64,000 nt of DNA from Candidatus Binatia bacterium. Its GTDB lineage: Bacteria > Desulfobacterota > Binatia > HRBIN30 > BPIQ01. The stretch is taken from positions 992,585 through 1,056,584 of the forward strand of contig BPIQ01000002.1 in the NCBI GenBank assembly GCA_026004195.1. The letters are read 5' to 3'. Shown piece after piece: positions 1 through 64,000 of this stretch (position 1 is the stretch's first letter; every line of letters starts with the position of its first letter). Below the pieces are notes generated by a model. It searched no databases. It was not told the DNA's origin and saw nothing but the letters and a program-made list of their open reading frames with translations. Both the position numbers and the translations under genes were made by a program.

Positions 1-2017
1 GGCGGAGCCGCTTATGATCGAGACTCGTGACGGGGTCGTCGAATACGATAGGAGACTTGTCCGGCTTGAGTGACGCCTCTGCCAGGAAGTCCGCCAGGGC
101 GATGACTTTCTGCTCACCTTCGGAAAGGATCTCGCTGAGCCCGTGTTCTGGCGTGAGCAGCTTGCGCCGCCGTGCTTCGCCCTCGCGGCCGGGGAAATCG
201 AGGTTGACGGTCGGCGCGCGCAAGAACTCGCACTCCTGCTTGAAACGGCTCTCGAACTCGCGATTGATGACCTCCGTGCTCGCGCGCTTGGCCGTTTCCG
301 TTAGACTACGCTTGATGCCCTGGAAACGGGCAAGGTGCGCTCGGGCGCGGTCCGCCCACTGAGCGGCGACCGCGAACTGGCGGATCTGAGGAAGGAGATC
401 CCGGAGAGTCCTGCGAGCTTCCAGCTCGCGGAGGCGTTTCTGGGCCGCAGCCAGTGCCTGCTCCCGCTCTTCGCCCTGCTTGCGAAGATCAACCAGGCTC
501 TTTTCGATCGACGCCACAGCGGCCTCGAGCGTCGCGGGTGCTTGCCGCAAGTGCTCAGGAAAGGGCGGACATTCCTGGTCCGCTGCGAAAGCCTCACGCA
601 TGCGACGAGCGTGTGCCACGCAGTCGCGTGCCATGACCAGGGGATTCGGCGGATGTGCAGGGTCCTCCGCGGCCTGGATGAGCCGTTCGATACCGGTCGC
701 CGCCTCATCCACGCCGAGCTCCACGATCGGGCGCTTCAGCGCCTCCAGGGATCGCCGTGCCTCGTCAACGGCCCTGCGCAGCTCTGCGTTGCAGTAATCC
801 CTGTACTTCTGGAGCAGTGCGACGGCCGCGTTGCCGAGCGGCTGGCGGCAGTAGATGCAGGGCTCCCCTGCCTGGGGGTACGGCTCGATACCCAACTGGC
901 GGATGTAGGCCTCCGCCGCTTCGACGAACTCCTTCCAGGCATCGCCGAGGATTCCGGGAACGGACTCGCCCGAGAGCGCCTCGCGGGTCGCGCGCTCGTG
1001 CCTCCGCGTGGCTTCACGGAGCGCGGAGAGAGCGCCGGCATACGCATCCCGATCGAACTCGGCGATCGCGTCCGCGATCACACGCGCTGCCTCGTAAACC
1101 CGTCGCTGCTCCTCGGCGCGCTGGATCGCCTGCCGCACGGCCCCTGAGCGCAGTGCTTCCACCTGGTCCCGCAGGCCGGATAGCTCCGCCTCTTCAGCCT
1201 CGGTCACCTCTGCGGCAGATTCCAGCTCTCTCAGGTCCGTCGAGGGACCGAGCGCCTCGATCTTGGGGTAAAGTGCGCTCTCGCGGCTGAACCTGCTGAC
1301 GAACGGGTTCCCTTGCGGTTGCCGTGACCGTCGGGCCTCCTCGAACTTGGCCTGAACCCTCTCGATCCCGTCCGTGACCAGGGGATACAGCGAGAGCTCG
1401 GCCGGCGTGTAGGTGTAGCTCAGATCCTCCGCGAGATGGACGACTGCGGCCCGAGCATCGAACACGTCGATTCGGGTGAGCGGTTCGACGCCTTGCTCCC
1501 CTTGCCATTCGATTGTCCGGTCCTCCTCGCCAACCCGGACCCGGACCTCTGCGCGCGGACCGTCCGCTTTAGTTGGGAGGTGGATGTTTGGCAGTACCGG
1601 CTCCGCCGTACGCACGGCAGCCGCGCGCTTCAGGATGCGGACATAACCGGTTTTCCCGCTTGCATTCTCTCCGAAACAGATCGTCAGCCGCGGGTGGAAC
1701 TCGATTTCCTGATTCGGAGCGAGAGCATTCACGTTTTCGAGGTGCTTCAGTCCGACGAGCCGGATCGGCAAACCGGCCGAAGCTGCGAGGCCGCTCGCCG
1801 TCAGGGAAGGCACGTCCTCCGGTTGCCCATCCGCGAGATCCTTCTCCCTGAGAAGCAGCTCGTAGAGCGCTGCAATCCGCTCATCGGAAAGCCGGCGCCG
1901 CGTCGCGATGACTTCCCCGACGAGTTTTCGGACCCACCGGTCCTGCCCATTCGCCCATTCCACGAGCATGTCAAGGCCTGAGGGCGGACGCGGGACAGTT
2001 TGCTCATCTGCGGTCAT
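1..2017 (-). CDS. RloC-like zinc-hook AAA/ABC ATPase (3' end outside window)
   Basis: Starts at the ATG at 2017, which overlaps the stop of the upstream TIGR02391 gene by 4 bp (ATGA), and runs off the left edge after about 672 residues. Visible motifs are a Walker A GENASGKT at residues 116-123, a long charged coiled-coil region containing a CIYC zinc-hook motif at 387-390, an ABC signature LSEGEQ at 631-636, and a Walker B PIVFDDPVTSLD with acidic residues around 660. This order (P-loop, coiled coil with CxxC hook, signature, Walker B) is that of RloC, an SMC/Rad50-like ATPase linked to type I restriction loci whose C-terminus is an anticodon nuclease. That C-terminal part lies beyond the window, so tRNA cleavage is inferred from family and location, not seen. 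It could instead be another AAA_13-type ATPase. Confidence 0.85.
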   Translation of the reverse strand, partial: MTADEQTVPRPPSGLDMLVEWANGQDRWVRKLVGEVIATRRRLSDERIAALYELLLREKDLADGQPEDVPSLTASGLAASAGLPIRLVGLKHLENVNALAPNQEIEFHPRLTICFGENASGKTGYVRILKRAAAVRTAEPVLPNIHLPTKADGPRAEVRVRVGEEDRTIEWQGEQGVEPLTRIDVFDARAAVVHLAEDLSYTYTPAELSLYPLVTDGIERVQAKFEEARRSRQPQGNPFVSRFSRESALYPKIEALGPSTDLRELESAAEVTEAEEAELSGLRDQVEALRSGAVRQAIQRAEEQRRVYEAARVIADAIAEFDRDAYAGALSALREATRRHERATREALSGESVPGILGDAWKEFVEAAEAYIRQLGIEPYPQAGEPCIYCRQPLGNAAVALLQKYRDYCNAELRRAVDEARRSLEALKRPIVELGVDEAATGIERLIQAAEDPAHPPNPLVMARDCVAHARRMREAFAADQECPPFPEHLRQAPATLEAAVASIEKSLVDLRKQGEEREQALAAAQKRLRELEARRTLRDLLPQIRQFAVAAQWADRARAHLARFQGIKRSLTETAKRASTEVINREFESRFKQECEFLRAPTVNLDFPGREGEARRRKLLTPEHGLSEILSEGEQKVIALADFLAEASLKPDKSPIVFDDPVTSLDHKRLR

Positions 2018-2883
2018 CCGGTGCCCCTCCTCTCTTCTGCCAAGGCCCTGGTCACCCGCTTGAATAGCAGGCTGACGAAGCACAGCCGTTCGATCGCGTC
2101 CATCGCGGACATCTGCTCGACATCGCCGTGGCTGTAGAGGTTCCTCATGCCGGACATGGCGCCCATGGTGAGGAACTTGAAGCCTTCTTGCTCGCTTCGG
2201 TCGTTGGCGGTCGTCAGGGCGTTGAGCGCGATGGGCGGCGGTTCGCCGCCGAAGGCTTTCGCCATCAAGTCGCGGCCGAAGGTCTTGTGATCGCCGAGGG
2301 TGTCTTGGACGAACTTCTCGAAGCGCTCCAGGGCCTTGCGGACGGCCTCGTTGAAGTGGCCGTCGCGAAACATCTCCGCGACGTCGTCCGCGAGCGCTTC
2401 GTGCAGGTCCAGGCGGTCGAGCAGCGCCACCATGTCCTGGGAGGGGTGCCGGACACGGCTCGGTTCGGGAATCTCGATGGCCTGGAGGTCCTCGCGGATG
2501 CGAAATCCCAGAACCTCCATCGGCTCCGCGATGGCGTCGAGGTGCTCCTTGGTCACTCGCTCGCCCTTGCGGGCCTTCCACTCGACGCCGCCGCGGACGA
2601 TGGCGAGGACCAGGGCCTTCGGCTTCCTGGGATAGCGCCGAATGACGTTTTCGAGCAAATGCGCGATGTCCGCCTTCTTGTTCCTCTGCTTCTTCCAGCA
2701 ATCCTTGAGCCCCATGTCGTCAGCGACCTTGCGGACACAGAAACCGGTCCCCGGGGACGTGGAAGGCGCGATCTCCGCCAGCGCGGCAGCAAGTCGCTCG
2801 ATCTGCTCCCGCCGTGCCTTCGTGATGCGCATGGCCGGCTTCGCTTTGGACGGCCGTGTTTTCCTCGAGCCACGACGGGTCAT
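2014..2883 (-). CDS. TIGR02391 (Ymh-type) protein with HEPN-like RxxxxH motif
   Basis: 289 residues from the ATG at 2883, whose first bases overlap the hsdS stop (ATGA); its own stop overlaps the start of the RloC-like gene in the same way, so the three are translationally coupled. The N-terminal 150 residues are basic and not recognised. Residues 165-260 look like the TIGR02391 family: FRDGHFNEAV at 172-181 and GAMSGMRNLYSHG at 241-253. The latter contains R247-x4-H252, the spacing of the catalytic motif of HEPN ribonucleases, to which I believe this family has been related. Such proteins are frequent in restriction and abortive-infection loci. The RNase role is inference; the family match is fairly secure. 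Confidence 0.75.
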   Translation of the reverse strand: MTRRGSRKTRPSKAKPAMRITKARREQIERLAAALAEIAPSTSPGTGFCVRKVADDMGLKDCWKKQRNKKADIAHLLENVIRRYPRKPKALVLAIVRGGVEWKARKGERVTKEHLDAIAEPMEVLGFRIREDLQAIEIPEPSRVRHPSQDMVALLDRLDLHEALADDVAEMFRDGHFNEAVRKALERFEKFVQDTLGDHKTFGRDLMAKAFGGEPPPIALNALTTANDRSEQEGFKFLTMGAMSGMRNLYSHGDVEQMSAMDAIERLCFVSLLFKRVTRALAEERRGTG

Positions 2884-4131
2884 GCGCTCGCCTCCTTCAA
2901 AGCCTTCGCCTGCTGCTCCATCTCCTGGAGCAGCTCCTTCATGTGTGACTCGCGCCAAGAGCGAGTGAGCGTCGTGTCGAACGCCTTGGCCAGCACGACT
3001 GCGAAAAGGTGATCGAGCAGGTGTTTGCTGGCTTGGCGCCGCTCAATCGACAGCCGGCGGTGCTCGACAATTGACGTGACCTTGTTCAGCGTATGTGGGT
3101 CGGGCACCGGGATCTCGAACTGCATGAGGTCGGGTGTGTCCAGTTTGCGCGTGCCGTGCCCCGCGGTTCGGACGAGCGAACTCAAAACGGGCTTCGCGAG
3201 GTAGAGTGCCGCCCAGACGTACGGTCCGGTCACGTCGTTCTTCTTAGGAATGAGCGCCTTCATGTCCTGGTTGATCGTGACAGGCCGGAGGTTGATCGCG
3301 ATGGGGATGTCGCGCGCGAGGATCATGCCGCGGACAACGATCAGGACGGCCCCTTCGTTGATGAGGGACAAGGTCGTATCGGACAGCGCGGCCAGCGATA
3401 CGTGATCCTGGCTGTCACAGAGGAAATCGCGCTTCATGTCCTTCGGAGACACCCACGGCACCTCGCCGTCCCAGAAGCGCTCCGCCTTCTTGGAAGGGGT
3501 TGCCCCGCTCACCGGGTCCACGAGTGCTTTTAAAGGCTTGCACTGCGGGCTCCCCGCCCAGGTTCGAGGGCTACCGAGGGTTCGAGCCAGGAGGGCCGGG
3601 AGGATGCGGTCGGCTTTGGCGTCGGCTTGGGCGCGGAGGCGGCGGAGGCGGTCGGCCTGGTCGAGGATCTCGACGATGCGGCGCTGTTCGGAGAGGGGAG
3701 GGAGGGGGACTCTGGGCCCAGAACCTGTCGAGAATGACCCGTGGCATCTTCGCCCCGGTGACGAACTGGGAAGCGTAGGCCGAGAAACGTCGGCTGATCT
3801 CAGGTAGTAGCCGAGGTACTCGCGCAGAACGAGTTGCGGTCTTTCGGGCGAAGGGGCATGAGTTCGGTAGTCGCTATAGCCCGGCTTCGTCGGGAACGCC
3901 GACCTTGTTCAAGGTACGGCCGGAGCTTCGAATAGAGGACGTCTCCTTCATCGAAGACGAAGGTGGAGTTGCCGGCGGAAGCAGCAGGCTTGACGCACTT
4001 GGTCGATGACGCGCCCGCGTTGGCTCTCGATGTGCTCAAGGCCGTAGTGCCAGCTCGTCGGTTGCAGGGCGAAACCGCCGCGGCTGCTGTCGGCGCGATT
4101 TCGAGCCAAGCGGTACCCGCGGCCACTCCAT
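2880..4131 (-). CDS. hsdS: Type I restriction specificity subunit HsdS, first half frameshifted
   Basis: HsdS chooses the DNA target of the HsdM and HsdR complexes through two target-recognition domains (TRDs). The second half is an uninterrupted frame from about 3720 to 2880. It holds the central conserved helix LPPLSEQRRIVEILDQADRL, then GATPSKKAERFWDGEVPWVS (start of TRD2), about 213 residues, and a C-terminal coiled coil. The first half (about 4131-3720) is only readable by switching frames repeatedly: MEWPRVPLG (probable start, 4131), HYGLEHIESQRGRV, FDEGDVLYSKLRPYL, TTELMPLRP, LREYLGYYLRS and FVTGAKMPR are each in different frames. As given, full-length HsdS cannot be made. The stop overlaps the next start by 4 bp. 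The cause could be decay of TRD1 or local assembly error. Confidence 0.8.
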
Positions 4132-4138
4132 CACAACC

Positions 4139-4275
4139 CCTCCACTTCTTCAGCAGCTTCTCCAGCCCCTCGGTGATCTCCTCTCTCGATCGCGAGCGCC
4201 TGCCGGATCAGCCTGACCGGGGTCTCGACGGCCCGCCGCTCGGCGACGCGGGTTGCGCAGGTAGCCGTCGCTCAT
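4139..4275 (-). repeat. Degenerate second copy of the hsdM 3' end
   Basis: Between the yhcG stop (4272) and the hsdS start, mixed reading frames encode RVAERRAVETPVRLIRQALA followed by ITEGLEKLLKKW. This closely resembles the last 40 residues of HsdM (PRVAEPV..., AELIREVLAIEKEITEGLAK) encoded at about 5620-5502. At the DNA level an 18-base stretch, from GGAGATCACC to GAGGGGCT, is shared. The two copies flank the yhcG-type gene. A 41-codon frame starts at 4275 with ATG overlapping the yhcG stop, but it does not follow the HsdM-like frame and is probably not a real gene. Confidence 0.65.
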
Positions 4276-5505
4276 CGCTTGTGTTCCTTCGGCCTCCGGG
4301 CCTCCAGCCGCCGCCGCGTCTCGGCGATCTCCGCGGCGAGGAGCTTTTCGTCGGGCAGCGCCGTGCGGTACTCGGCGGCGAGCACCTTGTTCGGCAGGTT
4401 GTCGAGGGCGTAGTGCGCGAGCGCCGCGTTCTTCTGCGCGCAGAGGATCAGGCCCACCGGAGGGTTTTCGCCGTCGCGCGTCCAGTGCTCGGCGGCGTAG
4501 TTGAGATAGACGTGCATCTGGCCGGCGTCGGCGTGGGTGAAGCGGCCGAGCTTCAAGTCGATGAGCACCAGGCAGCGCAGGCGGCGATGGTAGAAGACGA
4601 GGTCCACCCGGTACCATTCGTCGCCAATGCCGCAGCCGCTTCTGCCGGCCCACGAAGCAGAAGTCGCCACCCAGCTCGAGCAGGAACTCCTCCAGACGGC
4701 GGACGAGGGCCTCCTCGAGCTCGCTCTCGGAATACTCGTCCTTGAGGCCCAGGAACTCGAGGATGTAGGGATCCTTGACCTCCTCCTCGACCGCGACCTC
4801 GTCGCCCGCCGCCGCGCGGGCGCCTTTGCGAAGCATGGCCGCCTTGTCGCGCGAGAGCGCGGTGCGCTCGTAAAACTGGCTCTCGATCTGCCGTTCGAGC
4901 TGGCGGACCGACCAGCCGCCGCGCAGCGCTTCGGCTTCGTAGAAGCGCCGTGCCTCGTCGCTCTTGAGCGAGAGCAGGCGGACGTAGGCCGACCAGGGGA
5001 GTGGAAAGCACCCGGCCAGTTGCGACAGTCGCGAAACCGCAGACGCCATCTGCGCCTTTCGATGCGAGTCCGGCGAATCTTGGGTCCGCTTCGATTCCGC
5101 AGACAGCGTCTGCAAAATCTCCGGGTCGCCGGATTTGCCAGACAGCGTCTGGCGAATCCTATCGGGCGGATAGGCGAGGTAGAACTGCCGCATCTGTTGG
5201 AGGTTCTGGCGCGAAAATCCCCGGCCGAAGCGGCTCGAGAGATCGTGCGCCAGGCGTTCGATCGTCGCCGTCCCATAGCCAGCCCGCGCGCTTCCGCCCT
5301 GCTCGTACTCCACGATGCGCCGGCCGATCTCCCAGTACGTCGCCGTCATCAGTGCGTTGACGGCGCGAGCGGACGTCCGCCTGGCCTCCTCGAGAAGATC
5401 TACGATCCCGCCGACCAGGGTTTCGTACGCGGGCGCCGTGCTGTGGCGCGACGCGGCGGCCTGAGCGGCACGGACAAGGGATCGTTCGCTGCGGCGCCTG
5501 GTCAC
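4272..5505 (-). CDS. yhcG: YhcG/DUF1016-type PDDEXK nuclease domain protein, one frameshift
   Basis: Starts at the GTG at 5505, overlapping the hsdM stop by 4 bp (GTGA). The N-terminal part (residues 20-250) is the DUF1016 N domain, with ATYWEIGRRIVEYEQGG, RGFSRQNLQQMRQFYLAYP and GWSVRQLERQIESQFYERTA. Near 4630 one extra base shifts the frame: FVGRQKRLR must continue as IGDEWYRVDLVFYHRRLRC and LVLIDLKLGRF, the PDDEXK core (VDL then IDLK), then AALAHYALDNLPNKVLAAEY to the stop at 4272. As written, the nuclease core is out of frame. YhcG proteins are known passengers of type I restriction operons, probably accessory nucleases. Apart from the slip the sequence is well conserved, so the lesion is recent or a sequencing artefact. 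Confidence 0.85.
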
Positions 5506-7178
5506 GATTCGACCTCCCGCAAAAGCTTCGCGAGCCCCTCGGTGATCTCCTTCTCGATCGCCAGCACCTCGCGGATCAGCTCCGCCGGGTCCTCCTCGGG
5601 GACCGGCTCGGCGACGCGGGGCTTGTAGCGGGAGCCGGCGAGGTTCCAGTCGTTCTCGGCGATCGTGTCGAACGGCGCCCACCACGAACGCGGCTCCTCG
5701 CTTCCGGCCGGGAGCAGGGCGCCGGCCTCGACGCCGGGCGGCCGCTCGAACTTCGCCGCCTTGTACTCGGCCCACGCCGCCAGCAGGCCCGGGATGTCGT
5801 TCTTCTCCGGCGTCTCGGGCCGCCCGCCGCCCTGGATCTTGTCCGGGTCGTAGCCGTCGTTTCGGACCTCGTAGAACCAGACGTGCTTCGTCGCAGCCTT
5901 CCCCTTCGCCGGCTCGGTCTTCGGGCGGCGGAAGACGAGGACGGAGGTCTTCACCCCGGCGTAGGGCTTGAAGACTCCGGCCGGAAGCGAAACCACGGCC
6001 TGGAGCTCGTACTCGCGCAGCAGCTTCTCGCGCAGCTCCTTGTGGGCCGAGGTCGAGCCGAAGAGCGCGCCCTCGGGCACGACCACCGCGCAGCGCCCGC
6101 CCGGCGCGAGCGAACGCATCATGAGCGCCAGGAAGAGCAACTCGCTCTTCTTCGACTTCGTGGGCAGGTCCTGACGGATCGACTCCTTCGGGATCTGACC
6201 GGCGAAGGGCGGATTCGAGAGGATCACCGAGTAGCGGCGGTTCAGATCGTCCTCCGTGAGACCGCTCATCTCGGAGAGCACGTTGGCGCGCTTGAGGTTT
6301 GCCTTGCGGATCCCGTGGAGCACGAGGTTCATCATGGAGATGCGCATCATCTGGCGGGAGACGTCGGTGCCGTAGATCGAGGCCTCGAGCCGGCCCCAGT
6401 CGGGGATCTTCTCGCCGGGCCCCTTGCGGTAGGTCTGGAGGTTGGGAATGTCCTTCTTGGCCTCCTCGAGCGTCTGGCCACGTTTCTCCAGCCACTCCTC
6501 GCCGTAGATCGGCACCTCCTCGGGCTCCTCGCTGTAGCGGGCGAGGATGTAATCCACGACGTCGATGAGAAAGCCCGCTGTGCCGCAGGCGGGGTCGTAG
6601 ATCGTGTCGCCGAGGTCGGGATCCACCATCTCGACCATGAACGCGCGGATCTGGCGCGGGGTCCGGAACTGGCCGTTCAGCGCTGACTGGCCGAGGTGGG
6701 TGAGCAGGTACTCGAAAATGTCGCCCTTGACGTCCGGGCCGAGCTTGCGGAAGTCGATCGAGTCGAGCTCGTCGATCACCTGCTTGAGCACGTTCGGGTC
6801 GACGATCTCGAGGACCGCGTCGCGGAAGTACTCGGCGACCTGCGGCTCGTCCTTCACGAGCGAGGCCATGTAGGGAAAGACTTCGTCGCGCAGGAAGTCG
6901 CGCAGCTCGGTACCGCTCTTGAAACGCCACTTCGACCAGCGGAAACGCTCGGCCTGACCGGGGAAGAGCCGCACGCCGTTGCCGGTACCGGCTGCGTGCG
7001 TACCGCCTCCAGCTTGCAGGAGGCGGCCCCTGAGCTCCCGGGTCGCCTCCTCTTCGTCGAGGAGCTTCAGGTAAATGAGGTAGGAAATCTGCTCGATGTA
7101 GGTCACGGGATTGGTGACCCCGCCCGCCCACAGGATGTCGGTGATGCGGTCGAGCTTGCGGCGCAAGTTCTGATCCAT
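5502..7178 (-). CDS. hsdM: Type I restriction-modification DNA methyltransferase subunit HsdM
   Basis: Intact, 558 residues. HsdM forms the adenine-N6 methyltransferase with HsdS and protects host DNA. An N-terminal helical domain (1-150) is followed by GQFRTPRQI (169-177), the SAM-binding motif DPACGTAGF (195-203), IYGTDVSRQMMRI (268-280) and the catalytic NPPF (322-325). The C-terminal end EEDPAELIREVLAIEKEITE is a coiled coil that in this family contacts HsdS. The ATG at 7178 is 19 bp after the hsdR stop, with a GGAGGGAAGAAGG ribosome-binding stretch between them. The stop overlaps the GTG of yhcG. All methyltransferase motifs are present, so modification could work if an HsdS is available. 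Confidence 0.95.
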   Translation of the reverse strand: MDQNLRRKLDRITDILWAGGVTNPVTYIEQISYLIYLKLLDEEEATRELRGRLLQAGGGTHAAGTGNGVRLFPGQAERFRWSKWRFKSGTELRDFLRDEVFPYMASLVKDEPQVAEYFRDAVLEIVDPNVLKQVIDELDSIDFRKLGPDVKGDIFEYLLTHLGQSALNGQFRTPRQIRAFMVEMVDPDLGDTIYDPACGTAGFLIDVVDYILARYSEEPEEVPIYGEEWLEKRGQTLEEAKKDIPNLQTYRKGPGEKIPDWGRLEASIYGTDVSRQMMRISMMNLVLHGIRKANLKRANVLSEMSGLTEDDLNRRYSVILSNPPFAGQIPKESIRQDLPTKSKKSELLFLALMMRSLAPGGRCAVVVPEGALFGSTSAHKELREKLLREYELQAVVSLPAGVFKPYAGVKTSVLVFRRPKTEPAKGKAATKHVWFYEVRNDGYDPDKIQGGGRPETPEKNDIPGLLAAWAEYKAAKFERPPGVEAGALLPAGSEEPRSWWAPFDTIAENDWNLAGSRYKPRVAEPVPEEDPAELIREVLAIEKEITEGLAKLLREVES

Positions 7179-7197
7179 CGTCTTCCTTCTTCCCTCC

Positions 7198-9925
7198 TTA
7201 GCCGGCGGCCTTGAAGACCCCCTCGTTGAGTTCGTCCACCACCTGCTTGAGCCCCTCCTCGCCGAAGAGCTCGATCCCCTTGCCGGCGGCGTCGAGGATC
7301 GAAAGCGGCGGCTCGAAGAGGTCCTCGAGGCGCACCCGGCCGGTCGCGATGCCGCGGTTCTTGAGGAGGCACAGGTACTCGGCCTGCTGCGGTGTCAGGG
7401 AGCGCGCGACGAGCCAGGCACGAAACGCCTCCTCGAGCTTCTCTTCCCGGCTCTTGATGCGCAGGCGGCCGAGGGCCGCGCGGATGAAGTCGACGAGCGA
7501 CCCGCCCGGGTTGCGGTAGGCGCGGCGCAGGTTCTCCTCGTTGAAGTAGTGGTCGGGTTGGTTGAGGCGGCGGGCGAGTTCCTCTTCTTCCTCGGGCTCG
7601 AGCGGCTCCTCGTCGCGGACCTTGCGCAGGATCGGGTCGTCGTGAACCGCCTGCCGGACGGTTTCCTCCCAGTGGGAGACGTACTCTTTCTTGTCGATCC
7701 GCTCGCCCTCCGGGCCGACCTCGATCCAGGTCACGGCTTCGAGCCACTCGTCCTCGAGACCGAGCTCGACGAGCTCGCCGGGGGGCTTGGGCGGCGTCGG
7801 CCGTGCCCCGGGGCCCCCGGCCTCCGCCCGTCCCGGTGAAGACGTCGGTGTCGGAATCGTTGAAGTATTCGTGGTTTTTGAAGAAGTCGTAGATCACGAA
7901 CTTTCGCTTGCCGATGTGGGGCGCGGTGCGCGTCCCGCGGCCGCGCATCTGCTGGTAGAGGATGGGGCTGCGGACCCGGCGAGCCAGAACGAGGTGGAGC
8001 ACTTCGCGGCAGTCGAAGCCGGTGTCCAGCATCCCGACGCTCACCGCCACCATGGGGTAGGTCTCGGTTTTGAACTTGCGGATCAGGGCGTCCGGGTCGG
8101 CGACGTCCGAAGTGATGACCTCGGCATAGCGCCCCTTGAGCTCGGGGTGCAGCTCGTTCAGGTACTGGGCCAGACGGGCGGCGTGGTGCTTCGTGATGGC
8201 AAAGACAATCGCCTTGCCGGGGCCGGGATCCTGCCCGGGGGCCAGCTCCTTGTAGTGCTGCCAGGCCAGGCGGTCGAATTCCTCCATCATCAGGCGGTTC
8301 GTCGCCTCGTTGGTGAAGCGGCGCTCGAACTCGGCCGGATCGTAGTGCTCGTCGTCCACGTCGGCGCCCTCGGCGAGGATCTCGGTGATGCCCGTCGCGA
8401 AGCGGTAGGGTACGAGGTACTGGTCACGGAAGGCATCCTGGATGGGGTAGGAGAAGTCGGGCTTGCCCGGCTCGCACTGGTAGAACTCGTAGGTGTTGCG
8501 CTCGATGTAGTTGGCGGGCGTGGCGGTGAGCCCGATGTGGATGGCGTCGAACTTCGTGAGCGCCGTCTGCCAGGCGCCGTAGATCGAGCGGTGGCACTCG
8601 TCGGCGATCACCACGTCGAAGTAACCGGCCGTGTACTCGTCGACGCGTCCGATCATCGTCTGGAGCAACGCCACGGTGATCTGCTGTTCTTGCCGCGCCA
8701 TGCCGGGGCGCAGCCAATAGCTCGAGTACGCCGGAAGCAGGTCCTGGATCGCCTCGAGCGCCTGCTTGGCGAGCTGGTCGCGATCGACCAGGAAGAGAAC
8801 CCGCTCGGCCCAACCTGCCCGGAAAAGGCGTTGGAGATAGAGGCAGATCAGGTCGGTCTTCCCGGTCCCGGTGGGCAGCTCGATCAGGAAGCGGCGCTTC
8901 CCGAGCTCGAGGGCGTGGTCGAGGGCGCGCATCGCGTCGGCCTGGTAGAGCCGCACGGTGCGCGTCTCGCCCTGCCGGATGTAGTGCTCGGGAATCTCGA
9001 CCGTGGCAAGAGGTCTGCGGCTGCTTCGCATCTCCACCAGACGCTCGAGGTCGCGCCGCGAGAAAAACCCCGCAATCGGCCGCGCGTCGTCGTTCTGCCA
9101 GTCCCAGAAGTAGGTGAGCTCCCCGTTCGTGAGAAAAATGAAGGGCGCGCCGAGGGCCTTGGCGTACGGGAGCGCCTGTTGCTTGGCAACGTAAGGGTTG
9201 ATCGCGTTTTTTTTGGCCTCGATCACCGCGAGAGGGCGGCCACGATGGTCGTAGAGGACGTAGTCGGCGCGGCCGCGGTCGGCTCGCTCGCTTCGGGCGC
9301 CGGTTCGAGGACGCAGACGAACTCCCCGATCACGCGCAGGTCGCCCTCGGCACTCGGGTCGAACACGAGCGGTTTGTAGGCCGGGTCGGGGTTCAAAGGC
9401 TCCAGACGGATCTCGCGGTGCGACCACGTGCCGTCGGGATTCTGGGTCTTCTTACTGACGTACCGCTTCACGGAAAACTCGCCGCCGAGTGTGGGGTCGG
9501 TACACCCCCGGTGCCACACGAGAACGAGCTTCCCCTGCCGGGTGCCGCCCCGATCGGCTCGGAAGAGACACCAGGAGCCGTGGGGGATCGTCGGCTCCAT
9601 GGAATGACCTTCCACCCGCGCGATGAAGTGGTCGCGGGTGAGGCGGACGTGTGGGGGCACGGCCATCCAGCCCTGTTCGTCGGGGAGCTGGGCCGACCGG
9701 CGCATCCGCGCCGAAGGCGCCGGCCGCAGCAACGAGATCGTAGACGGGGGCGTGCGTTTCGAATGGGCGCGCACGGGAGCGGTCGACCACCCCGGTCCTT
9801 TCCGCTTCCGAGGCTACCGTCACCTCCGCCCGCACGGCGGACTTGTCGGCCGGATCCCAGCCTGCCTGCCGGAGCAGGTCGTCGATGGCGATCCGGGCGT
9901 CCGCTTCGGTCTCGTGCCGGCTCAT
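7198..9925 (-). CDS. hsdR: Type I restriction HsdR with embedded S24 peptidase domain, three frameshifts
   Basis: Reconstructed length is about 909 residues from the ATG at 9925 (MSRHETEADARIAIDDLLRQ). The start has a weak GGACGAG 9 bp upstream and sits about 23 nt after the predicted sigma-54 start point. Order: N-terminal helices; an S24 domain with VAAAGAFG (possible Ala-Gly self-cleavage site), GHSMEP (nucleophile Ser near residue 108) and FSVKRY (Lys near 153); nuclease motif DYVLYD then IEAKK; helicase motifs PTGTGKT, DECH, TATPANYIERN and QMRGRGTRT; C-terminal segment to the TAA at 7198. Reading through needs frame changes near 9727 (one extra base), 9290 (one base short) and 7815 (one extra base, in a G/C-run region). 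As given the subunit would be truncated. Confidence 0.85.
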
Positions 9926-9947
9926 CGGGCGTAACTCGTCCATTGCG

Positions 9948-9966
9948 AGGTTGCGAAGCGCAACCT
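9948..9966. promoter_or_regulatory. Perfect 8-bp inverted repeat over the -12/+1 region of the hsdR promoter
   Basis: AGGTTGCG (9948-9955), a 3-base centre AAG, then CGCAACCT (9959-9966). The repeat covers the -12 element and the predicted transcription start of the sigma-54 promoter. It could be an operator for a repressor. It is too far downstream to be the usual enhancer site of a sigma-54 activator. Confidence 0.45.
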
Positions 9967-9975
9967 GCGTGCCAA
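9958..9975 (-). promoter_or_regulatory. Sigma-54 (-24/-12) promoter of the restriction operon
   Basis: On the minus strand the sequence reads TTGGCACGCAGGTTGCGC. The invariant GG (9973-9972) and GC (9961-9960) are separated by exactly 10 nt, and the match to the TGGCACG-N4-TTGC consensus is essentially complete. It begins 3 bp after the stop codon of the CARF-sigma54 activator gene and places the start of transcription near 9948, just upstream of the hsdR ATG at 9925. Confidence 0.8.
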
Positions 9976-9977
9976 GG

Positions 9978-11489
9978 TCATGATGCCACCCCATAGCGTT
10001 TCATCCAGTTGGTCAGAGTCTGGTAGCTCGGCAGGCCGACCAGGCGGGCGGCGCGCGTCTTGTTGCCGGCCGCTTCCTCCAGCGCCCTCTCGAGGTAGTG
10101 GCGGGCCACAGTCGCCAAAAGTCCCGGTAAATCAAGCCCTTCGCCTAGTGGACGATCGAGGATTCGGTCCCCGGAGGGAGTCACGAGTGGAAGGAGCGCC
10201 TCTCGAATGTCCTCCGTCTTGAGCAAGGAGCCCGGGGTCCAGATCGCCGCCCGCGCGAGCGTGTTCTGCAGCTCGCGGACGTTCCCCGGCCACGGGTGAC
10301 GAAGCAGAAGATTTCTTGCACCAGCAGAAATCTTTTTCTCCACGAAGCCCGGTTGCCCGCGCCCCTCGCGGTTGATGCGAGCCAGGAGGTGGTCGATAAG
10401 CAGCGATAGGTCCTCGCGCCGCTCACGCAGGGGCGGCAACCGGAGGATGGCAACGGCCAGCCGATGAAAGAGATCTTCCCGAAAACGGCCCTCCGCGACC
10501 TCGGAGAGCAGGGGACGGTTGGTCGCGGCGATGACGCGAACATCGACCTTCCGGGGAGACGAGCTACCCACCGGCAGGATCTCGTCTTCCTGCAGTGCGC
10601 GCAGAAGCTTGACTTGTGCCGCCCCGGGCAATTCTCCCACCTCGTCGAGGAAAAGCGTGCCTCCGTCGGCTTCCACGAAGTGGCCCTTGCGGTTGGACGC
10701 TGCGCCCGTGAACGCACCCTTCACGTGACCGAAGAGTTCGGATTCGACGAGATCGGCGGGGATGGCGCCACAGTTCACCGCGACGAAAGCCCGGCCGCGT
10801 CGCGGGCTCGCCCGGTGGATTGCGCGGGCCAGGAGTTCCTTCCCGGTTCCCGTCTCGCCTTCGATCAGGACCGGAACGGAGCGCGGTGCTACCCGTCGAG
10901 CCAGCAGGATCACACGCTTCATCGCGCGACTGCGGCAAACGATGTCGCCGAACTCCGGCGCCTCCGGCGGAAGCCCTTCGCTCAGCCGCTGCAGCTCCTC
11001 GTCGGGCCGCCTGAGCAGGTCGGGCAGGAAATCGGCCGAGATGTCGAAGGGTACCGACACCGTTCGGACGCCGTGTTCGCGCGACGACTCGATCAGCTCC
11101 GCCGGAAACCGCGTCTTGGCAAGCAGGATCCAGATGGCGGCCATCGCCGGCGTCCCCGGGCTCAGGTGAAACGTAAGCTTCGCGTCCGTACCGTGCCTCT
11201 CCAGTACTTTCTGGACCACGCCAACCGACGCGGTGTAGATCTCCCCGAAGTCGGTCGGGCTCGAAAGCTTACACTGCTCGACGTGCGCCCGGCACGACGT
11301 GCGTCGCGAAAGCCAGGATACGTAGGTATCGACCTGCGCCTTCGGAAAGTTCGATAAGAGAACGACCTCGTCGAACCGGCGCACGCTTGCCGCTTGGGCA
11401 ACCGGTCCGAGGCCGACCGAATTCTCTTCTTTCGGGGCACGCAGGTCGGTGATGCCAACCCAGGCCAGGAGCACCGCCGACCCGCCCAT
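9978..11489 (-). CDS. Sigma-54-dependent activator with N-terminal CARF (RtcR-like) sensor domain
   Basis: 503 residues from the ATG at 11489; a TTG at 11525 would add 12 residues. Residues 1-165 resemble a CARF Rossmann-type ligand sensor, with VLLAWVGITDLRA at the N-terminus, HLSPGTPAMA at 108-117, then SVPFDISADFLPDLL. The AAA+ domain has Walker A GETGTGKE (211-218), the sigma-54 contact loop GAFTGA (258-263) and Walker B LFLDEVGEL (279-287). A Fis-type helix-turn-helix ends the protein (NKTRAARLVGLPSYQTLTNW). The architecture is that of RtcR, but no RNA-repair genes are nearby. The gene directly precedes a sigma-54 promoter for the restriction operon, so the operon is its likely target. 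By analogy the ligand would be a cyclic oligonucleotide or RNA-derived phosphate; that is inference. Confidence 0.88.
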   Translation of the reverse strand: MGGSAVLLAWVGITDLRAPKEENSVGLGPVAQAASVRRFDEVVLLSNFPKAQVDTYVSWLSRRTSCRAHVEQCKLSSPTDFGEIYTASVGVVQKVLERHGTDAKLTFHLSPGTPAMAAIWILLAKTRFPAELIESSREHGVRTVSVPFDISADFLPDLLRRPDEELQRLSEGLPPEAPEFGDIVCRSRAMKRVILLARRVAPRSVPVLIEGETGTGKELLARAIHRASPRRGRAFVAVNCGAIPADLVESELFGHVKGAFTGAASNRKGHFVEADGGTLFLDEVGELPGAAQVKLLRALQEDEILPVGSSSPRKVDVRVIAATNRPLLSEVAEGRFREDLFHRLAVAILRLPPLRERREDLSLLIDHLLARINREGRGQPGFVEKKISAGARNLLLRHPWPGNVRELQNTLARAAIWTPGSLLKTEDIREALLPLVTPSGDRILDRPLGEGLDLPGLLATVARHYLERALEEAAGNKTRAARLVGLPSYQTLTNWMKRYGVAS

Positions 11490-11502
11490 GGCGCGAAGGG
11501 TA

Positions 11503-11534
11503 TAAGCGTCCTTACTACTGTGCAAGGACCCTTA
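11503..11534. promoter_or_regulatory. Imperfect inverted repeat upstream of the CARF-sigma54 gene
   Basis: TAAGcgTCCTT (11503-11513), a 10-base spacer, and AAGGAccCTTA (11524-11534) pair except at two central positions. It lies just upstream of the preferred ATG at 11489. There is no T-tract, so an operator or leader hairpin is more likely than a terminator for the upstream thiolase gene. Confidence 0.35.
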
Positions 11535-11696
11535 TGCTCGCGGGTGACCTGTTAGCGAGGGGTGCCGAAAGTTGGGAAGCCCGGAAGGCCTGATTCTTTT
11601 CGCTTTCATCTCCTCCCTCCGGAAGCCGCCCGATCCCGCGTGGAGCCACTTCTTGCGAGCGGCGCAGCTCGGAAGCAGGAGCGCCCCGGCTCCCCC

Positions 11697-12854
11697 TCAA
11701 GGCATCGTGAGGATCGTCATCCCGCAGGCCTGCGGTGCGCCGCCGATGTTGTGGCTCAGGGCGACGGTGGCGTTTTTCACCTGCCGGGGCCCGGCCTTTC
11801 CCTGGAGCTGCTTGTAGTTCTCGTAGATCATCCGCACGCCCGTGGCACCCGTGGGGTGGCCGAAGGACTTGAGCCCTCCGTCGGTGTTCACCGGTAGTTC
11901 GCCTTCGAGCGTGAAGGTGCCGCTCGCGATGTGCTCCTTGGCCGCCCCTTTTTCGCAGAAGCCCAGGTCTTCGTACGTGAGGAGCTCCGTCAAGGTAAAG
12001 CAATCGTGGACCTGGGCCACGTGGATCTCCCGGAAGGGGTTCGCGATCCCGGCCTGTTCGTAGGCCTGCCGGGCGGCGTACACGGTGGGCTTCCACCGGA
12101 GAAAGTCGAACGTGGGGTCGCTCTGGGGGTTCGGGGCGAGTGCGATGGACACGGCCCGCACGAGAACGTAGTCGTCACGGAAGCTCTTTGCGAGGTCCCT
12201 GCGCGTCAGGATGGCGACCGCGGCTCCGTCGGACTGGGCACAGCAGTCGTAGAGACCGAAGGGCCAGGAAATGATCGGTGCCTTCAGCACGTCCTCGACG
12301 GTGATCTCTTTTTTCAGCATGGACTTCGGAGCGAGCGTCCCGTTGTGGTGGTTTTTCACGGCGATCCTGGCCAGGTCTTCCCGGGTGGCGCCGTACGTCT
12401 CGAAGTAGCGGGCCGCGCAAAGCGCGAACCAGCCGGCAGGCGTCATGGGAAGGCCCCGCACCCCGGCCGTCTGGACGTTGGGTCCCGAAACGCCCCGGTC
12501 CTTCGGTTTGTCGAAGCCCACGACCATGACGGTGTCGTACATCCCGCAAGCGATGGAAAAGACACCGTAGCGGAACGCGTCCGTTCCGGTGGCGCAGTAG
12601 TTCTGCACCATACTCACGGGCCGGCCGAAAAGCTTGAGAGCGTCGGCCACCTCGGCCGTTCCCTTCGAGGGGTAGACGGAACCGCAGAAAACGGCCTCGA
12701 TCTGCTCCTGGGGGTTCTCGATCCCCGCGTCCTCGTAGGCCTCGAAAGCCGCCTCGACGATCATGTCCTCGGGTGCTTTGTCCCAGTTCTCCCCGAACTT
12801 GCAGCACCCCATTCCCACGATGGCCACTTTGTCACGGATCGCGTCTTTTCCCAT
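11697..12854 (-). CDS. Thiolase-family acyl-CoA acetyltransferase (SCP-x/DUF35-partnered type)
   Basis: 385 residues, complete. Thiolase motifs are NYCATGTDAF (nucleophilic Cys), HDCFTLTELL, FGHPTGATG (catalytic His) and GGAPQACGMTI (second Cys near the C-terminus), so it should be active. It belongs to the non-classical SCP-x-like group that works with a DUF35 zinc-ribbon/OB-fold partner. That partner domain is supplied by the gene directly upstream, only 12 bp away on the same strand. Likely reaction: thiolytic cleavage or formation of a beta-keto acyl-CoA, for example in degradation of a hydrophobic substrate or as the acetoacetyl-CoA thiolase of a channelling complex. The substrate is not visible from sequence. 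Confidence 0.85.
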   Translation of the reverse strand: MGKDAIRDKVAIVGMGCCKFGENWDKAPEDMIVEAAFEAYEDAGIENPQEQIEAVFCGSVYPSKGTAEVADALKLFGRPVSMVQNYCATGTDAFRYGVFSIACGMYDTVMVVGFDKPKDRGVSGPNVQTAGVRGLPMTPAGWFALCAARYFETYGATREDLARIAVKNHHNGTLAPKSMLKKEITVEDVLKAPIISWPFGLYDCCAQSDGAAVAILTRRDLAKSFRDDYVLVRAVSIALAPNPQSDPTFDFLRWKPTVYAARQAYEQAGIANPFREIHVAQVHDCFTLTELLTYEDLGFCEKGAAKEHIASGTFTLEGELPVNTDGGLKSFGHPTGATGVRMIYENYKQLQGKAGPRQVKNATVALSHNIGGAPQACGMTILTMP

Positions 12855-12866
12855 CGTCCCTCGCCC

Positions 12867-14291
12867 CTAACGCACGGGCGTGCACTTCCAGAAGTAGTTC
12901 GGCGTGCCGCCGTACTCGTGGATTTTCCGGAACGTGAACTCCACCGGCAAGTCGAGTCTGACCTCCTTCGGGTTCGCGTCCGTCATCTGGAGATAGATCC
13001 GGCAGCCCCCCTCGGTCTCGACGGTCGTCACGATCAGCGGCGGGTCGGGACTCCCGGCGAAGAAATCGAAGGTGTAGGACATGACGCGCCCCTTCAGGTC
13101 CGAAAGCCTCACTTCGTCGAACTCGTCCCGAGCATAGCAGGTGTAGCAGACCCGCTGGAAGGGAAACTGGAGCGTGCCGCACCGCCGGCAACGGTGCCCG
13201 TGAAAAGAGATGTCCTCGTTGCGGTCGCGATAGTGGACCGTGGCGGAAACGCCCACGCCGCCGCGAGGGTCGAACTCCGACGGCTGGAGATGCCGGAAAC
13301 GGAGGTACTTGTCGTAGTCCGCGAGCTCGGCACGCCGTTCCAGGTGCCAGGACACCGCCCGGCGGCCGCGCGCGCCTCCGATCGCGTCGGTGACGCGCAG
13401 GACGAAGGCGTCCGCACCGTCCCCGTAGTTGACCCAGAGGATGTTCGCTCCAGGGAGAGCCGATTCGAGGGCGAGAGCGAGAAGAAGCGGGGCGAAGGCC
13501 GCCCCCGCGTTGCCGACCCGACCGAAGAGCGGGTCGACCACCTGCGCGGCGGAATCGAAGCCCAGGCTCCGTGCCACCCCGGCGTGGCTCCTCGCGTCCG
13601 GGGCGTAGAGCACCACGCGGTCGAAGTCTTTCGGGCCGAGCTTCGTTTTCGCGAGGATCCGCTGCACGGCTTCCACGACGTTGTCCCGATAGCCGTGTTG
13701 CACCACGAAGCGTTCCTCCCAGGAGCGGACGAACGTGTCGTGGTCCGTCCTCCAGACGTCGATGATCTCGTCCGCGTGCGAGTGCACGTCGACGACCTCG
13801 GCGACGACACCCTCGCGGGCGACCAGGAGCGCCGCCGCGGCATCGCCGAAGTTCCGCTCGAGTGCCGACCGCGGGGCGGCCATTCGACAGTCCGCCGCGA
13901 CGACCAGCACGTTCTCCGCCGTGCCGGCCAGGACGGAGTCGAGAGCGAAACGAAAGGCCGTCGTCCCCGCCCGAATCGACCCTCCGAAGTCCGCCGTGCG
14001 CACGTCGCGGCGAAGGTCCAGAGCCTTGGCGACGACCGCCGCTCCCTGCTTCTCCTTGTAGGGATACGTCGTGGAGGCGAAAACCAGGGCGTCCACTTTT
14101 TCCCGGTCGATCCCCTCGAGGCAATCCCGACCGGCCGCGACCGCCATCGTGACCGCGTCTTCGTCGAAGTTGGCCACGGCCTTCTCACCCGCGCCACCCG
14201 CCGCGGCTGCCTTCCGACTGCCGCCGGAGACGACTCCCAGCGGAAGCCGAAACATCGGGATGTACGCGCCGAACGAACGAATTCCGACCAT
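12867..14291 (-). CDS. HMG-CoA-synthase-like domain fused to DUF35 zinc ribbon/OB-fold
   Basis: 474 residues, ATG at 14291. Residues 1-305 have the ketoacyl-synthase III/HMG-CoA synthase fold pattern (VDALVFASTTYPYKEKQGAA, GDAAAALLV, NAGAAFAPLLLALAL). Residues 360-474 are DUF35: a zinc ribbon with C368/C371 and C382/C385, then an OB fold. In archaea, thiolase, HMG-CoA synthase and DUF35 form a complex that passes acetoacetyl-CoA along, and here the thiolase follows 12 bp downstream. The catalytic Cys expected in the ACKAGT-type motif is replaced: FGGSIRAGT (102-110) has Ile107 there. The synthase half may therefore be a non-catalytic scaffold. Function beyond partnering the thiolase is uncertain. 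Confidence 0.8.
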   Translation of the reverse strand: MVGIRSFGAYIPMFRLPLGVVSGGSRKAAAAGGAGEKAVANFDEDAVTMAVAAGRDCLEGIDREKVDALVFASTTYPYKEKQGAAVVAKALDLRRDVRTADFGGSIRAGTTAFRFALDSVLAGTAENVLVVAADCRMAAPRSALERNFGDAAAALLVAREGVVAEVVDVHSHADEIIDVWRTDHDTFVRSWEERFVVQHGYRDNVVEAVQRILAKTKLGPKDFDRVVLYAPDARSHAGVARSLGFDSAAQVVDPLFGRVGNAGAAFAPLLLALALESALPGANILWVNYGDGADAFVLRVTDAIGGARGRRAVSWHLERRAELADYDKYLRFRHLQPSEFDPRGGVGVSATVHYRDRNEDISFHGHRCRRCGTLQFPFQRVCYTCYARDEFDEVRLSDLKGRVMSYTFDFFAGSPDPPLIVTTVETEGGCRIYLQMTDANPKEVRLDLPVEFTFRKIHEYGGTPNYFWKCTPVR

Positions 14292-14416
14292 GCAGCACCT
14301 TTACGAAACTTGTCTCGCGTGTTTTGCCCCGAGGCAAGTCTAAGCCAAGGCGGCCGGCTCGGGTCAAGCATATTCTTGGCTTGAATTCCCAAAAAAATCG
14401 CCCTAGTCTCCAGGAA

Positions 14417-14438
14417 GGGCCCCGTCGGTCCGGGGCCC
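14417..14438. promoter_or_regulatory. 8-bp perfect GC hairpin abutting a start codon
   Basis: GGGCCCCG (14417-14424), loop TCGGTC, CGGGGCCC (14431-14438). It ends one base before the GTG at 14440 and would cover that start's ribosome-binding region. Either it controls translation or the real start is further in, at TTG 14461 or GTG 14467. Confidence 0.5.
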
Positions 14439-14439
14439 A

Positions 14440-15360
14440 GTGACGCACACAGCAGGACCCTTGCAGGTGGCCACCGACATTCCCCCCGAGACGTTCCGCC
14501 GAAAGTTCCTCTCGGCTCTCCGCAGAATGCTGCGCCCGGTCGTTCGCCAGCTCATCGCCTACAACATCCCGTATCCGGCCTTCGACCGCATGGTACGCGA
14601 ACTCTACGTGGAAGTCGCCGAAAAGGAATTTCCGCTTCCCTTCAAGCGCCAGACGGACAGCCGGCTCGCGCTCGTCACGGGGCTCAACCGCAAGGAAGTC
14701 GCGCAACTCAGGCGGCGCGGCGCGCAAGAGAAAGAGGTCACGAGCCGCCTGGTCTCCAGTCCCGTCACGCAGGTGATCGGTCGCTGGATGTCGGAGAAGG
14801 GATACTCCCGGGGCGGGACCCCGCTTCCGATCCCCTACGAGGCTTCGGACGAAAACGCCCCGAGCTTCACCAAGCTCGTCCGGGAGCTTCGGGTCGACAT
14901 TCCCGTTCGCTCGATCCTGGACGAGCTCCTCCGTATCGGAGCCGTCGAACTCCGGCCGGACGGCACCGTCGTCCTCCGACGCGAGGCCCACATCCCCTCG
15001 GCCGCCGAAGAGGGGAAACTCGAGCTTCTGGCCACCGACCCTGCCGAGCTTTTCCGGACGATCGTCCACAACATCGAACACCCGGAAGAACCGAGGCTCC
15101 AGCGCAAAGTCCTCTACGACAACATAGGTTCCGACGCGCTACCGAAGCTGCGGGAGCTCGGTCGGGAACTCGGCGAGGAGTTCGTGAGAAAAGCGAACCG
15201 ACTGCTCGCCGCCTACGACCGAGACCGGAACCCCGACGCTCCCGGAGGCAAGGCCGTGACCGTCTCGCTCGGCGTGTACTACGCCGAAGAAGAAACCGGT
15301 TCTCCCTCCCCGAGCTCGGGTCCACCTTCTCCGCCGGGGCGCATCACGAGGTCCAAATGA
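14440..15360 (+). CDS. DUF6502 family protein
   Basis: 306 residues from the GTG at 14440; in-frame TTG 14461 and GTG 14467 are credible alternatives because a strong hairpin precedes the first. The protein matches the DUF6502 pattern: FLSALRRMLRPVVRQLIAYN, PYPAFDRMVRELYVEVA, SRLALVTGLNRKEVAQLRR (a helix-turn-helix-like stretch), then SSPVTQVIGRWMSEKGYSR and IPVRSILDELLRIGAVELR. The layout suggests a winged-helix DNA-binding regulator, but the role is unknown. The stop overlaps the ATG of the next gene by 4 bp. DUF6502 genes are commonly paired with a DUF5666-like secreted protein, as here. Confidence 0.75.
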   Translation: MTHTAGPLQVATDIPPETFRRKFLSALRRMLRPVVRQLIAYNIPYPAFDRMVRELYVEVAEKEFPLPFKRQTDSRLALVTGLNRKEVAQLRRRGAQEKEVTSRLVSSPVTQVIGRWMSEKGYSRGGTPLPIPYEASDENAPSFTKLVRELRVDIPVRSILDELLRIGAVELRPDGTVVLRREAHIPSAAEEGKLELLATDPAELFRTIVHNIEHPEEPRLQRKVLYDNIGSDALPKLRELGRELGEEFVRKANRLLAAYDRDRNPDAPGGKAVTVSLGVYYAEEETGSPSPSSGPPSPPGRITRSK

Positions 15361-16037
15361 AAAGCCACTTCGAGAGCCGCCACGGGCTTCCGGCCCTCTT
15401 CTTTTGCTTTCTGCTTTCCTGCGCTTCGGTCCTGTCTTCCTGCTCCTCCGGCGGCGGTCCCGTGGGAACGGGCATCTCGTCGGTCGAAGGGAACCTCGTG
15501 GCCGTCGAAACGGAGGCTGCGGCACCCACGGACGGAGTGCCGCCCGTTCTCGTACGGATCGAAGAGGTCGCGGGTATCGAGGCGGAAACGGACCCCGAGG
15601 GGAGGTTCACCCTCGTGGGAGAGTTCTCCGGGCCCGTGACGCTCGCCTTTTTCCACCGGGGGCGGCGGCTCGCGGAGTTCCCGCTCGACGTACCTGCCGG
15701 TTCGACCGTGATTCTCGAGGACCTGGAGATCCGTCCGTCGCTGCCCCGCGGGGTCCGTGCCCGGCTCGTTCGCGAGCGCGATTTCTTCGGCCGCACCGAC
15801 CTCGTGGATTGCGAGGCGGGTCTCCTCTTGGTTCGCGACAAGGCGAAACGCAGCCGACAGTTCGCGGTGCGTGTCGGGCCGGACACCACCTTCCGACTGG
15901 GCCTGGAGGGCCCCGAGCTTTCGTGCGCGGATTTGCGCCCGAAGCTCGAGATTCTCGTCGAAGGGGTGGTGCTGCCCGACCGGACGATCGAAGCCGAGAC
16001 GATCGTGGTGCGGCCGGGAAGGCGTGCCCGGCTCTGA
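15357..16037 (+). CDS. Secreted lipoprotein, DUF5666-like
   Basis: 226 residues. An N-terminal signal sequence (FFCFLLSCASVL) ends in a lipobox-type cleavage site SSC followed by a Ser/Gly spacer, predicting an outer-membrane lipoprotein. The rest is two beta-rich segments: EGNLVAVE to EDLEI resembles a transthyretin-like repeat, and RPSLPRGVRARLVRERDF to IVVRPGR resembles DUF5666. It is translationally coupled to the DUF6502 gene upstream. No catalytic motif is visible. Confidence 0.65.
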   Translation: MKSHFESRHGLPALFFCFLLSCASVLSSCSSGGGPVGTGISSVEGNLVAVETEAAAPTDGVPPVLVRIEEVAGIEAETDPEGRFTLVGEFSGPVTLAFFHRGRRLAEFPLDVPAGSTVILEDLEIRPSLPRGVRARLVRERDFFGRTDLVDCEAGLLLVRDKAKRSRQFAVRVGPDTTFRLGLEGPELSCADLRPKLEILVEGVVLPDRTIEAETIVVRPGRRARL

Positions 16038-16041
16038 ACCC

Positions 16042-16548
16042 TCAGCCCGCGGGTTCCGTACCCGCCGGAGAAATCCAGATCATCCAGAGAAAGAAGGGGA
16101 AAGCACCGAGCCCGGCAAGGACGGTGAAGACGTAGACGACGTCCAGCGCCCGGCTCACCCACCAGGCGTGCTCGGTCACCATCCAGGGAAGAAAAGCCAC
16201 GACCAGCACCTGGGTCGCGAGGACGAACGGAAGTCCGAGCAACCCCCGAAACAGCACGCGCCGCGAGCCGGCCCCGCGAGCCGTCGCCAGGACCAGGGCA
16301 GCATAGGCCACCACGCCGGCGAGCGTATGCTCGAGGTCGAGAGGCAGACGATAACGCTCGGCCCCCCGAACGAAAACGGCGGAAAAAGCCTCCCTGCTCG
16401 CCGTCCTCTCGAGGTCGAACCCGGTGAGCAGAGCCGTCGTCCCGCCGGCGAACCAGAGCACGAGCCGGGCGTAGAGCTTCCAGAACCCCGCTTTCCAGGC
16501 CCCGAAGAGCACGAGTGCCGCCAGAAGAAACCTAAGCAGAAACCGCAT
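16042..16548 (-). CDS. Exosortase-associated integral membrane protein
   Basis: 168 residues from the ATG at 16548 (a GTG at 16563 is also possible). Four to five hydrophobic segments are visible: FLLRFLLAALVLFGAW, LVLWFAGGTTALL, LAGVVAYAALVLATA, LLGLPFVLATQVLVVAFL and VYVFTVLAGLGAFPFFLWMI. It overlaps the 3' end of the exosortase gene by 17 bp and is transcribed after it, matching the small membrane proteins that accompany XrtH-type exosortases. No enzymatic motif is seen. Confidence 0.6.
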   Translation of the reverse strand: MRFLLRFLLAALVLFGAWKAGFWKLYARLVLWFAGGTTALLTGFDLERTASREAFSAVFVRGAERYRLPLDLEHTLAGVVAYAALVLATARGAGSRRVLFRGLLGLPFVLATQVLVVAFLPWMVTEHAWWVSRALDVVYVFTVLAGLGAFPFFLWMIWISPAGTEPAG

Positions 16549-17059
16549 GCGCTCTCTCGACACGGTCGCGCCACCAGCTTCCCAGCACCGCGAGCAGGGC
16601 CACGAAGACCCCCTGCCAGAGGTACTCGTGGAAGTAATCGAAGAGGGCGGGGTATTTCGAACCCACGGCCGCGAGCGTCGCGAGCCTCGCGATGTTCGTA
16701 CCCTCGATCACGACGAGCCCGAGGAGAAACCCGAGAGCCCGGGGACCCGAGCCTGCCGGGTACGCGAAAAGGAAGGATGCCCAGATGACCAGCACGAACA
16801 CGCCCGTGCACTCGTGATTCACGTGCAGGCTCGTGCCGGAGGGTGTGGAAATGTACGCGCCGTGCTGCTCCACGGGGACCCCGAAGGAACGGGCCAGCAG
16901 CACGGCAGCGCGGGCGATTCCCGTCTGAACGGGAAGAAGGCGCGCATGGAGACCGAGGAGGGAGAAAAGCAAGCTCGCGAGAAAAAGAAAGCCGAAAAAG
17001 CGTGCGGAAAAGGAAAGGAGAGAGCTCCCGGGAGCGCGTGTCGTCCGGGCCGAGGCCAT
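16532..17059 (-). CDS. Exosortase, XrtH-like transpeptidase
   Basis: 175 residues from the ATG at 17059. Exosortases are multi-pass membrane enzymes that cut PEP-CTERM-like C-terminal signals on exported proteins. The three catalytic residues are in place: Cys84 in NHECTGVF, Arg125 in TNIARLATL and His144 in YFHEYLWQG. The size and the ECTGVF context match the short XrtH-type group. No protein in this window shows an obvious matching C-terminal sorting signal, so its substrates must be encoded elsewhere. Confidence 0.82.
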   Translation of the reverse strand: MASARTTRAPGSSLLSFSARFFGFLFLASLLFSLLGLHARLLPVQTGIARAAVLLARSFGVPVEQHGAYISTPSGTSLHVNHECTGVFVLVIWASFLFAYPAGSGPRALGFLLGLVVIEGTNIARLATLAAVGSKYPALFDYFHEYLWQGVFVALLAVLGSWWRDRVERAHAVSA

Positions 17060-17225
17060 GCGCAACGGGCGATTTACCCGGGGCCGCCCGGGGAAACAAG
17101 CGCGGTCGCGCCCCTCTGGACAGCCGACACCTTTGGTATAGAAGTCGGGAACGGAGAGCTCCGCCGGCCGGGGATACGTCCCAGGTGCGGGGCGCTCCCG
17201 AAGGAGCTCGGAGGAGGAAATCGCG

Positions 17226-17792
17226 ATGGCTCAGACACCCTCGAAGATGGTGCCGCTCGGGACTCCCGCTCCCCCTTTCCGCCTTCCGAACATCGACGGG
17301 CGTATGGTCTCTCTCGAGGACTTCCGCGGAAAGCCGCTGCTCGTCATGTTCATCTGCAACCACTGCCCCTTCGTCCAGCACATCCGGCACGCGCTCGCGG
17401 AATTCGGGCGCGAGTACCAGGGCAAAGGGCTCGGGATCGTCGCCATCAACTCCAACGACGTCTCGGCCTACCCGGACGACAGCCCCGAGAAAATGGCCGA
17501 GGAAGCGCGCAAGGTCGGCTACACGTTCCCGTACCTCTTCGACGAAACCCAGGAAGTCGCCAAGGCTTACGGGGCCGCGTGCACGCCCGACTTCTTCCTC
17601 TACGACGCTTCCCACAAGCTCGTCTACCGGGGGCAGTTCGACTCCAGCCGACCCTCCAACGGGATTCCGGTGACCGGGGAAGATCTGAGAGCGGCCGCCG
17701 ACGCGGTCCTGGAAGGCCGGCCGGTCCCGCAAGACCAGAAGCCCAGCATCGGCTGCAACATCAAGTGGAAACCCGGCAACGAGCCGCGCTGA
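17226..17792 (+). CDS. Thioredoxin-family (AhpC/TSA-fold) protein
   Basis: 188 residues, ATG at 17226. Motif MFICNHCPFVQHIR carries a CxxC pair (C44, C47) typical of the cytoplasmic 'CNHCPFV' thioredoxin-like family. PYLFDETQEVAKAYGAACTPDFFLY is the usual later cis-Pro/Cys region. There is no signal peptide. A peroxiredoxin gene follows 17 bp downstream with a GGAGGAAA site, so the two form a small oxidative-defence operon. Confidence 0.9.
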   Translation: MAQTPSKMVPLGTPAPPFRLPNIDGRMVSLEDFRGKPLLVMFICNHCPFVQHIRHALAEFGREYQGKGLGIVAINSNDVSAYPDDSPEKMAEEARKVGYTFPYLFDETQEVAKAYGAACTPDFFLYDASHKLVYRGQFDSSRPSNGIPVTGEDLRAAADAVLEGRPVPQDQKPSIGCNIKWKPGNEPR

Positions 17793-17809
17793 CGTCGGAG
17801 GAAACGCCC

Positions 17810-18283
17810 ATGCCGATCGAGGTGGGAAAACCGGCTCCCGCATTCACCTTGCCGGACGCGGACGGAAAGAAAGTTTCGCTCCGGGAGTTCGCCGGCAAGA
17901 ACGTGATTCTCTACTTCTACCCCAAGGACGACACGCCGGGCTGTACGAAAGAAGCCTGCGGGTTTCGCGATGCCTGGAAGAAAATCCAGAAGCTCGGGGC
18001 GGTCGTCCTCGGCGTGTCTCCGGACAGCCCGGAGTCGCACAAGAAGTTCGCGCAGAAGTACAAGCTGCCCTTCCCGCTCCTCTCGGACCCGGACCGCAAG
18101 GTGATGGAAAAATACGGTGCCTACGGCGAGAAGGTCCTCTACGGGAAAAAGACCCTGGGAGTGATTCGGTCCACCGTCTGGATCGGCCCGGACGGCAAGG
18201 TGAAAAAACACTGGGCCAAGGTGGCCGACGCGGCCCGGCATCCCGAGCAGGTTCTCGAAGCGCTCGAAGCGGCTTCGTCCTGA
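17810..18283 (+). CDS. bcp: Thioredoxin-dependent thiol peroxidase (Bcp/PrxQ)
   Basis: 157 residues. The ATG at 17810 follows a good GGAGGAAA site. The active site YPKDDTPGCTKEACGFRD contains the peroxidatic Cys45 and the resolving Cys50 of the PrxQ type, with VLGVSPDSPESHKKFAQKY and PFPLLSDPDRKVMEKYGAYG downstream. It reduces hydrogen peroxide and organic hydroperoxides with electrons from thioredoxin. It is co-directional with the upstream thioredoxin-fold gene and the next small gene (7 bp apart). Confidence 0.94.
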   Translation: MPIEVGKPAPAFTLPDADGKKVSLREFAGKNVILYFYPKDDTPGCTKEACGFRDAWKKIQKLGAVVLGVSPDSPESHKKFAQKYKLPFPLLSDPDRKVMEKYGAYGEKVLYGKKTLGVIRSTVWIGPDGKVKKHWAKVADAARHPEQVLEALEAASS

Positions 18284-18290
18284 CCGGGCG

Positions 18291-18509
18291 ATGGAAACGG
18301 GCCTGGAGTGGATCCCCCGGTCGGTCCGGGAAAAACTCGACCGGGTGGGACTCAAGATCCACCTGCGCGACTGGCAAAAGCTTACGCTTTCCGAACGCGC
18401 GAGCCTGCGGGACCTTCCCTGCGGGACCCCCGAGGAAGTCGAACGCTACCGGAACACGCTCCGGGAGTTGCTTCGAAACCGCTGCGGTACCGACCCAGAA
18501 CCGCTCTAG
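18291..18509 (+). CDS. Nitrate-reductase-associated protein family, small
   Basis: 72 residues. The pattern LEWIPRSVREKLDRVGLKIH followed by WQKLTLSERASLRDLPC and VERYRNTLRELL matches the short Nitr_red_assoc family first noticed beside nitrate reductase genes. No nitrate reductase is in the window. Its biochemical role is not known. It lies 7 bp after bcp. Confidence 0.7.
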   Translation: METGLEWIPRSVREKLDRVGLKIHLRDWQKLTLSERASLRDLPCGTPEEVERYRNTLRELLRNRCGTDPEPL

Positions 18510-18619
18510 CAGGTTCCTTTTTTGAACTCCTCGCGGGGGCCCGAGCTTCGGGCTCCGGCATTGCCAGCTCGAAAACGACACCGGACGAAAAGGCACGCGC
18601 CTTGCTCCGGCTCCCAGGC

Positions 18620-19081
18620 ATGACGCACGGAATCCCGGTTCTCACGGCCTATCTCGAACGCGAGAACCTCCGCGACACGGACCGCCTGGTCCGGATGCGG
18701 CTCGTCGAAGAGCTGGTTTCCGTCAAAGAGGCCCTCGAAGAGGAGCAGCGCCGGGCCGAAAAAGAGGGCCACCTTCCGGTTCTTTCGCTCCTGGGCCGCG
18801 TCGCGGCGAAACTCGACCGCGTGGCCAACTCGATTCGCTATGCCTCGCGAGGCTACAGGGGGCTTTTCGACCTCTCGAAAGTCACGCGCGAGAAGCTCGA
18901 GGCGCTCCAGCGGTTCGACGAGGGGCTTTTCGAGGAAATCGAGTCCCTGCACTGGAAGGTCGAATCCCTGCACGCCACCGAACTCGGCTCGACCGCCTTC
19001 GCCGCGCAGGCCCGGGAACTCGAAAGGGCAGTGGACGGAATCGGGCGGAGATTCGGGCAGCGCGAGAAGCTGCTCGGCTGA
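18620..19081 (+). CDS. Predicted coiled-coil protein upstream of SPFH gene
   Basis: About 153 residues from the ATG at 18620; the frame is open further upstream, so the start is uncertain. It is almost wholly helical and charged ([60 protein letters not shown]), with coiled-coil heptads and no enzymatic motif. It sits 11 bp before the SPFH/zinc-ribbon gene. The arrangement recalls PspA-type coiled-coil proteins encoded beside YdjI (SPFH plus zinc ribbon) in Bacillus. The gene itself is not recognised. Confidence 0.6.
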
Positions 19082-19092
19082 GGTCCGGGCCG

Positions 19093-20259
19093 ATGTCGCA
19101 GTTCCTCGAGGTCATCGAGTGGTTCGACCCCACGGGGACGCAGATCGTCCACCGCTTTCCGCCCGAAGGCTCGGCCGAGATCAAGTACGGAGCCCAGCTC
19201 GTCGTCCGCGAGAACCAGGCGGCGGTCTTTTTCCGCGACGGTCGAGGTCTCGACGTCCTCGGACCCGGTCGCCACACACTCACGACCCAGAACCTTCCCG
19301 TCCTGACGAAGGTCCTGGCCCTTCCTTGGGGATTCCGGAGTCCTTTCCGCGCCGAAGTGTACTTCGTCAACCTGAAGATTTTCACGGACATGCGGTGGGG
19401 AACGAAAGACCCCATCGTGTTCCGGGACCGGCACTTCGGGATGGTGAGGCTCCGGGCCTTCGGTCGCTTCACGATGCAGGTCACGCAACCCCTGCTCTTC
19501 CTGAACACGATCGTCGGGACGAAGGGGACCGTGGAGACCTCGGACGTGGAGGATTACCTGCGCGACGTGATCGTGTCGCGCCTGAACGACTTTCTCGGGG
19601 AGCACCTCGAGAGCCTCCTCGACCTTCCCCGCCAGTACGACGAGATGGCGGTCGCGGTACGCACGCGGCTGACGGAGGACTTCCGGAAGTACGGCATGGA
19701 GCTCGTCGACTTCTACGTGAACCGAATCACGCCACCGGAGGAGGTACAGAAGGTCATCGACGAGCGTTCGAGCATGGAGGCGGTCGGCGACCTCGAAAGG
19801 TTCTTCCGTTTCAAAGTGGCGAAGGCCGTGGGCGATGCCGCCCGCGGGGACGGCGGTCCGCCTACCGGGGCCGAAGGAGCGCAGGCCGGGTTCGGGATCG
19901 GAGTCGGAGCGGGCCTCGGGATGATGATCCCGGGTCTCGTGGCTCGAGGTGTCGGGGGCTTTTTCGGCCCGCAGCCCCCTCCGGGAGAAGGGCTGCGATG
20001 TCCGGAGTGCCACGGTGGTGTCGGACCCTCGAACCGGTTCTGTCCCCACTGCGGGCACCAGTTGGTCGTCATCCGCAAGTGTAGCCGCTGCGGGAAGAAC
20101 GTCGGTCCTCGCGCCAACTTCTGCCCCGCCTGCGGCCTCGACCTCCGGAGCCAACTCCGCTGCACGAGCTGCGGGACGGAGCTGCCTCCGGGAACCAAGT
20201 TCTGCTTCCACTGCGGGGAAAAAGTCGCCGAGGCGGAAAGCACGCCGCCCGGCGAGTGA
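19093..20259 (+). CDS. SPFH-domain protein with C-terminal zinc ribbons (YdjI-like)
   Basis: 388 residues. Residues 10-250 form an SPFH/virion-core-like domain: [61 protein letters not shown] Gly/Ala-rich hydrophobic linker ([17 protein letters not shown]) leads to three successive zinc ribbons with CPECHG/CPHCG, CSRCG/CPACG and CTSCG/CFHCG pairs. In Bacillus, YdjI has this build and recruits PspA to stressed membrane. A zinc-ribbon partner follows 24 bp later, making a likely membrane-stress module. Confidence 0.85.
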
Positions 20260-20283
20260 TCGGAGCCCGGGCCCCGTGGTCCC

Positions 20284-21561
20284 ATGGGACGCGTTCTCCG
20301 GGTCTCGACCGAGTGCCCCTCCTGCGGCGGGGCCGTGGAGTACACCGAAGGGACGAACGCCCTCGCCTGCGGCTACTGCGGAAACCGCCACCTCGTGACG
20401 GGTCGCAGGCGGGTTCTCGCGTACCGTCTTTCGCCCCCCGGCACCGCCCCCGAGAGACTCGCAAGCTTCTATCCGCGGCGCCACCGCTGCTTCGTTCCCT
20501 ACTACCGCTTCGCGGCACACGACCTTCGATGGGAACTCCGTAGCCGGCTCGAGCGGTCTTGCGTCGAATCCGAAAGCGGTTTCCCGGAACCCGGGCAAGA
20601 GGCGGACCGGCGCGAGGGATTTTTCGAAGAGCTGCGGGACCGCTACGTGGAGAAAAGCTTTCTCGCGCGGCCGGAGCTCGGGAGAGTTCTTCCGCCGTCG
20701 CTCGGGGTCCGCACGTCCGTTCTTCCGGCCCGGCCCCTTCTCGACGACCCCGCGCTCCGGGAGGCGGGGTTTCTCCTGCCGACGCTCGGGCTCGGCGAGG
20801 CTCGGAAAAGAGCCGAGGAAACCCCGGTACTCGACGGCAGGATCCTTCTCCGGCGGCTTCTCGCCGCGCGGCTCGCCGTCGTCTATCACCCCTTCGACTT
20901 CCACTGCGAGGAGGACGGTACGGTCCGGTACGTCGTCGACGCCGTGAGCGGCTCGGGAAAGTCCGTCGAAAGCGAGCTCGACGTCCCCGCGACCGAGAGC
21001 GGGCCTCCTTCTTTCGAGACGGCGGGGCTCCGTCCCCTGCTCTGTCCCGAATGCGGGTGGGAGCTGCCGTTTCGGCCCGAAGACGTGGTTTTCCTCTGTG
21101 GCACCTGTCACAGGGCCTGGCTCGCTCTCGGGGGCGAGTTCCACCGCCTTTCCTACGAGGTTCTGGGATACGGTGCGGGGGAGCCTGTGGGACACCTCCC
21201 CTTCTGGGTCTTCGAGCGCTCCGGGACACGCACGCGGCTTTACGTTCCCGCCTTCCGCTACCGCAGGCTCAAGCTTCTTTTCCAGCTCGCGCGCGAGCTC
21301 AGCGTCCGAGCGCCGGATTTCGTCCCGGTGAACTCTCTCCCCCGACCTCTGGGGGGGTGTCACTACGACGCCGAGGACGCCCTGGCCCTTGCCCAGGTCG
21401 TCTACCCCGCCACGAAACCCGACGTCGCGGCCGGCATCCGCGAGCTTTCCGAGCTTTCCCTCTCGCCCCCTCGCCTCGCCTGGCTACCGGTTTTCGGTAA
21501 CGCCTCTCTCCTGCGGTCACCGGCAACCGGGCGTGTCCTCTACCCGGCGCTGATCGGTTGA
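20284..21561 (+). CDS. Zinc-ribbon protein, partner of SPFH protein
   Basis: 425 residues. The N-terminus is a zinc ribbon (CPSCGG...CGYCGN) and a second Cys4 site appears near residues 258-280 (CPECGW...CGTCHR). The remainder is beta-rich with conserved aromatic stretches (CFVPYYRFAAHDLRWELRSR, LPFWVFERSGTRTRLYVPAF) but no enzymatic motif. It is co-transcribed with the SPFH gene. Its layout resembles the TFIIB-type zinc-ribbon proteins (YdjG-like) of PspA/SPFH operons; the exact function is unknown. Confidence 0.65.
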   Translation: MGRVLRVSTECPSCGGAVEYTEGTNALACGYCGNRHLVTGRRRVLAYRLSPPGTAPERLASFYPRRHRCFVPYYRFAAHDLRWELRSRLERSCVESESGFPEPGQEADRREGFFEELRDRYVEKSFLARPELGRVLPPSLGVRTSVLPARPLLDDPALREAGFLLPTLGLGEARKRAEETPVLDGRILLRRLLAARLAVVYHPFDFHCEEDGTVRYVVDAVSGSGKSVESELDVPATESGPPSFETAGLRPLLCPECGWELPFRPEDVVFLCGTCHRAWLALGGEFHRLSYEVLGYGAGEPVGHLPFWVFERSGTRTRLYVPAFRYRRLKLLFQLARELSVRAPDFVPVNSLPRPLGGCHYDAEDALALAQVVYPATKPDVAAGIRELSELSLSPPRLAWLPVFGNASLLRSPATGRVLYPALIG

Positions 21562-21669
21562 GATTCGGCGACCCCCCGGTGTTGCCGGGCCCTTCTCCAC
21601 ACGGTCCTGCCGGGGCGTGCGAAGCCGCCCGGGACGCTCGGGCAGCGGGAGACTCCCCTCGCCACGGGC

Positions 21670-22266
21670 TCACTCGAGGAGCGATCGTTCGCCCAGGAAG
21701 GCGAGGTCGGCACCCGAATCCAGGAGCCGCTCGAATCTTTCGGGAATCGACGCGGGACGCGACAGGTAAACCAGAACGGCAAACCGTAAACGCCGCGCCT
21801 CCGGGGCGAGCTCGACGGTGGAGCCGAGGAGCGCGGGATCCCCTTCGGCCGGCAGGGGCTCCGAGCCGGCCACCCAGGGGCCCGGGGGCTCGAGAGACCG
21901 GGCCGCGACGGCGAACGTGGTTTCGGGGGGAAAGCCAGCCGGTCGGAAAACGAGAAAAACGCCGCAAAGGCCGCCTTCGGTCGGAAGACACCGCAACGAG
22001 TCCGTCTCTCCGGCTCCTGTCTCCACGCTCGCGGCGAGATTTTCCGGCAGCATCGCTTCGGGCGGGAGGGAAGCCGGAGCTTCGTCGGCCGGACAAAGCG
22101 TGAGATCGCCGAGCGTCGTGCAGGAGCGGGTCTCGAGGACGCCCACGATCGCCGCCTCTTCTGCGTCCGGCGAGATGTCGAAGCCGCTCGAGCCGCTTCC
22201 GCACCCGCTCTGCCACGACAACGCGAGGAGGAAACACGAACCCAGTACGAACCCGAACTTCCGCAT
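21670..22266 (-). CDS. Putative lipoprotein
   Basis: 198 residues from the ATG at 22266 (MRKFGFVLGSCFLLALSW), with a lipobox-like SGC and a Gly/Ser spacer. The mature part has several Cys (SCTTLGDLTLC, CLPTEGGLC) and beta-rich segments, and no recognised domain. It begins 5 bp after the stop of the regulator gene upstream, so the two are an operon under the divergent palindrome-bearing promoter. Confidence 0.6.
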   Translation of the reverse strand: MRKFGFVLGSCFLLALSWQSGCGSGSSGFDISPDAEEAAIVGVLETRSCTTLGDLTLCPADEAPASLPPEAMLPENLAASVETGAGETDSLRCLPTEGGLCGVFLVFRPAGFPPETTFAVAARSLEPPGPWVAGSEPLPAEGDPALLGSTVELAPEARRLRFAVLVYLSRPASIPERFERLLDSGADLAFLGERSLLE

Positions 22267-22271
22267 GGCTT

Positions 22272-23069
22272 CTACTCCCAAGGCGTCGCGGTCACGAGCA
22301 CGTTGACGAAGCGTTTCCCGGCCCCCTCTTCCGAGAACTCCTCGACCAGCCGCCGCACCGCCGCGTCGAGCCGCTCCTCGAATTCCGCAAGGCGCGACGG
22401 GTCGATGGTCAGGAAGTGGTTCCGAAGATAGGTACCGCGGTCGAACCCCTCGAGGGCGAGCTTGTCGAGCAGCCCCTTGAGGAAAATCGCGCAGAACTCG
22501 ATGGCCAGGGAACGGCGCTCCGCCGCCGTGCGAGCCACGTAGTGGCGACCGCGGCGACGGATCTTGTCGCCCCGAACCTCGACGAGCCCTTTCGCCCGCA
22601 GGATTTCCTCGGCCTTCCGGAAGGCGCTTTCCGTCGGGGGTTTGCGCCGGGAGCGGCGATCGACACTCTGCCGGAGCGAACGCCGCCAGCCCCGGAGGCT
22701 CACCGGGCTCCCGTCGTCGGGAAGAAGCGAAAGGCCGTGCGTCACCAGAACGGCCAGCTCCGCCTCTTCGACTCCCGCGATCTCCGAGCCCGCGGCCAGG
22801 ACCCGCCCGAGCTCCCGTCCGAAAGCGCGGAGCATCCGGTCCCGCCAGAGAAGCGCGAGGAGCGGCCGGGGATCCTCGCGACGTACGGCGGCGAGCCGCC
22901 GGACGAGGGCTTCGGTGGGAAAGCGCTGGCCTTTCTCGATGTAGCCGAGCATCACGGGGTCGACCGCGTCCTCGAGCACTTCTCGGGCGAAGCGCTTGAG
23001 CGTGTAGCCGCGTCCCATGAGCACGCGGGTTTCGTAGAACACCTCACCGATCGAGCGAGCTCGAGACAC
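22272..23069 (-). CDS. Helix-turn-helix regulator, TIGR02147/DUF4423-like layout
   Basis: 265 residues. The GTG at 23069 is chosen because the helix-turn-helix SIGEVFYETRVLMGRGYTLK and MLGYIEKGQRFPTEALVRRL starts right after it; the ATG at 23018 would delete the first helices. The C-terminal part (SAFRKAEEILRAKGLVEVRG, FVNVLVTATPW) is a winged-helix-like region plus a helical domain as in the TIGR02147/DUF4423 type. It diverges from the large Cys-rich lipoprotein gene, and a perfect 15-bp palindrome lies 26 bp upstream of its start, so it probably represses or activates both directions. Confidence 0.6.
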   Translation of the reverse strand: MSRARSIGEVFYETRVLMGRGYTLKRFAREVLEDAVDPVMLGYIEKGQRFPTEALVRRLAAVRREDPRPLLALLWRDRMLRAFGRELGRVLAAGSEIAGVEEAELAVLVTHGLSLLPDDGSPVSLRGWRRSLRQSVDRRSRRKPPTESAFRKAEEILRAKGLVEVRGDKIRRRGRHYVARTAAERRSLAIEFCAIFLKGLLDKLALEGFDRGTYLRNHFLTIDPSRLAEFEERLDAAVRRLVEEFSEEGAGKRFVNVLVTATPWE

Positions 23070-23094
23070 GGACCGTTCGTAGCACAAAATAAAG

Positions 23095-23109
23095 TTGCTT
23101 GACAAGCAA
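23095..23109. promoter_or_regulatory. Perfect 15-bp palindrome in a divergent promoter
   Basis: TTGCTTG-A-CAAGCAA, centred at 23102 in an AT-rich stretch between the regulator (minus) and the large lipoprotein gene (plus). The plus-strand -35-like TTGACA lies inside it at 23099-23104; the -10 is poorly defined. Best read as the operator for the adjacent helix-turn-helix regulator. Confidence 0.6.
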
Positions 23110-23262
23110 ACAGATTTTGTTTTACGCTCCTGGCTCGGAAGCAGCGGAGGAAACCGGGAGACACGGAGGAGACCGACGGGGGCCGGAGTACGAAACCGGG
23201 GCGCGAGCGCGAAGCCGGGAACCGAAGAAAAGACGCCGACGAAGGCGGAAACGGGGGACGCC

Positions 23263-26200
23263 ATGAAGCTCGAAACGAGGGAGAGAGCCGGGAAGCCCGG
23301 AGCGAGGACGGCCCGGAGCCGAATCCAACTCGGCCTGCGGAGGGCAGCGTTCGTCCTCTCGCTCGTTCTGTCGCTCGTCTTCGCTGCCTGCGACGGGGAC
23401 GACGGCAGCTCGCCGCCACCCGTGCCGACCGCGACACCGACGGTCGGCACGAGTCCGGGCTCCACGGCTCCGTCCCGGACCCCCACGCCTTCCCCGCCGC
23501 CCACCTCGACCTCCTCGCCCGCGGCAGCGGCGGTGTCGGGAGTGCTCCTGGTTCGGGAAGACCTCGAAGCCTCGCGCGACGATGCGCTCGGGACGCCACC
23601 GCCGGAGCTCGTGCCGGAAACGGGAGCCGAATCCCCGTTGCGGAGCCTCGCTCACGCGGACTGGCATCTACGCGGCCCCGTCGAACGGAGCGGCACGACC
23701 GACTCCAACGGAAGAATCCTCCTTTCGCCTTTGCCCGAGGGACGATACGTCCTGCTCGTTCGAAAAACGCTCCGCGGCAACCTCGTCGAGTTCGAGGTCC
23801 CCCTGGTCGTCGGTGACGACGGCGCGGCGAACTTCGTCGTGGAGATCGGCCGCGGTTCCGTGCGCTCGCGCAACGTCTACCGCTCGGGCGGGGAGGAATT
23901 CGAGGAAATTTCCGGGCCCGACGGCTCCCGGGCGCGGCGCAAGGCCGGACGGCTCGAAGAAATCACGTCTTCGGGTCGCACGTTCTCGGACACGGACGGA
24001 GACGGCCTGTTCCTGCCCCGGTTCTGCGATTCTCCCCCCTGGCTCTGCGACGACGAGAGGCAGTGCGGGGACGACCGAGTCTGCTCCTGCTCCGCGAGCT
24101 GTCCCTGGTGCGAGGACTGTGGTCCCGAGGTCTGCGTTCCGCCGGAGCTTCCTTTTCCCCCGTACCGCTGCTCCGCGGACGGGGGCTGCGAGCTTCCCGG
24201 AGACGTTTGCGCGTGCGTTCCGAGCTGCGAGGCTTGCGACGACTGCGCGCTGTCGCTGTGCGTGCCGTCCTGCGAGCCCGTCGAGCTCGTGGACCTCCGC
24301 ATCGCGGGTCCCGACCGCCTCGCGGTCGGTCGCGAGACCTCGCTCCGAGCCATCGGCCAGCTCGACGACGGGACGGAGCTCGACGTGACCTACCTCGTCG
24401 ACTGGTCTTCCTCCGATCCTTCGGTGGCTTCCGTGGACGGCTGGGGTGTCGTCCGGGCCCTCCGGGAGGGGCAGGTCGAGATCCGGGCCGCTCTCGACGA
24501 CGGGCTCGTTGCGGCCCATCCCCTCGAGGTCGTCCCCGGACCCGACGTCGTCCGCGTCGTGGTGGAACTCCTCTGCTTTCCCGTACCGCTGGCGGGCCGG
24601 CCCGCACCGCCGGACGTGGCTTCCCTTCCGCCCGAGTTCCTACCACCGCCGTGCCACCGCACCGTTCGGGTCGGTGGCGAGCTCCGGTTTTTCGCACGCG
24701 CCGAGTTGGCCGACGGGACGACCGAAGACGTGACGGAGCGGGCGCAGTGGGAGGTCGAGCCGCCGGATTTGGGGGAGGTCGAGGCGGGAGTCTTCCGCGG
24801 CCTCCGGGAAGGAACCGGATTCGTGCGCGCTTCGTTCCGCGGCGTGCGGAGCGACCCCTCGGAAGAAATCCGCGTCGTCGCCCACCCCCGAGTCGTCGAA
24901 CTCTCCATCGCTCCGGCCGATCGCGGGTTCCCCGTCCCGATCCTCGACGCCGCTCCGGTGTGGTGTTTTTCCTGCCCCTTCGAGCTCGCGATTCTCGTCG
25001 GAGACGAGGTGCCGTTCGTGGCCACGGCGCTCTACGAGACCGGGGAGTGGGAGGACGTGACCGAGGCGGCGGAGTGGGAGTCGAGCGACCCGGAGGTCGC
25101 CCCGATCTCGCCGGGCGGAGTCCTCGCCGCCACGGCCCCCGGGCGAACCACGGTGGAGGCGACCTTCGCGGAAGTTCGGAGCAACCCCGTCGAAGTCCGC
25201 GTCGTCGCCGAAGCGAGCGTAACCGACCTCTCGATCCACCAGGAAGGATCCGACCGGGCAATCGCGAAAGGCGACCGGGCCTACTTCCGCGCCACGGCGC
25301 TCTACGACGTGGGGTTTCCGCGCGACGTGACCGAAGCAGCCACGTGGCGTTCGGAGGACCCCTCCGTGGGTGATTTCGAAGAACCGGGAGTTTTCGTGGG
25401 GCGAGGTGCGGGCACGACCCGAGTCTGGGCCGAGTTCGGCGGCTTCGCGAGCCAGCGGCTCCCGATCGAAGTCTTCGAAGAAAGCACCATCGAGCTTTGC
25501 GATCCCCGGAACCCGAACCGAGCCGAGTGGTCCGATGCCTTCAACCGCGTCGTCCTCGAGTCCGACTGTGCGGTCTACACACCCCCGGACGTCGCGACGT
25601 TTCGCTTCACGGTCACCGAGAGGGAGCGGCCAGGGGGCATCTTCGATCCCTGTCTCGACCTCTACGTCTACCGCGGCAACGAGAAAATCCGTACGATCCG
25701 CGAGGAAGGCTGCGGCGAGCCGTTCCTACCGCCCGCGGCTCCGGAGTTCGAGGACGCGAGGCTTCGCTACCAGCTCCTGGCCTTCTGGGACCTGAAAGAC
25801 GACCGTGGCAACACGGTGCCGCCCGGACGCTACACGGTGTGGGGGCGCTTTTACCTTTACTTCGACCCGGTCGTCGCCCTCGACGTGCTCGTCACGGGAC
25901 CCGACGGCCGCGTGCCTTGCGAGGAAAATGCGTGCGGGAACGGGTGCGGATACGTGCACGCGTGTGGCGATTCCGGTCCTCCTTCGGGGTGCCCCACGGT
26001 CTGCGTGCCCCTCTGCGAATGCCCGCCGGGCTGGGGCATCACGGAAGAAGGGGACTGCGAGCCCTGCGTCGGGGAATGCTGCCCGCCCGGCGCCCTCTGC
26101 GGCCCGCGAGACGTTCCTCCCTGCGAGCCCGAGTGCTGCCCACCGAACGCTCGCTGCACGCCGGAAGTGCCGCCGTGCGAGCCTCCGCCAAGCCCATCTC

Positions 26201-26271
26201 CGCCGTGCTGCCCGCCCGGCGCCCTCTGCGGACCGCTCGACCTACCGCCGTGCGAACCGGAAGCCCGGTAA
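23263..26271 (+). CDS. Large Cys-rich Ig-like (Big2) surface lipoprotein
   Basis: 1,002 residues from the ATG at 23263. A signal sequence ends in the lipobox VFAAC, followed by a Ser/Thr/Pro-rich stalk (PTATPTVGTSPGSTAPSRTP). A transthyretin-like beta domain follows (LSPLPEGRYVLLVRKTLRG), then a Cys-rich block of CxC repeats (about residues 245-345). Four Big2-type Ig-like repeats come next, each with a '(D)VTE-A-W-SSDPSVA' core, e.g. LDVTYLVDWSSSDPSVASVD and DVTEAAEWESSDPEV. A FlgD-like segment (WDLKDDRGNTVPPGRYTVWG) precedes a second Cys-rich tail with three near-repeats of CCPP.A.C...PPCEPE. The features suggest an extracellular, disulphide-stabilised adhesin or structural protein. No enzymatic motif is seen. 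Confidence 0.75.
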   Translation: MKLETRERAGKPGARTARSRIQLGLRRAAFVLSLVLSLVFAACDGDDGSSPPPVPTATPTVGTSPGSTAPSRTPTPSPPPTSTSSPAAAAVSGVLLVREDLEASRDDALGTPPPELVPETGAESPLRSLAHADWHLRGPVERSGTTDSNGRILLSPLPEGRYVLLVRKTLRGNLVEFEVPLVVGDDGAANFVVEIGRGSVRSRNVYRSGGEEFEEISGPDGSRARRKAGRLEEITSSGRTFSDTDGDGLFLPRFCDSPPWLCDDERQCGDDRVCSCSASCPWCEDCGPEVCVPPELPFPPYRCSADGGCELPGDVCACVPSCEACDDCALSLCVPSCEPVELVDLRIAGPDRLAVGRETSLRAIGQLDDGTELDVTYLVDWSSSDPSVASVDGWGVVRALREGQVEIRAALDDGLVAAHPLEVVPGPDVVRVVVELLCFPVPLAGRPAPPDVASLPPEFLPPPCHRTVRVGGELRFFARAELADGTTEDVTERAQWEVEPPDLGEVEAGVFRGLREGTGFVRASFRGVRSDPSEEIRVVAHPRVVELSIAPADRGFPVPILDAAPVWCFSCPFELAILVGDEVPFVATALYETGEWEDVTEAAEWESSDPEVAPISPGGVLAATAPGRTTVEATFAEVRSNPVEVRVVAEASVTDLSIHQEGSDRAIAKGDRAYFRATALYDVGFPRDVTEAATWRSEDPSVGDFEEPGVFVGRGAGTTRVWAEFGGFASQRLPIEVFEESTIELCDPRNPNRAEWSDAFNRVVLESDCAVYTPPDVATFRFTVTERERPGGIFDPCLDLYVYRGNEKIRTIREEGCGEPFLPPAAPEFEDARLRYQLLAFWDLKDDRGNTVPPGRYTVWGRFYLYFDPVVALDVLVTGPDGRVPCEENACGNGCGYVHACGDSGPPSGCPTVCVPLCECPPGWGITEEGDCEPCVGECCPPGALCGPRDVPPCEPECCPPNARCTPEVPPCEPPPSPSPPCCPPGALCGPLDLPPCEPEAR

Positions 26272-26300
26272 CACCGGGTGTGGCGCGATATCACGTCCCC

Positions 26301-26324
26301 GGAGGGACGCGCTCCGTCGCGTCC
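26301..26324. repeat. Palindromic intergenic repeat, copy 1
   Basis: A 24-bp unit containing GGACGCG-CTCCGT-CGCGTCC (7-bp stem, 6-base loop), with extra flanking C/G pairing out to 26297-26328. It lies downstream of the large lipoprotein gene, and an identical unit is 58 bp away. It looks like a REP-type extragenic element and could act as a transcript end. Confidence 0.65.
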
Positions 26325-26358
26325 GGGGGCGGGAGGTCGGTCGCGTACGCGGCCACCC

Positions 26359-26382
26359 GGAGGGACGCGCTCCGTCGCGTCC
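26359..26382. repeat. Palindromic intergenic repeat, copy 2
   Basis: Identical 24-bp sequence to copy 1, in the same orientation, ending one base before the stop codon of the convergent flippase gene. Nothing else in the 110-bp gap is recognisable. Confidence 0.65.
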
Positions 26383-27726
26383 TCAACGTGCAGACCGGCT
26401 ACCCGGTAGGAGCGCCGCGCGCTGCAGCACACCCGAAACGAGGCGCCAGAAAAAGCGCAAATCCTCCCGGTTCGCGAGGAAGACCTCCCGGAACCCGAAC
26501 TGCGACTCGCGCCGGTAGAACGCGAGCAAAAGCACGCATGCCGCGGTATACGAAACGGCCGTGGCGAAGGCGGCCCCGACGATACCGTACGCGGGGATGA
26601 GAAAGGCGTTCAGCACGACGTTCCCCGCGAGAGCCAGGACACCTGCCGCGATGTTGACCTCCTGCCTCCCCTGACTCGTGAACGCTCGGGTTACGATGAC
26701 GAAGATCGAGATCGCCAGCACCCCCACGGCCGCCCACGGCAGCGGCGCTCCCGCAGGCGCATAGGGACGCCCGTACCACAGGGTGATGACGGGAGGACCG
26801 ACGAGAGCAAGGGCAAGGGCTGCCACACCGCTCACCAGGAGAGTCCGCCGGCAGGCCTGTGCCGTGAGGCGGTGGATCTCGCTCGGCGAAGAGGCCGCGA
26901 GGCGGGGGTAGAGAACGAGTCCCACGGCCTGCGGAATCTCGAGCACCATCTCGGTGAACCGCAAAGCGAGGGCGTAGAAGGCGGTCTCCGACGGCGAGAG
27001 AAAGTAAGCGACCATGTAGATGTCGATTCGAAGGAGGAGGTGCTGGGTCAGCGTCTGGACGTAGGATTTGAGCCCGAAGCGCAACTGCTCCGAGAGCAGG
27101 GCTCGCTCGAACCGCAGACCGAACGGGACACGCTTTCGGATCTGCGAGACGAGCCAGGCCACGTTCACGACGGTGACGAACGTGTAAATCGACACGGCGG
27201 CGACGAGCCCGCCATCGAAGACGACCAGGAACAGGACCACGAGGACCAGGCGTAGAGTTTCCCCGAACAGCAGCCGAACGTTGTAGATCCGGAAGAGGCC
27301 CGTCGCCTGCAGGACTCCGTAGAGGTAGTCGTCCAGGAGCAGGAGGGGTACCCGGACGAGCCCGAGCGCGAGAGCCCAGTCCGGAACTCCTCGGAGGACG
27401 GAGGCATGCAACGGCCCCCGACCGAGCCACACCAGAACCGCGGCGAGGGTCCCGAGGGAAAGCGCGAGGGCGGCGGAATTCGAAGCGACTCGGTCGGGCC
27501 CGACCTTCTCCCGGTTGACGAAGTACACGTTCGACTGGCTGATGCCGAGCTTCACGAGAGTGAGAACCGTGGACGGCAGGAGAAGCACCAGGGCCAGAAT
27601 GCCCCGGTCGTGAGGACCGAGCTGCCGAGCCAGGATGACTCCGCTCACGATCCCCATGGCACTCCAGACGCCACGGGTACCGAGGATCCCCAGGACGTCG
27701 CGGGAAAAACGGCGCTGTTCCAGCAT
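26383..27726 (-). CDS. Polysaccharide flippase (Wzx/MATE-like)
   Basis: 447 residues from the ATG at 27726 (MLEQRRFSRDVLGILGTRGV). About twelve hydrophobic segments are visible. The sequence has the hallmarks of the oligosaccharide flippase superfamily: WSAMGIVSGVILARQLGPHD at the first helix, RFGLKSYVQTLTQHLLLRID in the middle, and ALAGNVVLNAFLIPAYGIVG near the C-terminus. It would flip undecaprenyl-linked O-antigen or exopolysaccharide repeat units across the inner membrane. No glycosyltransferases are adjacent, so the glycan is unknown. Confidence 0.85.
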   Translation of the reverse strand: MLEQRRFSRDVLGILGTRGVWSAMGIVSGVILARQLGPHDRGILALVLLLPSTVLTLVKLGISQSNVYFVNREKVGPDRVASNSAALALSLGTLAAVLVWLGRGPLHASVLRGVPDWALALGLVRVPLLLLDDYLYGVLQATGLFRIYNVRLLFGETLRLVLVVLFLVVFDGGLVAAVSIYTFVTVVNVAWLVSQIRKRVPFGLRFERALLSEQLRFGLKSYVQTLTQHLLLRIDIYMVAYFLSPSETAFYALALRFTEMVLEIPQAVGLVLYPRLAASSPSEIHRLTAQACRRTLLVSGVAALALALVGPPVITLWYGRPYAPAGAPLPWAAVGVLAISIFVIVTRAFTSQGRQEVNIAAGVLALAGNVVLNAFLIPAYGIVGAAFATAVSYTAACVLLLAFYRRESQFGFREVFLANREDLRFFWRLVSGVLQRAALLPGSRSAR

Positions 27727-27847
27727 CGAAAAAAGAGAAAGCCCCCGAGAGCCTCGTTCTCCAAAATCCCGCAAAGGCCCGCCGTAGGCAATTGCCAAGA
27801 GCGTTTCTTTTCCTCGGCCCCGTCTTGGGCCATCCTCTCGGGCGGAG

Positions 27848-28249
27848 ATGACGCAGGTCCCGACGTCGTTCCGCCGCCGGGAGAACGGGGAAGAGCCGGG
27901 GCGACCGGAAACCCGGGTCCGCGCGGGGACGCGGCACCGCAGCCCGCGTGCCCTTCTCTGTGCGGCGTGCGGGACTCCGGTGACGAGCGACGAAGACCGG
28001 ATCGCGATGGCCGGAAGGCACGAGCACCGTTGCGTGAACCCCCACGGCATCCTCTTTCACATCGGGTGCTTCCGCTCCGCTCCGGGCTGCCGGGTGTGGG
28101 GTGCCGCCACCACGGAGTTCACCTGGTTTCCCGGCTTTGCGTGGCGCTATGCGGAGTGCAAAAATTGCGGCGTGCACCTCGGGTGGCGCTACGAAGGTGA
28201 AGCGGAAAGCTTTTTCGGACTGATCCTGGCTCGCCTGGCGCAGAGCTGA
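27848..28249 (+). CDS. Cereblon-like CULT-domain protein
   Basis: 133 residues; the first 30 are low-complexity, so the start is uncertain. From residue 36 the sequence is a CULT (Yippee-like) fold: zinc ligands C38/C41 and C104/C107, and three tryptophans W93, W99 and W113 spaced 6 and 14 apart. That is the same spacing as the W380/W386/W400 aromatic cage of human cereblon, which binds thalidomide and cyclic imides. Bacterial CULT proteins are small single-domain binders whose natural ligand is uncertain. It is the first gene of a short plus-strand pair with the YbhB gene. Confidence 0.8.
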   Translation: MTQVPTSFRRRENGEEPGRPETRVRAGTRHRSPRALLCAACGTPVTSDEDRIAMAGRHEHRCVNPHGILFHIGCFRSAPGCRVWGAATTEFTWFPGFAWRYAECKNCGVHLGWRYEGEAESFFGLILARLAQS

Positions 28250-28302
28250 ACGGGCGCCCGAAGAGCCGAACGGGCCCGCGGAGAGCCGAACGAAAGGAGG
28301 GA
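28243..28302 (+). repeat. Three imperfect 20-bp tandem repeats
   Basis: Units start at 28243 (GAGCTGAACGGGCGCCCGAA), 28263 (GAGCCGAACGGGCCCGCGGA) and 28283 (GAGCCGAACGAAAGGAGGGA). The first covers the end of the CULT gene; the third contains the GGAGG ribosome-binding site of the YbhB gene. Confidence 0.6.
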
Positions 28303-28309
28303 AGGAGCC

Positions 28310-28789
28310 ATGGCATTCGAAATCCGTTCGGAAGCTTTCGCTCACATGGGGGAAATTCCCACCAAGTACACCTGCGAGGGCGAGGACATCTCTCCCCCGC
28401 TCTCCTGGTCGGGCGTCCCCGCGGGAGCGAAAAGCCTCGCTCTGGTGGTCGACGACCCGGACGCGCCGGACCCCAAGGCCCCGAAGATGACCTGGGTCCA
28501 CTGGATCCTCTACGACCTCCCACCCGACTCCACGGGCCTGCCCGAGGGCGTTTCCTCGGCCGCCCTCCCGCCCGGCACGCGCGAAGGTCGAAACGACTGG
28601 CAGCGAACGGGTTACGGCGGCCCTTGCCCGCCCATCGGGCGCCATCGCTACTTTCACAAGCTCTACGCGCTCGACGTGGTCCTCGGGGATTTGGGCGAAC
28701 CGACCAAGGCCCGACTCGAACGAGCCATGCAGGGGCACGTCCTGGCCGAAGCCGTCCTCGTCGGGACCTACGAAAAGAAGCGACGCTGA
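28310..28789 (+). CDS. YbhB/YbcL (PEBP, Raf-kinase-inhibitor-like) family protein
   Basis: 159 residues, ATG at 28310 after AGGAGGGAAGGAG. Family signatures: YTCEGEDISPPLSWSGVPAG, LALVVDDPDAPDPKAPKMTW, VHWILYDLPPD and GYGGPCPPIGRHRYFHKLYA, which form the anion-binding pocket. It is cytoplasmic with no signal peptide. These proteins bind phosphate-like anions and small ligands; the physiological role in bacteria is unclear. Confidence 0.93.
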   Translation: MAFEIRSEAFAHMGEIPTKYTCEGEDISPPLSWSGVPAGAKSLALVVDDPDAPDPKAPKMTWVHWILYDLPPDSTGLPEGVSSAALPPGTREGRNDWQRTGYGGPCPPIGRHRYFHKLYALDVVLGDLGEPTKARLERAMQGHVLAEAVLVGTYEKKRR

Positions 28790-28792
28790 CCA

Positions 28793-28816
28793 CCCGCCGA
28801 CCTCGCGCACGGCGGG
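28793..28816. terminator. Hairpin between convergent genes
   Basis: CCCGCCG (28793-28799), a 10-base loop, CGGCGGG (28810-28816), immediately after the YbhB stop and 40 bp before the stop of the convergent radical SAM gene. It is a possible bidirectional terminator without a T-tract. Confidence 0.4.
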
Positions 28817-28856
28817 GTCTTCGGGCGAACCCTCTACCGCCGCGTGCCTCCGATCG

Positions 28857-30761
28857 TCAGAGAAGGGAGGCCGCGTCGATCGGCCGTCCTGCCGGCGTCG
28901 ACGCTCGTTCCGCGCCGGCGATCCTGCCGCCCAACCACGCACCCCCGTCCGGGTCGCGCACGACGTCGCCGAGCCCACCCGGGTACTCGACGCGAAGAAC
29001 GACCGGTTCGGAAGCGAGGAGGAGCGCTCGATCGACCCGGCGCATGGCCGAGAGCGACGCCACGACCAGGTCGGCCGGAAACGGAAAGGCGTGGAGCTCC
29101 ACCGAGGCGCGGCCTTCGCGAGGAGCGAAAGCCTCGTCGAGCCCGAGCAGCCTCTCGAGAAGAACCTCGAGGTCCGGCCGGCGACGAGCACCGCACCAGC
29201 TTCTCGCGCCCTCCCGCAAAAGGGCGAAAAGGCGCTGCCTCCGCCGCAAGCAGTCCACGTAGAGCCGTGCCCGGTTCTCGTAGAGCGCGAGGGCGTCCTC
29301 GGGTCCGAGCCCCGTCCGGTCACGCAGCCGATCGAGGACGTACCCGAACAGGAACCGCAGAAAATCGCTCGGCGAGGCCGTGCCCTCGAGAGCCACGTAC
29401 CGGCTCGTCAGCGGGATCACGTGCCCGCGCACGAGCACGATGTAAGCCGTCACCAGACGATATCCCTCCTCGCCTTCGCGCCTCGAGAAAGTATGCGAGC
29501 CCACGACGTACTCCCCGCGGGCTTTGCCGTAGCCCGCGACCGGAACCGTTTCCAGTTCGTACTCGTATCGCCGCTCGTAGAACTCCGTGCCGGGGAGAAG
29601 CGTGTAGCCGAAGATGTTGATGTTCGGAAAGACGGTCATCAGATGATCGAGGCCCCGGGTGAACTCCTCGAGCGACTCCCCCGGGAGTCCCCAGATGAGC
29701 TCGGCGGCGACGGGCACGCCTTCGGCGGCCAGCGAGCGCACCACGGGCTCGTACTGGTTCGACCGCATGTTCTTGCGATGGCTCAGCTCCAGAGCTCGTG
29801 GCGTCAGCGTCTGCAGGGCGAGATGGTAGTGCGAAAGGAGCCCCTCGCGGTGGAGCATCCTCACGATCGTCTGCACGCGGCGGTTGTGATTCTTCGACCA
29901 GGAAGTGGAGAAATTGCGGGGAAGCCCCGTGTGTTTCCGCAACCGAACGACGAGCTCGGCCTTCTTTTCGTCCTCGGGCAAGGCCCCGAAATTCGAGTCC
30001 GTGAGCCAGAGGTCCTGCACGCCACCGGCCACGAGCCGCCGGAGGTCGTCCGCGATCCTCGAGAGCGAGTACTGGTACATCTTGGTTCCGATCGCCCCCG
30101 TACCCCACTCGCAGAACGCACACCGGTAGGGGCAGCCCCTCGTCGTCTCGTAGGCGGCCTGGCCGTAGAGCGGACGCCCCCGTTCGTCGCGCAGCGCGAC
30201 CACGCCGAGGGCCGAAGGGATGCGGTCGAGCTCGACGATCCGCGGGCGCGGGGCCGTCTTGCGAAGCCTCCCCTCCGCATCGAGAAAAGCGAGACCGCGC
30301 ACTCCCGACCAGGCCTCCCGTGAAGGGGCATCGAGGAGCTCGGTGAACGTCTGTTCGCCCTCGCCCAGGACCACGACGTCGAGTCCTTCTTCGCCGAGGA
30401 AATCCTCGGCCTGCTGCACGTGCGGCCCGCCGGCGACCGTCAGAATCCCCGGCTCTTCGGCCTTGACTTCCTTCCACAACGACAAGAACTCGGCCGCGTT
30501 CCAGCAGTAGCAGGAAAACCCGAAGACGGGCTCGAGCCCCTCGCTTCTCGCCCTGCGCACGAGCGGGCGAATCCGCGAAGGCCAGACCGTTTTCTTCCAT
30601 CGTTCGAGTTCTTCCGGGTCGCGCCAGTGAACGAGCTCCACGGCCGTTCGCCGCGCCGTCGCACCGTACCGCTCGAAGTAAGCCCGCAGCGCCCCCGTGG
30701 TCATCGGGGGTCCGTGGAACTGGTCGGAATCCATGCTGAAAAGCCAAACGGGCCGGCGCAT
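28857..30761 (-). CDS. B12-type radical SAM enzyme (KedN5-like C-methyltransferase group)
   Basis: 634 residues from the ATG at 30761 (a GTG at 30779 is in frame). Residues 1-150 look like a cobalamin-binding Rossmann domain (VFGFSCYCWNAAEF, LTVAGGPHVQQAEDFL, VVVLGEGEQTF) without the classic DxHxxG. The radical SAM cluster is C210-x3-C214-x2-C217 in TTRGCPYRCAFCEWGTGAIG, followed by LQTLTPRALELSHRKNMRSN and NINIFGYTLLPGTEFYERR. The FCEWGTGAIG context matches methylcobalamin-dependent C-methyltransferases of the KedN5 type, though many homologues are uncharacterised. It is a lone gene with no biosynthetic partners beside it. Confidence 0.75.
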   Translation of the reverse strand: MRRPVWLFSMDSDQFHGPPMTTGALRAYFERYGATARRTAVELVHWRDPEELERWKKTVWPSRIRPLVRRARSEGLEPVFGFSCYCWNAAEFLSLWKEVKAEEPGILTVAGGPHVQQAEDFLGEEGLDVVVLGEGEQTFTELLDAPSREAWSGVRGLAFLDAEGRLRKTAPRPRIVELDRIPSALGVVALRDERGRPLYGQAAYETTRGCPYRCAFCEWGTGAIGTKMYQYSLSRIADDLRRLVAGGVQDLWLTDSNFGALPEDEKKAELVVRLRKHTGLPRNFSTSWSKNHNRRVQTIVRMLHREGLLSHYHLALQTLTPRALELSHRKNMRSNQYEPVVRSLAAEGVPVAAELIWGLPGESLEEFTRGLDHLMTVFPNINIFGYTLLPGTEFYERRYEYELETVPVAGYGKARGEYVVGSHTFSRREGEEGYRLVTAYIVLVRGHVIPLTSRYVALEGTASPSDFLRFLFGYVLDRLRDRTGLGPEDALALYENRARLYVDCLRRRQRLFALLREGARSWCGARRRPDLEVLLERLLGLDEAFAPREGRASVELHAFPFPADLVVASLSAMRRVDRALLLASEPVVLRVEYPGGLGDVVRDPDGGAWLGGRIAGAERASTPAGRPIDAASLL

Positions 30762-30795
30762 GCCGCATGCCCCTAGCACGGCGTCCGGCCCGAAG

Positions 30796-31878
30796 CTACG
30801 CGTCCGGGATGCGAAGACCCGTCTCCGCGTCGAACAGGTGGACCCGGTCGGGCGGAAACCGGAGGCCGACGCGGTCTCCGGGCCGGGGAGCTTCCTCGGC
30901 GGGGCACACCGCCGTCATCTTCGATTCGCCAGGCCCTTCGAGGGCGAGGTGGACGACGTCGGACGCACCGAGAGGCTGCACGATCTCGACGACCCCCACG
31001 GCATCCCGTTCGCCCGCAGCGACGAGCTTCACGTCCTCGGGGCGGATGCCGAGCAGGAGACGGCCCGAAACTTTCGGGCGGGGGAGGAAAACGCGGAAAA
31101 ACCCCGTGTCCACCGCCACCTTCTCGGCTCCGGCGAGCGCATGGGCCGGGTAGACGTTCATGGAAGGCGAACCCACGAAGCGCGCCACGTAGAGCGTACC
31201 CGGCCTCCGATAGATCTCGAGCGGAGGGGCCACCTGCTCGAAGCGGCCCTCGTTCATGACCGCGATCCTGTCTCCGAGGGTCATGGCTTCTTCCTGGTCG
31301 TGCGTCACGTAGAGCATCGTGACCCCGAGCCTCCGGCGAATCCGCGCGAGCTCCGCCCGGGTTTCGACGCGCAATCGCGCGTCGAGATTCGAGAGCGGCT
31401 CGTCGAGCAGGAATGCCTTCGGCCTCCGGACGATGGCACGCCCGAGCGCGACCCGTTGCCTCTGCCCACCCGAGAGTTGGGCGGGACGTCGATCGAGGAG
31501 CGCGGAAAGGCCGAGCATCTGTGCGACCTGCCAGACTCGTCGGTCGATCTGGTCCCTCGCCACCCCACGCACCCGCAGCGGAAAAGCGAGATTCTCCCGG
31601 ACGGTCTTGTGCGGGTAGAGGGCGTAGTTCTGGAAAACCATGGCGACGTCGCGTTTCTGCGGAGGAAGCTCCGTGACGTCCTCGCCGCCGACGAAGACAC
31701 GGCCTTCGGTCGGGAATTCGAGCCCCGCCACCAGACGCAGGAGCGTGGACTTCCCGCATCCCGAAGGGCCCACCACGACCAGAAGTTCGCCGTCGTGCAC
31801 CGCGAGGTCCACGCCCGCGACCGCCCGGTGACCCCCGGGATAGACTTTCGTGACACGCTCGAGACGAACCTCGGCCAC
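30796..31878 (-). CDS. Sugar ABC transporter ATP-binding protein (MalK/UgpC type)
   Basis: 360 residues. Walker A GPSGCGKST (about 38-46), Q-loop MVFQNYALYPHKTV, signature LSGGQRQRVALGRA, Walker B FLLDEPLSNLDARLR and the H-loop THDQEEAMTLGDR are all present. A C-terminal OB/TOBE region follows (LLGIRPEDVKL). It powers the importer whose other genes lie directly upstream (solute-binding protein, two permeases) in one operon; the gap to the second permease is 4 bp. Confidence 0.93.
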   Translation of the reverse strand: MAEVRLERVTKVYPGGHRAVAGVDLAVHDGELLVVVGPSGCGKSTLLRLVAGLEFPTEGRVFVGGEDVTELPPQKRDVAMVFQNYALYPHKTVRENLAFPLRVRGVARDQIDRRVWQVAQMLGLSALLDRRPAQLSGGQRQRVALGRAIVRRPKAFLLDEPLSNLDARLRVETRAELARIRRRLGVTMLYVTHDQEEAMTLGDRIAVMNEGRFEQVAPPLEIYRRPGTLYVARFVGSPSMNVYPAHALAGAEKVAVDTGFFRVFLPRPKVSGRLLLGIRPEDVKLVAAGERDAVGVVEIVQPLGASDVVHLALEGPGESKMTAVCPAEEAPRPGDRVGLRFPPDRVHLFDAETGLRIPDA

Positions 31879-31882
31879 TCTC

Positions 31883-32698
31883 TCACCCTTTCAGTGCGCC
31901 CGAAACGAGCCCCCGAACGATCCGCCTCTGGAACGCGAGCACCAGTGCCACGACCGGCAGCGTCGTGACGACCGAGGCCGCCAGAATCTGCCCCCACGGA
32001 ACCCGGTACTGCCCGCGGAACAGCGCCACGGCCACGGGCACGGTCTGGCGCTCCGGGCCCAGGGTGAAGGACAGCGCGAAGAGAAACTCGTTCCAGCAGT
32101 AGAGGAACGTGAGAATCGAGGTCGCGGCGACGGCAGGCAGCGAGATCGGAAAGACGACCTCCGCGAGCGCTCGCAACCTGCCGGCTCCGTCCACCAGTGC
32201 CGCCTCTTCGAGCTCCGGCGGAAGCTCGCGGAAAAAGCCGACGAGCAGCCACACGGTGAGCGGCATCGCGAACGTGAGGTAGGGAAGAACGAGCCCCGGG
32301 TAGGTGTCCACGAGACCCAGCGCACGCAGCAGGAGGTACAGGGGGGAAACGATCGAGATCTGGGGAAACATCGTCGCAGCGAGAACGAACCCGAGAACGA
32401 GGCTCCGGCCCCGAAAGCGAAACCGGGCGAGCGCATAAGCGCAGAGCGAGCCGAGGACGACGCAAAAGAGCGTCGTCGTCCCGGCCACGATCAGGGAGTT
32501 CCGGATGGCACGCCCGAATCCACGCTCCGCGAAAAGCGCCCGGTAGTGCTCCAGAACGAACCCGCGAGGTCGGAAAAACTCGGCTCCGAGAAGCTGCCGT
32601 TCGGGCGTGAAAGAAGCCACGGTCATCCAGAGAAAAGGAAAGAGGAGAAAGACGAGCCCGGCGGCGACTCCCAGGGCCTTCGGACCGCGGGACCTCAC
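31883..32698 (-). CDS. Sugar ABC transporter permease (MalG type)
   Basis: 271 residues from the GTG at 32698, which overlaps the stop of the upstream permease by 4 bp (GTGA). Six hydrophobic segments are visible, plus the EAA loop EEAALVDGAGRLRALAEVVF with PISLPA after it. FLWMTVASFTPERQLL near the N-terminus is typical of the MalG subunit. The frame is open further upstream through the antisense of the neighbouring gene, but only this part resembles a permease. Confidence 0.88.
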   Translation of the reverse strand: MRSRGPKALGVAAGLVFLLFPFLWMTVASFTPERQLLGAEFFRPRGFVLEHYRALFAERGFGRAIRNSLIVAGTTTLFCVVLGSLCAYALARFRFRGRSLVLGFVLAATMFPQISIVSPLYLLLRALGLVDTYPGLVLPYLTFAMPLTVWLLVGFFRELPPELEEAALVDGAGRLRALAEVVFPISLPAVAATSILTFLYCWNEFLFALSFTLGPERQTVPVAVALFRGQYRVPWGQILAASVVTTLPVVALVLAFQRRIVRGLVSGALKG

Positions 32699-33594
32699 CG
32701 TCCCCCTCCCAGGACTCCCCGCCCCACGGTGTGCACGTAGACGAGCGCCAGGGCGAAACTCAGGGCGAAGAGGACGAAAGAAAGTGCCGATCCGAGGCCG
32801 AACCGGAGGTTCTGGAAGAGCACGCGGAAGGTGTAGAGCGCGAGCGGTTCCGTCGCCGTCCCGGGGCCGCCGTTCGTGAGCACGTAGACGAGGTCGAAAA
32901 CCCGCAGCGCGTCGAGTGTCCGAAAGACGAGTGCCACGAGCAAGGCAGGGCGCAGGAGCGGCAAGGTCACGTGCCGGAACTCCTCCCAGCGCGACGCCCC
33001 GTCGACGCGCGCCGCTTCGTAGAGTGCGGGATCGATCCCCTGCAGGCCCGCCAGGAGCAGCAGAGCCACGAAAGGCGTCGCCTTCCAGATGTCGGCGAGC
33101 AGCAGCGGAACCCAGGCGAGAACCGGGTCGGCGAACCACACCGGCGGGCGCTCGAGAATCCCGAGAGCCAGGAGCACGACGTTCACGAACCCTCCCCGCC
33201 CCTCGAAGAGAAAACGCCACACGAGAGCCGCCACGACCGTGGGAAGGGCCCACGGGAGCAGGGCGGCCGTGCGGGCCCAGCCCCTGCCCCGAAACTCGGC
33301 GTGGAGACCGAGCGCCAGGAGAAGCCCCAGGAGGAGCTCCGCCGAAACCGTGACGGCGACGAAAAAGAGCGTGTGGGAAGCTGCCTCCCAGAAACGAGCG
33401 TCGGAAAGGAGCTCCGCGTAATTCTCGAGACCCACGAACGGATGTCCGAGCCAGGGCATGCGGAGGTCGTGACGGTGGAACGAGTCCCAGAGCACCCAGA
33501 GGAGGGGGAAGGCCGTGACGGCCGCGGACAGCCCGAGCGCCGGGGCGGCGAGCGCCCAGGCGAGTCTTCGTTCGTGTCTCTCGTGAGCTTGCAC
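32695..33594 (-). CDS. Sugar ABC transporter permease (MalF type)
   Basis: 299 residues, GTG start at 33594, 3 bp after the solute-binding protein stop. Six membrane spans are apparent. The EAA loop is YEAARVDGASRWEEFRHVTL with PLLRPALL. VFDLVYVLTNGGPGTATEPL is a signature of the MalF/UgpA group. It pairs with the MalG-type subunit downstream. Confidence 0.92.
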   Translation of the reverse strand: MQAHERHERRLAWALAAPALGLSAAVTAFPLLWVLWDSFHRHDLRMPWLGHPFVGLENYAELLSDARFWEAASHTLFFVAVTVSAELLLGLLLALGLHAEFRGRGWARTAALLPWALPTVVAALVWRFLFEGRGGFVNVVLLALGILERPPVWFADPVLAWVPLLLADIWKATPFVALLLLAGLQGIDPALYEAARVDGASRWEEFRHVTLPLLRPALLVALVFRTLDALRVFDLVYVLTNGGPGTATEPLALYTFRVLFQNLRFGLGSALSFVLFALSFALALVYVHTVGRGVLGGGR

Positions 33595-33597
33595 GGG

Positions 33598-34866
33598 TCA
33601 GTTGCGAAGCAGAGCCGCCCTGCGGAGGAGGGCCCGAATTTTCCCGGCGGCGCGCGCCAGCGCAACCTCGGGTTCTTCCGAACCCAGAAGAGCGCGGTGG
33701 AGGTGAATCTGCAGGATTTCCGAAAGTTCGTTGTAGACCGGCGTCACGGGGCGCGGTACGGCGTGCTCGACGACCCGAAGCGCCGTCTTCGGGGGGATGC
33801 CGAGAGCGCGGGCGAGCCGGGGGTCCCGGTAGAGCGAGCGCCGCGCCGGAAACTGCCCCGTGGCCCGTGCTCGTTCGAGCATTCGCTCGGGCGCGGTCAG
33901 ATAACGGACGACGGCGAAGGCGGCCTCGGGAACGTCGCTGCGGGCGTTGACGGCCAGCTGGGCACCGCCCAGGGCAGCCGCCGGCCTCCCGCCCTCCGCA
34001 GGAGGGAACGGCGTCACGGAAAAACGACCCGCCACGGCGGAGCGCTTGCCGTCCGAAAGCAACGGAAGCGCGTACGGCCAGTTGCGCAGGAAAACGGCTT
34101 CGCCTCGCTGGAAAACGAGGCGGGTCTCTTCCTCGTGCCACGTGAGCGCCTCTCTCGGCACGACCCCGGAGCGGACGGCGTCCGTCATGGCCCGAAGGGC
34201 CGCCAGAGCCTCGGGCGAGTCGACCCGAACTCCGCCCTCCCGGTCGAGGATCTCCCCCCCGAAAGCCGCGAGGTGTTCGAGAAACACCGTGACGAGACCT
34301 TCGTACCGTGCCCCCTGCCAGACGATGCCGTAACGGACCCCCTCCCTTCGGCCTTCCCGAGCTTGTCGCACGAGCTCCGAAAAGGACCGGGGAGCGCTCT
34401 CGACCAGATCGGTGCGGAAGTAGAGCATGCCGACGTCCACGAACCACGGCAGGGCGTAAAGCCGCCCACGCCAGCGGTTCGCTCGCACGCACGGCTCGAA
34501 GAAATCCTCGAGCTCCTCCGGGGGAATCGGACCGAGAGAATCGAGGGGCGCGATCCAGCCGGCGGCGGCGAATTCGGCGGTCCAGATCACGTCGAGCTGG
34601 AGCACGTCCGGGTCCGGAGCGTGGGCGTTGAGCCACTGGACGTAGAGCTGGCGTCTCTCGTCGGCGGCATCCGGGGTTTCCTGGACGACCACTCGGATTC
34701 CGGGATGTTCGGCCATGAAACGCCGGAGCTGCGCCCGGAGAACCTCTCCCTCGCGCCCCACCACACTCGCCGGGAACGTGACCGTGATCCCCTCCTCGCG
34801 CGAAGGCGCGCAGGACGCGAGCCCGAGGAGCAGGAGAAAGAGCGCGAGCTCGAGTCTCGGACGCAT
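33598..34866 (-). CDS. Extracellular solute-binding lipoprotein of sugar ABC importer
   Basis: 422 residues from the ATG at 34866. The signal LELALFLLLLGLASC ends in a lipobox (LASC). The mature protein has the family-1 solute-binding pattern: VVGREGEVLRAQLRRFMAEH, PDVLQLDVIWTAEFAAAGWI, LYALPWFVDVGMLYFRTDL, GIVWQGARYEGLVTVFLEHL. The closest well-known relatives are trehalose/maltose binders of the LpqY type, which would fit a trehalose or maltodextrin importer; the sugar is not certain. A near-perfect 18-bp palindrome sits 7 bp upstream of the start. Confidence 0.9.
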   Translation of the reverse strand: MRPRLELALFLLLLGLASCAPSREEGITVTFPASVVGREGEVLRAQLRRFMAEHPGIRVVVQETPDAADERRQLYVQWLNAHAPDPDVLQLDVIWTAEFAAAGWIAPLDSLGPIPPEELEDFFEPCVRANRWRGRLYALPWFVDVGMLYFRTDLVESAPRSFSELVRQAREGRREGVRYGIVWQGARYEGLVTVFLEHLAAFGGEILDREGGVRVDSPEALAALRAMTDAVRSGVVPREALTWHEEETRLVFQRGEAVFLRNWPYALPLLSDGKRSAVAGRFSVTPFPPAEGGRPAAALGGAQLAVNARSDVPEAAFAVVRYLTAPERMLERARATGQFPARRSLYRDPRLARALGIPPKTALRVVEHAVPRPVTPVYNELSEILQIHLHRALLGSEEPEVALARAAGKIRALLRRAALLRN

Positions 34867-34873
34867 CGTGCGA

Positions 34874-34891
34874 GGCACATTGCAATTTGCC
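34874..34891. promoter_or_regulatory. 18-bp near-perfect palindrome between importer operon and plsB
   Basis: GGCACATTGCAATTTGCC: eight of nine base pairs match around the centre. It occupies most of the 48-bp gap between the divergent solute-binding protein gene and plsB. The form and placement suit a LacI/GntR-type sugar-responsive repressor, but no such regulator is encoded nearby. Confidence 0.55.
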
Positions 34892-34914
34892 ACGGCCCCT
34901 GACAACCTTCGGCG

Positions 34915-37269
34915 GTGGAAGTGCTCCGCGCGAAACCCTCCGTTTCCGACTCCCGGGAACCGGCGGTCGTTTTCCTTCTGGACGCCAGGAGCCCGATCGA
35001 GCGGCGACTTTTGCGCCGCTGGGCGGAGGAGCAGTCGCGCCGCTCGGCCGACACGCAGGTGGACTACCTCGAGCTACCTTCGCTCCGCGGCAAGGGCACG
35101 GAACGGCTCGAGGCGCGCCTGGCAGCCGGAGACGACCCTCTGCTCCAGCCCGTCCGCGTCGTCTGGCTGCACGAGCGCGAGGAAGGAGGCGAGAGGGCGG
35201 CGACGTGGAAGCACGTCCTCTTCGGAGATCCACGGGACCCGAACTGGATCCGCCAGCTCTGGATTCTGCGGCGAGCGCCCGAGCGGTGCCGGATCGTGCT
35301 CGCGGAGCCCGCGAGACTCTCGGAGCTGCGCGAGCGCTGGCGGCTGGCGGGTGGATACGACCACGGCCTGACCGGCGGTCTGGTCGAATTCGTGGTCCGG
35401 CAAGCCACCCTCGCACTCGAGCGCGCCGAACGCCGCGAGCGCGGCAGCCGGTACAAGGTACCCCGACTCGTTCCCGAAGAAATCCTCGGCCGGCCCGCCT
35501 TCCGCGGCGCCGTGGCACAGCTCGCCCGGCGACTCGGCCGCACGGAGGCTTCGGTCCTGCGGGAGGCCGCAAGGGACCTCCGCGAGATCGCCGCTGCGCA
35601 CAGCCCGACGATGATCGACCTGGCTACCCACCTCTTCCGCTATCTCTACCGCAGGGGGTACCGCGCGCTCCGCTACGACCGGACCAAAGTCGAAGAAATC
35701 GCACGGGTGCTCCAGCGCTATCCGGTCGCCTTCCTGCCCACCCACCGCTCGAACCTCGACCACCCTGTCCTCCACGTCGTGCTGCACGAGTGCGGCCTGC
35801 CACCCACGCACACGGCCGGCGGCATCAACATGAACTTCTTTCCCATCGGGCCCGTCGTCCGCCGCGCCGGGGTGTTTTTCATCCGCCGCAGCTTCAAGGA
35901 CGACGAGGTCTACAAACTCGTCCTCCGCCACTACATCGACTACCTGATCGAGAAGCGATTTTCTCTGGAGTGGTACCTCGAGGGAGGCCGCTCTCGCTCC
36001 GGCAAGCTCCTGCCCCCGCGGTTCGGCCTTCTCGCCTACGTCGTCGACGCCTACCGGCGCGGCAAAAGCGAAGACGTCGTCCTCCTTCCGATTTCGATCG
36101 CCTACGACCAGATCCAGGACGTGACCGAGTACGTGACGGAGCAGAAGGGAGGCCGCAAGGAACCGGAGAGCTTCCGCTGGTTTTTGCGCATGCTCCGGAG
36201 GCTCCGCCGCCGCTACGGAGACATCCACGTGCGCTTCGGCGTCCCGCTCTCCCTCGCCGAGACGATCGGGCCGCCCGAGCCGGGTTCGCCGCCGAATCCG
36301 GACGAGCGCAGCCTCGTCGTCCAGAAAATCGCCTTCGAGGTCTGCCGCCGCATGAACGAAGCGACGCCCGTCACGCCGGTTTCCCTCGTCACGCTCGCGC
36401 TCCTCGGGGCGGGCGACCGGGCGCTCACGCTCGAAGAACTCGGACGTTCCTTGCGCAACGTCGTCGACTACGTCCGCCGAAAGAATCTGCCGACCACGGC
36501 CCAGCTCGACCCGGACGACGTGGAGGCGCTGCGTGCGGTGCTCGACGCGCTCTGCGAAAACGGCGTCGCCACGTGCTTCGCCGAGGGGCCCGAGCCGGTC
36601 TACGCCATCGGACCCGAGCAGCAACTCGCGGCCGCGTACTACCGGAACACCGTGATCCACTTTTTCGTCACGGGCGCCATCTGCGAGCTCGCCCTCCTCC
36701 GCGCGGCGGAGACGACCGGAGAAAGGCTCCGTGCCTTTTTCGACGAGGGGCTGCGACTCCGGGACCTTTTCAAGTTCGAATTCTTCTTCTCGGACCGGCA
36801 GACCTTTCTCGAAGAGCTGCGCGCGGAGGCGGCTCTCCACGACCCGGACTGGCAAGCGGTTCTCGAGCTCGGGCCCGGAGAAATTCACGCACTGGTCCGA
36901 AGGATCCGTCCCTTTCTCGCCCATCGGGTGCTCCGCCCGTTCGCGGACGCCTACCGCGTCGTCGCCGACGTGCTCGCCCGTCTCGGGCCTTCCGATCCCG
37001 TCGAGCCGGAGAGCCTCCTTCCACGTTGCTTCGCCCTCGCCAAGCAGTACGTTCTCCAGCGGCGCGTTCGCAGTACGGAGTCGGCTTCCAAGGCACTCTT
37101 CGAGACCGGACTCCGCCTCGCCCGCAACCGGGGTCTCCTCGAACCAGGGGGAGAGGAACTCCGAGAGCGGCGGGCCGCCTTCGCCGAAGAAGTCCTCGAC
37201 GTCGTGCGGCGGATCGAGCTCATGGAAGCGCTCGCAGCGGCGAGGCGCTCGGGTCTCGTGGAGGTCTGA
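34915..37269 (+). CDS. plsB: Glycerol-3-phosphate 1-O-acyltransferase
   Basis: 784 residues from a GTG. It transfers an acyl chain to sn-glycerol-3-phosphate, the first step of membrane phospholipid synthesis. Acyltransferase blocks: block I H277-RSNL-D282 (HX4D), block II GGINMNFFPIGPVVRRAG then FIRRSF, block III EGGRSRSGK near 355-363, and block IV VLLPISIAYDQIQD. The length is close to that of E. coli PlsB (807). The C-terminal helical part (residues 480-784) is typical of PlsB and not of PlsC. It stands alone on the plus strand. Confidence 0.93.
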   Translation: MEVLRAKPSVSDSREPAVVFLLDARSPIERRLLRRWAEEQSRRSADTQVDYLELPSLRGKGTERLEARLAAGDDPLLQPVRVVWLHEREEGGERAATWKHVLFGDPRDPNWIRQLWILRRAPERCRIVLAEPARLSELRERWRLAGGYDHGLTGGLVEFVVRQATLALERAERRERGSRYKVPRLVPEEILGRPAFRGAVAQLARRLGRTEASVLREAARDLREIAAAHSPTMIDLATHLFRYLYRRGYRALRYDRTKVEEIARVLQRYPVAFLPTHRSNLDHPVLHVVLHECGLPPTHTAGGINMNFFPIGPVVRRAGVFFIRRSFKDDEVYKLVLRHYIDYLIEKRFSLEWYLEGGRSRSGKLLPPRFGLLAYVVDAYRRGKSEDVVLLPISIAYDQIQDVTEYVTEQKGGRKEPESFRWFLRMLRRLRRRYGDIHVRFGVPLSLAETIGPPEPGSPPNPDERSLVVQKIAFEVCRRMNEATPVTPVSLVTLALLGAGDRALTLEELGRSLRNVVDYVRRKNLPTTAQLDPDDVEALRAVLDALCENGVATCFAEGPEPVYAIGPEQQLAAAYYRNTVIHFFVTGAICELALLRAAETTGERLRAFFDEGLRLRDLFKFEFFFSDRQTFLEELRAEAALHDPDWQAVLELGPGEIHALVRRIRPFLAHRVLRPFADAYRVVADVLARLGPSDPVEPESLLPRCFALAKQYVLQRRVRSTESASKALFETGLRLARNRGLLEPGGEELRERRAAFAEEVLDVVRRIELMEALAAARRSGLVEV

Positions 37270-37304
37270 GGCTCGGGGCGAGGGAATGGCGCCTGGCGAG
37301 GATC

Positions 37305-37323
37305 GGTCCGAGCGGATCGGACC
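37305..37323. terminator. Hairpin between convergent plsB and pilin genes
   Basis: GGTCCGA (37305-37311), 5-base loop, TCGGACC (37317-37323), centrally placed in the 67-bp gap. It may serve both converging transcripts; there is no clear T-tract. Confidence 0.45.
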
Positions 37324-37336
37324 CGGGCGCCGCGGG

Positions 37337-37720
37337 TCAGTCCGACCGGATCGTATCGGTCTCGCTGTCGTAGACGAACTTCTTGCCGGTTCCTTTGCTC
37401 GAACTGGCTTCCACGGTGAATTTCTGCTCGTCGCCCACGCCCTTGAGCGTCACGCTTTCGGAGACGACGAGGCCGGGTACGGAAAGCGTGGCAGGGCCGG
37501 TGGCCGTGAAGTTCACGTAGGTAAAGTACGTCGCGTAGTACGATTCTTGTGCCACGGCCGCATTGCCCACGTCGTGCATCGCGCGCGCGTCGTAAGCGTC
37601 CTTTCGGTAAGCGACGACGGCCTGGAGAGCGAGGCCGCCGAGTACCGCCACGAGGGCCACGACAAGGAGGAGTTCGACGAGCGTGAAACCCGTGTCCGGC
37701 GATTTCGTCGTGCGGCCCAC
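37337..37720 (-). CDS. Type IV pilin/pseudopilin-like protein
   Basis: 127 residues from the GTG at 37720, chosen because it gives a short basic leader. The prepilin peptidase site is DTG|FTLVELLLVVALVAVLGG, with Gly at -1 and Glu at +5, followed by one hydrophobic helix and a small C-terminal beta domain without Cys. No pilus assembly genes are adjacent, so it may be a minor pilin or a pseudopilin. It is read in the same direction as the following GT-C-like gene, which lies upstream. Confidence 0.85.
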   Translation of the reverse strand: MGRTTKSPDTGFTLVELLLVVALVAVLGGLALQAVVAYRKDAYDARAMHDVGNAAVAQESYYATYFTYVNFTATGPATLSVPGLVVSESVTLKGVGDEQKFTVEASSSKGTGKKFVYDSETDTIRSD

Positions 37721-37868
37721 GGCTCGGGAAGCATCCAAGGTTCGTGCCGTTCCCGCCCGCACCCAGCATTCGCTTGGCGGAGGTGCTTGCGACCCGGCAG
37801 CCGGCGACCGGGCCGTGCTCCCTCGGGGCGTCGAGCCGAGGCCCTCCGCCCGGATCGCGACCCTGTCC

Positions 37869-39614
37869 CTACCCCGACGCGGACCGGGAGCCCCGGGCCT
37901 TCCCGGCCCCGAAAAGCGGCGTGCGGTTTTCGATGTAGAACACATCCGCCCCCGCCCCGCTCCAGACACGCCGAAATCCCATCGCCTCGTAGTTCCGGGC
38001 CTCCACGGGATTCGCGTGCAGGACGTACACGAGCACCGGCCCTTCGGGGTCGATGGCCTCGGAAAGCGGCCCTGCCTTTCCCGCGAGAATCCAGTCGGGA
38101 CGCGAAGCACCCTTGAGCCCGAGGAAATCCTTCGGCACCGGGAGGACCGCGATCCGACGGTTGATGAGCCCGGGCGTGCCGAGAAAATAAACCTCGTCGG
38201 GGCCGAAATATTTCCGGACCAGATACGGAAAATAGCCGGCCTGGTAGGTCACGACGGTGAGTGGCCGATCGGCCGGAACGTACTTCCGGAGCTCCTCCCG
38301 TACGAAGGGAACGACCGAAAAGTTGTCGCGGCGGTGGGCGCAGTTGAGCCAGGTCGCTCCGGTGAAGAGGTTCTCGAGTACGAGGCGCGGCTGGCCGAGG
38401 GGCAAAGGGGACGAACAGTTCTTGTTGACGGTGAGCGGAGTGCGCGACGGCATCCACTGCTGCGCCAGCACGAAGACGGCCACCAGCACCCCACCGAGAA
38501 TCTGGCGGCCCCTCCCGACGACCACGCCGGTCCAGAGCGGGAGCGCCAGAACCGCGAGGAGGACGTTTTTGAGGGGAACGGTGGGTGCGAGAAACCGGTA
38601 GTATTCCATCCAGTTTCCACCCACGAGAAGGACGAAACTCTCGTACGCGAGGACGAGCGTGGCTGCCGCAAGGACCACCGGGTTCGTCCGAACCGAGCCT
38701 CCGGGCAGACCGAGACGGCCGAGGGTCGCGCGAACGACGGCGGCGAATCCGCCCAGGAGCGCGAAGAGGTGAAAGGAGAGAAGCGGACTGGCCGAGTAGT
38801 ATCCGCGAAGGTAGCGGAAGCCCCGGGGAACCGCCGAGGACAGGTCTCCCGCCTTCGCGTAGACGGGATTCGGCCAGAATCCCCCGGTCATGTGGTGCCG
38901 CAACGCGAGGAGGACGCCGAAAGCGAGAAGCGGCAAACCGACGAGCACCGCCACCTGGCGCGGCCGAAGGCGCACGAGAAAACCGAGCACGGCGGTGGCA
39001 GCCAGAATCCAGAAGCCCTCGGCCCGAACCAGGACGAGCAGGATCTGCACGGTGACGAGCCCTGCAGCCTGCCGGGCGCGGCCCTCGCGCACGTAGAGCC
39101 CGAAAACGACGACGTAGAGCAGGAGCAGAAACCCGTAGGGTACGGATTCCAGGCCGCTGAGCCCCCAGTACCCGAACACCGGCAAAAAACCCGTCGCGGC
39201 GACCGAGAACACCGCCGGCCACTCGGCTCCCTCCTTCCCGAAAAGGACACGCCGGGCCCGCCAGAGAAGCACGAGCGTGCCGACCGAGACCAGGTAGGTG
39301 AAAAGCTTGTTCAGCGTGTAGGTTCCCTCGGGCACCAGCGCGTGCAGGAACGCCGCGACGAGCGCGCCGAGCACGCTCGTCATCATCTCTTCGGGCTCGT
39401 AGTTGAAGTTCAAGAACCAGGGTCCCCGACCGAGGGTCTCGCCCGCAAAAAGCGTGATGAAGACGTCGTCCCGGCCGGCACCGGGAAACCGGACCAGATT
39501 CACCAGAGCCGCAGCGACCACGAGCAAGACGGCGAAAGGCCGAAGACGCCGCTCGGCATCCCGGCCCGCCGTGGCACGACCCGGCCGTCCGCTACCGGTG
39601 ATCTCTCGGACCAC
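37869..39614 (-). CDS. Polytopic membrane protein, GT-C glycosyltransferase-like (AftB-like)
   Basis: About 581 residues from the GTG at 39614; the frame is open to a GTG at 39773, but those extra 53 residues are Arg-rich and unlike a membrane-protein start. About ten or more membrane spans occupy the first 400 residues, followed by a soluble C-terminal domain. An acidic pair in an early external loop, GAGRDDVFITLFAGETLGRG, matches the DD motif of GT-C enzymes such as terminal arabinofuranosyltransferases. NYEPEEMMTSVLGALV follows, as in that group. The likely role is transfer of a sugar from a polyprenyl donor to a cell-surface glycan or protein; donor and acceptor are unknown. Confidence 0.6.
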   Translation of the reverse strand: MVREITGSGRPGRATAGRDAERRLRPFAVLLVVAAALVNLVRFPGAGRDDVFITLFAGETLGRGPWFLNFNYEPEEMMTSVLGALVAAFLHALVPEGTYTLNKLFTYLVSVGTLVLLWRARRVLFGKEGAEWPAVFSVAATGFLPVFGYWGLSGLESVPYGFLLLLYVVVFGLYVREGRARQAAGLVTVQILLVLVRAEGFWILAATAVLGFLVRLRPRQVAVLVGLPLLAFGVLLALRHHMTGGFWPNPVYAKAGDLSSAVPRGFRYLRGYYSASPLLSFHLFALLGGFAAVVRATLGRLGLPGGSVRTNPVVLAAATLVLAYESFVLLVGGNWMEYYRFLAPTVPLKNVLLAVLALPLWTGVVVGRGRQILGGVLVAVFVLAQQWMPSRTPLTVNKNCSSPLPLGQPRLVLENLFTGATWLNCAHRRDNFSVVPFVREELRKYVPADRPLTVVTYQAGYFPYLVRKYFGPDEVYFLGTPGLINRRIAVLPVPKDFLGLKGASRPDWILAGKAGPLSEAIDPEGPVLVYVLHANPVEARNYEAMGFRRVWSGAGADVFYIENRTPLFGAGKARGSRSASG

Positions 39615-39798
39615 GGGGGTGGAAGATCTCCCTTCTTCCCGGGACTTCCTCGCGTCCGCTTGCAACCGGCGCAACCGGGAGAAGTGGGACTCGGGCCGCA
39701 CGAGGCGAAAGCGCCCGAGAAAGCCCGCGAACCCTTGCGCTCGAAGCCGCCCGCGCCCTAAACTTGCGCGCACGACGCCCAGGACCCGCGGAGGGAAG

Positions 39799-40383
39799 AT
39801 GCCGAAGCTCGAGTTTTTCTACGACTATGCGAGTCCTTTTTCTTACCTCGCCGACACGCAAATTCCCGCCCTGGCAGAACGAACGGGCGCCGAGGTCGCC
39901 TACCGGCCCATGCTCCTCGGAGCCGTGCTGCAAGCCACGGGGAACAGCCCTCCTGCCAACGTCGCCGCCAAGGCCCGCTACATGCTCGTCGACTTGCAAC
40001 GCTGGGCGGAGCACTACGGAGTGGCCTTTCACTGGAATCCCGTCTTTCCCCAGAGAACGCTCGGGGCTTTGCGCGGGGCACTGGTCGCCATCGAAGAGGG
40101 ATGCTTCGAGAGTTACCACGGGGCTGCCTTCCGGGCAATTTGGGTGGAGAAACGAGACCTCTCCGACGCTTCCGTCCTGCGCGATCTTTTCGCCAGGGCC
40201 GGACTCGATCCGGAACGCGGGCTCGAGCGGTCTTCGGCACAGGAAATCAAGGATCGCCTCCGGGAGAATACCGACGAGGCCGTACGTCGGGGCGCGTTCG
40301 GCGCCCCGACTTTTTTCGTCGGCGAACAGATGTTCTGGGGAAACGACCGACTCCTGTTCGTGGAAAAAGCACTCCGAAGCTGA
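39799..40383 (+). CDS. 2-hydroxychromene-2-carboxylate isomerase family protein (DsbA fold)
   Basis: 194 residues, ATG at 39799 after GAGGGAAG. The N-terminus LEFFYDYASPFSYLADTQIP carries the Ser-Pro in place of CxxC that defines HCCA isomerases/kappa-class GST-like proteins, and ENTDEAVRRGAFGAPTFFVG with MFWGNDRL forms the C-terminal part. In naphthalene degradation the family isomerises 2-hydroxychromene-2-carboxylate with glutathione; here no aromatic-degradation genes flank it, so the substrate is open. It precedes a WS/DGAT gene by 49 bp. Confidence 0.88.
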   Translation: MPKLEFFYDYASPFSYLADTQIPALAERTGAEVAYRPMLLGAVLQATGNSPPANVAAKARYMLVDLQRWAEHYGVAFHWNPVFPQRTLGALRGALVAIEEGCFESYHGAAFRAIWVEKRDLSDASVLRDLFARAGLDPERGLERSSAQEIKDRLRENTDEAVRRGAFGAPTFFVGEQMFWGNDRLLFVEKALRS

Positions 40384-43300
40384 AGCGGGGAGTCGCAGGG
40401 CCTGCGAGACGGAGTCCACCGGAGGTCTTCTCATGGCGCGCTACGAACGGCTCTCGGTCATCGATCGGACGTTTCTCGACATCGAGACTCCGGAGCACCC
40501 GCAACACGTGGGCGTCACGATGATTTTCGACGCCGCTCCGATGCGCCGGCCGGACGGCGGAATCGACGTGGAGCGAATCCGCCGCTACCTCGAGTCCCGG
40601 CTCCACCTCGTTCCCCGATACCGGCAGAAACTCGCCTGGACGCCCCTCGAAAAGGCCCCGATCTGGGTGGACGATCCCTCTTTCAAGCTCGAATACCACG
40701 TCCGGCACACGGCGCTTCCACGGCCCGGAGACGAAGACGCCCTCAAGCGGCTCGCCGCCCGCATCATGTCCCAACGCCTCGACCGCGGGCGGCCCCTCTG
40801 GGAGGTCTGGGTGGTCGAAGGGCTCGAAGGCGATCGGTTCGCCCTCGTCACCAAAACACACCACTGCATGGTAGACGGGATCGCGGGTGTGGACCTCATG
40901 ACGGTCGTCCTGAGCCCCGACCCGGAGGAAGAAATCGGCGAGCCGGTCGAGTGGGTTCCCGAGCCACCGCCCTCGACCCTCGAGCTCGCGAGAGACGAGC
41001 TTCTTCGCCGGGCGGGCTTCCCTTTCCAGGCCCTCTCTCTGGCCCGGGAGTTCGTGGAAGACCCGGTCCGGCTCGCCCGCGAGGCGTGGCGCAGGCTCGA
41101 AGCGCTCGGCGAGACGCTCGGAGCGGCGCTCAGCCCCGCCTCCGAAACGCCGCTCAACCATCCGATCGGGCCGCACCGGCGTTTCGACTGGACGACGTTC
41201 GATCTCGAGCAGGTCAAAGCCGTCAAAAATCGCCTGGGCGGGACCGTGAACGACGTCGTGCTGGCGACCGTGGCGGGCGCGCTGGGAACGTTCCTCGAGA
41301 GGCGAGGCATCACGCGGTTCCAGCAACGCAGGATGAACATCCGCGCCATGGTCCCGGTGAGCGTGCGCCCTCCGACCGAGCGGGGAACGACCGGGAACCA
41401 GATCGCGCTCTGGGCCGCTACGCTGCCCGTGGCCGAGGTGGATCCCAGGCGGCGACTCGCGGCGATCCGTGAGATGACGGCGCACCTCAAGAAGTCGAAA
41501 CAAACCCTCGGGGCAGCGGTCCTCGCCCAGGTGAGCGAATGGACCGTTCCCACGCTGCTTTCCACGGCGACGCGTCTGGCCTACAGGTCGCGGGCCGCCA
41601 ACCTCGTCGTCACGAACGTACCCGGGCCCCAGATTCCCCTCTACCTTCTCGGGGCGCGCATGCTCGCGACGTACCCCATGCTGAACCTCCTGATGAACCA
41701 GGGTCTCGGCGTGGCGCTTTTCAGCTACGACCACAAACTTTTCTGGGGCTTCATGGCCGACTGGGACCTCGTGCCCGACCTGAGAGACTTCGTGCGGGCC
41801 ACGGAGCGCTCGTTCGAAGAACTGCGCCGAGCGGCCGAAGTCCCCTCGGCCACCGTGCGGCGGCACCGACACGCTCCGGCTCCGCCCCCTACGAGCTGAC
41901 CTCGACTCCGGACCCGTTCCCCCGCTCGAGTTCCCGCTGCGCACGGGCGGCTTCCGAGCGGCCTTGCGAGGTAACGCTGTCTCGGGATGGGCGGCGGTCG
42001 CCCGGCCGGCCCGGGCCAGTGCGAGCAATTCCGCGAAAGAGGCGTCGACCGCCTCGACGAACGCGTGGAGATCGGGAACGAGATCGTAGTCCGCCATGAA
42101 ACCCCAGAAGAGCTTTCCGTCGTAGCTCAGAAGCGCCGTGCCCAGGCCGAGGTGGTCGGCAAGGGGAACGACCGGGTAGGGCGCGAGCAGCTTGGCTCCG
42201 AGGAGGTACATCGGGAACTGAGGACCCGGCACGTTCGTCACGACCATGTTGAAGGGGAGAAGCCGCGTGATGGTACGCGCTCCGAGGGCCAGAAGAGTCG
42301 TGGGGGTCCACTCGGCGGCTCCGACGAGGACCTCCGCGGCCACGGCCTGCCGCGAGTGCTTGAGCGCCGCCGTCCTGCTCGAGATGATGCGGAGCTGCCG
42401 CGCGGGATCCGGCTCTCCGATCGGGAGTTCCAGAACCCATCCCGAGACGCGATTGCCGAGCGCCTCGCGGTCCTCCTCGCTCCGGACGCTGACGGGTGCG
42501 AGGATTCGGAAGGTGAGTTTTCTCGGGTCGACCTGTCGCCGCCGCAGAAAACGCCGGACGGCGCCGGTCACGATCGTGAGGACGACGTCGTTCACCGTCC
42601 CGCCGAGAACTCGGCGCACTTCCTTGACGTCCTCGAGCCGGGTCTCGAGCCAGTCGAAGCGCCGGTGAGGCCCGATGGGCCGGTTCAGGGGGGTTTCGGA
42701 CGCCCACCGTAGTGTCGCCCCGAGCGCTTCCGCGAGGGCCCGCACCCGCACCCGTGCATCCTCCCGGAGGTCCTCGGCCTCCCGGAGGAAGGTGCCGACG
42801 TCGCGCAGCGCCTTGCACGGGAGCGAGGCCCGGCGCAGGCACTCGTCCCGGAAAAGCTCCCACGGCGTGGGTGCAGGCCGCGGGAAGAAGTTCGGCGCCT
42901 CGGCCGGCTCGTACTCCGGGCTGCCCTGAAGGAGTACGCGTAACAGGTCGACCCCGGCGATCCCGTCGATCATGCAATGGTGAACTTTGAAGACCAGAGC
43001 GAACCGATCGCCTTCGAGCCCTTCGACCACCCAGACCTCCCAGAGGGGCCGCCCGCGGTCGAGCCGCCGTTCCATGATCCGAGCCGAAAGCTGCTTGAGC
43101 TGCCGTTCGTCACCCGGCCTGGGAAGACTCGTGTGACGGATGTGGTAGTCGAGGTTGAAGCGCTGGTCGTCCACCCAGACGGGGTGGTGAAACACGGGAA
43201 TGTAGGCGAGCTTCTGGCGGTAGCGGGGGATGCGGTGAAGATTCGCCGCGATGTGCTGCCGGATCTTCTCGGCATCGATGCCGCCGTCGGGCTTCTTCAA

Positions 43301-43414
43301 GGGGCCGGCCTCGAAAATCATCGTCGAGGCGACGTGCATGGGGGCGTTGTCCCTCTCGAGAAGCAGGAAGGAGTTGTCGAGTGCACTCAGGCGCTCGTAG
43401 GCGTATCGGCTCAT
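40247..43414 (-). CDS. WS/DGAT paralogue 2 with no stop codon at the family C-terminus
   Basis: The WS/DGAT homology runs from the ATG at 43414 to about 41950 (roughly 490 residues): LERDNAPMHVASTMIFEAGP, HHCMIDG at 145-151, NDVVLTIVTGAV, VVTNVPGPQFPMYLLGAKLL and LFWGFMADYDLVPDLHAFVE. The frame then continues without a stop to 40247, reading antisense through the whole of paralogue 1, for 1,055 codons in all. In a neighbouring frame a stop lies at 41889, next to the end of paralogue 1. So either a one-base slip hides the normal end, or the protein has a long antisense-encoded tail. The catalytic part is secure; the true 3' end is not. Confidence 0.8.
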   Translation of the reverse strand: MSRYAYERLSALDNSFLLLERDNAPMHVASTMIFEAGPLKKPDGGIDAEKIRQHIAANLHRIPRYRQKLAYIPVFHHPVWVDDQRFNLDYHIRHTSLPRPGDERQLKQLSARIMERRLDRGRPLWEVWVVEGLEGDRFALVFKVHHCMIDGIAGVDLLRVLLQGSPEYEPAEAPNFFPRPAPTPWELFRDECLRRASLPCKALRDVGTFLREAEDLREDARVRVRALAEALGATLRWASETPLNRPIGPHRRFDWLETRLEDVKEVRRVLGGTVNDVVLTIVTGAVRRFLRRRQVDPRKLTFRILAPVSVRSEEDREALGNRVSGWVLELPIGEPDPARQLRIISSRTAALKHSRQAVAAEVLVGAAEWTPTTLLALGARTITRLLPFNMVVTNVPGPQFPMYLLGAKLLAPYPVVPLADHLGLGTALLSYDGKLFWGFMADYDLVPDLHAFVEAVDASFAELLALARAGRATAAHPETALPRKAARKPPVRSGNSSGGTGPESRSARRGRSRSVSVPPHGGRGDFGRSAQFFERALRGPHEVSQVGHEVPVGHEAPEKFVVVAEKRHAETLVHQEVQHGVRREHARPEKVEGNLGPGYVRDDEVGGPRPVGQTRRRGKQRGNGPFAHLGEDRCPEGLFRLLEVRRHLTDRRESPPGIHLGHGQRSGPERDLVPGRSPLGRRAHAHRDHGADVHPALLEPRDASPLEERSQRARHGRQHDVVHGPAQAIFDGFDLLEIERRPVETPVRPDRMVERRFGGGAERRSERLAERFEPAPRLAGEPDRVFHELPGQREGLEREARPAKKLVSRELEGRGRWLGNPLDRLADFFLRVGAQDDRHEVHTRDPVYHAVVCFGDEGEPIAFEPFDHPDLPEGPPAVEALGHDAGGEPLEGVFVSGPWKRRVPDVVFELERGIVHPDRGLFEGRPGEFLPVSGNEVEPGLEVAADSLHVDSAVRPAHRSGVENHRDAHVLRVLRSLDVEKRPIDDREPFVARHEKTSGGLRLAGPATPRFSFGVLFPRTGVGRFPRTSVRRRKKSGRRTRPDVRPRRYSPGGDP
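40433..41899 (+). CDS. Wax ester synthase/diacylglycerol acyltransferase (WS/DGAT), paralogue 1
   Basis: 488 residues; the ATG at 40433 follows GGAGGTC. It makes wax esters or triacylglycerol from acyl-CoA. The catalytic motif HHCMVDG is at 143-149 (His-His-x3-Asp-Gly). Other family features are RLDRGRPLWEVWVVEGLEGD, NDVVLATVAGAL, VVTNVPGPQIPLYLLGA and the C-terminal LFWGFMADWDLVPDL. It converges on a second WS/DGAT gene whose frame is open across this whole gene on the opposite strand. Confidence 0.94.
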   Translation: MARYERLSVIDRTFLDIETPEHPQHVGVTMIFDAAPMRRPDGGIDVERIRRYLESRLHLVPRYRQKLAWTPLEKAPIWVDDPSFKLEYHVRHTALPRPGDEDALKRLAARIMSQRLDRGRPLWEVWVVEGLEGDRFALVTKTHHCMVDGIAGVDLMTVVLSPDPEEEIGEPVEWVPEPPPSTLELARDELLRRAGFPFQALSLAREFVEDPVRLAREAWRRLEALGETLGAALSPASETPLNHPIGPHRRFDWTTFDLEQVKAVKNRLGGTVNDVVLATVAGALGTFLERRGITRFQQRRMNIRAMVPVSVRPPTERGTTGNQIALWAATLPVAEVDPRRRLAAIREMTAHLKKSKQTLGAAVLAQVSEWTVPTLLSTATRLAYRSRAANLVVTNVPGPQIPLYLLGARMLATYPMLNLLMNQGLGVALFSYDHKLFWGFMADWDLVPDLRDFVRATERSFEELRRAAEVPSATVRRHRHAPAPPPTS

Positions 43415-43479
43415 GACCCCGAACCTCCGGCCCCCGCTCTACCGATAGTCGATCCTCGACGTGGAGGGCAAGGAAAAAA

Positions 43480-43863
43480 TCAGCGTCCCTCGCCCGAGAC
43501 GATCAGTTCGATCACGTGCCCGTCGGGATCGCGCACCCACATCTGCCCCGATTCCCTCGTCGTCTCGAGTACCTCGAGCCCCTCGGCTCGCAAGCGGGCG
43601 AGCGTGTCGTCGTAGTCGCGTACCGAGAAGGCGACGTGCCCGGCGAGGGGGTCCGGGGCACCCGGAGGGCGGCCCGCGTCCCTGTCGGCCGCGACCTCGA
43701 TGAGGTGGACCTCCGCCTGGCCCGCCCGATACCACACGCCCGGGAAAGGGAAGTCGGGCCGCGGGATGGTCTCGAGTCCGAGGATCCCCTCGTAGAACCG
43801 ACGTGCGCGCGCGAGGTCTCTCACCGCGAAAGAGACGTGGTGGACACCGAGAGCGAGCGGCAT
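43480..43863 (-). CDS. VOC (glyoxalase/dioxygenase superfamily) protein
   Basis: 127 residues from the ATG at 43863. Two beta-alpha-beta-beta-beta modules are visible, with candidate metal ligands at GVHHVSFAVRD, EVHLIEVAAD, GHVAFSVRD and GHVIELIV (His, Glu, His, Glu), the layout of lactoylglutathione lyase-like and extradiol enzymes. The substrate is not predictable. It lies downstream of no obvious partner and is transcribed away from the enoyl-CoA hydratase gene. Confidence 0.88.
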   Translation of the reverse strand: MPLALGVHHVSFAVRDLARARRFYEGILGLETIPRPDFPFPGVWYRAGQAEVHLIEVAADRDAGRPPGAPDPLAGHVAFSVRDYDDTLARLRAEGLEVLETTRESGQMWVRDPDGHVIELIVSGEGR

Positions 43864-43962
43864 GGTGGTCTCTATCGCCCGACGAGCCACGGCGCGTCAA
43901 GAGCGCACCCCTTCAGGTAGGAAGGCAGAAGTGCTACGTAGCGCCGACGAGGAGGACCTACC

Positions 43963-44745
43963 ATGCCGATCCACTACGAACGCGAGGACCACATCGTGAC
44001 GATCACGATCGACCGCCCGGAGGCGAGAAACTCCCTCGACATGGAACATTTCAGCGCCCTGGCCGACGCGTGGCGTCGCTTCCGGGACGAAGACGAAGCC
44101 TGGGTGGCCATCGTGACCGGGGTCGGCGACACGTTTTGCGTGGGGGCGGACCTGAAGACGTTCATCCCGCAGGTGACCGGGGTTCTGCCCAAACCGGAAC
44201 GCTGGAAACCCGAAGACGGCCAGGTGGCCGTGCTGCGCAACATCAAGATCTACAAGCCGATCATCGCGGCGGTCAACGGGCTCTGCGTAGCCGGGGGCAT
44301 GGAAATGCTCGGCGGCACCGACATCCGTGTCGCCTCGGAAAACGCGACGTTCGCCGTCATGGAACCCAAACGCGGGCTTTTCGCCGGCGGCGGGACCACG
44401 GTCCGACTCCCGCGGCAGATCCCGTTCCCCTACGCCATGGAGTTTCTCCTTACGGCGGACCGGATTCCCGCACGGCGTGCCCTGCAAATGGGCCTTCTCA
44501 ACGAGGTGGTACCGAGGGAAAAGCTCATGGATGCCGCGATGGACTACGCCCGGCGCATCGCGGCCAACGCCCCGCTGGCCATCCGGGCCACGAAGCAGTC
44601 GGTGCTCGAAGGGCTCGCCATGGACCTCGAGTCCGCCTACGAGAACGAGTCGCGGCTCGCCGCCATGGTTTTCGCGACCGAAGACGCCAAAGAAGGCCCT
44701 CGGGCTTTCGCGGAAAAACGGCCACCGGTCTGGAAAGGAAAGTGA
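43963..44745 (+). CDS. Enoyl-CoA hydratase/isomerase family protein
   Basis: 260 residues, ATG at 43963 after GGAGGACC. Crotonase motifs: IDRPEARNSLDMEH, VGADLKTFIPQ (first oxyanion-hole region), IIAAVNGLCVAGGMEMLGGT (second oxyanion-hole Gly) and FAVMEPKRGLFAGGGTTVRL. The usual hydratase Glu pair is not clearly kept, so hydratase is a family name, not a proven reaction. It is followed by a RidA-family gene 5 bp away, forming an operon. Confidence 0.9.
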   Translation: MPIHYEREDHIVTITIDRPEARNSLDMEHFSALADAWRRFRDEDEAWVAIVTGVGDTFCVGADLKTFIPQVTGVLPKPERWKPEDGQVAVLRNIKIYKPIIAAVNGLCVAGGMEMLGGTDIRVASENATFAVMEPKRGLFAGGGTTVRLPRQIPFPYAMEFLLTADRIPARRALQMGLLNEVVPREKLMDAAMDYARRIAANAPLAIRATKQSVLEGLAMDLESAYENESRLAAMVFATEDAKEGPRAFAEKRPPVWKGK

Positions 44746-44750
44746 CCCCC

Positions 44751-45152
44751 ATGGCCGGGCCCGACGAGCGGATTCGCCGAATCGACGCCCCGGCGGTCGG
44801 CCGGCTCCGGACTTTCTCCCACGCGACCGTCGCCGGCGACTTCGTCTTCGTGTCCGGCACTCTCGGAACGAAACCGGGTACCTTCGAACTTGTCGCCGGC
44901 GGCACACGGGCGGAGACACGGCAGGCCCTGGAAAACGTCCGTGCGATCCTCGAGGCAGCGGGCTCGACGCTCGACGACGTGGTCAAGGTCCAGGTCTACC
45001 TCACCGACATGACGACCTTCGGCGAGATGAACGAAGCCTATCTCGAGTTCTTCCCCGAAAACCCACCGGCACGGATCACCGTGGGCTGCGCGGCGCTCGC
45101 CCTCGGGGCCAAGGTCGAGATCGACTGCATCGCACTGCGGCGCGCGGGCTGA
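44751..45152 (+). CDS. RidA (YjgF/UK114) family reactive-imine deaminase
   Basis: 133 residues, ATG at 44751, 5 bp after the enoyl-CoA hydratase stop. The sequence VSGTLGTKPGTFELVAGGTR, ENVRAILEAAGSTLDDVVKV, QVYLTDMTTFGEMNEAYLEF and PARITVGCAALALGAKVEID is characteristic; the final block has the substrate-binding Arg (PARITV). It hydrolyses enamine/imine intermediates. The last 115 bp overlap the convergent mutY frame. Confidence 0.88.
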   Translation: MAGPDERIRRIDAPAVGRLRTFSHATVAGDFVFVSGTLGTKPGTFELVAGGTRAETRQALENVRAILEAAGSTLDDVVKVQVYLTDMTTFGEMNEAYLEFFPENPPARITVGCAALALGAKVEIDCIALRRAG

Positions 45153-46210
45153 AAGCTCGCCTCGACCCCCGCCAAGGCGAGCGCCTTCGAAAGGAACGAA
45201 GAGCGGCCGAGCTTTTCGAGATCGCCCGGCCGGAAAAGCCGCCACTCGGCGCCCCGACGTTCCGCCATCGCCCGGATTTCGGATCGCCGGAGCCTCGCCT
45301 CGAGGACCTCGACGACGAAGTCCCGCCGGACGATGGCGTGACGGAAGGTCCCTTTCGGCGTGCCGGCGGAAAGCAAGGGCGGCTCCCCGGAAAGGACGAC
45401 CGGCGGCAACCACAGGTGGGGAAGATAGCGGAACGCCCCACGTTCGAGCAAAAAAAATCCGTGCCGGTCGCGAACGACGTAAACCTCGCAGAAGATCCGT
45501 TCGCGCCCGGGCCGCGCGGCCCGCGCCGGCACCGAGGGCCCGCCGCTCGCGTACGCCCGGCAGTGGCGTCGCAGGGGACAGGAGGGGCACTTCGGCGCGC
45601 GCGGAAGGCAGACCGTTTCGCCGAGCTCCATGAGCGCCTGGTTCCACTGGCCGGGCCTTTCTCGATCGAGAAGAACCGCGGCCAGCTCCCGAACGGTCGC
45701 GGAGCCGGCGCGGTGCTCGCCCGCGAGCCTCCCGAGAACGCGACGAACGTTCGAATCCACCGCCGCGTGCGGCAGCCCGTACGCACAGGAGAGCACCGCA
45801 GCGGCGGTGTAGGGACCGACTCCCGGCAACGAGCGGGCGCGGGCGAAATCCCGAGGGAACCGACCTCCGTGACGCTCGACCACCCACCTGGCCGCCTCCC
45901 GAAGTCTCCGGGCACGAGCGTAGTAGCCGAGCCCGGACCAGGCCGAGAGCACCTCTTCTTCGCTCGCGGCAGCGAGCGCCCGCAAAGTGGGAAAGCGCCG
46001 GAGAAAGCCGGGGTAGGCCCGCTCGACGACCGCGACCCGCGTCTGCTGCAGCATGGCCTCGGCGACCCAAACCCGGTACGCGTTCGTGTCGCTGCGCCAG
46101 GGCAGAGGCCGGGCGCGGTCACGATACCAGAGAAGAAGCCGCCGCCGGACCGAACCGACGGGAAAATCCTCGAGGATTCGCGCCGGCCCCCGCTCTCGCC
46201 GATGCTTCAC
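45038..46210 (-). CDS. mutY: A/G-specific adenine glycosylase
   Basis: 390 residues. MutY removes adenine mispaired with 8-oxoguanine. Catalytic residues are E51 (WVAEAMLQQT) and D152 (AAVDSNVRRV) with the helix-hairpin-helix LPGVGPYTAAAV (128-139). The Fe-S cluster ligands C201, C208, C211 and C217 have the standard C-x6-C-x2-C-x5-C spacing. A Nudix-like C-terminal domain (FHAIVRRDF-type, near residues 290-330) reads the 8-oxoG. The last 38 codons are antisense to ridA and are not expected in the family, so the stop appears displaced into the neighbour. Confidence 0.93.
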   Translation of the reverse strand: MKHRRERGPARILEDFPVGSVRRRLLLWYRDRARPLPWRSDTNAYRVWVAEAMLQQTRVAVVERAYPGFLRRFPTLRALAAASEEEVLSAWSGLGYYARARRLREAARWVVERHGGRFPRDFARARSLPGVGPYTAAAVLSCAYGLPHAAVDSNVRRVLGRLAGEHRAGSATVRELAAVLLDRERPGQWNQALMELGETVCLPRAPKCPSCPLRRHCRAYASGGPSVPARAARPGRERIFCEVYVVRDRHGFFLLERGAFRYLPHLWLPPVVLSGEPPLLSAGTPKGTFRHAIVRRDFVVEVLEARLRRSEIRAMAERRGAEWRLFRPGDLEKLGRSSFLSKALALAGVEASFQPARRSAMQSISTLAPRASAAQPTVIRAGGFSGKNSR

Positions 46211-46228
46211 GGCCCGAGCGGAGATACG

Positions 46229-47545
46229 TCAGTCCGGCATTTCGGGCATCGTGGCGTAAACGGAGGCGAGCTGCTCGGTGATGTCTTTTGTCGTCACCGG
46301 GCGCCCGAGATCGTACGTCGGGGGCTTGCCTCCCGGGATGCTCCTCGGCGTGACGTCCACGTCCGGAGACTCGGCACGAAGAGCGGCCGCGGTGCACCGC
46401 TCCTTCGGCCGGTGCCGGAAGGCGTCGAAGCGGAACCACCGGAGCGCGTTCTCGTGCGTGATCTTCGCGACCTCGTCGTCCGGTACTCCCTCGAGGCTTT
46501 TCGCCAACCTCTCGGGAGATTTCGGCCAGGTCGTGTCCGAGTGCGGATAGTCGCACTCCCACGCGATCGTATCGATTCCGACGGCGTGGCGGTTCCGAAT
46601 CCCCACGGCGTCGTCGATGAAGCAGGTGAGCACGTGCTCTCGCCAGACCTCGCTCGGAAGCCTGCCGCCGAAATCCTGGTGCGTCCACGCGTGGTGGTGT
46701 TCGTGGACGTAGTCGGCCCGCTCGAGAAAGTAGGGGATCCAGCCGATGCCGCCTTCCGAGAGAGCGAAGCGAACGGGGAACTTCTTGAGGACGCGCGACC
46801 AGAGAAGGTCCGCGGCGAAGCTCACGCTCAGGATCGGGGTCACCGCGATCATGACATCCACGGGCGCGTCCATCGAGGTGAACTTCATCCCCCCTCCGGA
46901 ACCGATGTGGACGCACACGACCGTGCCCTCGTCGGCGCAAGCCGTCCAGAAGGGATCCCAGTGCTCGCTGTGGATGCTCGGGAAGCCCAGTTCTTCCGGG
47001 CGCTCGGAGAAACTCACGGCGTGGCAGCCTTTTTTCGCCACGCGACGGACTTCGTCCGCCATGAGCTTCGGGTCCCAGAGCGGCAAAAGGGCCAGCGGAA
47101 TGAAGCGGCCCGGGTAGGTCCCGCACCACTCGTCGATGTGCCAGTCGTTGTAGGCCCGGAGCACGACGTGCGCGAGGGTCTTGTCCTGCTGCCGCGCGAA
47201 GAGCGCGCCGCAAAGGCCGGGAAACGAAGGGAAACAGAGCGAGGCGAGGACGCCGTTCACGTTCATGTCGCGGATGCGCTCGTGCACGTCGTAGGTTCCC
47301 CGCCGGAGCTGCTCGAAAGCCGTGGGTTCCATCCCGTACTCTTCGGGCGGACGGCCCACGACCGCGTTGAGCCCGATGTTCACGATCTGCTCCCCGGCGA
47401 AGACCCACACGTCGCTTCCGTCCTTTTTCCGTACCACCCTGGGGGCCTTGCTCTTCCACTGCGGCGGCAGGTGCCGCTCGAACATGTCCGGGGGTTCCAC
47501 GACGTGGTCGTCGACGCTCACGAGAATGAGATCGTCTGGACGCAT
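46229..47545 (-). CDS. Amidohydrolase family 2 (ACMSD-like) protein
   Basis: 438 residues from the ATG at 47545, which follows GGAAGGAGG. The N-terminal metal motif is VSVDDHVVEPPDMF (D-x-H type rather than H-x-H). HIGSGGGMKF, SEGGIGWIPYFLERADYVHE and ECDYPHSDTTWP carry the later His/Asp ligands. This pattern is of the TIM-barrel ACMSD/resorcylate decarboxylase-like group, common in lipid- and aromatic-degrading actinobacteria and Binatota-like genomes. The reaction is a C-C cleavage/decarboxylation or hydrolysis; the substrate is unknown. Confidence 0.87.
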   Translation of the reverse strand: MRPDDLILVSVDDHVVEPPDMFERHLPPQWKSKAPRVVRKKDGSDVWVFAGEQIVNIGLNAVVGRPPEEYGMEPTAFEQLRRGTYDVHERIRDMNVNGVLASLCFPSFPGLCGALFARQQDKTLAHVVLRAYNDWHIDEWCGTYPGRFIPLALLPLWDPKLMADEVRRVAKKGCHAVSFSERPEELGFPSIHSEHWDPFWTACADEGTVVCVHIGSGGGMKFTSMDAPVDVMIAVTPILSVSFAADLLWSRVLKKFPVRFALSEGGIGWIPYFLERADYVHEHHHAWTHQDFGGRLPSEVWREHVLTCFIDDAVGIRNRHAVGIDTIAWECDYPHSDTTWPKSPERLAKSLEGVPDDEVAKITHENALRWFRFDAFRHRPKERCTAAALRAESPDVDVTPRSIPGGKPPTYDLGRPVTTKDITEQLASVYATMPEMPD

Positions 47546-47733
47546 CGCTCTCGCCTCCTTCCGGGGCGTACCATACCCCATCGGACAAAAAGCGTCGAGA
47601 GTGTCTTATCTTTTTGCTTTTCCCTGCCCCGAGCGCGCCCCTTCCACCCGTCTCGGCTTCGTGCGAGAAGAACCTTCGGGGCGGGTCCGGGTGGGAATCG
47701 CGAAGGCAGCGCAGGAAGACGGAGGATGAAGCC

Positions 47734-48435
47734 ATGGCGCAACCCGTGTGTGTCGTCACCGGAGTGGGCCCGGGCAACGGGCTCTCGATTTCGCGGAAGT
47801 TCGCCGCCGAGGGCTACCGCGTGGCCATGCTCGCTCGCTCGGCCCCGAAGCTCGCGGAGTACGAAACGAGCGTCCCCGGAAGCCGGGGTTACCCGACGGA
47901 CGTGGGGAAAACGGAAGACGTCCGGCGGACGTTCGCGAACATCCGCCGCGATCTCGGCCCCGTGGACGTGCTCGTCCACAACGCCGGGAGCGGTGTCTTT
48001 TCCGATTTTCTTTCCACCACGCCCGAGGAGTTCGAAGCGGCCTGGAGGGTCAACGCTCTCGGCCTTCTCCTCTGCGGCCAGGAGGCGGCGCGGGACATGC
48101 TATCGAGGGACGGCGGCTCCGTCGTCGTCATCGGGGCCACGGCCTCCTGGCGCGGGGGCGCGAACTTCGCGGCGTTTGCCGCAGCCAAAGCCGCCCAGAG
48201 GTCTCTCGCGCAGTCCATGGCACGAAGCCTGGGCCCGAAGGGAATCCACGTGAGCTACGTCGTGGTCGACGGGGTGATCGACACGCCAGCCACCCGAGCG
48301 TTTTTTCCGGACCGCCCGGACGAGTTTTTTCTGGACCCGGACGAAATCGCAGCCAACGTGCTTCACCTGGTCCGGCAGCGCAAGAGAGCATGGACCTTCG
48401 AGCTCGACCTGCGGCCCTTCGCCGAGAAGTGGTGA
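47734..48435 (+). CDS. Short-chain dehydrogenase/reductase lacking the catalytic Tyr
   Basis: 233 residues, ATG at 47734 with GGAGGA just upstream. The cofactor motif is TGVGPGNGLSISRKFAAEGY (GxGxGxG variant), and VLVHNAG replaces the usual NNAG. In the active site GATASWRGGANFAAFAAAK the Tyr of YxxxK is Phe, while the Lys is kept. It may be a reductase with altered chemistry or a non-catalytic family member. It stands alone between the divergent amidohydrolase gene and a gene-free stretch. Confidence 0.85.
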   Translation: MAQPVCVVTGVGPGNGLSISRKFAAEGYRVAMLARSAPKLAEYETSVPGSRGYPTDVGKTEDVRRTFANIRRDLGPVDVLVHNAGSGVFSDFLSTTPEEFEAAWRVNALGLLLCGQEAARDMLSRDGGSVVVIGATASWRGGANFAAFAAAKAAQRSLAQSMARSLGPKGIHVSYVVVDGVIDTPATRAFFPDRPDEFFLDPDEIAANVLHLVRQRKRAWTFELDLRPFAEKW

Positions 48436-48811
48436 GCACGGAACTCCACGGACTCTTGCTCTTCCCTTCCACGACACATCGCAAAGAGGGCTCGCCGGCG
48501 AGGGACGACGTGCTTTCGCCAGCGCGGCGGCTCTCCCTGGCCCTCGTCACCGCCCGGACTCGCCGCGAAAGCCCGAGGGTCGCTCGCCTTCCATGGCCAC
48601 AGATGGCGGCCCAAGGAGCCTTTCCGCGCTGGCGTACTTGCCGCGCACAGCAGGACGCATGCCAGGTGAAGGGAAACGCCCCGCTCGCGCCGCCCGCACG
48701 TTTCCTCGAGGGAGCTCCGCCTCTCGCCGTACTCCGAACGAGGACGCACCGCGACGTTCCGAAAGCGCGCCGAGCGCGCGGGGTGTCACGAAAGCGGAAC
48801 GCCGGCAAGAG
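48436..48811. other. Gene-free stretch
   Basis: 376 bp between the SDR stop and the end of the convergent histidine-kinase pseudogene. Several frames are open on both strands, as expected in high-GC DNA, but none resembles a protein family or has a ribosome-binding site. No hairpin or repeat stands out. Confidence 0.5.
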
Positions 48812-50965
48812 TCAGAGCCGAGCGAATTTCCCGCCGACGGCCACTTGCCGTTCTGCCCCTGCTTCTTCTCCGGAGACGTTTTCGAGAGTTTCTGCTGCGG
48901 GCAAACGAACCGCGAAAAGCGCCCCCTTTCCGGGCTCGCTTTCGACGAGAATCACACCGCCGTGCTCCGTGACGACCTGATGGGCGATAGCCAATCCCAG
49001 GCCGGTTCCCTTTTCCTTCGTCGTGAAGAACGGATCGAAAATATGCTCCAGGATTTTCGCCGGGATCCCCGGCCCCGAATCGCGAATCTGCACCTGGAGC
49101 ATCGGGCGGCCCTGGTGGGTGACCTGGGCCGTGGAAACGAAGAGTTCCCCTCCCGTTCGCTCCATGGCCTGGACGGAGTTCAGAACGAGGTTGAGAAAAA
49201 CTTGCTTGAGCTGGTCCGGATCGGCCTCGACCGGCGGCAATTCCGGGTCGAGGTCGACGCGCAGTTCGATCCTCGCCTTCCGAAGCTGCGGCTCGAGAAG
49301 CTTGAGGATTCCGTCCACCACCTGGTTGAGAGAAACCGGCTTTCGCGACGGCGTGGGCGAACGCGCGAAGGAGAGAAGCTCGCCGATCAGGTCCGAGATC
49401 CGCTTCACCTCGTTCGAGGTAAGCCGCAGGAACTCGTCGAGGAACTCTTTGTCCCCGAGACGTTGCGGTGCGAGCTGGAAGAACGTCTGGATGGAAACCA
49501 GCGGATTGCGGATTTCGTGGGCGATGCCCGCAGCCAGCGTCCCGATCGCCGAGAGCCGGTCGGCGCGACGGATCATCTCCTGGCTCCGCTTGAGTTCGTC
49601 GTAGAGCCGCGCGTTCTCGAGAGCTACGGAAGCCTGCGCCGCGAGGGTGTCCAGGAGGTTCAGGTCCTCGGCGTAGAAAGCATCCCGGTCGCGTTTTTTG
49701 CCGAGGGCAAGGAAACCGATGAGCTTTTCGCCCGCACGCAACGGGACGACGAGCTCCCAACCGTTCTGCCGGCAGACCTTCGCTGCTTCCCGACCCTCGG
49801 GCGATGGTCCTTGCACCAGTTCTTCGGTCAGCACACTCGCGTCGAGCTTCTGCAACGTTTTTACCAGAGGTTCCTCCCGAGCGAAGTAATGCTCACGCGG
49901 AGCGTCCCCGAACGCTCTCGCCACCACGTAGTCCCCGGCCCCGTGTTCGCCAGAACGACCGCCAACCGATCGAGGCGCAAGGTCTCTCCCACGACCGAAA
50001 CCAGCTCCTGCAGAAGCTTCTCTTTCTCCAGGATACGCACGATGGAGCGCGCGAAGGCCTGGAGCGCGAGACGGTACTCGTGCTTTTGCCGAAAGAAAGA
50101 CTGCTGGATCCTCGACTCGGCCCGCGTACGGAGACCCGGGAAAAGAACGCCCACGGTCAAGAGTAGGACGAAAACGGCGAAGGAGAAGTCCGTGTGCACC
50201 GAGCCGAAGGAGCGTTCCTGTAGCCAAACAATGGCGAGAAACGACGGGAACACCAGGAGGCTCGAGACCGCTGCGTACGCGATTCCCCTCGTAATCACGA
50301 GGTCGACGTCCATCAGGCGGTGTTTGACGATCGCGTACGCGACGACGGCTGCCCATGCGAGGTTGCCGAGGCTCCCGAGAGGGATAGAAGGGGATGCCGT
50401 AAGCAGGGAGGAAATTCGTCGCACCCGAGCGGAACGGCGATGGCCGCGCCGATGAGCCAGAATTTGAACTGCAGCCGAACCGTGGCTCCGTCGCGTCTCG
50501 GAAGTCGTAAGCCAGCACCAGAGAGCGACAACAGAAGTTCGCGACGGTAACGTGAAGAGCCCAGTAGATACGGTCCGCGTGCCGACGGAGGTTCCCCAGG
50601 AGTGACCCGCAGTCGGCTACGAGCAAGCTCCCGATGCGCGGATGCAATACGCACACGGCGGCAGGCGTAGTCGACCGCAGGACCCACCCAGTGCCTTGGT
50701 CGCAGCTCGCGCGACGGCTGAGAATCAAATGCCAGAATCGCCGCGGGCAAAAAACGGCTCCCCGGCAGATCCGGACGTTAGGGCGAAGGCATGCCGGGCA
50801 TCCGTCCAAGAACTCAGGACGAAAAAGTTCAGGTTCCACACGACCAGGGTCGCCGCTGAAGGCGAAAGCGCTGCGCGGCCGCTTCCCGGGCCGTGACGGA
50901 CAGACCACGACGCCCAGCCAAGCTGCCGAGCAGGCAACGAGCGGGACGAGCCAGTGGAACCTCAT
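48812..50965 (-). pseudogene. Sensor histidine kinase, N-terminal half frameshifted
   Basis: The 3' 1.1 kb (about 49930-48812) is one clean frame with a GAF-like segment, the H-box TLAAGIAHEIRNPLVSIQTF, N-box VFLNLVLNSVQAM, G1 RDSGPGIPAK and G2 TTKEKGTGLGLAIAH. The 5' part should begin at the ATG at 50965 (MRFHWLVPLVACSAAW) as a seven-helix sensor. It is readable only by changing frame at least five times: LVVWNLNFFVL, RLQFKFWLIGAAIAVPLG, TNFLPAYGIPFYP, PLGSLGNLAWAAVVAYAIVK, then GDYVVARAFGDAP near 49930. No full-length kinase can be made. No receiver gene is adjacent; a decayed receiver gene lies at 60600-60957. Confidence 0.8.
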
Positions 50966-51781
50966 CGCCGTATAGGGGACCGGGGCGTTTTGCCGGCGAA
51001 TAAGAGCTTGGCCAAGAACGGGGCCGTGCAGGTGCGGAACGCAGGCGCCGACAGTCGCGGAGGTCCAGATGACATGACGGTCAGGGCCCCACTGCGGATG
51101 CACGAAGTCAAGGCCCGATAGGCCGAAAACGCAGAGCCCTCGATAAAAGATACGAGGCTTCGGCTGCACCAGGATCGCAAATCCGTCGCATCCGTTCCTG
51201 TCGCAAGCTCGAGGCAGAGCTTCAGCATGCCGAAGTGAAGAAGGAGCTCGCCGAACGTCCTCGATGGTCCTCGCGGATCGCAGAACCGACCCATTTCCGC
51301 GACGCGGCCCCGAGAAATGTCGCTCGAAGGCCTCACGGTTTCCTCGAGTCTCGAAGGGCCGTGGCTCGGGGGGGAAAACCCGGAGCCCGGCAACGCTCCT
51401 CCGGATGGCGTCGCGGGCACGAGATGGACGGCTCTCCGAGTCCAACGTCATCCGCCATCGGATCCCTGCTCGCGCTCGTAAATCAGACGCTCGAAACTCC
51501 AGGACCTCGCGCGGGTTCCCGGTCCTGCGCTACCTTGAAGCGAAATTCCGCGAGGTCCTCGACTGGCTGAACCGCGTGGTCCAGCCGCCCCCTCTCTACC
51601 CCCCGCCCGCAAGGGACCCCGCCTGGCGCCTTGTACGGCTTTTGGCTTGAACCTTTGCATTTCTCTCGCTATTTGCGTATCTTCCGGCTTTGCATTTTTG
51701 CTGTCAAGTGAAAGGGCCGAAGCAAAACCGTGTTTTTCCGCGACGCCCGCCAGGAAGGCGCGCTCGGTCGGAGGAGATGCC
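50966..51781. other. Non-coding or decayed stretch upstream of the ACP operon
   Basis: 816 bp without a recognisable gene. The left 480 bp carry short, uninformative frames on both strands and may be debris connected with the kinase pseudogene. The last 140 bp are clearly AT-richer than the surroundings and hold the promoter region of the ACP operon, including two copies of CTTTGCATTT at 51653-51662 and 51688-51697. Confidence 0.5.
51653..51697 (+). promoter_or_regulatory. Paired direct repeats in AT-rich leader of the ACP operon
   Basis: CTTTGCATTT occurs twice, 35 bp apart (51653-51662 and 51688-51697), in the AT-rich segment about 85-130 bp before the ACP start. The spacing places both on nearly the same helix face class for a dimeric regulator. 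A clear -35/-10 pair is not seen. Confidence 0.35.
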
Positions 51782-52060
51782 ATGCAACTAGCGCGCCCGA
51801 CGCTCGTGCGTTCCGAGGTCAAAGCCAGGGTCCTCGAACTGCTTCGCGAAATCGCCAAGATCGACCCCGACTCGCTCACCGAAGACTCGTCGCTCGACGA
51901 GGACATCCGGCTCGAGTCCGTGGCTTTCGTGGAGCTGCAGGTGGCCCTCGAGGACGAGTACCAGATCGAGATCGACCCGATCCAGGTCGTGGAGCTCAAC
52001 CGCCTGGGCAGCATTATCGACTACATCCACGAGCTCGCCGCCGACGGCTCGCGGGCATGA
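51782..52060 (+). CDS. Acyl carrier protein
   Basis: 92 residues; the ATG at 51782 follows GGAGGAGA. Helix I (SEVKARVLELLREIAKIDPD) and the phosphopantetheine site DIRLESVAFVELQVALEDEY are visible, with the Ser in the LES position corresponding to the usual DSL. It overlaps the acyl-CoA dehydrogenase start by 4 bp (ATGA), so it is dedicated to this operon rather than the housekeeping AcpP. Confidence 0.85.
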   Translation: MQLARPTLVRSEVKARVLELLREIAKIDPDSLTEDSSLDEDIRLESVAFVELQVALEDEYQIEIDPIQVVELNRLGSIIDYIHELAADGSRA

Positions 52061-53199
52061 ACCTTTTCCACAACGGGCACGAAGAATTCCGTACCCGAGT
52101 CCGCCGCTTCGTCGAGGAGCGGCTCGCCCCGCACGCGGACGAATGGGAAAGACGAAAGGTTCTCCCGAGATCCGTCTTCACGGAACTCGGCCAGCAAGGC
52201 TTCCTCGGTCTCACCCGCCCCAGAGAGTACGGCGGGCTCGGTCTCGACTTCGGTTACAACGTCGTCCTCGCCGAAGAACTTCCCCGAGCGCGCATGCCGG
52301 GCCTCACGCTGAGCGTGCTCGCTCAGGTGAACTTCGTCCCCCCTCTCCTCGTCCGCTACGGGACCGAGGAACAAAAACGCGAGTTTCTCGTCCCGGCACT
52401 CCGAGGAGAGAAAATCGGTGCCCTCGCCTCCACGGAGCCCACGGGCGGCTCCGACATCGTGAACGCGACGCGCTGCCGGGCGGTCGACGACGGCGATTTC
52501 TGGGTGATCGAGGGAGAGAAGAAATTCATCACGAACGGCCCCATCGCGGACTTCGTCGTGTGCCTCGTGCGCACCCGACCCGAACCGACGCCGAACAGCT
52601 TCTCGCTCGTGATCGTGCCGACCGACACACCGGGATTCCGGGTGAAAGCCACGCTCGAAAAGCTCGGGCTCCACACGTCTCCCACGGGATGGCTCGAGTT
52701 CGACGGGTGCCGCGTCCCGAAGAGCTACACGATCGGACGGCCCAACGTCGGTTTTTTCTACCACGTACAGAATCTCCTCGAGGAGCGGCTCATCGGCGGC
52801 GTGAGCGCCGTCGCTCTGGCTTCGCTCGTCCTGGAAGACACGATGTCCTACCTGCGGGGACGCGTGGCCTACGGAAAGCCGCTTTCCCGACTCCACCCCG
52901 TGCGGCAGACCCTGGCGGAGCTCGCTTCCTACCTCGAGATGGCCCGGCGCTTCGTTTACTCCGTCTGCGAAAGCTTCCGCGACGGACGGGTCGAAGCCAA
53001 GGAAATCTGCATGATCAAGTTCGCGGTCGTCGAGGTCGTGCAGAGGCTCGTCGAAAGATGCCTCCAGCTCCACGGCGGGTACGGATTCCTCGAGGAGAAC
53101 TGGCTCACGCGCGTCTACCGGGACGTGCGCGTTCTCAGTCTGGGCGGCGGAACTTCGGAAGTCATGAAGGACCTGGTGGCGGGATACCTGAGGCTCTGA
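52057..53199 (+). CDS. Acyl-CoA (or acyl-ACP) dehydrogenase
   Basis: 380 residues. Family motifs: GLTRPREYGGLGLDFGYNVV, ALASTEPTGGSDIVNATRC (FAD/substrate region), GEKKFITNGPIADFVV, YGKPLSRLHPVRQTLAEL and CLQLHGGYGFLEENWLTRVY. The last carries the region of the catalytic base in many members. It introduces a 2,3-double bond into a thioester-bound acyl chain. Overlap with the ACP gene suggests that the substrate may be acyl-ACP rather than acyl-CoA. Confidence 0.9.
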   Translation: MNLFHNGHEEFRTRVRRFVEERLAPHADEWERRKVLPRSVFTELGQQGFLGLTRPREYGGLGLDFGYNVVLAEELPRARMPGLTLSVLAQVNFVPPLLVRYGTEEQKREFLVPALRGEKIGALASTEPTGGSDIVNATRCRAVDDGDFWVIEGEKKFITNGPIADFVVCLVRTRPEPTPNSFSLVIVPTDTPGFRVKATLEKLGLHTSPTGWLEFDGCRVPKSYTIGRPNVGFFYHVQNLLEERLIGGVSAVALASLVLEDTMSYLRGRVAYGKPLSRLHPVRQTLAELASYLEMARRFVYSVCESFRDGRVEAKEICMIKFAVVEVVQRLVERCLQLHGGYGFLEENWLTRVYRDVRVLSLGGGTSEVMKDLVAGYLRL

Positions 53200-53221
53200 G
53201 GGGTGGCCGGGGCCCTCGCGA

Positions 53222-54478
53222 ATGGATTTTCGCGGCCGAAAAGTCGTCCTCACGGGGATCGGGATCGTCGCCCCGAGCGGCGTCGGCCACCGGGCCTTCT
53301 GGGAGGCTCTTCTCGAGGGCCGCTCGCTCGTCGGCCCGATCACGCGCTTCGACGCCCGAGATTACCCGAGCCGTGTGGCCGCCGAGGTTCGTGACCGCTC
53401 CTACGAAGAGCTCCTCGACCCGCGTCTTTTGCGAACGACCACGCTCGCGACACAGTTCGCTCTCGCCGCAGCCGAACTGGCGCTTCGCGACGCGCGCTTG
53501 AGCCGTCCCCTTCTTCCACCGGAGTCGACCGGAGTGTATCTCGGCACCGCCCTCGGGGGCTGGCTCGACGCGGAAAAGCAATTCGCGCTCCTCCAGCTCC
53601 GCGGCGCCCGCCGGGTGAACCCCTTTCTCGCGAACAGCGCGCCCCACCACGGCACGGCGGCTCAGATCGCGGCGCAGTACGGCATCGAGGGGCCGAATCT
53701 CACCCTGACCACGGGCTGCCCGTCTTCGCTCGTGGCGACCGCCGAGGCAGCCGAGCGGATCGCTTCGGGCGAACTCGACGTGTGCCTCGCCGGCGGGACC
53801 GAGGCCCCCGTGTCGCCGCTGGTCGTCGGAGGGATGACGCGGACGAACGAACTCTCGGTCCGGAACGAAGATCCCGAGCATGCCTCGTGCCCATTCGACC
53901 GGTCGCACTGCGGCCTCGTGGTCGCCGAAGGGGCCTGCATCCTCGTGCTCGAGACGGAAGAAAGAGCACGTGCCCGCGGCATTTCGCCCTACGCCGCCGT
54001 CCTCGGGGGTGCCACGTCGTGCGATGCCCAGGGACTCTGGACGCTGGATCCGTCGGGAGAGACGGCTGCCCGCACGATCCACCGCCTTTTCCGGAAGACC
54101 GCGATCCAGCCCGCCGATCTCGACTACGTCTGCTCCCACGCCAACTCGTCTCCCGCCTTCGACCGCAAGGAAACCGTCGTGCTCACGAAAGCTCTCGGCG
54201 AGTTCGCCGCCAGGATCCCCGTGAGCTCCATCAAGGGCGTCCTCGGGCATCCCTTCGGTGCCGCGGGTGCTTTCCAGACCGCAGCCGCTGCCCTGGCTCT
54301 TCGAACGGGTACGATCCCCCACACCCACAACCTCGAAGAGCCCGACCCCGAATGCCAGCTTGCCCACGTGAGGGAGCACCCCCTCCGAGCGAGCCTCGGG
54401 CACGTCCTCGTGTCGAGCTACGGGTACGGCGGCCTGAACGCCTACCTGCTCCTCGGGCGGGCCGACGAGGCCGGCTAG
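53222..54478 (+). CDS. Beta-ketoacyl-ACP synthase (FabF/KAS II-like)
   Basis: 418 residues. The condensing-enzyme triad is present: C166 in TTGCPSSL, His in VCSHANSSPAFDRKE and His in KGVLGHPFGAAGA. It extends an acyl chain carried on ACP with malonyl-ACP. Third gene of the ACP/dehydrogenase operon, 22 bp after the dehydrogenase. The stop TAG at 54476-54478 lies in a CTAG that also supplies the stop of the convergent exporter gene. Confidence 0.9.
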   Translation: MDFRGRKVVLTGIGIVAPSGVGHRAFWEALLEGRSLVGPITRFDARDYPSRVAAEVRDRSYEELLDPRLLRTTTLATQFALAAAELALRDARLSRPLLPPESTGVYLGTALGGWLDAEKQFALLQLRGARRVNPFLANSAPHHGTAAQIAAQYGIEGPNLTLTTGCPSSLVATAEAAERIASGELDVCLAGGTEAPVSPLVVGGMTRTNELSVRNEDPEHASCPFDRSHCGLVVAEGACILVLETEERARARGISPYAAVLGGATSCDAQGLWTLDPSGETAARTIHRLFRKTAIQPADLDYVCSHANSSPAFDRKETVVLTKALGEFAARIPVSSIKGVLGHPFGAAGAFQTAAAALALRTGTIPHTHNLEEPDPECQLAHVREHPLRASLGHVLVSSYGYGGLNAYLLLGRADEAG

Positions 54479-56844
54479 TTTCGCGCAGCCACGGCTAGCA
54501 GGCGCGCCACCTCTTCCTCCTCCCGAGCCGAGCCGAGAAATTTCGGCCGCCCGAGGAGGACGAGAGACGGAAGAACCGTGATGGCCGCAAGAGCGCTCAC
54601 CGAGACGATCAGGGCCGTCAAGACCCCGAGGCGGGTCCAGATGCTGAAACCCGAAAAAGGAAGGAGAAGGTAGCCCGCGGCAACCGCCGAGGAAACGAAA
54701 AAGACGGCTTTGCCCGACGTGGAAAGGCTTCTCCTCACGGCTTCTTCCGGCGGGTAGTTCTTCCACTCCTCCCGAATCCGGAAGATCAGGTAGATGGCGA
54801 AATCCGCCCCGATGCTCACCCCCATGGCCGTGATGGCAGCCGTCGTCATGTCGAGCCAGGTGCGCGTCCATCCCATGGTACCGAGCGTGACCGCGACGGC
54901 GACCACGAGAGGCACGAGAACGAGCCCGCCGCCCACGAGCGACCGCAGGACGGCTCCCGCCAGGACGAAGATGATGGTGGCGATTTGCACCATGTTGAGG
55001 ATCTTCTCCCGGACCACGATGTCGTTCATGGCCGTCTGCGCACCGATGGTCCCGCCCGCGATCCGCGCCTCGGCGGGGAGCCCTGCGAACCTGCGCTTCG
55101 CGAACCCCTGGAGCGAGGCAAGAAGGGCACGCGAGAACGAAGCCGTGTCGTCGCGGCTCAACCCGCGGACCACCGCGTTCCGATATTCGGCATCGACGAA
55201 CGCACCGAGGCCGTCGGGCCCGGCGGAAAGACTGTAGAGAAAAAGGTACTGCGCCACGAGTGCGGGATCTTCCGGAATCCGGTACTCCGCCGGGTCGCCG
55301 TCGTGCATGGCGCGGTTCATGCGCTTGATGTGGTCCGCAATGGAAACGACGCTTCCGAGCTCGGGATACTTGCGCATCTCGGCCTCGAGGTCGTCGATGG
55401 CTCGGAGCACGTCCGGCCGCTGGAGGGCCTTTTCTTCCTTGCCTTCGATGAGGATCCGAATCGCCGCGGTGCCGTAGAGTTTTTCGTTGAGAAGGGCGTC
55501 GTCGCGGCGGACCTGCGTCGAAGGCGAAAACCAGTACCGGAAGCTGTTGTCGACCTCGAGCCGGAAGAGCCCGAGCCCAGCGAGAAGGGTGACTCCGACA
55601 CCGGCCGCCAGAACTGCGCGAGGGCGCCCGACCACCCACCCGGCAACGCACGAGAGAAAGCGGTCGAGCCAGCGTTTTTCCGCCTCGCGTTCCGCTTCTC
55701 GCCGCTTCGGCGCGGGAAGCAAGGATCGACAGGCCGGCGTGAAAGTCATCTCCAGGACGAGGGCACTCAGAATTCCCGACGCCATGAGCGCCCCGAACAC
55801 CCGGACGCTGTGCACGTCGAAGCCCAGAAGAGAGGCGAACCCCGCGGACGCGATGAAGCCGGCGGTAAGCATGACGGGACCGACGGCCGTGACCGAGCGC
55901 ACGACGGCTTCGTCGTTGTCCCCGACGATCGCGTACTCTTCGTAGTAACGCTTGAGAATCTGGACCGCGTGCCCTGCGGCCACGGCCAGAATGATGACCG
56001 GCGTGATCGCACTCCAGGTGTCCAGCGGCTGCCCGCTCCAGCCCACGATACCGAGCGCCCAGACGACGCTGAGAAGCGCCGTCACGAGAGGGAGAATCAT
56101 CGCTTGCAGGGTTCGAAAAGCCTCGTAGTGAACGAGACCGATCACCACCACCGCGAGCGGGAAGAGGACACCGATCATCCGGGTGTACTCCATGAGTGCC
56201 TGTTTCAGGATCGGCGCCCCCGCGAGCGCGATCGTGACGCTCTCGTCACGTTCCGGCTCCACGATTTCGTGGATGCGTTTTGCGATGAAGGCGTCGGTCG
56301 CTTTCTCGTCGAAATCCGCCACGATGATCGTGGCCGTCTCGTCGCGCGAGACGACGGTGTCGGCGAGCAACGGGTCCTCGCGGACCTCACGCCGGAGCCG
56401 CTCGACCTCCTCGGTTGTTTCCGGAGGTTCCTCCATGAGAGGATGGACGTCCATCACCCCGTCGGGTCCCGTCACGACGGCCTTCACGTAGGGAGCCGCG
56501 AGGCTGAAGACGCTGCTCTCGATGATCCCCGGAGTCCGGAGCAGGCCTTCCGTGATGCGGTGGACCTTGGCGAGGATTTCCGGACGAAAAATCGTGCCCT
56601 CGCGCGCGACGACGCCGATCACCGTCACGGCTTCCCCGCCGAAGATCTCGGTGATGCGGTCCTGGATCCGGACGTATTCGTGGTGTTTCGGAAACTGGGC
56701 GTCGCGACGGATCTCGAGGTGAACGGAGCGCAGCCGGGAGGCGAAAAACACCGTGAGCAGCCCCACCAGGACCAGCACCCCCACCCTGTGCCGAACGACG
56801 AAGCGAACGTAGCGCTCCAACAGTACGACTCCGTAACCCGGCAC
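54475..56844 (-). CDS. RND/MMPL-family exporter (hydrophobe/lipid transporter)
   Basis: 789 residues, GTG start at 56844. Two repeats of one membrane helix, a large periplasmic loop and five helices are apparent: first bundle VLFPLAVVVIGLVHYEAFRT to LVLEMTFTP, second bundle VQIATIIFVLAGAVLRSLVG to VLPSLVLLGRP. The sterol-sensing/RND core residues are in GTMGWTRTWLDMTTAAITAM and GVSIGADFAIYLIF. The group resembles HpnN/MmpL-like exporters of hydrophobic lipids. It converges with the ketosynthase operon and could export its product; that is inference. Confidence 0.88.
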   Translation of the reverse strand: MPGYGVVLLERYVRFVVRHRVGVLVLVGLLTVFFASRLRSVHLEIRRDAQFPKHHEYVRIQDRITEIFGGEAVTVIGVVAREGTIFRPEILAKVHRITEGLLRTPGIIESSVFSLAAPYVKAVVTGPDGVMDVHPLMEEPPETTEEVERLRREVREDPLLADTVVSRDETATIIVADFDEKATDAFIAKRIHEIVEPERDESVTIALAGAPILKQALMEYTRMIGVLFPLAVVVIGLVHYEAFRTLQAMILPLVTALLSVVWALGIVGWSGQPLDTWSAITPVIILAVAAGHAVQILKRYYEEYAIVGDNDEAVVRSVTAVGPVMLTAGFIASAGFASLLGFDVHSVRVFGALMASGILSALVLEMTFTPACRSLLPAPKRREAEREAEKRWLDRFLSCVAGWVVGRPRAVLAAGVGVTLLAGLGLFRLEVDNSFRYWFSPSTQVRRDDALLNEKLYGTAAIRILIEGKEEKALQRPDVLRAIDDLEAEMRKYPELGSVVSIADHIKRMNRAMHDGDPAEYRIPEDPALVAQYLFLYSLSAGPDGLGAFVDAEYRNAVVRGLSRDDTASFSRALLASLQGFAKRRFAGLPAEARIAGGTIGAQTAMNDIVVREKILNMVQIATIIFVLAGAVLRSLVGGGLVLVPLVVAVAVTLGTMGWTRTWLDMTTAAITAMGVSIGADFAIYLIFRIREEWKNYPPEEAVRRSLSTSGKAVFFVSSAVAAGYLLLPFSGFSIWTRLGVLTALIVSVSALAAITVLPSLVLLGRPKFLGSAREEEEVARLLAVAARN

Positions 56845-57078
56845 TTTTACTGAACACGGGGCGAGAACACAAGGTTCCGAAGAAGCGCTCGCCTGCCCCC
56901 GGCACGACGGCGCCCTTCGGCTCCGCCACGCACGCTTTTACGGAGCGCCGCGAAACCGACGGCCCCCGGGGCAGGTGAACCGAGCCGGTTTTTCTGCTAC
57001 GAGCGTCCGCATCTTGCGGCGAAGAATCCGCATCGCTCGCGCAAGAGAAAGACACTCCCCGAAACGGAGGAAGCCGAG

Positions 57079-57447
57079 ATGATCGTCGTCACGAACCGCA
57101 TCCCCGTCGCGAAGGGGCACGAGAAAGACTTCGAGGACCGCTTCCGCAACCGCGCTCACCTGATCGATCGCTCTCCCGGGTTCGTCCGCAACCTGGTCTT
57201 GCGACCGGTCCAGCGGCGATACGACCACGCCACCGGAAGCTGGCGAGAAGTGGAAGAACAGGGCTACTACCTCGTCCAGACCTACTGGGAAACCGAAGAG
57301 GCCTTCTGGAACTGGACGAAGAGCGAATCCTTCCGGATCGCGCACCAGAACCGGCCTCCTGCCGAAATGTTCGCGGGCCCGAACGTCCTCGAAATCCACG
57401 AGGTCGTCCTGGATACGGCACGGGCGGAATCCGAGGGCGAAAGCTAG
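57079..57447 (+). CDS. Antibiotic biosynthesis monooxygenase (ABM/HmoA-like) domain protein
   Basis: 122 residues; the ATG at 57079 follows GGAGGAAGCC. MIVVTNRIPVAKGHEKDFED, SPGFVRNLVLRPVQ and YYLVQTYWETEEAFWNWTKS with SFRIAHQN is the dimeric ferredoxin-like ABM fold, close to heme-degrading monooxygenases (IsdG/HmoA group). The His in FRIAHQN is a plausible heme or substrate ligand. It is a single-gene unit. Confidence 0.82.
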   Translation: MIVVTNRIPVAKGHEKDFEDRFRNRAHLIDRSPGFVRNLVLRPVQRRYDHATGSWREVEEQGYYLVQTYWETEEAFWNWTKSESFRIAHQNRPPAEMFAGPNVLEIHEVVLDTARAESEGES

Positions 57448-57661
57448 CCGTCGAGCCAATCCGAACCCCGGATTTCGCCGCCCGGCACGCCGAAGTCGAC
57501 CGACCACGGCCCCGTGCGCCCCTCCGAGTCCCGGCGTTCCGGCGAGCCTCCTTCTCAGTTTCCCGCGATCACGCTTCTCGAGCTTTCTAGCCCCGACTTG
57601 GTCTCCGGGAAGGCCGCCGTCCCGAATCGTATGGTCCCAGGGGGAACTCGGATCCGGGGGC

Positions 57662-59014
57662 TTACGCCCCGCCGCCGGCTCGCCGCAGGGGTTCGTCCCC
57701 GACTCTCGGCGCTACCCTTTCCGGTTCGCGGCGCCGCGGCGGGCAGAAAAAGCTCGCAGGACGGACGCGGTTTTTCGCGAAGGTGCGGCCGATCTCCCTG
57801 AGGAGCTGGAAGCCGTAGTAGATCTCCGGGTAAACGAGCGGTTTGCCGTTCGTCAGAATGGCCGCCGCGAGCCGACGTTCGGGGTCCGCCCACGTGAGAA
57901 TGTTCGTGAGGCCCAGGTGGCCGAACGCGTACTGGGTGTCGGGCCCGTAGGGGCTGAACCATTTACCCCCGAGCATGAACCCCGCCCCGTAGCGAATCGG
58001 TAGAAGCAGGGTCAAGTCGAACTCCAGGTAGGAATGCTCGACGAGGGCTCGCCGCACCGTGCGTGGCTCGAAAATCCGGACCCCGTCGAGTTCGCCGCCG
58101 TTCAGGAGGAGCTGGTAGAAACGGCTCATTTCGGCGGCCGTGGCCACGACGTTCGCCGACGGCACCACGCCACAGAGAAAACGGGGGTCGTTCGAGAACT
58201 CGACCGCCTCCTCGAAATCGAGGCCCATGGCACGCCGCAAGAGAGAAGAGAGCGGCGGGAGCGGAGGGTAGCCGGTGACGTAGTTGAGCGCCACCTCCCG
58301 CACCTGGCCCGGGCGGACACCGTAGTTCATCCAGCGGAAGCCGAGGGGCTTCCGGATTTCGCGGTCGACGAAGCTGCGGATCGTCCTGCCGGTCACGCGC
58401 CGGACCACCTCGGCGAGCAGAAAGCCCCCCGTGATGGCGTGGTAGGCGAGGAACCGCCCGGGCCTCCAGACCGGGCGCGACCGGCAGAGAAAGTCGAGGA
58501 TGGCCTCGGGGTCGGCGAGAAGGTCGAGGTCGACGGCCTCGGGGGGGACGTTGGGGATACCGGCCCGGTGGCTCAGGACGTGGCGGATCGTGATCCACTC
58601 CTTGTTCCTCGTGCCGAACTCCGGGATGTACTCGCACACCGGGTCGTCGAGCCGGATCAAGTTGCGCTGGTCGAGAAGGTGGATCGCCATGGCCGTGACG
58701 GCCTTCGACGCGGAAAAAATCGTGAAGGGCGTCCGCGGCGTCGCGAGAACCTTGGGGGCATCCGGACCGTCTTCCGGGCCGTTTCCCCTCGCGTACCCGA
58801 TGGCACGGTCGAGCACGACTTCGCCCCTGTACCGAAGGCAGAGCTGGATCGCCGGGTGAAACCCGCTCGAGTAAAGAGAGCGAACCCACGCCCAGATCCG
58901 TCGGACGGCTCGGCCCGAGATCCCCAGCTCCCGCGGACGGACTTCTTCCCCGACTGTCGTTACCTCGTCGAGGTCGCGGGGGACGGGACAGCGGGCGGGA
59001 CGGAGAAAAGACAT
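57662..59014 (-). CDS. Serine hydrolase, beta-lactamase/class C esterase family
   Basis: 450 residues from the ATG at 59014. The SxxK motif is S101-A-S-K104 in FTIFSASKAVTAMAI. The second motif is YHAITGGFLLAEVVRR (Tyr in place of the YxN motif start) and the third is near FGHLGLTN. There is no signal peptide. Members hydrolyse esters, amides or cyclic peptides; the substrate is unknown. It belongs to the hydrolase-rich right end of the window and is divergent from the alpha/beta hydrolase gene. Confidence 0.88.
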   Translation of the reverse strand: MSFLRPARCPVPRDLDEVTTVGEEVRPRELGISGRAVRRIWAWVRSLYSSGFHPAIQLCLRYRGEVVLDRAIGYARGNGPEDGPDAPKVLATPRTPFTIFSASKAVTAMAIHLLDQRNLIRLDDPVCEYIPEFGTRNKEWITIRHVLSHRAGIPNVPPEAVDLDLLADPEAILDFLCRSRPVWRPGRFLAYHAITGGFLLAEVVRRVTGRTIRSFVDREIRKPLGFRWMNYGVRPGQVREVALNYVTGYPPLPPLSSLLRRAMGLDFEEAVEFSNDPRFLCGVVPSANVVATAAEMSRFYQLLLNGGELDGVRIFEPRTVRRALVEHSYLEFDLTLLLPIRYGAGFMLGGKWFSPYGPDTQYAFGHLGLTNILTWADPERRLAAAILTNGKPLVYPEIYYGFQLLREIGRTFAKNRVRPASFFCPPRRREPERVAPRVGDEPLRRAGGGA

Positions 59015-59220
59015 GCCTTCCAACTACCACAGTGCGACGTTGCCAGCCGACAGGCAAACACGCCGCGGAATGGGCGCGGGAGCGGGAGCTGCCGGGCCCC
59101 GGCGCTGGCGCCGAAGCCCCGGGCCCCGTAGGCCCGCCTGCCGCGGAAAATCGCCCCGCTTTTCTCCGCGCGTCGATCCTGGCAAGGTGAGAAGGCAGCG
59201 ACACGGGGGGAGCGCTCGAC

Positions 59221-60576
59221 ATGCTCGTCTCTTGGCTTTTCCTGCTCGCCAGTCTCTGGGGCGGGTGGTTCACGTACAACGCCTTCTGGCCGATCCGGGA
59301 CCGCAGGCGCGGCTCGGTCTTGAGCTTCTTCGCGGGATGGCCCACGGCGGAGTTCGCCCTCCACCACCTCGTCTGGCAGGTGGCCGCGACACTCGTCTTT
59401 GCGGCGCTCGGTGCGTTCGAGTACTGGCCCGGACAGCTCGGGTTCGGACTCTGCCTCGTCTCGTGGTACGGTCTCGTGCTGTGCTATGGCCGGCACGGGG
59501 AAGCCGGCACGGCGGTCGAGAAGGCCCTGCGCGAGAGCCTGGGCGAGGACTACGAGAAACAAATCCGGGCGGAGTTCCGGGCGAAGTTCTCCCGGGGCAT
59601 TCCCTGGAAACGCCTGGTTTTTCCCTTCCCCGTCGTGCCGCGAGACGTCGAGCGGATCCGCGACATCCCGTACGCGCGCGCTGCCGGCCTCCAGTTGAAA
59701 CTGGACGTCTACCGCCCGCGATGGCGGCCCGAAGGCTGCCCCACCCTCCTCCAGATCCACGGTGGGGCGTGGATCGTCGGCAGCAAGAACGAGCAGGGAC
59801 TACCACTCATGACCCACCTGGCGTCGCACGGATGGGTTTGCGTCGCCGCCAACTACCGCCTGAGCCCCCACGCGACCTTCCCGGACCATCTCGTCGACCT
59901 CAAGCGGGCGATTCGGTGGATCCGGGAGCAGGGACCCGCGTACGGTGCCGACCCGGAGTTCCTCGTGGTCACCGGAGGGTCGGCCGGAGGGCATCTCGCG
60001 GCGCTCGTGGCACTCACGGCCAACGACCCCGAGTACCAACCCGGCTTCGAAAACGTGGACACGCGGGTCCGCGCCGCCGTCCCGTTCTACGGAGTGTACG
60101 ACTTCCGCAACCGTTTCGGCCACTGGCGACACGACGGGCTAGCCGAACTTCTCGAACGACAGGTGCTGAAAGCGGCACCGGAGGAAAACCCGGAGGCCTA
60201 CCGGAAAGCGTCTCCGATCGACCGAATCCACCCGGACGCCCCGCCGTTTTTCGTGATCCACGGAGACCTGGACACGCTCGTTCCGGTGGACGACGCGAGG
60301 CGCTTCGTCGAAGAGTTGCGCAAAGTGTCCCGCAACCCCGTCGTCTACGCCGAAATTCCGGGAGCGCAGCACGCCTTCGACATGTTCTATTCCTGGAGAA
60401 CGTCCCTCGTCGTCGAAGGCGTGGAGCGGTTCCTCACGTGGGTCTACAGCCGGTACCTCGAGGAAAGGGCCACCGAGGGCGCCCGAGCGAACACCGGCGA
60501 AGCGAGAACCGCGCACGCTGAGTTGACGCCGACGCTAAGACGAGAAACGGAGGCGTTTCTCCTGCTTCGCTGTTAG
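59221..60576 (+). CDS. Membrane-anchored alpha/beta hydrolase (HSL/esterase type)
   Basis: 451 residues. The first 100 residues hold three to four hydrophobic segments (LVSWLFLLASLWGGWFTYNA, HHLVWQVAATLVFAALGAFE, LGFGLCLVSWYGLVLCYG), so the enzyme is tethered to the inner membrane. The catalytic domain has the oxyanion motif HGGAW near residue 180, the nucleophile S254 in GGSAGGH, Asp in VIHGDLDTLVPVDDA and His in PGAQHAFDMF. It is likely a carboxylesterase acting on lipid-like esters. The C-terminal 30 residues are low-complexity. Confidence 0.88.
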   Translation: MLVSWLFLLASLWGGWFTYNAFWPIRDRRRGSVLSFFAGWPTAEFALHHLVWQVAATLVFAALGAFEYWPGQLGFGLCLVSWYGLVLCYGRHGEAGTAVEKALRESLGEDYEKQIRAEFRAKFSRGIPWKRLVFPFPVVPRDVERIRDIPYARAAGLQLKLDVYRPRWRPEGCPTLLQIHGGAWIVGSKNEQGLPLMTHLASHGWVCVAANYRLSPHATFPDHLVDLKRAIRWIREQGPAYGADPEFLVVTGGSAGGHLAALVALTANDPEYQPGFENVDTRVRAAVPFYGVYDFRNRFGHWRHDGLAELLERQVLKAAPEENPEAYRKASPIDRIHPDAPPFFVIHGDLDTLVPVDDARRFVEELRKVSRNPVVYAEIPGAQHAFDMFYSWRTSLVVEGVERFLTWVYSRYLEERATEGARANTGEARTAHAELTPTLRRETEAFLLLRC

Positions 60577-60599
60577 GCCGGCCGGCGCGAGAAGCGTGT

Positions 60600-60957
60600 T
60601 CCACCGTCTCGCTAGGAGGGTTTTTTTATCGACGGGTTTCGGTAGGAAGCCATCGCAACCCAACTCCTGCGTGCGGGTTGCCCGAGCCAGGCATGTGTGC
60701 GCTCACGGCGCCACGGGCAGGTCGGCGAATGTGCCTGTAGCGCTCTTCCCCCCGAAGGTAAGACGATCAGCTCGTTGCCGGAGATTCCCGGCATAGCCAG
60801 ATCCGTAAGGATCAAGTCGAACGCTGTACTTCTCGAGCTTCCGCTTGGCATCCTGCGGTCCCCAGGCCGGAACGACCCGGTGCCCGGCCTGCTCGAGAAT
60901 GAGCTGGAAGATGTGCAGGTGGCTCGGATCGTCCTCTACGACCAGAATGGTGGCCAT
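60600..60957 (-). pseudogene. Single-domain response regulator, decayed
   Basis: From the ATG at 60957 the N-terminal receiver fragment MATILVVEDDPSHLHIFQLI is clear, with the acidic pair and the first helices. The phosphorylation site DLILTDLAMPGISG is in another frame, and the end ELGCDGFLPKPVDKKTLLAR, with the conserved Lys, is in the first frame again. A run of seven A lies in the last part. At least two, probably four, frame changes are needed, so this is a broken CheY-like gene. The 3' limit is approximate. The rest of the 590-bp gap between the two hydrolase genes holds nothing recognisable. Confidence 0.75.
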
Positions 60958-61166
60958 CGGCCACTCGCTCTCGCATTCGGCGTGCCACGGCATCTTCTTC
61001 TCTTGCGCATGGCAAACGCGATGTTCTGCGCTGCCCCGGTGTCCAGAAGCTGTTCTAGGCCCGTGCAGAAATGAACAAGGGCACGGTGGAAGCCCCCGGA
61101 CCGAGCGTCCCTTGCACCCGGGAACCTTCCCTTGCTAGAGGCTCCCGGGAGAAGGGAGGTGAGTCC

Positions 61167-62099
61167 ATGCCCCTCGATCCCACCGCCAAAGCCATCCTCG
61201 ACCAGATCGCCCCACCCGGGGCGCCGCCTCTCCACTCGCTCTCTCCCCAGGAGGCTCGGGAGGCTTTCCGCGCGCTCCGGGCGCTGCAGCCTTCGACGCC
61301 CGTGGAGGTGGAAAGCCACGACCGGACGATCCCGGGGCCCGGAGGGTCGATTCCCGTTCGGCTCTACAGGCCGGACCGGTCCGGTCGGCTGCCGGCTCTC
61401 GTCTACTTTCACGGCGGCGGCTGGGTCATCGGAGACCTGGAGTCGCACGACAACGTGTGCCGCGCCCTCTCGAAAGGAGCACGGTGCCTCGTCGTTTCCG
61501 TAGACTACCGGCTCGCCCCCGAAAACCCCTTTCCTGCCGCCGTCGACGACGCCTTCGCCGCCACGAAATGGGTGCATGCGAACGCGGCGGAAATCGGAGC
61601 GGACCCCGAGAGGCTGGCCGTGGGCGGTGACAGCGCAGGGGGCAATCTCGCGGCTGTCGTGGCTCTCAGGGCGCGGGACGAGGGCGGACCCCCGCTGCGC
61701 TTCCAGCTTCTCGTCTACCCGGTCACGGACAGCCGCTTCGACTGGCCCTCCTACCGGGAGAACGGGGAGGGTTATCTCCTGACGCTCGACGCGATGCGGT
61801 GGTTCTGGAGTCTTTACGTGCCCGACGAGAAGCAGAGGACGCATCCTTTCGTCGCCCCCCTTCGAGCTCCCGACCACCGGAACCTGCCACCGGCCCACGT
61901 GATCACGGCGGAGTTCGACCCCCTGCGCGACGAGGGGGAAGCCTATGCCGAGAAGCTGCGGGCCGCGGGCGTTCCGGCCACCGTGCACCGGTTCGCCGGC
62001 ATGTTCCACGGCTTTTTCAGCATGGACGCCGTGCTCCCGGCCGCCCGGGAAGCGATCGCGGAAGCCGCCCGCGCCCTCGAGAAAGCCTGGTCGCCCTGA
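61167..62099 (+). CDS. Alpha/beta hydrolase (HSL family carboxylesterase)
   Basis: 310 residues; the ATG at 61167 follows GGGAGGTGAG. Oxyanion motif YFHGGGWVIGD, nucleophile S156 in GGDSAGGN, Asp in TAEFDPLRDEGEAYAEKL and His in FAGMFHGFFSM. This is the hormone-sensitive-lipase (bacterial family IV) layout, acting on short to medium acyl esters. No signal peptide. Confidence 0.93.
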   Translation: MPLDPTAKAILDQIAPPGAPPLHSLSPQEAREAFRALRALQPSTPVEVESHDRTIPGPGGSIPVRLYRPDRSGRLPALVYFHGGGWVIGDLESHDNVCRALSKGARCLVVSVDYRLAPENPFPAAVDDAFAATKWVHANAAEIGADPERLAVGGDSAGGNLAAVVALRARDEGGPPLRFQLLVYPVTDSRFDWPSYRENGEGYLLTLDAMRWFWSLYVPDEKQRTHPFVAPLRAPDHRNLPPAHVITAEFDPLRDEGEAYAEKLRAAGVPATVHRFAGMFHGFFSMDAVLPAAREAIAEAARALEKAWSP

Positions 62100-62135
62100 C
62101 GGGGTCGCAACGCCGGGTTCGGAGCGACGGGAAAA

Positions 62136-62165
62136 CGCATCTTCGCAAAGCGCATCTTCGCAAGG
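62136..62165 (+). repeat. 15-bp tandem duplication
   Basis: CGCATCTTCGCAAAG (62136-62150) is followed directly by CGCATCTTCGCAAGG (62151-62165), one base different, in the 79-bp gap between convergent genes. Confidence 0.6.
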
Positions 62166-62178
62166 ACCCGAGCCCTTT

Positions 62179-62904
62179 TCATCCTTTCCAGTTCGAGACG
62201 TCCACACCGAGAGCCTCGATGCCGCGCAAGACACGCTCGGGGTCCAGGGAGACGGGCGCCCAGTCGTACTTCCACATGCGATTTTCGGCGGTTCCGGAGA
62301 CGAAACGGCGCGCCTGCTCGAGGGTGAAGAGCACCCCACGACGGCACACCTGTCGCTCGTATCGCTCCGCGTGGGACGCGTCCGCGACGAAGTTCATGCT
62401 GTCGCACATGGACACGATGTTCGTCTTGTTCCAGTCCCGGGGGCTCGTGCTCACGTGCACCAGCGTGGAGGCCGGTGTGGCGGAGAGAACCTCGCCGTCC
62501 CGCGTCACGAGCCGCAACGGTTCGAGACAGCAAACGCAGTAGGAATCCAGGACGACCTCTTTTCCGGCGAAGGGCGGCATCTTCGAGAGCGCGATCGATT
62601 CCATCGCGCAGCCCGCGTAGGAGTGGAAGCGGCCGCCGAGGAGCACGCGCACGGGCGTCGGGTAGGCCGAAAACGGCTGCATCTTCAGGACGGGATAGTT
62701 CTGGCTTTCCAGGTCGACGACGCAAACGAGACCCAGGTCGAGCTCTTTGTACGCGTCGACGATCCGATCACGGGGGAGACCCGTGGCTTCGTGTACCTCG
62801 CGCAGGTTCGGCGGGCGCCCCTCCGCGCACCAGTACTCGTAGAGAAACTGCCGAACCCGGAGGGCATCGTCGCTGAAAGAAAACGCGGGAACCTTCTGCG
62901 GCAC
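62179..62904 (-). CDS. Alkylmercury lyase (MerB) family protein
   Basis: 241 residues from the GTG at 62904, preceded by GGAGGG. Residues 10-60 are a winged helix-turn-helix (DALRVRQFLYEYWCAEGRPP, LREVHEATGLPRDRIVDAY). The core has C99 in SYAGCAMESIALSK and C167 in SMCDSMNFVADASHA, matching the two catalytic Cys of MerB (C96 and C159). The Asp three after the first Cys is Glu102 here. An extra Cys cluster CVCC (123-126) is present. No other mer genes are nearby, so organomercurial cleavage is possible but unproven; it may be a MerB-fold protein with another role. Confidence 0.75.
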   Translation of the reverse strand: MPQKVPAFSFSDDALRVRQFLYEYWCAEGRPPNLREVHEATGLPRDRIVDAYKELDLGLVCVVDLESQNYPVLKMQPFSAYPTPVRVLLGGRFHSYAGCAMESIALSKMPPFAGKEVVLDSYCVCCLEPLRLVTRDGEVLSATPASTLVHVSTSPRDWNKTNIVSMCDSMNFVADASHAERYERQVCRRGVLFTLEQARRFVSGTAENRMWKYDWAPVSLDPERVLRGIEALGVDVSNWKG

Positions 62905-63131
62905 GGTTTTTCCCTCCTACGAGTCGTGTCCCGGCGCGCGAAGGCACCGGGTCTCGCCAAGGTCGTGAAGAATACCTCCTACGCGGGCCGAGGCCACGGA
63001 CTCCCTCGGATTCTCCCGGAGGCGATCCGGGCGATCCGAGGTTTTCCGAACCGGCACCGAAGCGGCCCGTCCTGCGGCAAGTGGTGACGAGTGGCGGAAG
63101 ACCGAGGCCATCGCGCTGGACTCCCGGAGTC

Positions 63132-63977
63132 CTACTCCGAACCGAGCATCGAGCGGAGCGTCGCGGCGAACGACGCCGGCTCGAGCGGGTCCGGGATCTC
63201 GACGAGGTCGCGCACGCCGAACTCCACGAGCCCCACGCGCCCCCGCTCGACCCGGAACACCCGCCCGGTGATCCCCGACGCCCATTCGCCCGCCAGAAAG
63301 ACGACGAAACGGGCGACGCTCTCGGGCTCCAGGGACGGGTCGGTCTCGTGCCCGAGAACCTCCGCCGACATCCTCGTCCGGGCGAGCGGGGAGATGGCGT
63401 TGCACCGCACTCCCCGCTCCCGCCCCTCTTCCGCCACCACGCGCGTCAAACTCAGGATACCGCCCTTGGCCGCCGCGTAGTTCGCCGTGCCGGGGTAAAC
63501 TCCCGCGTAGGCCGCACCCGACGTCACGTTCACGATCGAGCCGCTCTCGACGCCGCCGGGCCAGGACCGCAGGAACTCGCGGCAGCAGAGGAACGTGCCG
63601 CGTAGATGGACGTCGAGAACCCGATCCCAGTCCTCCTCTTCCATTTCCACGAGGGGCCGGCTCCGAACCACGCCGGCGTTGTTGACGAGGATGTCGACCC
63701 GCCCCCAGGCAGCTCGGGCCTGCCCGAAAAGGCTCCGGACCCCTTCGGCGTTCGCGACGCTCTCGACGTGGAAGAGCGCCTCGCCCCCGGAATTGCGGAT
63801 CTCCCGGGCGACGCTTTCGGCAGGATGGGCGGAACCGCCGCTCCCGTCGACTTCCACCCCCGCATCGTTCACGAGAACGCGGGCACCCGCACGCGCCAGT
63901 GCGTGGGCGTAGGCCCGGCCGAGCCCGCGTCCGCCGCCCGTCACCACGGCCACCTTGCCCCGGAGCGACACTTCCAC
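63132..63977 (-). CDS. Short-chain dehydrogenase/reductase, complete active site
   Basis: 281 residues from the GTG at 63977. The cofactor motif is VTGGGRGLGRAYAHALARAG, followed by ILVNNAGVV, the catalytic Ser in VNVTSGAAYAG and YAAAK. The VNDAGVEVDGSGGS insertion after the second strand is typical of the (3R)-hydroxyacyl-CoA dehydrogenase-like part of multifunctional beta-oxidation proteins. A C-terminal extension of about 50 residues follows. Likely acts on hydroxyacyl-CoA; the exact substrate is unknown. The 23 bp to its right at the window end are unassigned. Confidence 0.88.
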   Translation of the reverse strand: MEVSLRGKVAVVTGGGRGLGRAYAHALARAGARVLVNDAGVEVDGSGGSAHPAESVAREIRNSGGEALFHVESVANAEGVRSLFGQARAAWGRVDILVNNAGVVRSRPLVEMEEEDWDRVLDVHLRGTFLCCREFLRSWPGGVESGSIVNVTSGAAYAGVYPGTANYAAAKGGILSLTRVVAEEGRERGVRCNAISPLARTRMSAEVLGHETDPSLEPESVARFVVFLAGEWASGITGRVFRVERGRVGLVEFGVRDLVEIPDPLEPASFAATLRSMLGSE

Positions 63978-64000
63978 GGCCCGTGGCCATAACCCGGACT

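Follow-up and report, generated by a model that had tools for sequence, protein, structure and literature searches.

A Ymh-type HEPN gene overlapping a predicted RloC-type anticodon nuclease gene at the 3' end of a type I restriction operon: a candidate two-gene suicide module

The window analyzed here is a stretch of 64,000 nucleotides from the genome of a Candidatus Binatia bacterium (G000:C2:992585-1056584). It opens within a run of minus-strand genes in the order hsdR, hsdM, a YhcG/DUF1016-type nuclease gene, hsdS, Ymh, RloC, an OLD-like ATPase gene (P0003), and P0004. The last part of this run lies in the flank to the left of the window (L002), in which each position equals the window position plus 10000. 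The features are as follows.

7198..9960, minus strand: hsdR, with HSDR_N, ResIII, EcoEI_R_C, and Peptidase_S24 in different frames
5502..7178, minus strand: hsdM, intact, 558 aa (N6_Mtase, HsdM_N)
4272..5505, minus strand: gene for a YhcG/DUF1016-type PDDEXK nuclease, between hsdM and hsdS (PF06250, E 1.1e-32)
2880..4126, minus strand: hsdS, with its second target-recognition region intact (about 2880-3580) and its first broken by several frame switches
2880..2883, minus strand: ATGA overlap of the hsdS stop (2882-2880) and the Ymh ATG (2883-2881), read from the sequence
2014..2883, minus strand: Ymh/TIGR02391 gene (P0001), 289 aa, PF09509 and TIGR02391, with the conserved R/H and a HEPN-like fold
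2143-2145, minus strand: R247 codon of Ymh
2128-2130, minus strand: H252 codon of Ymh
2014..2017, minus strand: ATGA overlap of the Ymh stop (2016-2014) and the RloC ATG (2017-2015), read from the sequence and kept in the second genome described below (L055)
1..2017, minus strand: RloC-type gene (PDC-S06, AAA_13), residues 1 to about 672 of 860, the gene ending 565 bases left of the window; this part holds the ABC ATPase halves and the coiled coil
848-859, minus strand: zinc hook C387-x2-C390 in the RloC coiled coil
-293 to -466 in window numbering, minus strand: RloC triad R771/E775/H828, outside the window
Left of the window, 3' of RloC, minus strand: P0003, an AbiEii/OLD-like (OLD/DUF3696-like) ATPase gene
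L002 6699-7643, minus strand: P0004, the final gene of the operon, 314 aa

P0004 is without a significant match in Pfam, NCBIfam, or PADLOC. The P0003 gene before it apparently starts as an ATGA within the RloC stop codon (L002 9438-9435, as read from the sequence), and upstream of its P-loop it apparently has two insertions of one base each, spaced by about 30 bases (L002 9300-9460). The Ymh and RloC genes both start in the stop codon of the gene before, as the first-pass annotation had noted, and these two ATGA overlaps suggest, from gene layout, a matched production of the proteins.

The evidence supports a HEPN protein, its RxxxxH motif conserved, as the product of the first gene of the pair. 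The protein scores above the cut-offs of PF09509 (Hypoth_Ymh; E 3e-25, 88.9 bits against 25) and TIGR02391 (64.1 bits against 39.45), and the residues singled out by the first-pass annotation, R247 and H252, do lie within RNLYSH, an instance of the HEPN Rx4-6H motif. In an alignment of 26 rows, which include near-duplicates, the first position is R in 23 and K in two, and the second is H in 24. The protein (predicted model, pLDDT 90) is divided into an N-terminal helical domain (residues 20-135, approximately) and a C-terminal HEPN domain (about 155-285). Foldseek with the whole model returned only helical-bundle noise; the HEPN matches came from a separate structural aligner, in which residues 160-285 matched 2hsb (Z 9.2, 110 aligned, rmsd 3.3), 7ae6 (Z 8.2), 8oz7 (Z 8.1), and 8pe3 (Z 6.3), a set that includes 2hsb, a HEPN toxin, AbiA, and Csm6', and non-HEPN structures reached Z values of 4.6 at most. 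Because of this motif and fold, we predict an RNA-cleaving role for Ymh. Anantharaman et al. (PMC3710099) count Ymh among the HEPN families that have the catalytic motif and record it from operons with restriction-modification (R-M) genes.

Pfam gives no match for the N-terminal domain, and a profile built from it finds only the L055 protein and a 220-aa protein in another genome (G013, L016), which was itself part of the profile and whose initial link to P0001 was weak (21 bits); read by eye, the C-terminal half of this protein is REase-like. In a search of 395 genomes of the phylum, no other one had a full-length relative of Ymh, and no relative of P0001 was found in viral contigs. P0001 also matches PADLOC PD-Lambda-3_B (E 1.3e-12), and it resembles both this protein and the Ymh proteins of R-M operons (PMC3710099) in its C-terminal HEPN domain with Rx4H and in its defence neighbourhood. 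However, Ymh here has its own N-terminal domain, and its partner is RloC rather than a nuclease or paraMORC. PD-Lambda-3 is a two-gene system in which a PD-(D/E)XK protein accompanies Ymh, whereas Ymh here is directly flanked by hsdS and RloC and the YhcG-type nuclease gene comes only beyond hsdS. On an Enterobacter plasmid, a Ymh gene adjoins a restriction endonuclease gene, not RloC.

The second gene is supported, from its domain architecture and conserved residues, as a predicted RloC-type anticodon nuclease with a zinc hook and a catalytic triad. The 860-aa protein matches the PADLOC candidate family PDC-S06 over its full length (E 2.3e-125) and also AAA_13 (E 3e-14). The zinc hook that the first-pass annotation had recognized is CIYC, with C387 and C390 in the coiled-coil insert that splits the ATPase, and these cysteines are kept in all 92 relatives of a 94-sequence alignment. 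Walker A, signature, Walker B, and the switch histidine are all present, and G116, K122, E633, G634, D660, D661, and H692 are conserved in at least 91 of the 94 rows. The same annotation had proposed looking for the nuclease residues left of base 1, and a complete triad is present there: the C-terminus reads LRGACE...IASHS, that is, R771-x3-E775-x52-H828, with S827 preceding the His. The published pattern is Arg-X3-Glu-X36-52-His, often with a Ser before the His, and in the RloC of G. kaustophilus the replacement of any triad residue abolishes activity (Davidov and Kaufmann, PMC2610378). In the rows of the 94-sequence alignment that cover the triad, the R is present in 92/92, the E in 92/92, and the H in 91/92, and across 63 aligned nuclease domains the only four invariant columns are one glycine and these three residues.

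For the nuclease domain, the predicted structure (pLDDT 87.6) is HEPN-compatible, yet indistinguishable from other helical bundles: HEPN chains are among its top matches (2hsb, Z 8.8, 98 aligned, rmsd 3.4), tied with unrelated ones. A sequence search of the PDB gave no useful relative apart from ABC ATPase cores. The isolated nuclease-domain fragment is too distant from the other PDC-S06 models of PADLOC to match them and finds only the long-class ones; kinship with the characterized RloCs therefore rests on the shared architecture and triad. With the RloCs of G. kaustophilus and A. baylyi, tRNases that are switched by DNA breaks (PMC2610378, PMC3874168), the protein shares the ABC ATPase, the zinc-hook coiled-coil insert, and the C-terminal R-x3-E-x36-52-H triad, and its length falls within the known range of 658-897 aa. 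It differs from them in that its gene overlaps a Ymh HEPN gene and sits in a type I operon, and in belonging to a long PDC-S06 subgroup in which about 90 conserved residues precede the ATPase head. Break sensing and tRNA cutting are predicted for this protein because of its homology.

The best relative of this RloC returned from 84,980 species genomes is 68% identical and belongs to a Thermoanaerobaculia MAG (L055). A Ymh gene lies upstream of RloC there too, with the identical ATGA overlap; the pair sits after genes that read as pantothenate-synthesis enzymes, and no match to hsd genes was found on the 13.9-kb contig. A single break, at about 6765 in an A/G-rich run (CCAAAGAAAAGAAG), interrupts the Ymh frame of L055 and may be an error, decay, or a programmed shift. 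Differences between the two genomes fall mostly at third codon positions, and dN/dS against this relative is about 0.17 for RloC and about 0.21 for the C-terminal part of Ymh, values that show purifying selection on both genes. Because L055 keeps the same pair and overlap without hsd genes, the conserved unit, to judge from these two loci, is Ymh-RloC and not HsdS-Ymh-RloC.

The pair is known from two genomes, probably of one class only, and is rare among 80 RloC loci. Close relatives of RloC are mostly alone or behind genes such as those for type III restriction, methylases, or relaxases. A same-strand gene ends at most 150 bases upstream of RloC in 23 of 51 close loci; in six of these 23 (L049, L059, L060, L064, L098, and L099) RloC comes directly behind type III restriction or methylase genes, and the other upstream neighbours are relaxases, AAA ATPases, or genes without assignment. 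Linkage to R-M genes is thus occasional in this RloC group, as the published 8/73 (PMC2610378) would suggest, and Ymh is a rare partner. In three actinobacterial genomes (L066, L072, and L079), the gene that overlaps the RloC start by four bases, upstream of 10001, encodes an AAA_2-type ATPase of about 400 aa, a different recurrent partner of RloC. We excluded from the count of pairs a Bacteroidia MAG (L114), in which the Ymh beside a distant RloC is a C-terminal remnant (5932-6132); this remnant abuts RloC near an apparent tRNA 3' end, at an island border. We also left uncounted a 245-aa frame overlapping RloC in L056, which is without a Pfam match and resembles a spurious high-GC frame.

The type I genes in front of the pair are in an irregular state. 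In hsdS, only the downstream half is a single open frame, and in a three-frame reading the HsdS segments of the first half alternate between frames; PF01420 finds one target-recognition region (C2:995683-996105) and a fragment (996220-996294). The second hsdS of the genome (C2:313493-314632) is one open frame. hsdR switches frame at about 7790-7840 and around the Peptidase_S24-like segment, the YhcG-type gene switches once near 4632 by codon-usage decoding (a retrained run, indicative only), and the OLD-like gene P0003 also switches. Because residues are recognizable on either side of each switch, these switches look more like consensus insertions and deletions than old decay; either poor sequencing or decay of the locus may lie behind them. 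If the switches are real, the R-M system here is dead and could not act as a first line of defence. Within the hsdR region (about 9000-9960, minus strand), the LexA/UmuD-like Peptidase_S24 segment (9226-9774; PF00717, E 3.6e-9) separates an HsdR-like N-terminal stretch from the catalytic HSDR_N part, and the pieces stand in different frames; should they form one protein, an SOS-type autoprotease within HsdR would be unusual. Halomonas (H61) has a 47%-identical S24 stretch, for which no HsdR fusion is shown. At 4126-4272, after the YhcG-type gene, the 3' tail of hsdM (RLIRQALAIER / EITEGLEKLLKK) occurs a second time in frame-broken form, as if insertion of the YhcG-type gene between hsdM and hsdS had been accompanied by a duplication.

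The reading that we favour, and consider somewhat probable, is that Ymh and RloC form a translationally coupled two-gene module for cell suicide or dormancy at the 3' end of the type I operon, with RloC as a break-sensing tRNase and Ymh as a second HEPN RNase. The RloC ATPase would most likely sense DNA breaks or linear DNA arising in infection, including those made by restriction, and RloC would then cut host tRNA in the anticodon loop, so that translation stops. Ymh would most likely be the second, metal-independent RNase, docked by its N-terminal helical domain to another protein, for which RloC and the R-M complex are plausible candidates. In this scheme, we infer the trigger, the tRNA target, the RNase activity of Ymh, its contact with RloC, and the role in phage defence. 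Several observations weigh against this reading: the small number of genomes with the pair, the broken Ymh frame in L055, the lack of another full-length Ymh relative in the phylum set, the ambiguous fold of the RloC nuclease domain, and the frame-broken neighbours. A stronger version, in which the two proteins constitute one two-nuclease defence system, mobile behind an R-M operon or alone, whose break-sensing ATPase in RloC also switches the RNase of Ymh, is one that we regard as doubtful.

The first-pass annotation had read the pair as a two-stage backup tied to HsdS, and in a PrrC-like arrangement one or both nucleases would be held inactive by the type I complex of the same operon and freed when anti-restriction proteins of a phage disable that complex. 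The coupling of Ymh to hsdS, the precedent of PrrC together with the occurrence of PrrC, RloC, and Ymh genes in R-M operons (PMC3710099, PMC12707154), and the six close RloC loci directly after type III restriction or methylase genes speak for such a guard. PrrC of EcoprrI, the guard of a type Ic R-M system, is likewise an anticodon nuclease gene linked to hsd genes, but PrrC is a protein of 341-416 aa without a zinc hook, silenced by the R-M complex and invariably tied to a type Ic hsd locus, whereas the protein here has 860 aa and a CxxC insert, and its closest relative is without hsd on its contig. In A. baylyi, moreover, the R-M system neither silences nor activates RloC, which responds to DNA breaks and functions in R-M mutants (PMC3874168), most close RloCs are alone or behind other genes, and hsdS and hsdR are frame-broken here. 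In known RloC the ATPase is the switch and answers to DNA breaks, not to a loss of restriction, so production in step with HsdS does not imply silencing by HsdS. The two findings that the first-pass annotation had named as counter-evidence, a C-terminus lacking a nuclease domain and an R247/H252 that is not conserved, were both looked for, and neither was made. We keep from the first-pass interpretation the RloC-type anticodon nuclease and the HEPN protein with RxxxxH, find the tie to HsdS, as stated there, unsupported, and consider the guard unlikely.

It is equally improbable, in our estimate, that RloC is the sole effector, with Ymh, as a regulator or RNA-binding partner, holding it in check or presenting the substrate to it. 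Tight gene coupling fits this idea, some HEPN domains function without catalysis (PMC3710099), and known RloC requires no second nuclease; against it, the catalytic motif R247/H252 is conserved in the family and in L055. The two genes might also have come together by chance in a defence island, as independent systems that share one promoter. The run of eight genes from different defence families, several of them frame-broken, the duplicated hsdM tail, the rarity of the pair, and the Ymh remnant that abuts RloC at the border of an island all favour this possibility. The objection is that a second genome, where the flanks are different, has the same Ymh-RloC pair and overlap, with purifying selection on both genes, and we hold chance neighbourhood to be rather doubtful.

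Returning to the favoured module of a break-sensing tRNase with a second RNase, its parts, namely RloC, Ymh-HEPN, and HEPN genes in R-M operons, are each known already; the tight pairing, seen in two genomes, is new. Our literature searches on SPARHA with HEPN, and since 2020 on HEPN together with restriction-modification, anticodon nuclease, and operon, found none. An infection-abortion module of this kind is credible and not radically new. If the pair is one system, two known RNase families would be joined under one DNA-damage sensor, and RloC, which is held to be self-sufficient, could take a second nuclease as its partner. R771/E775/H828 on the one side and R247/H252 on the other offer a clear mutational test of tandem RNases acting together or in sequence.
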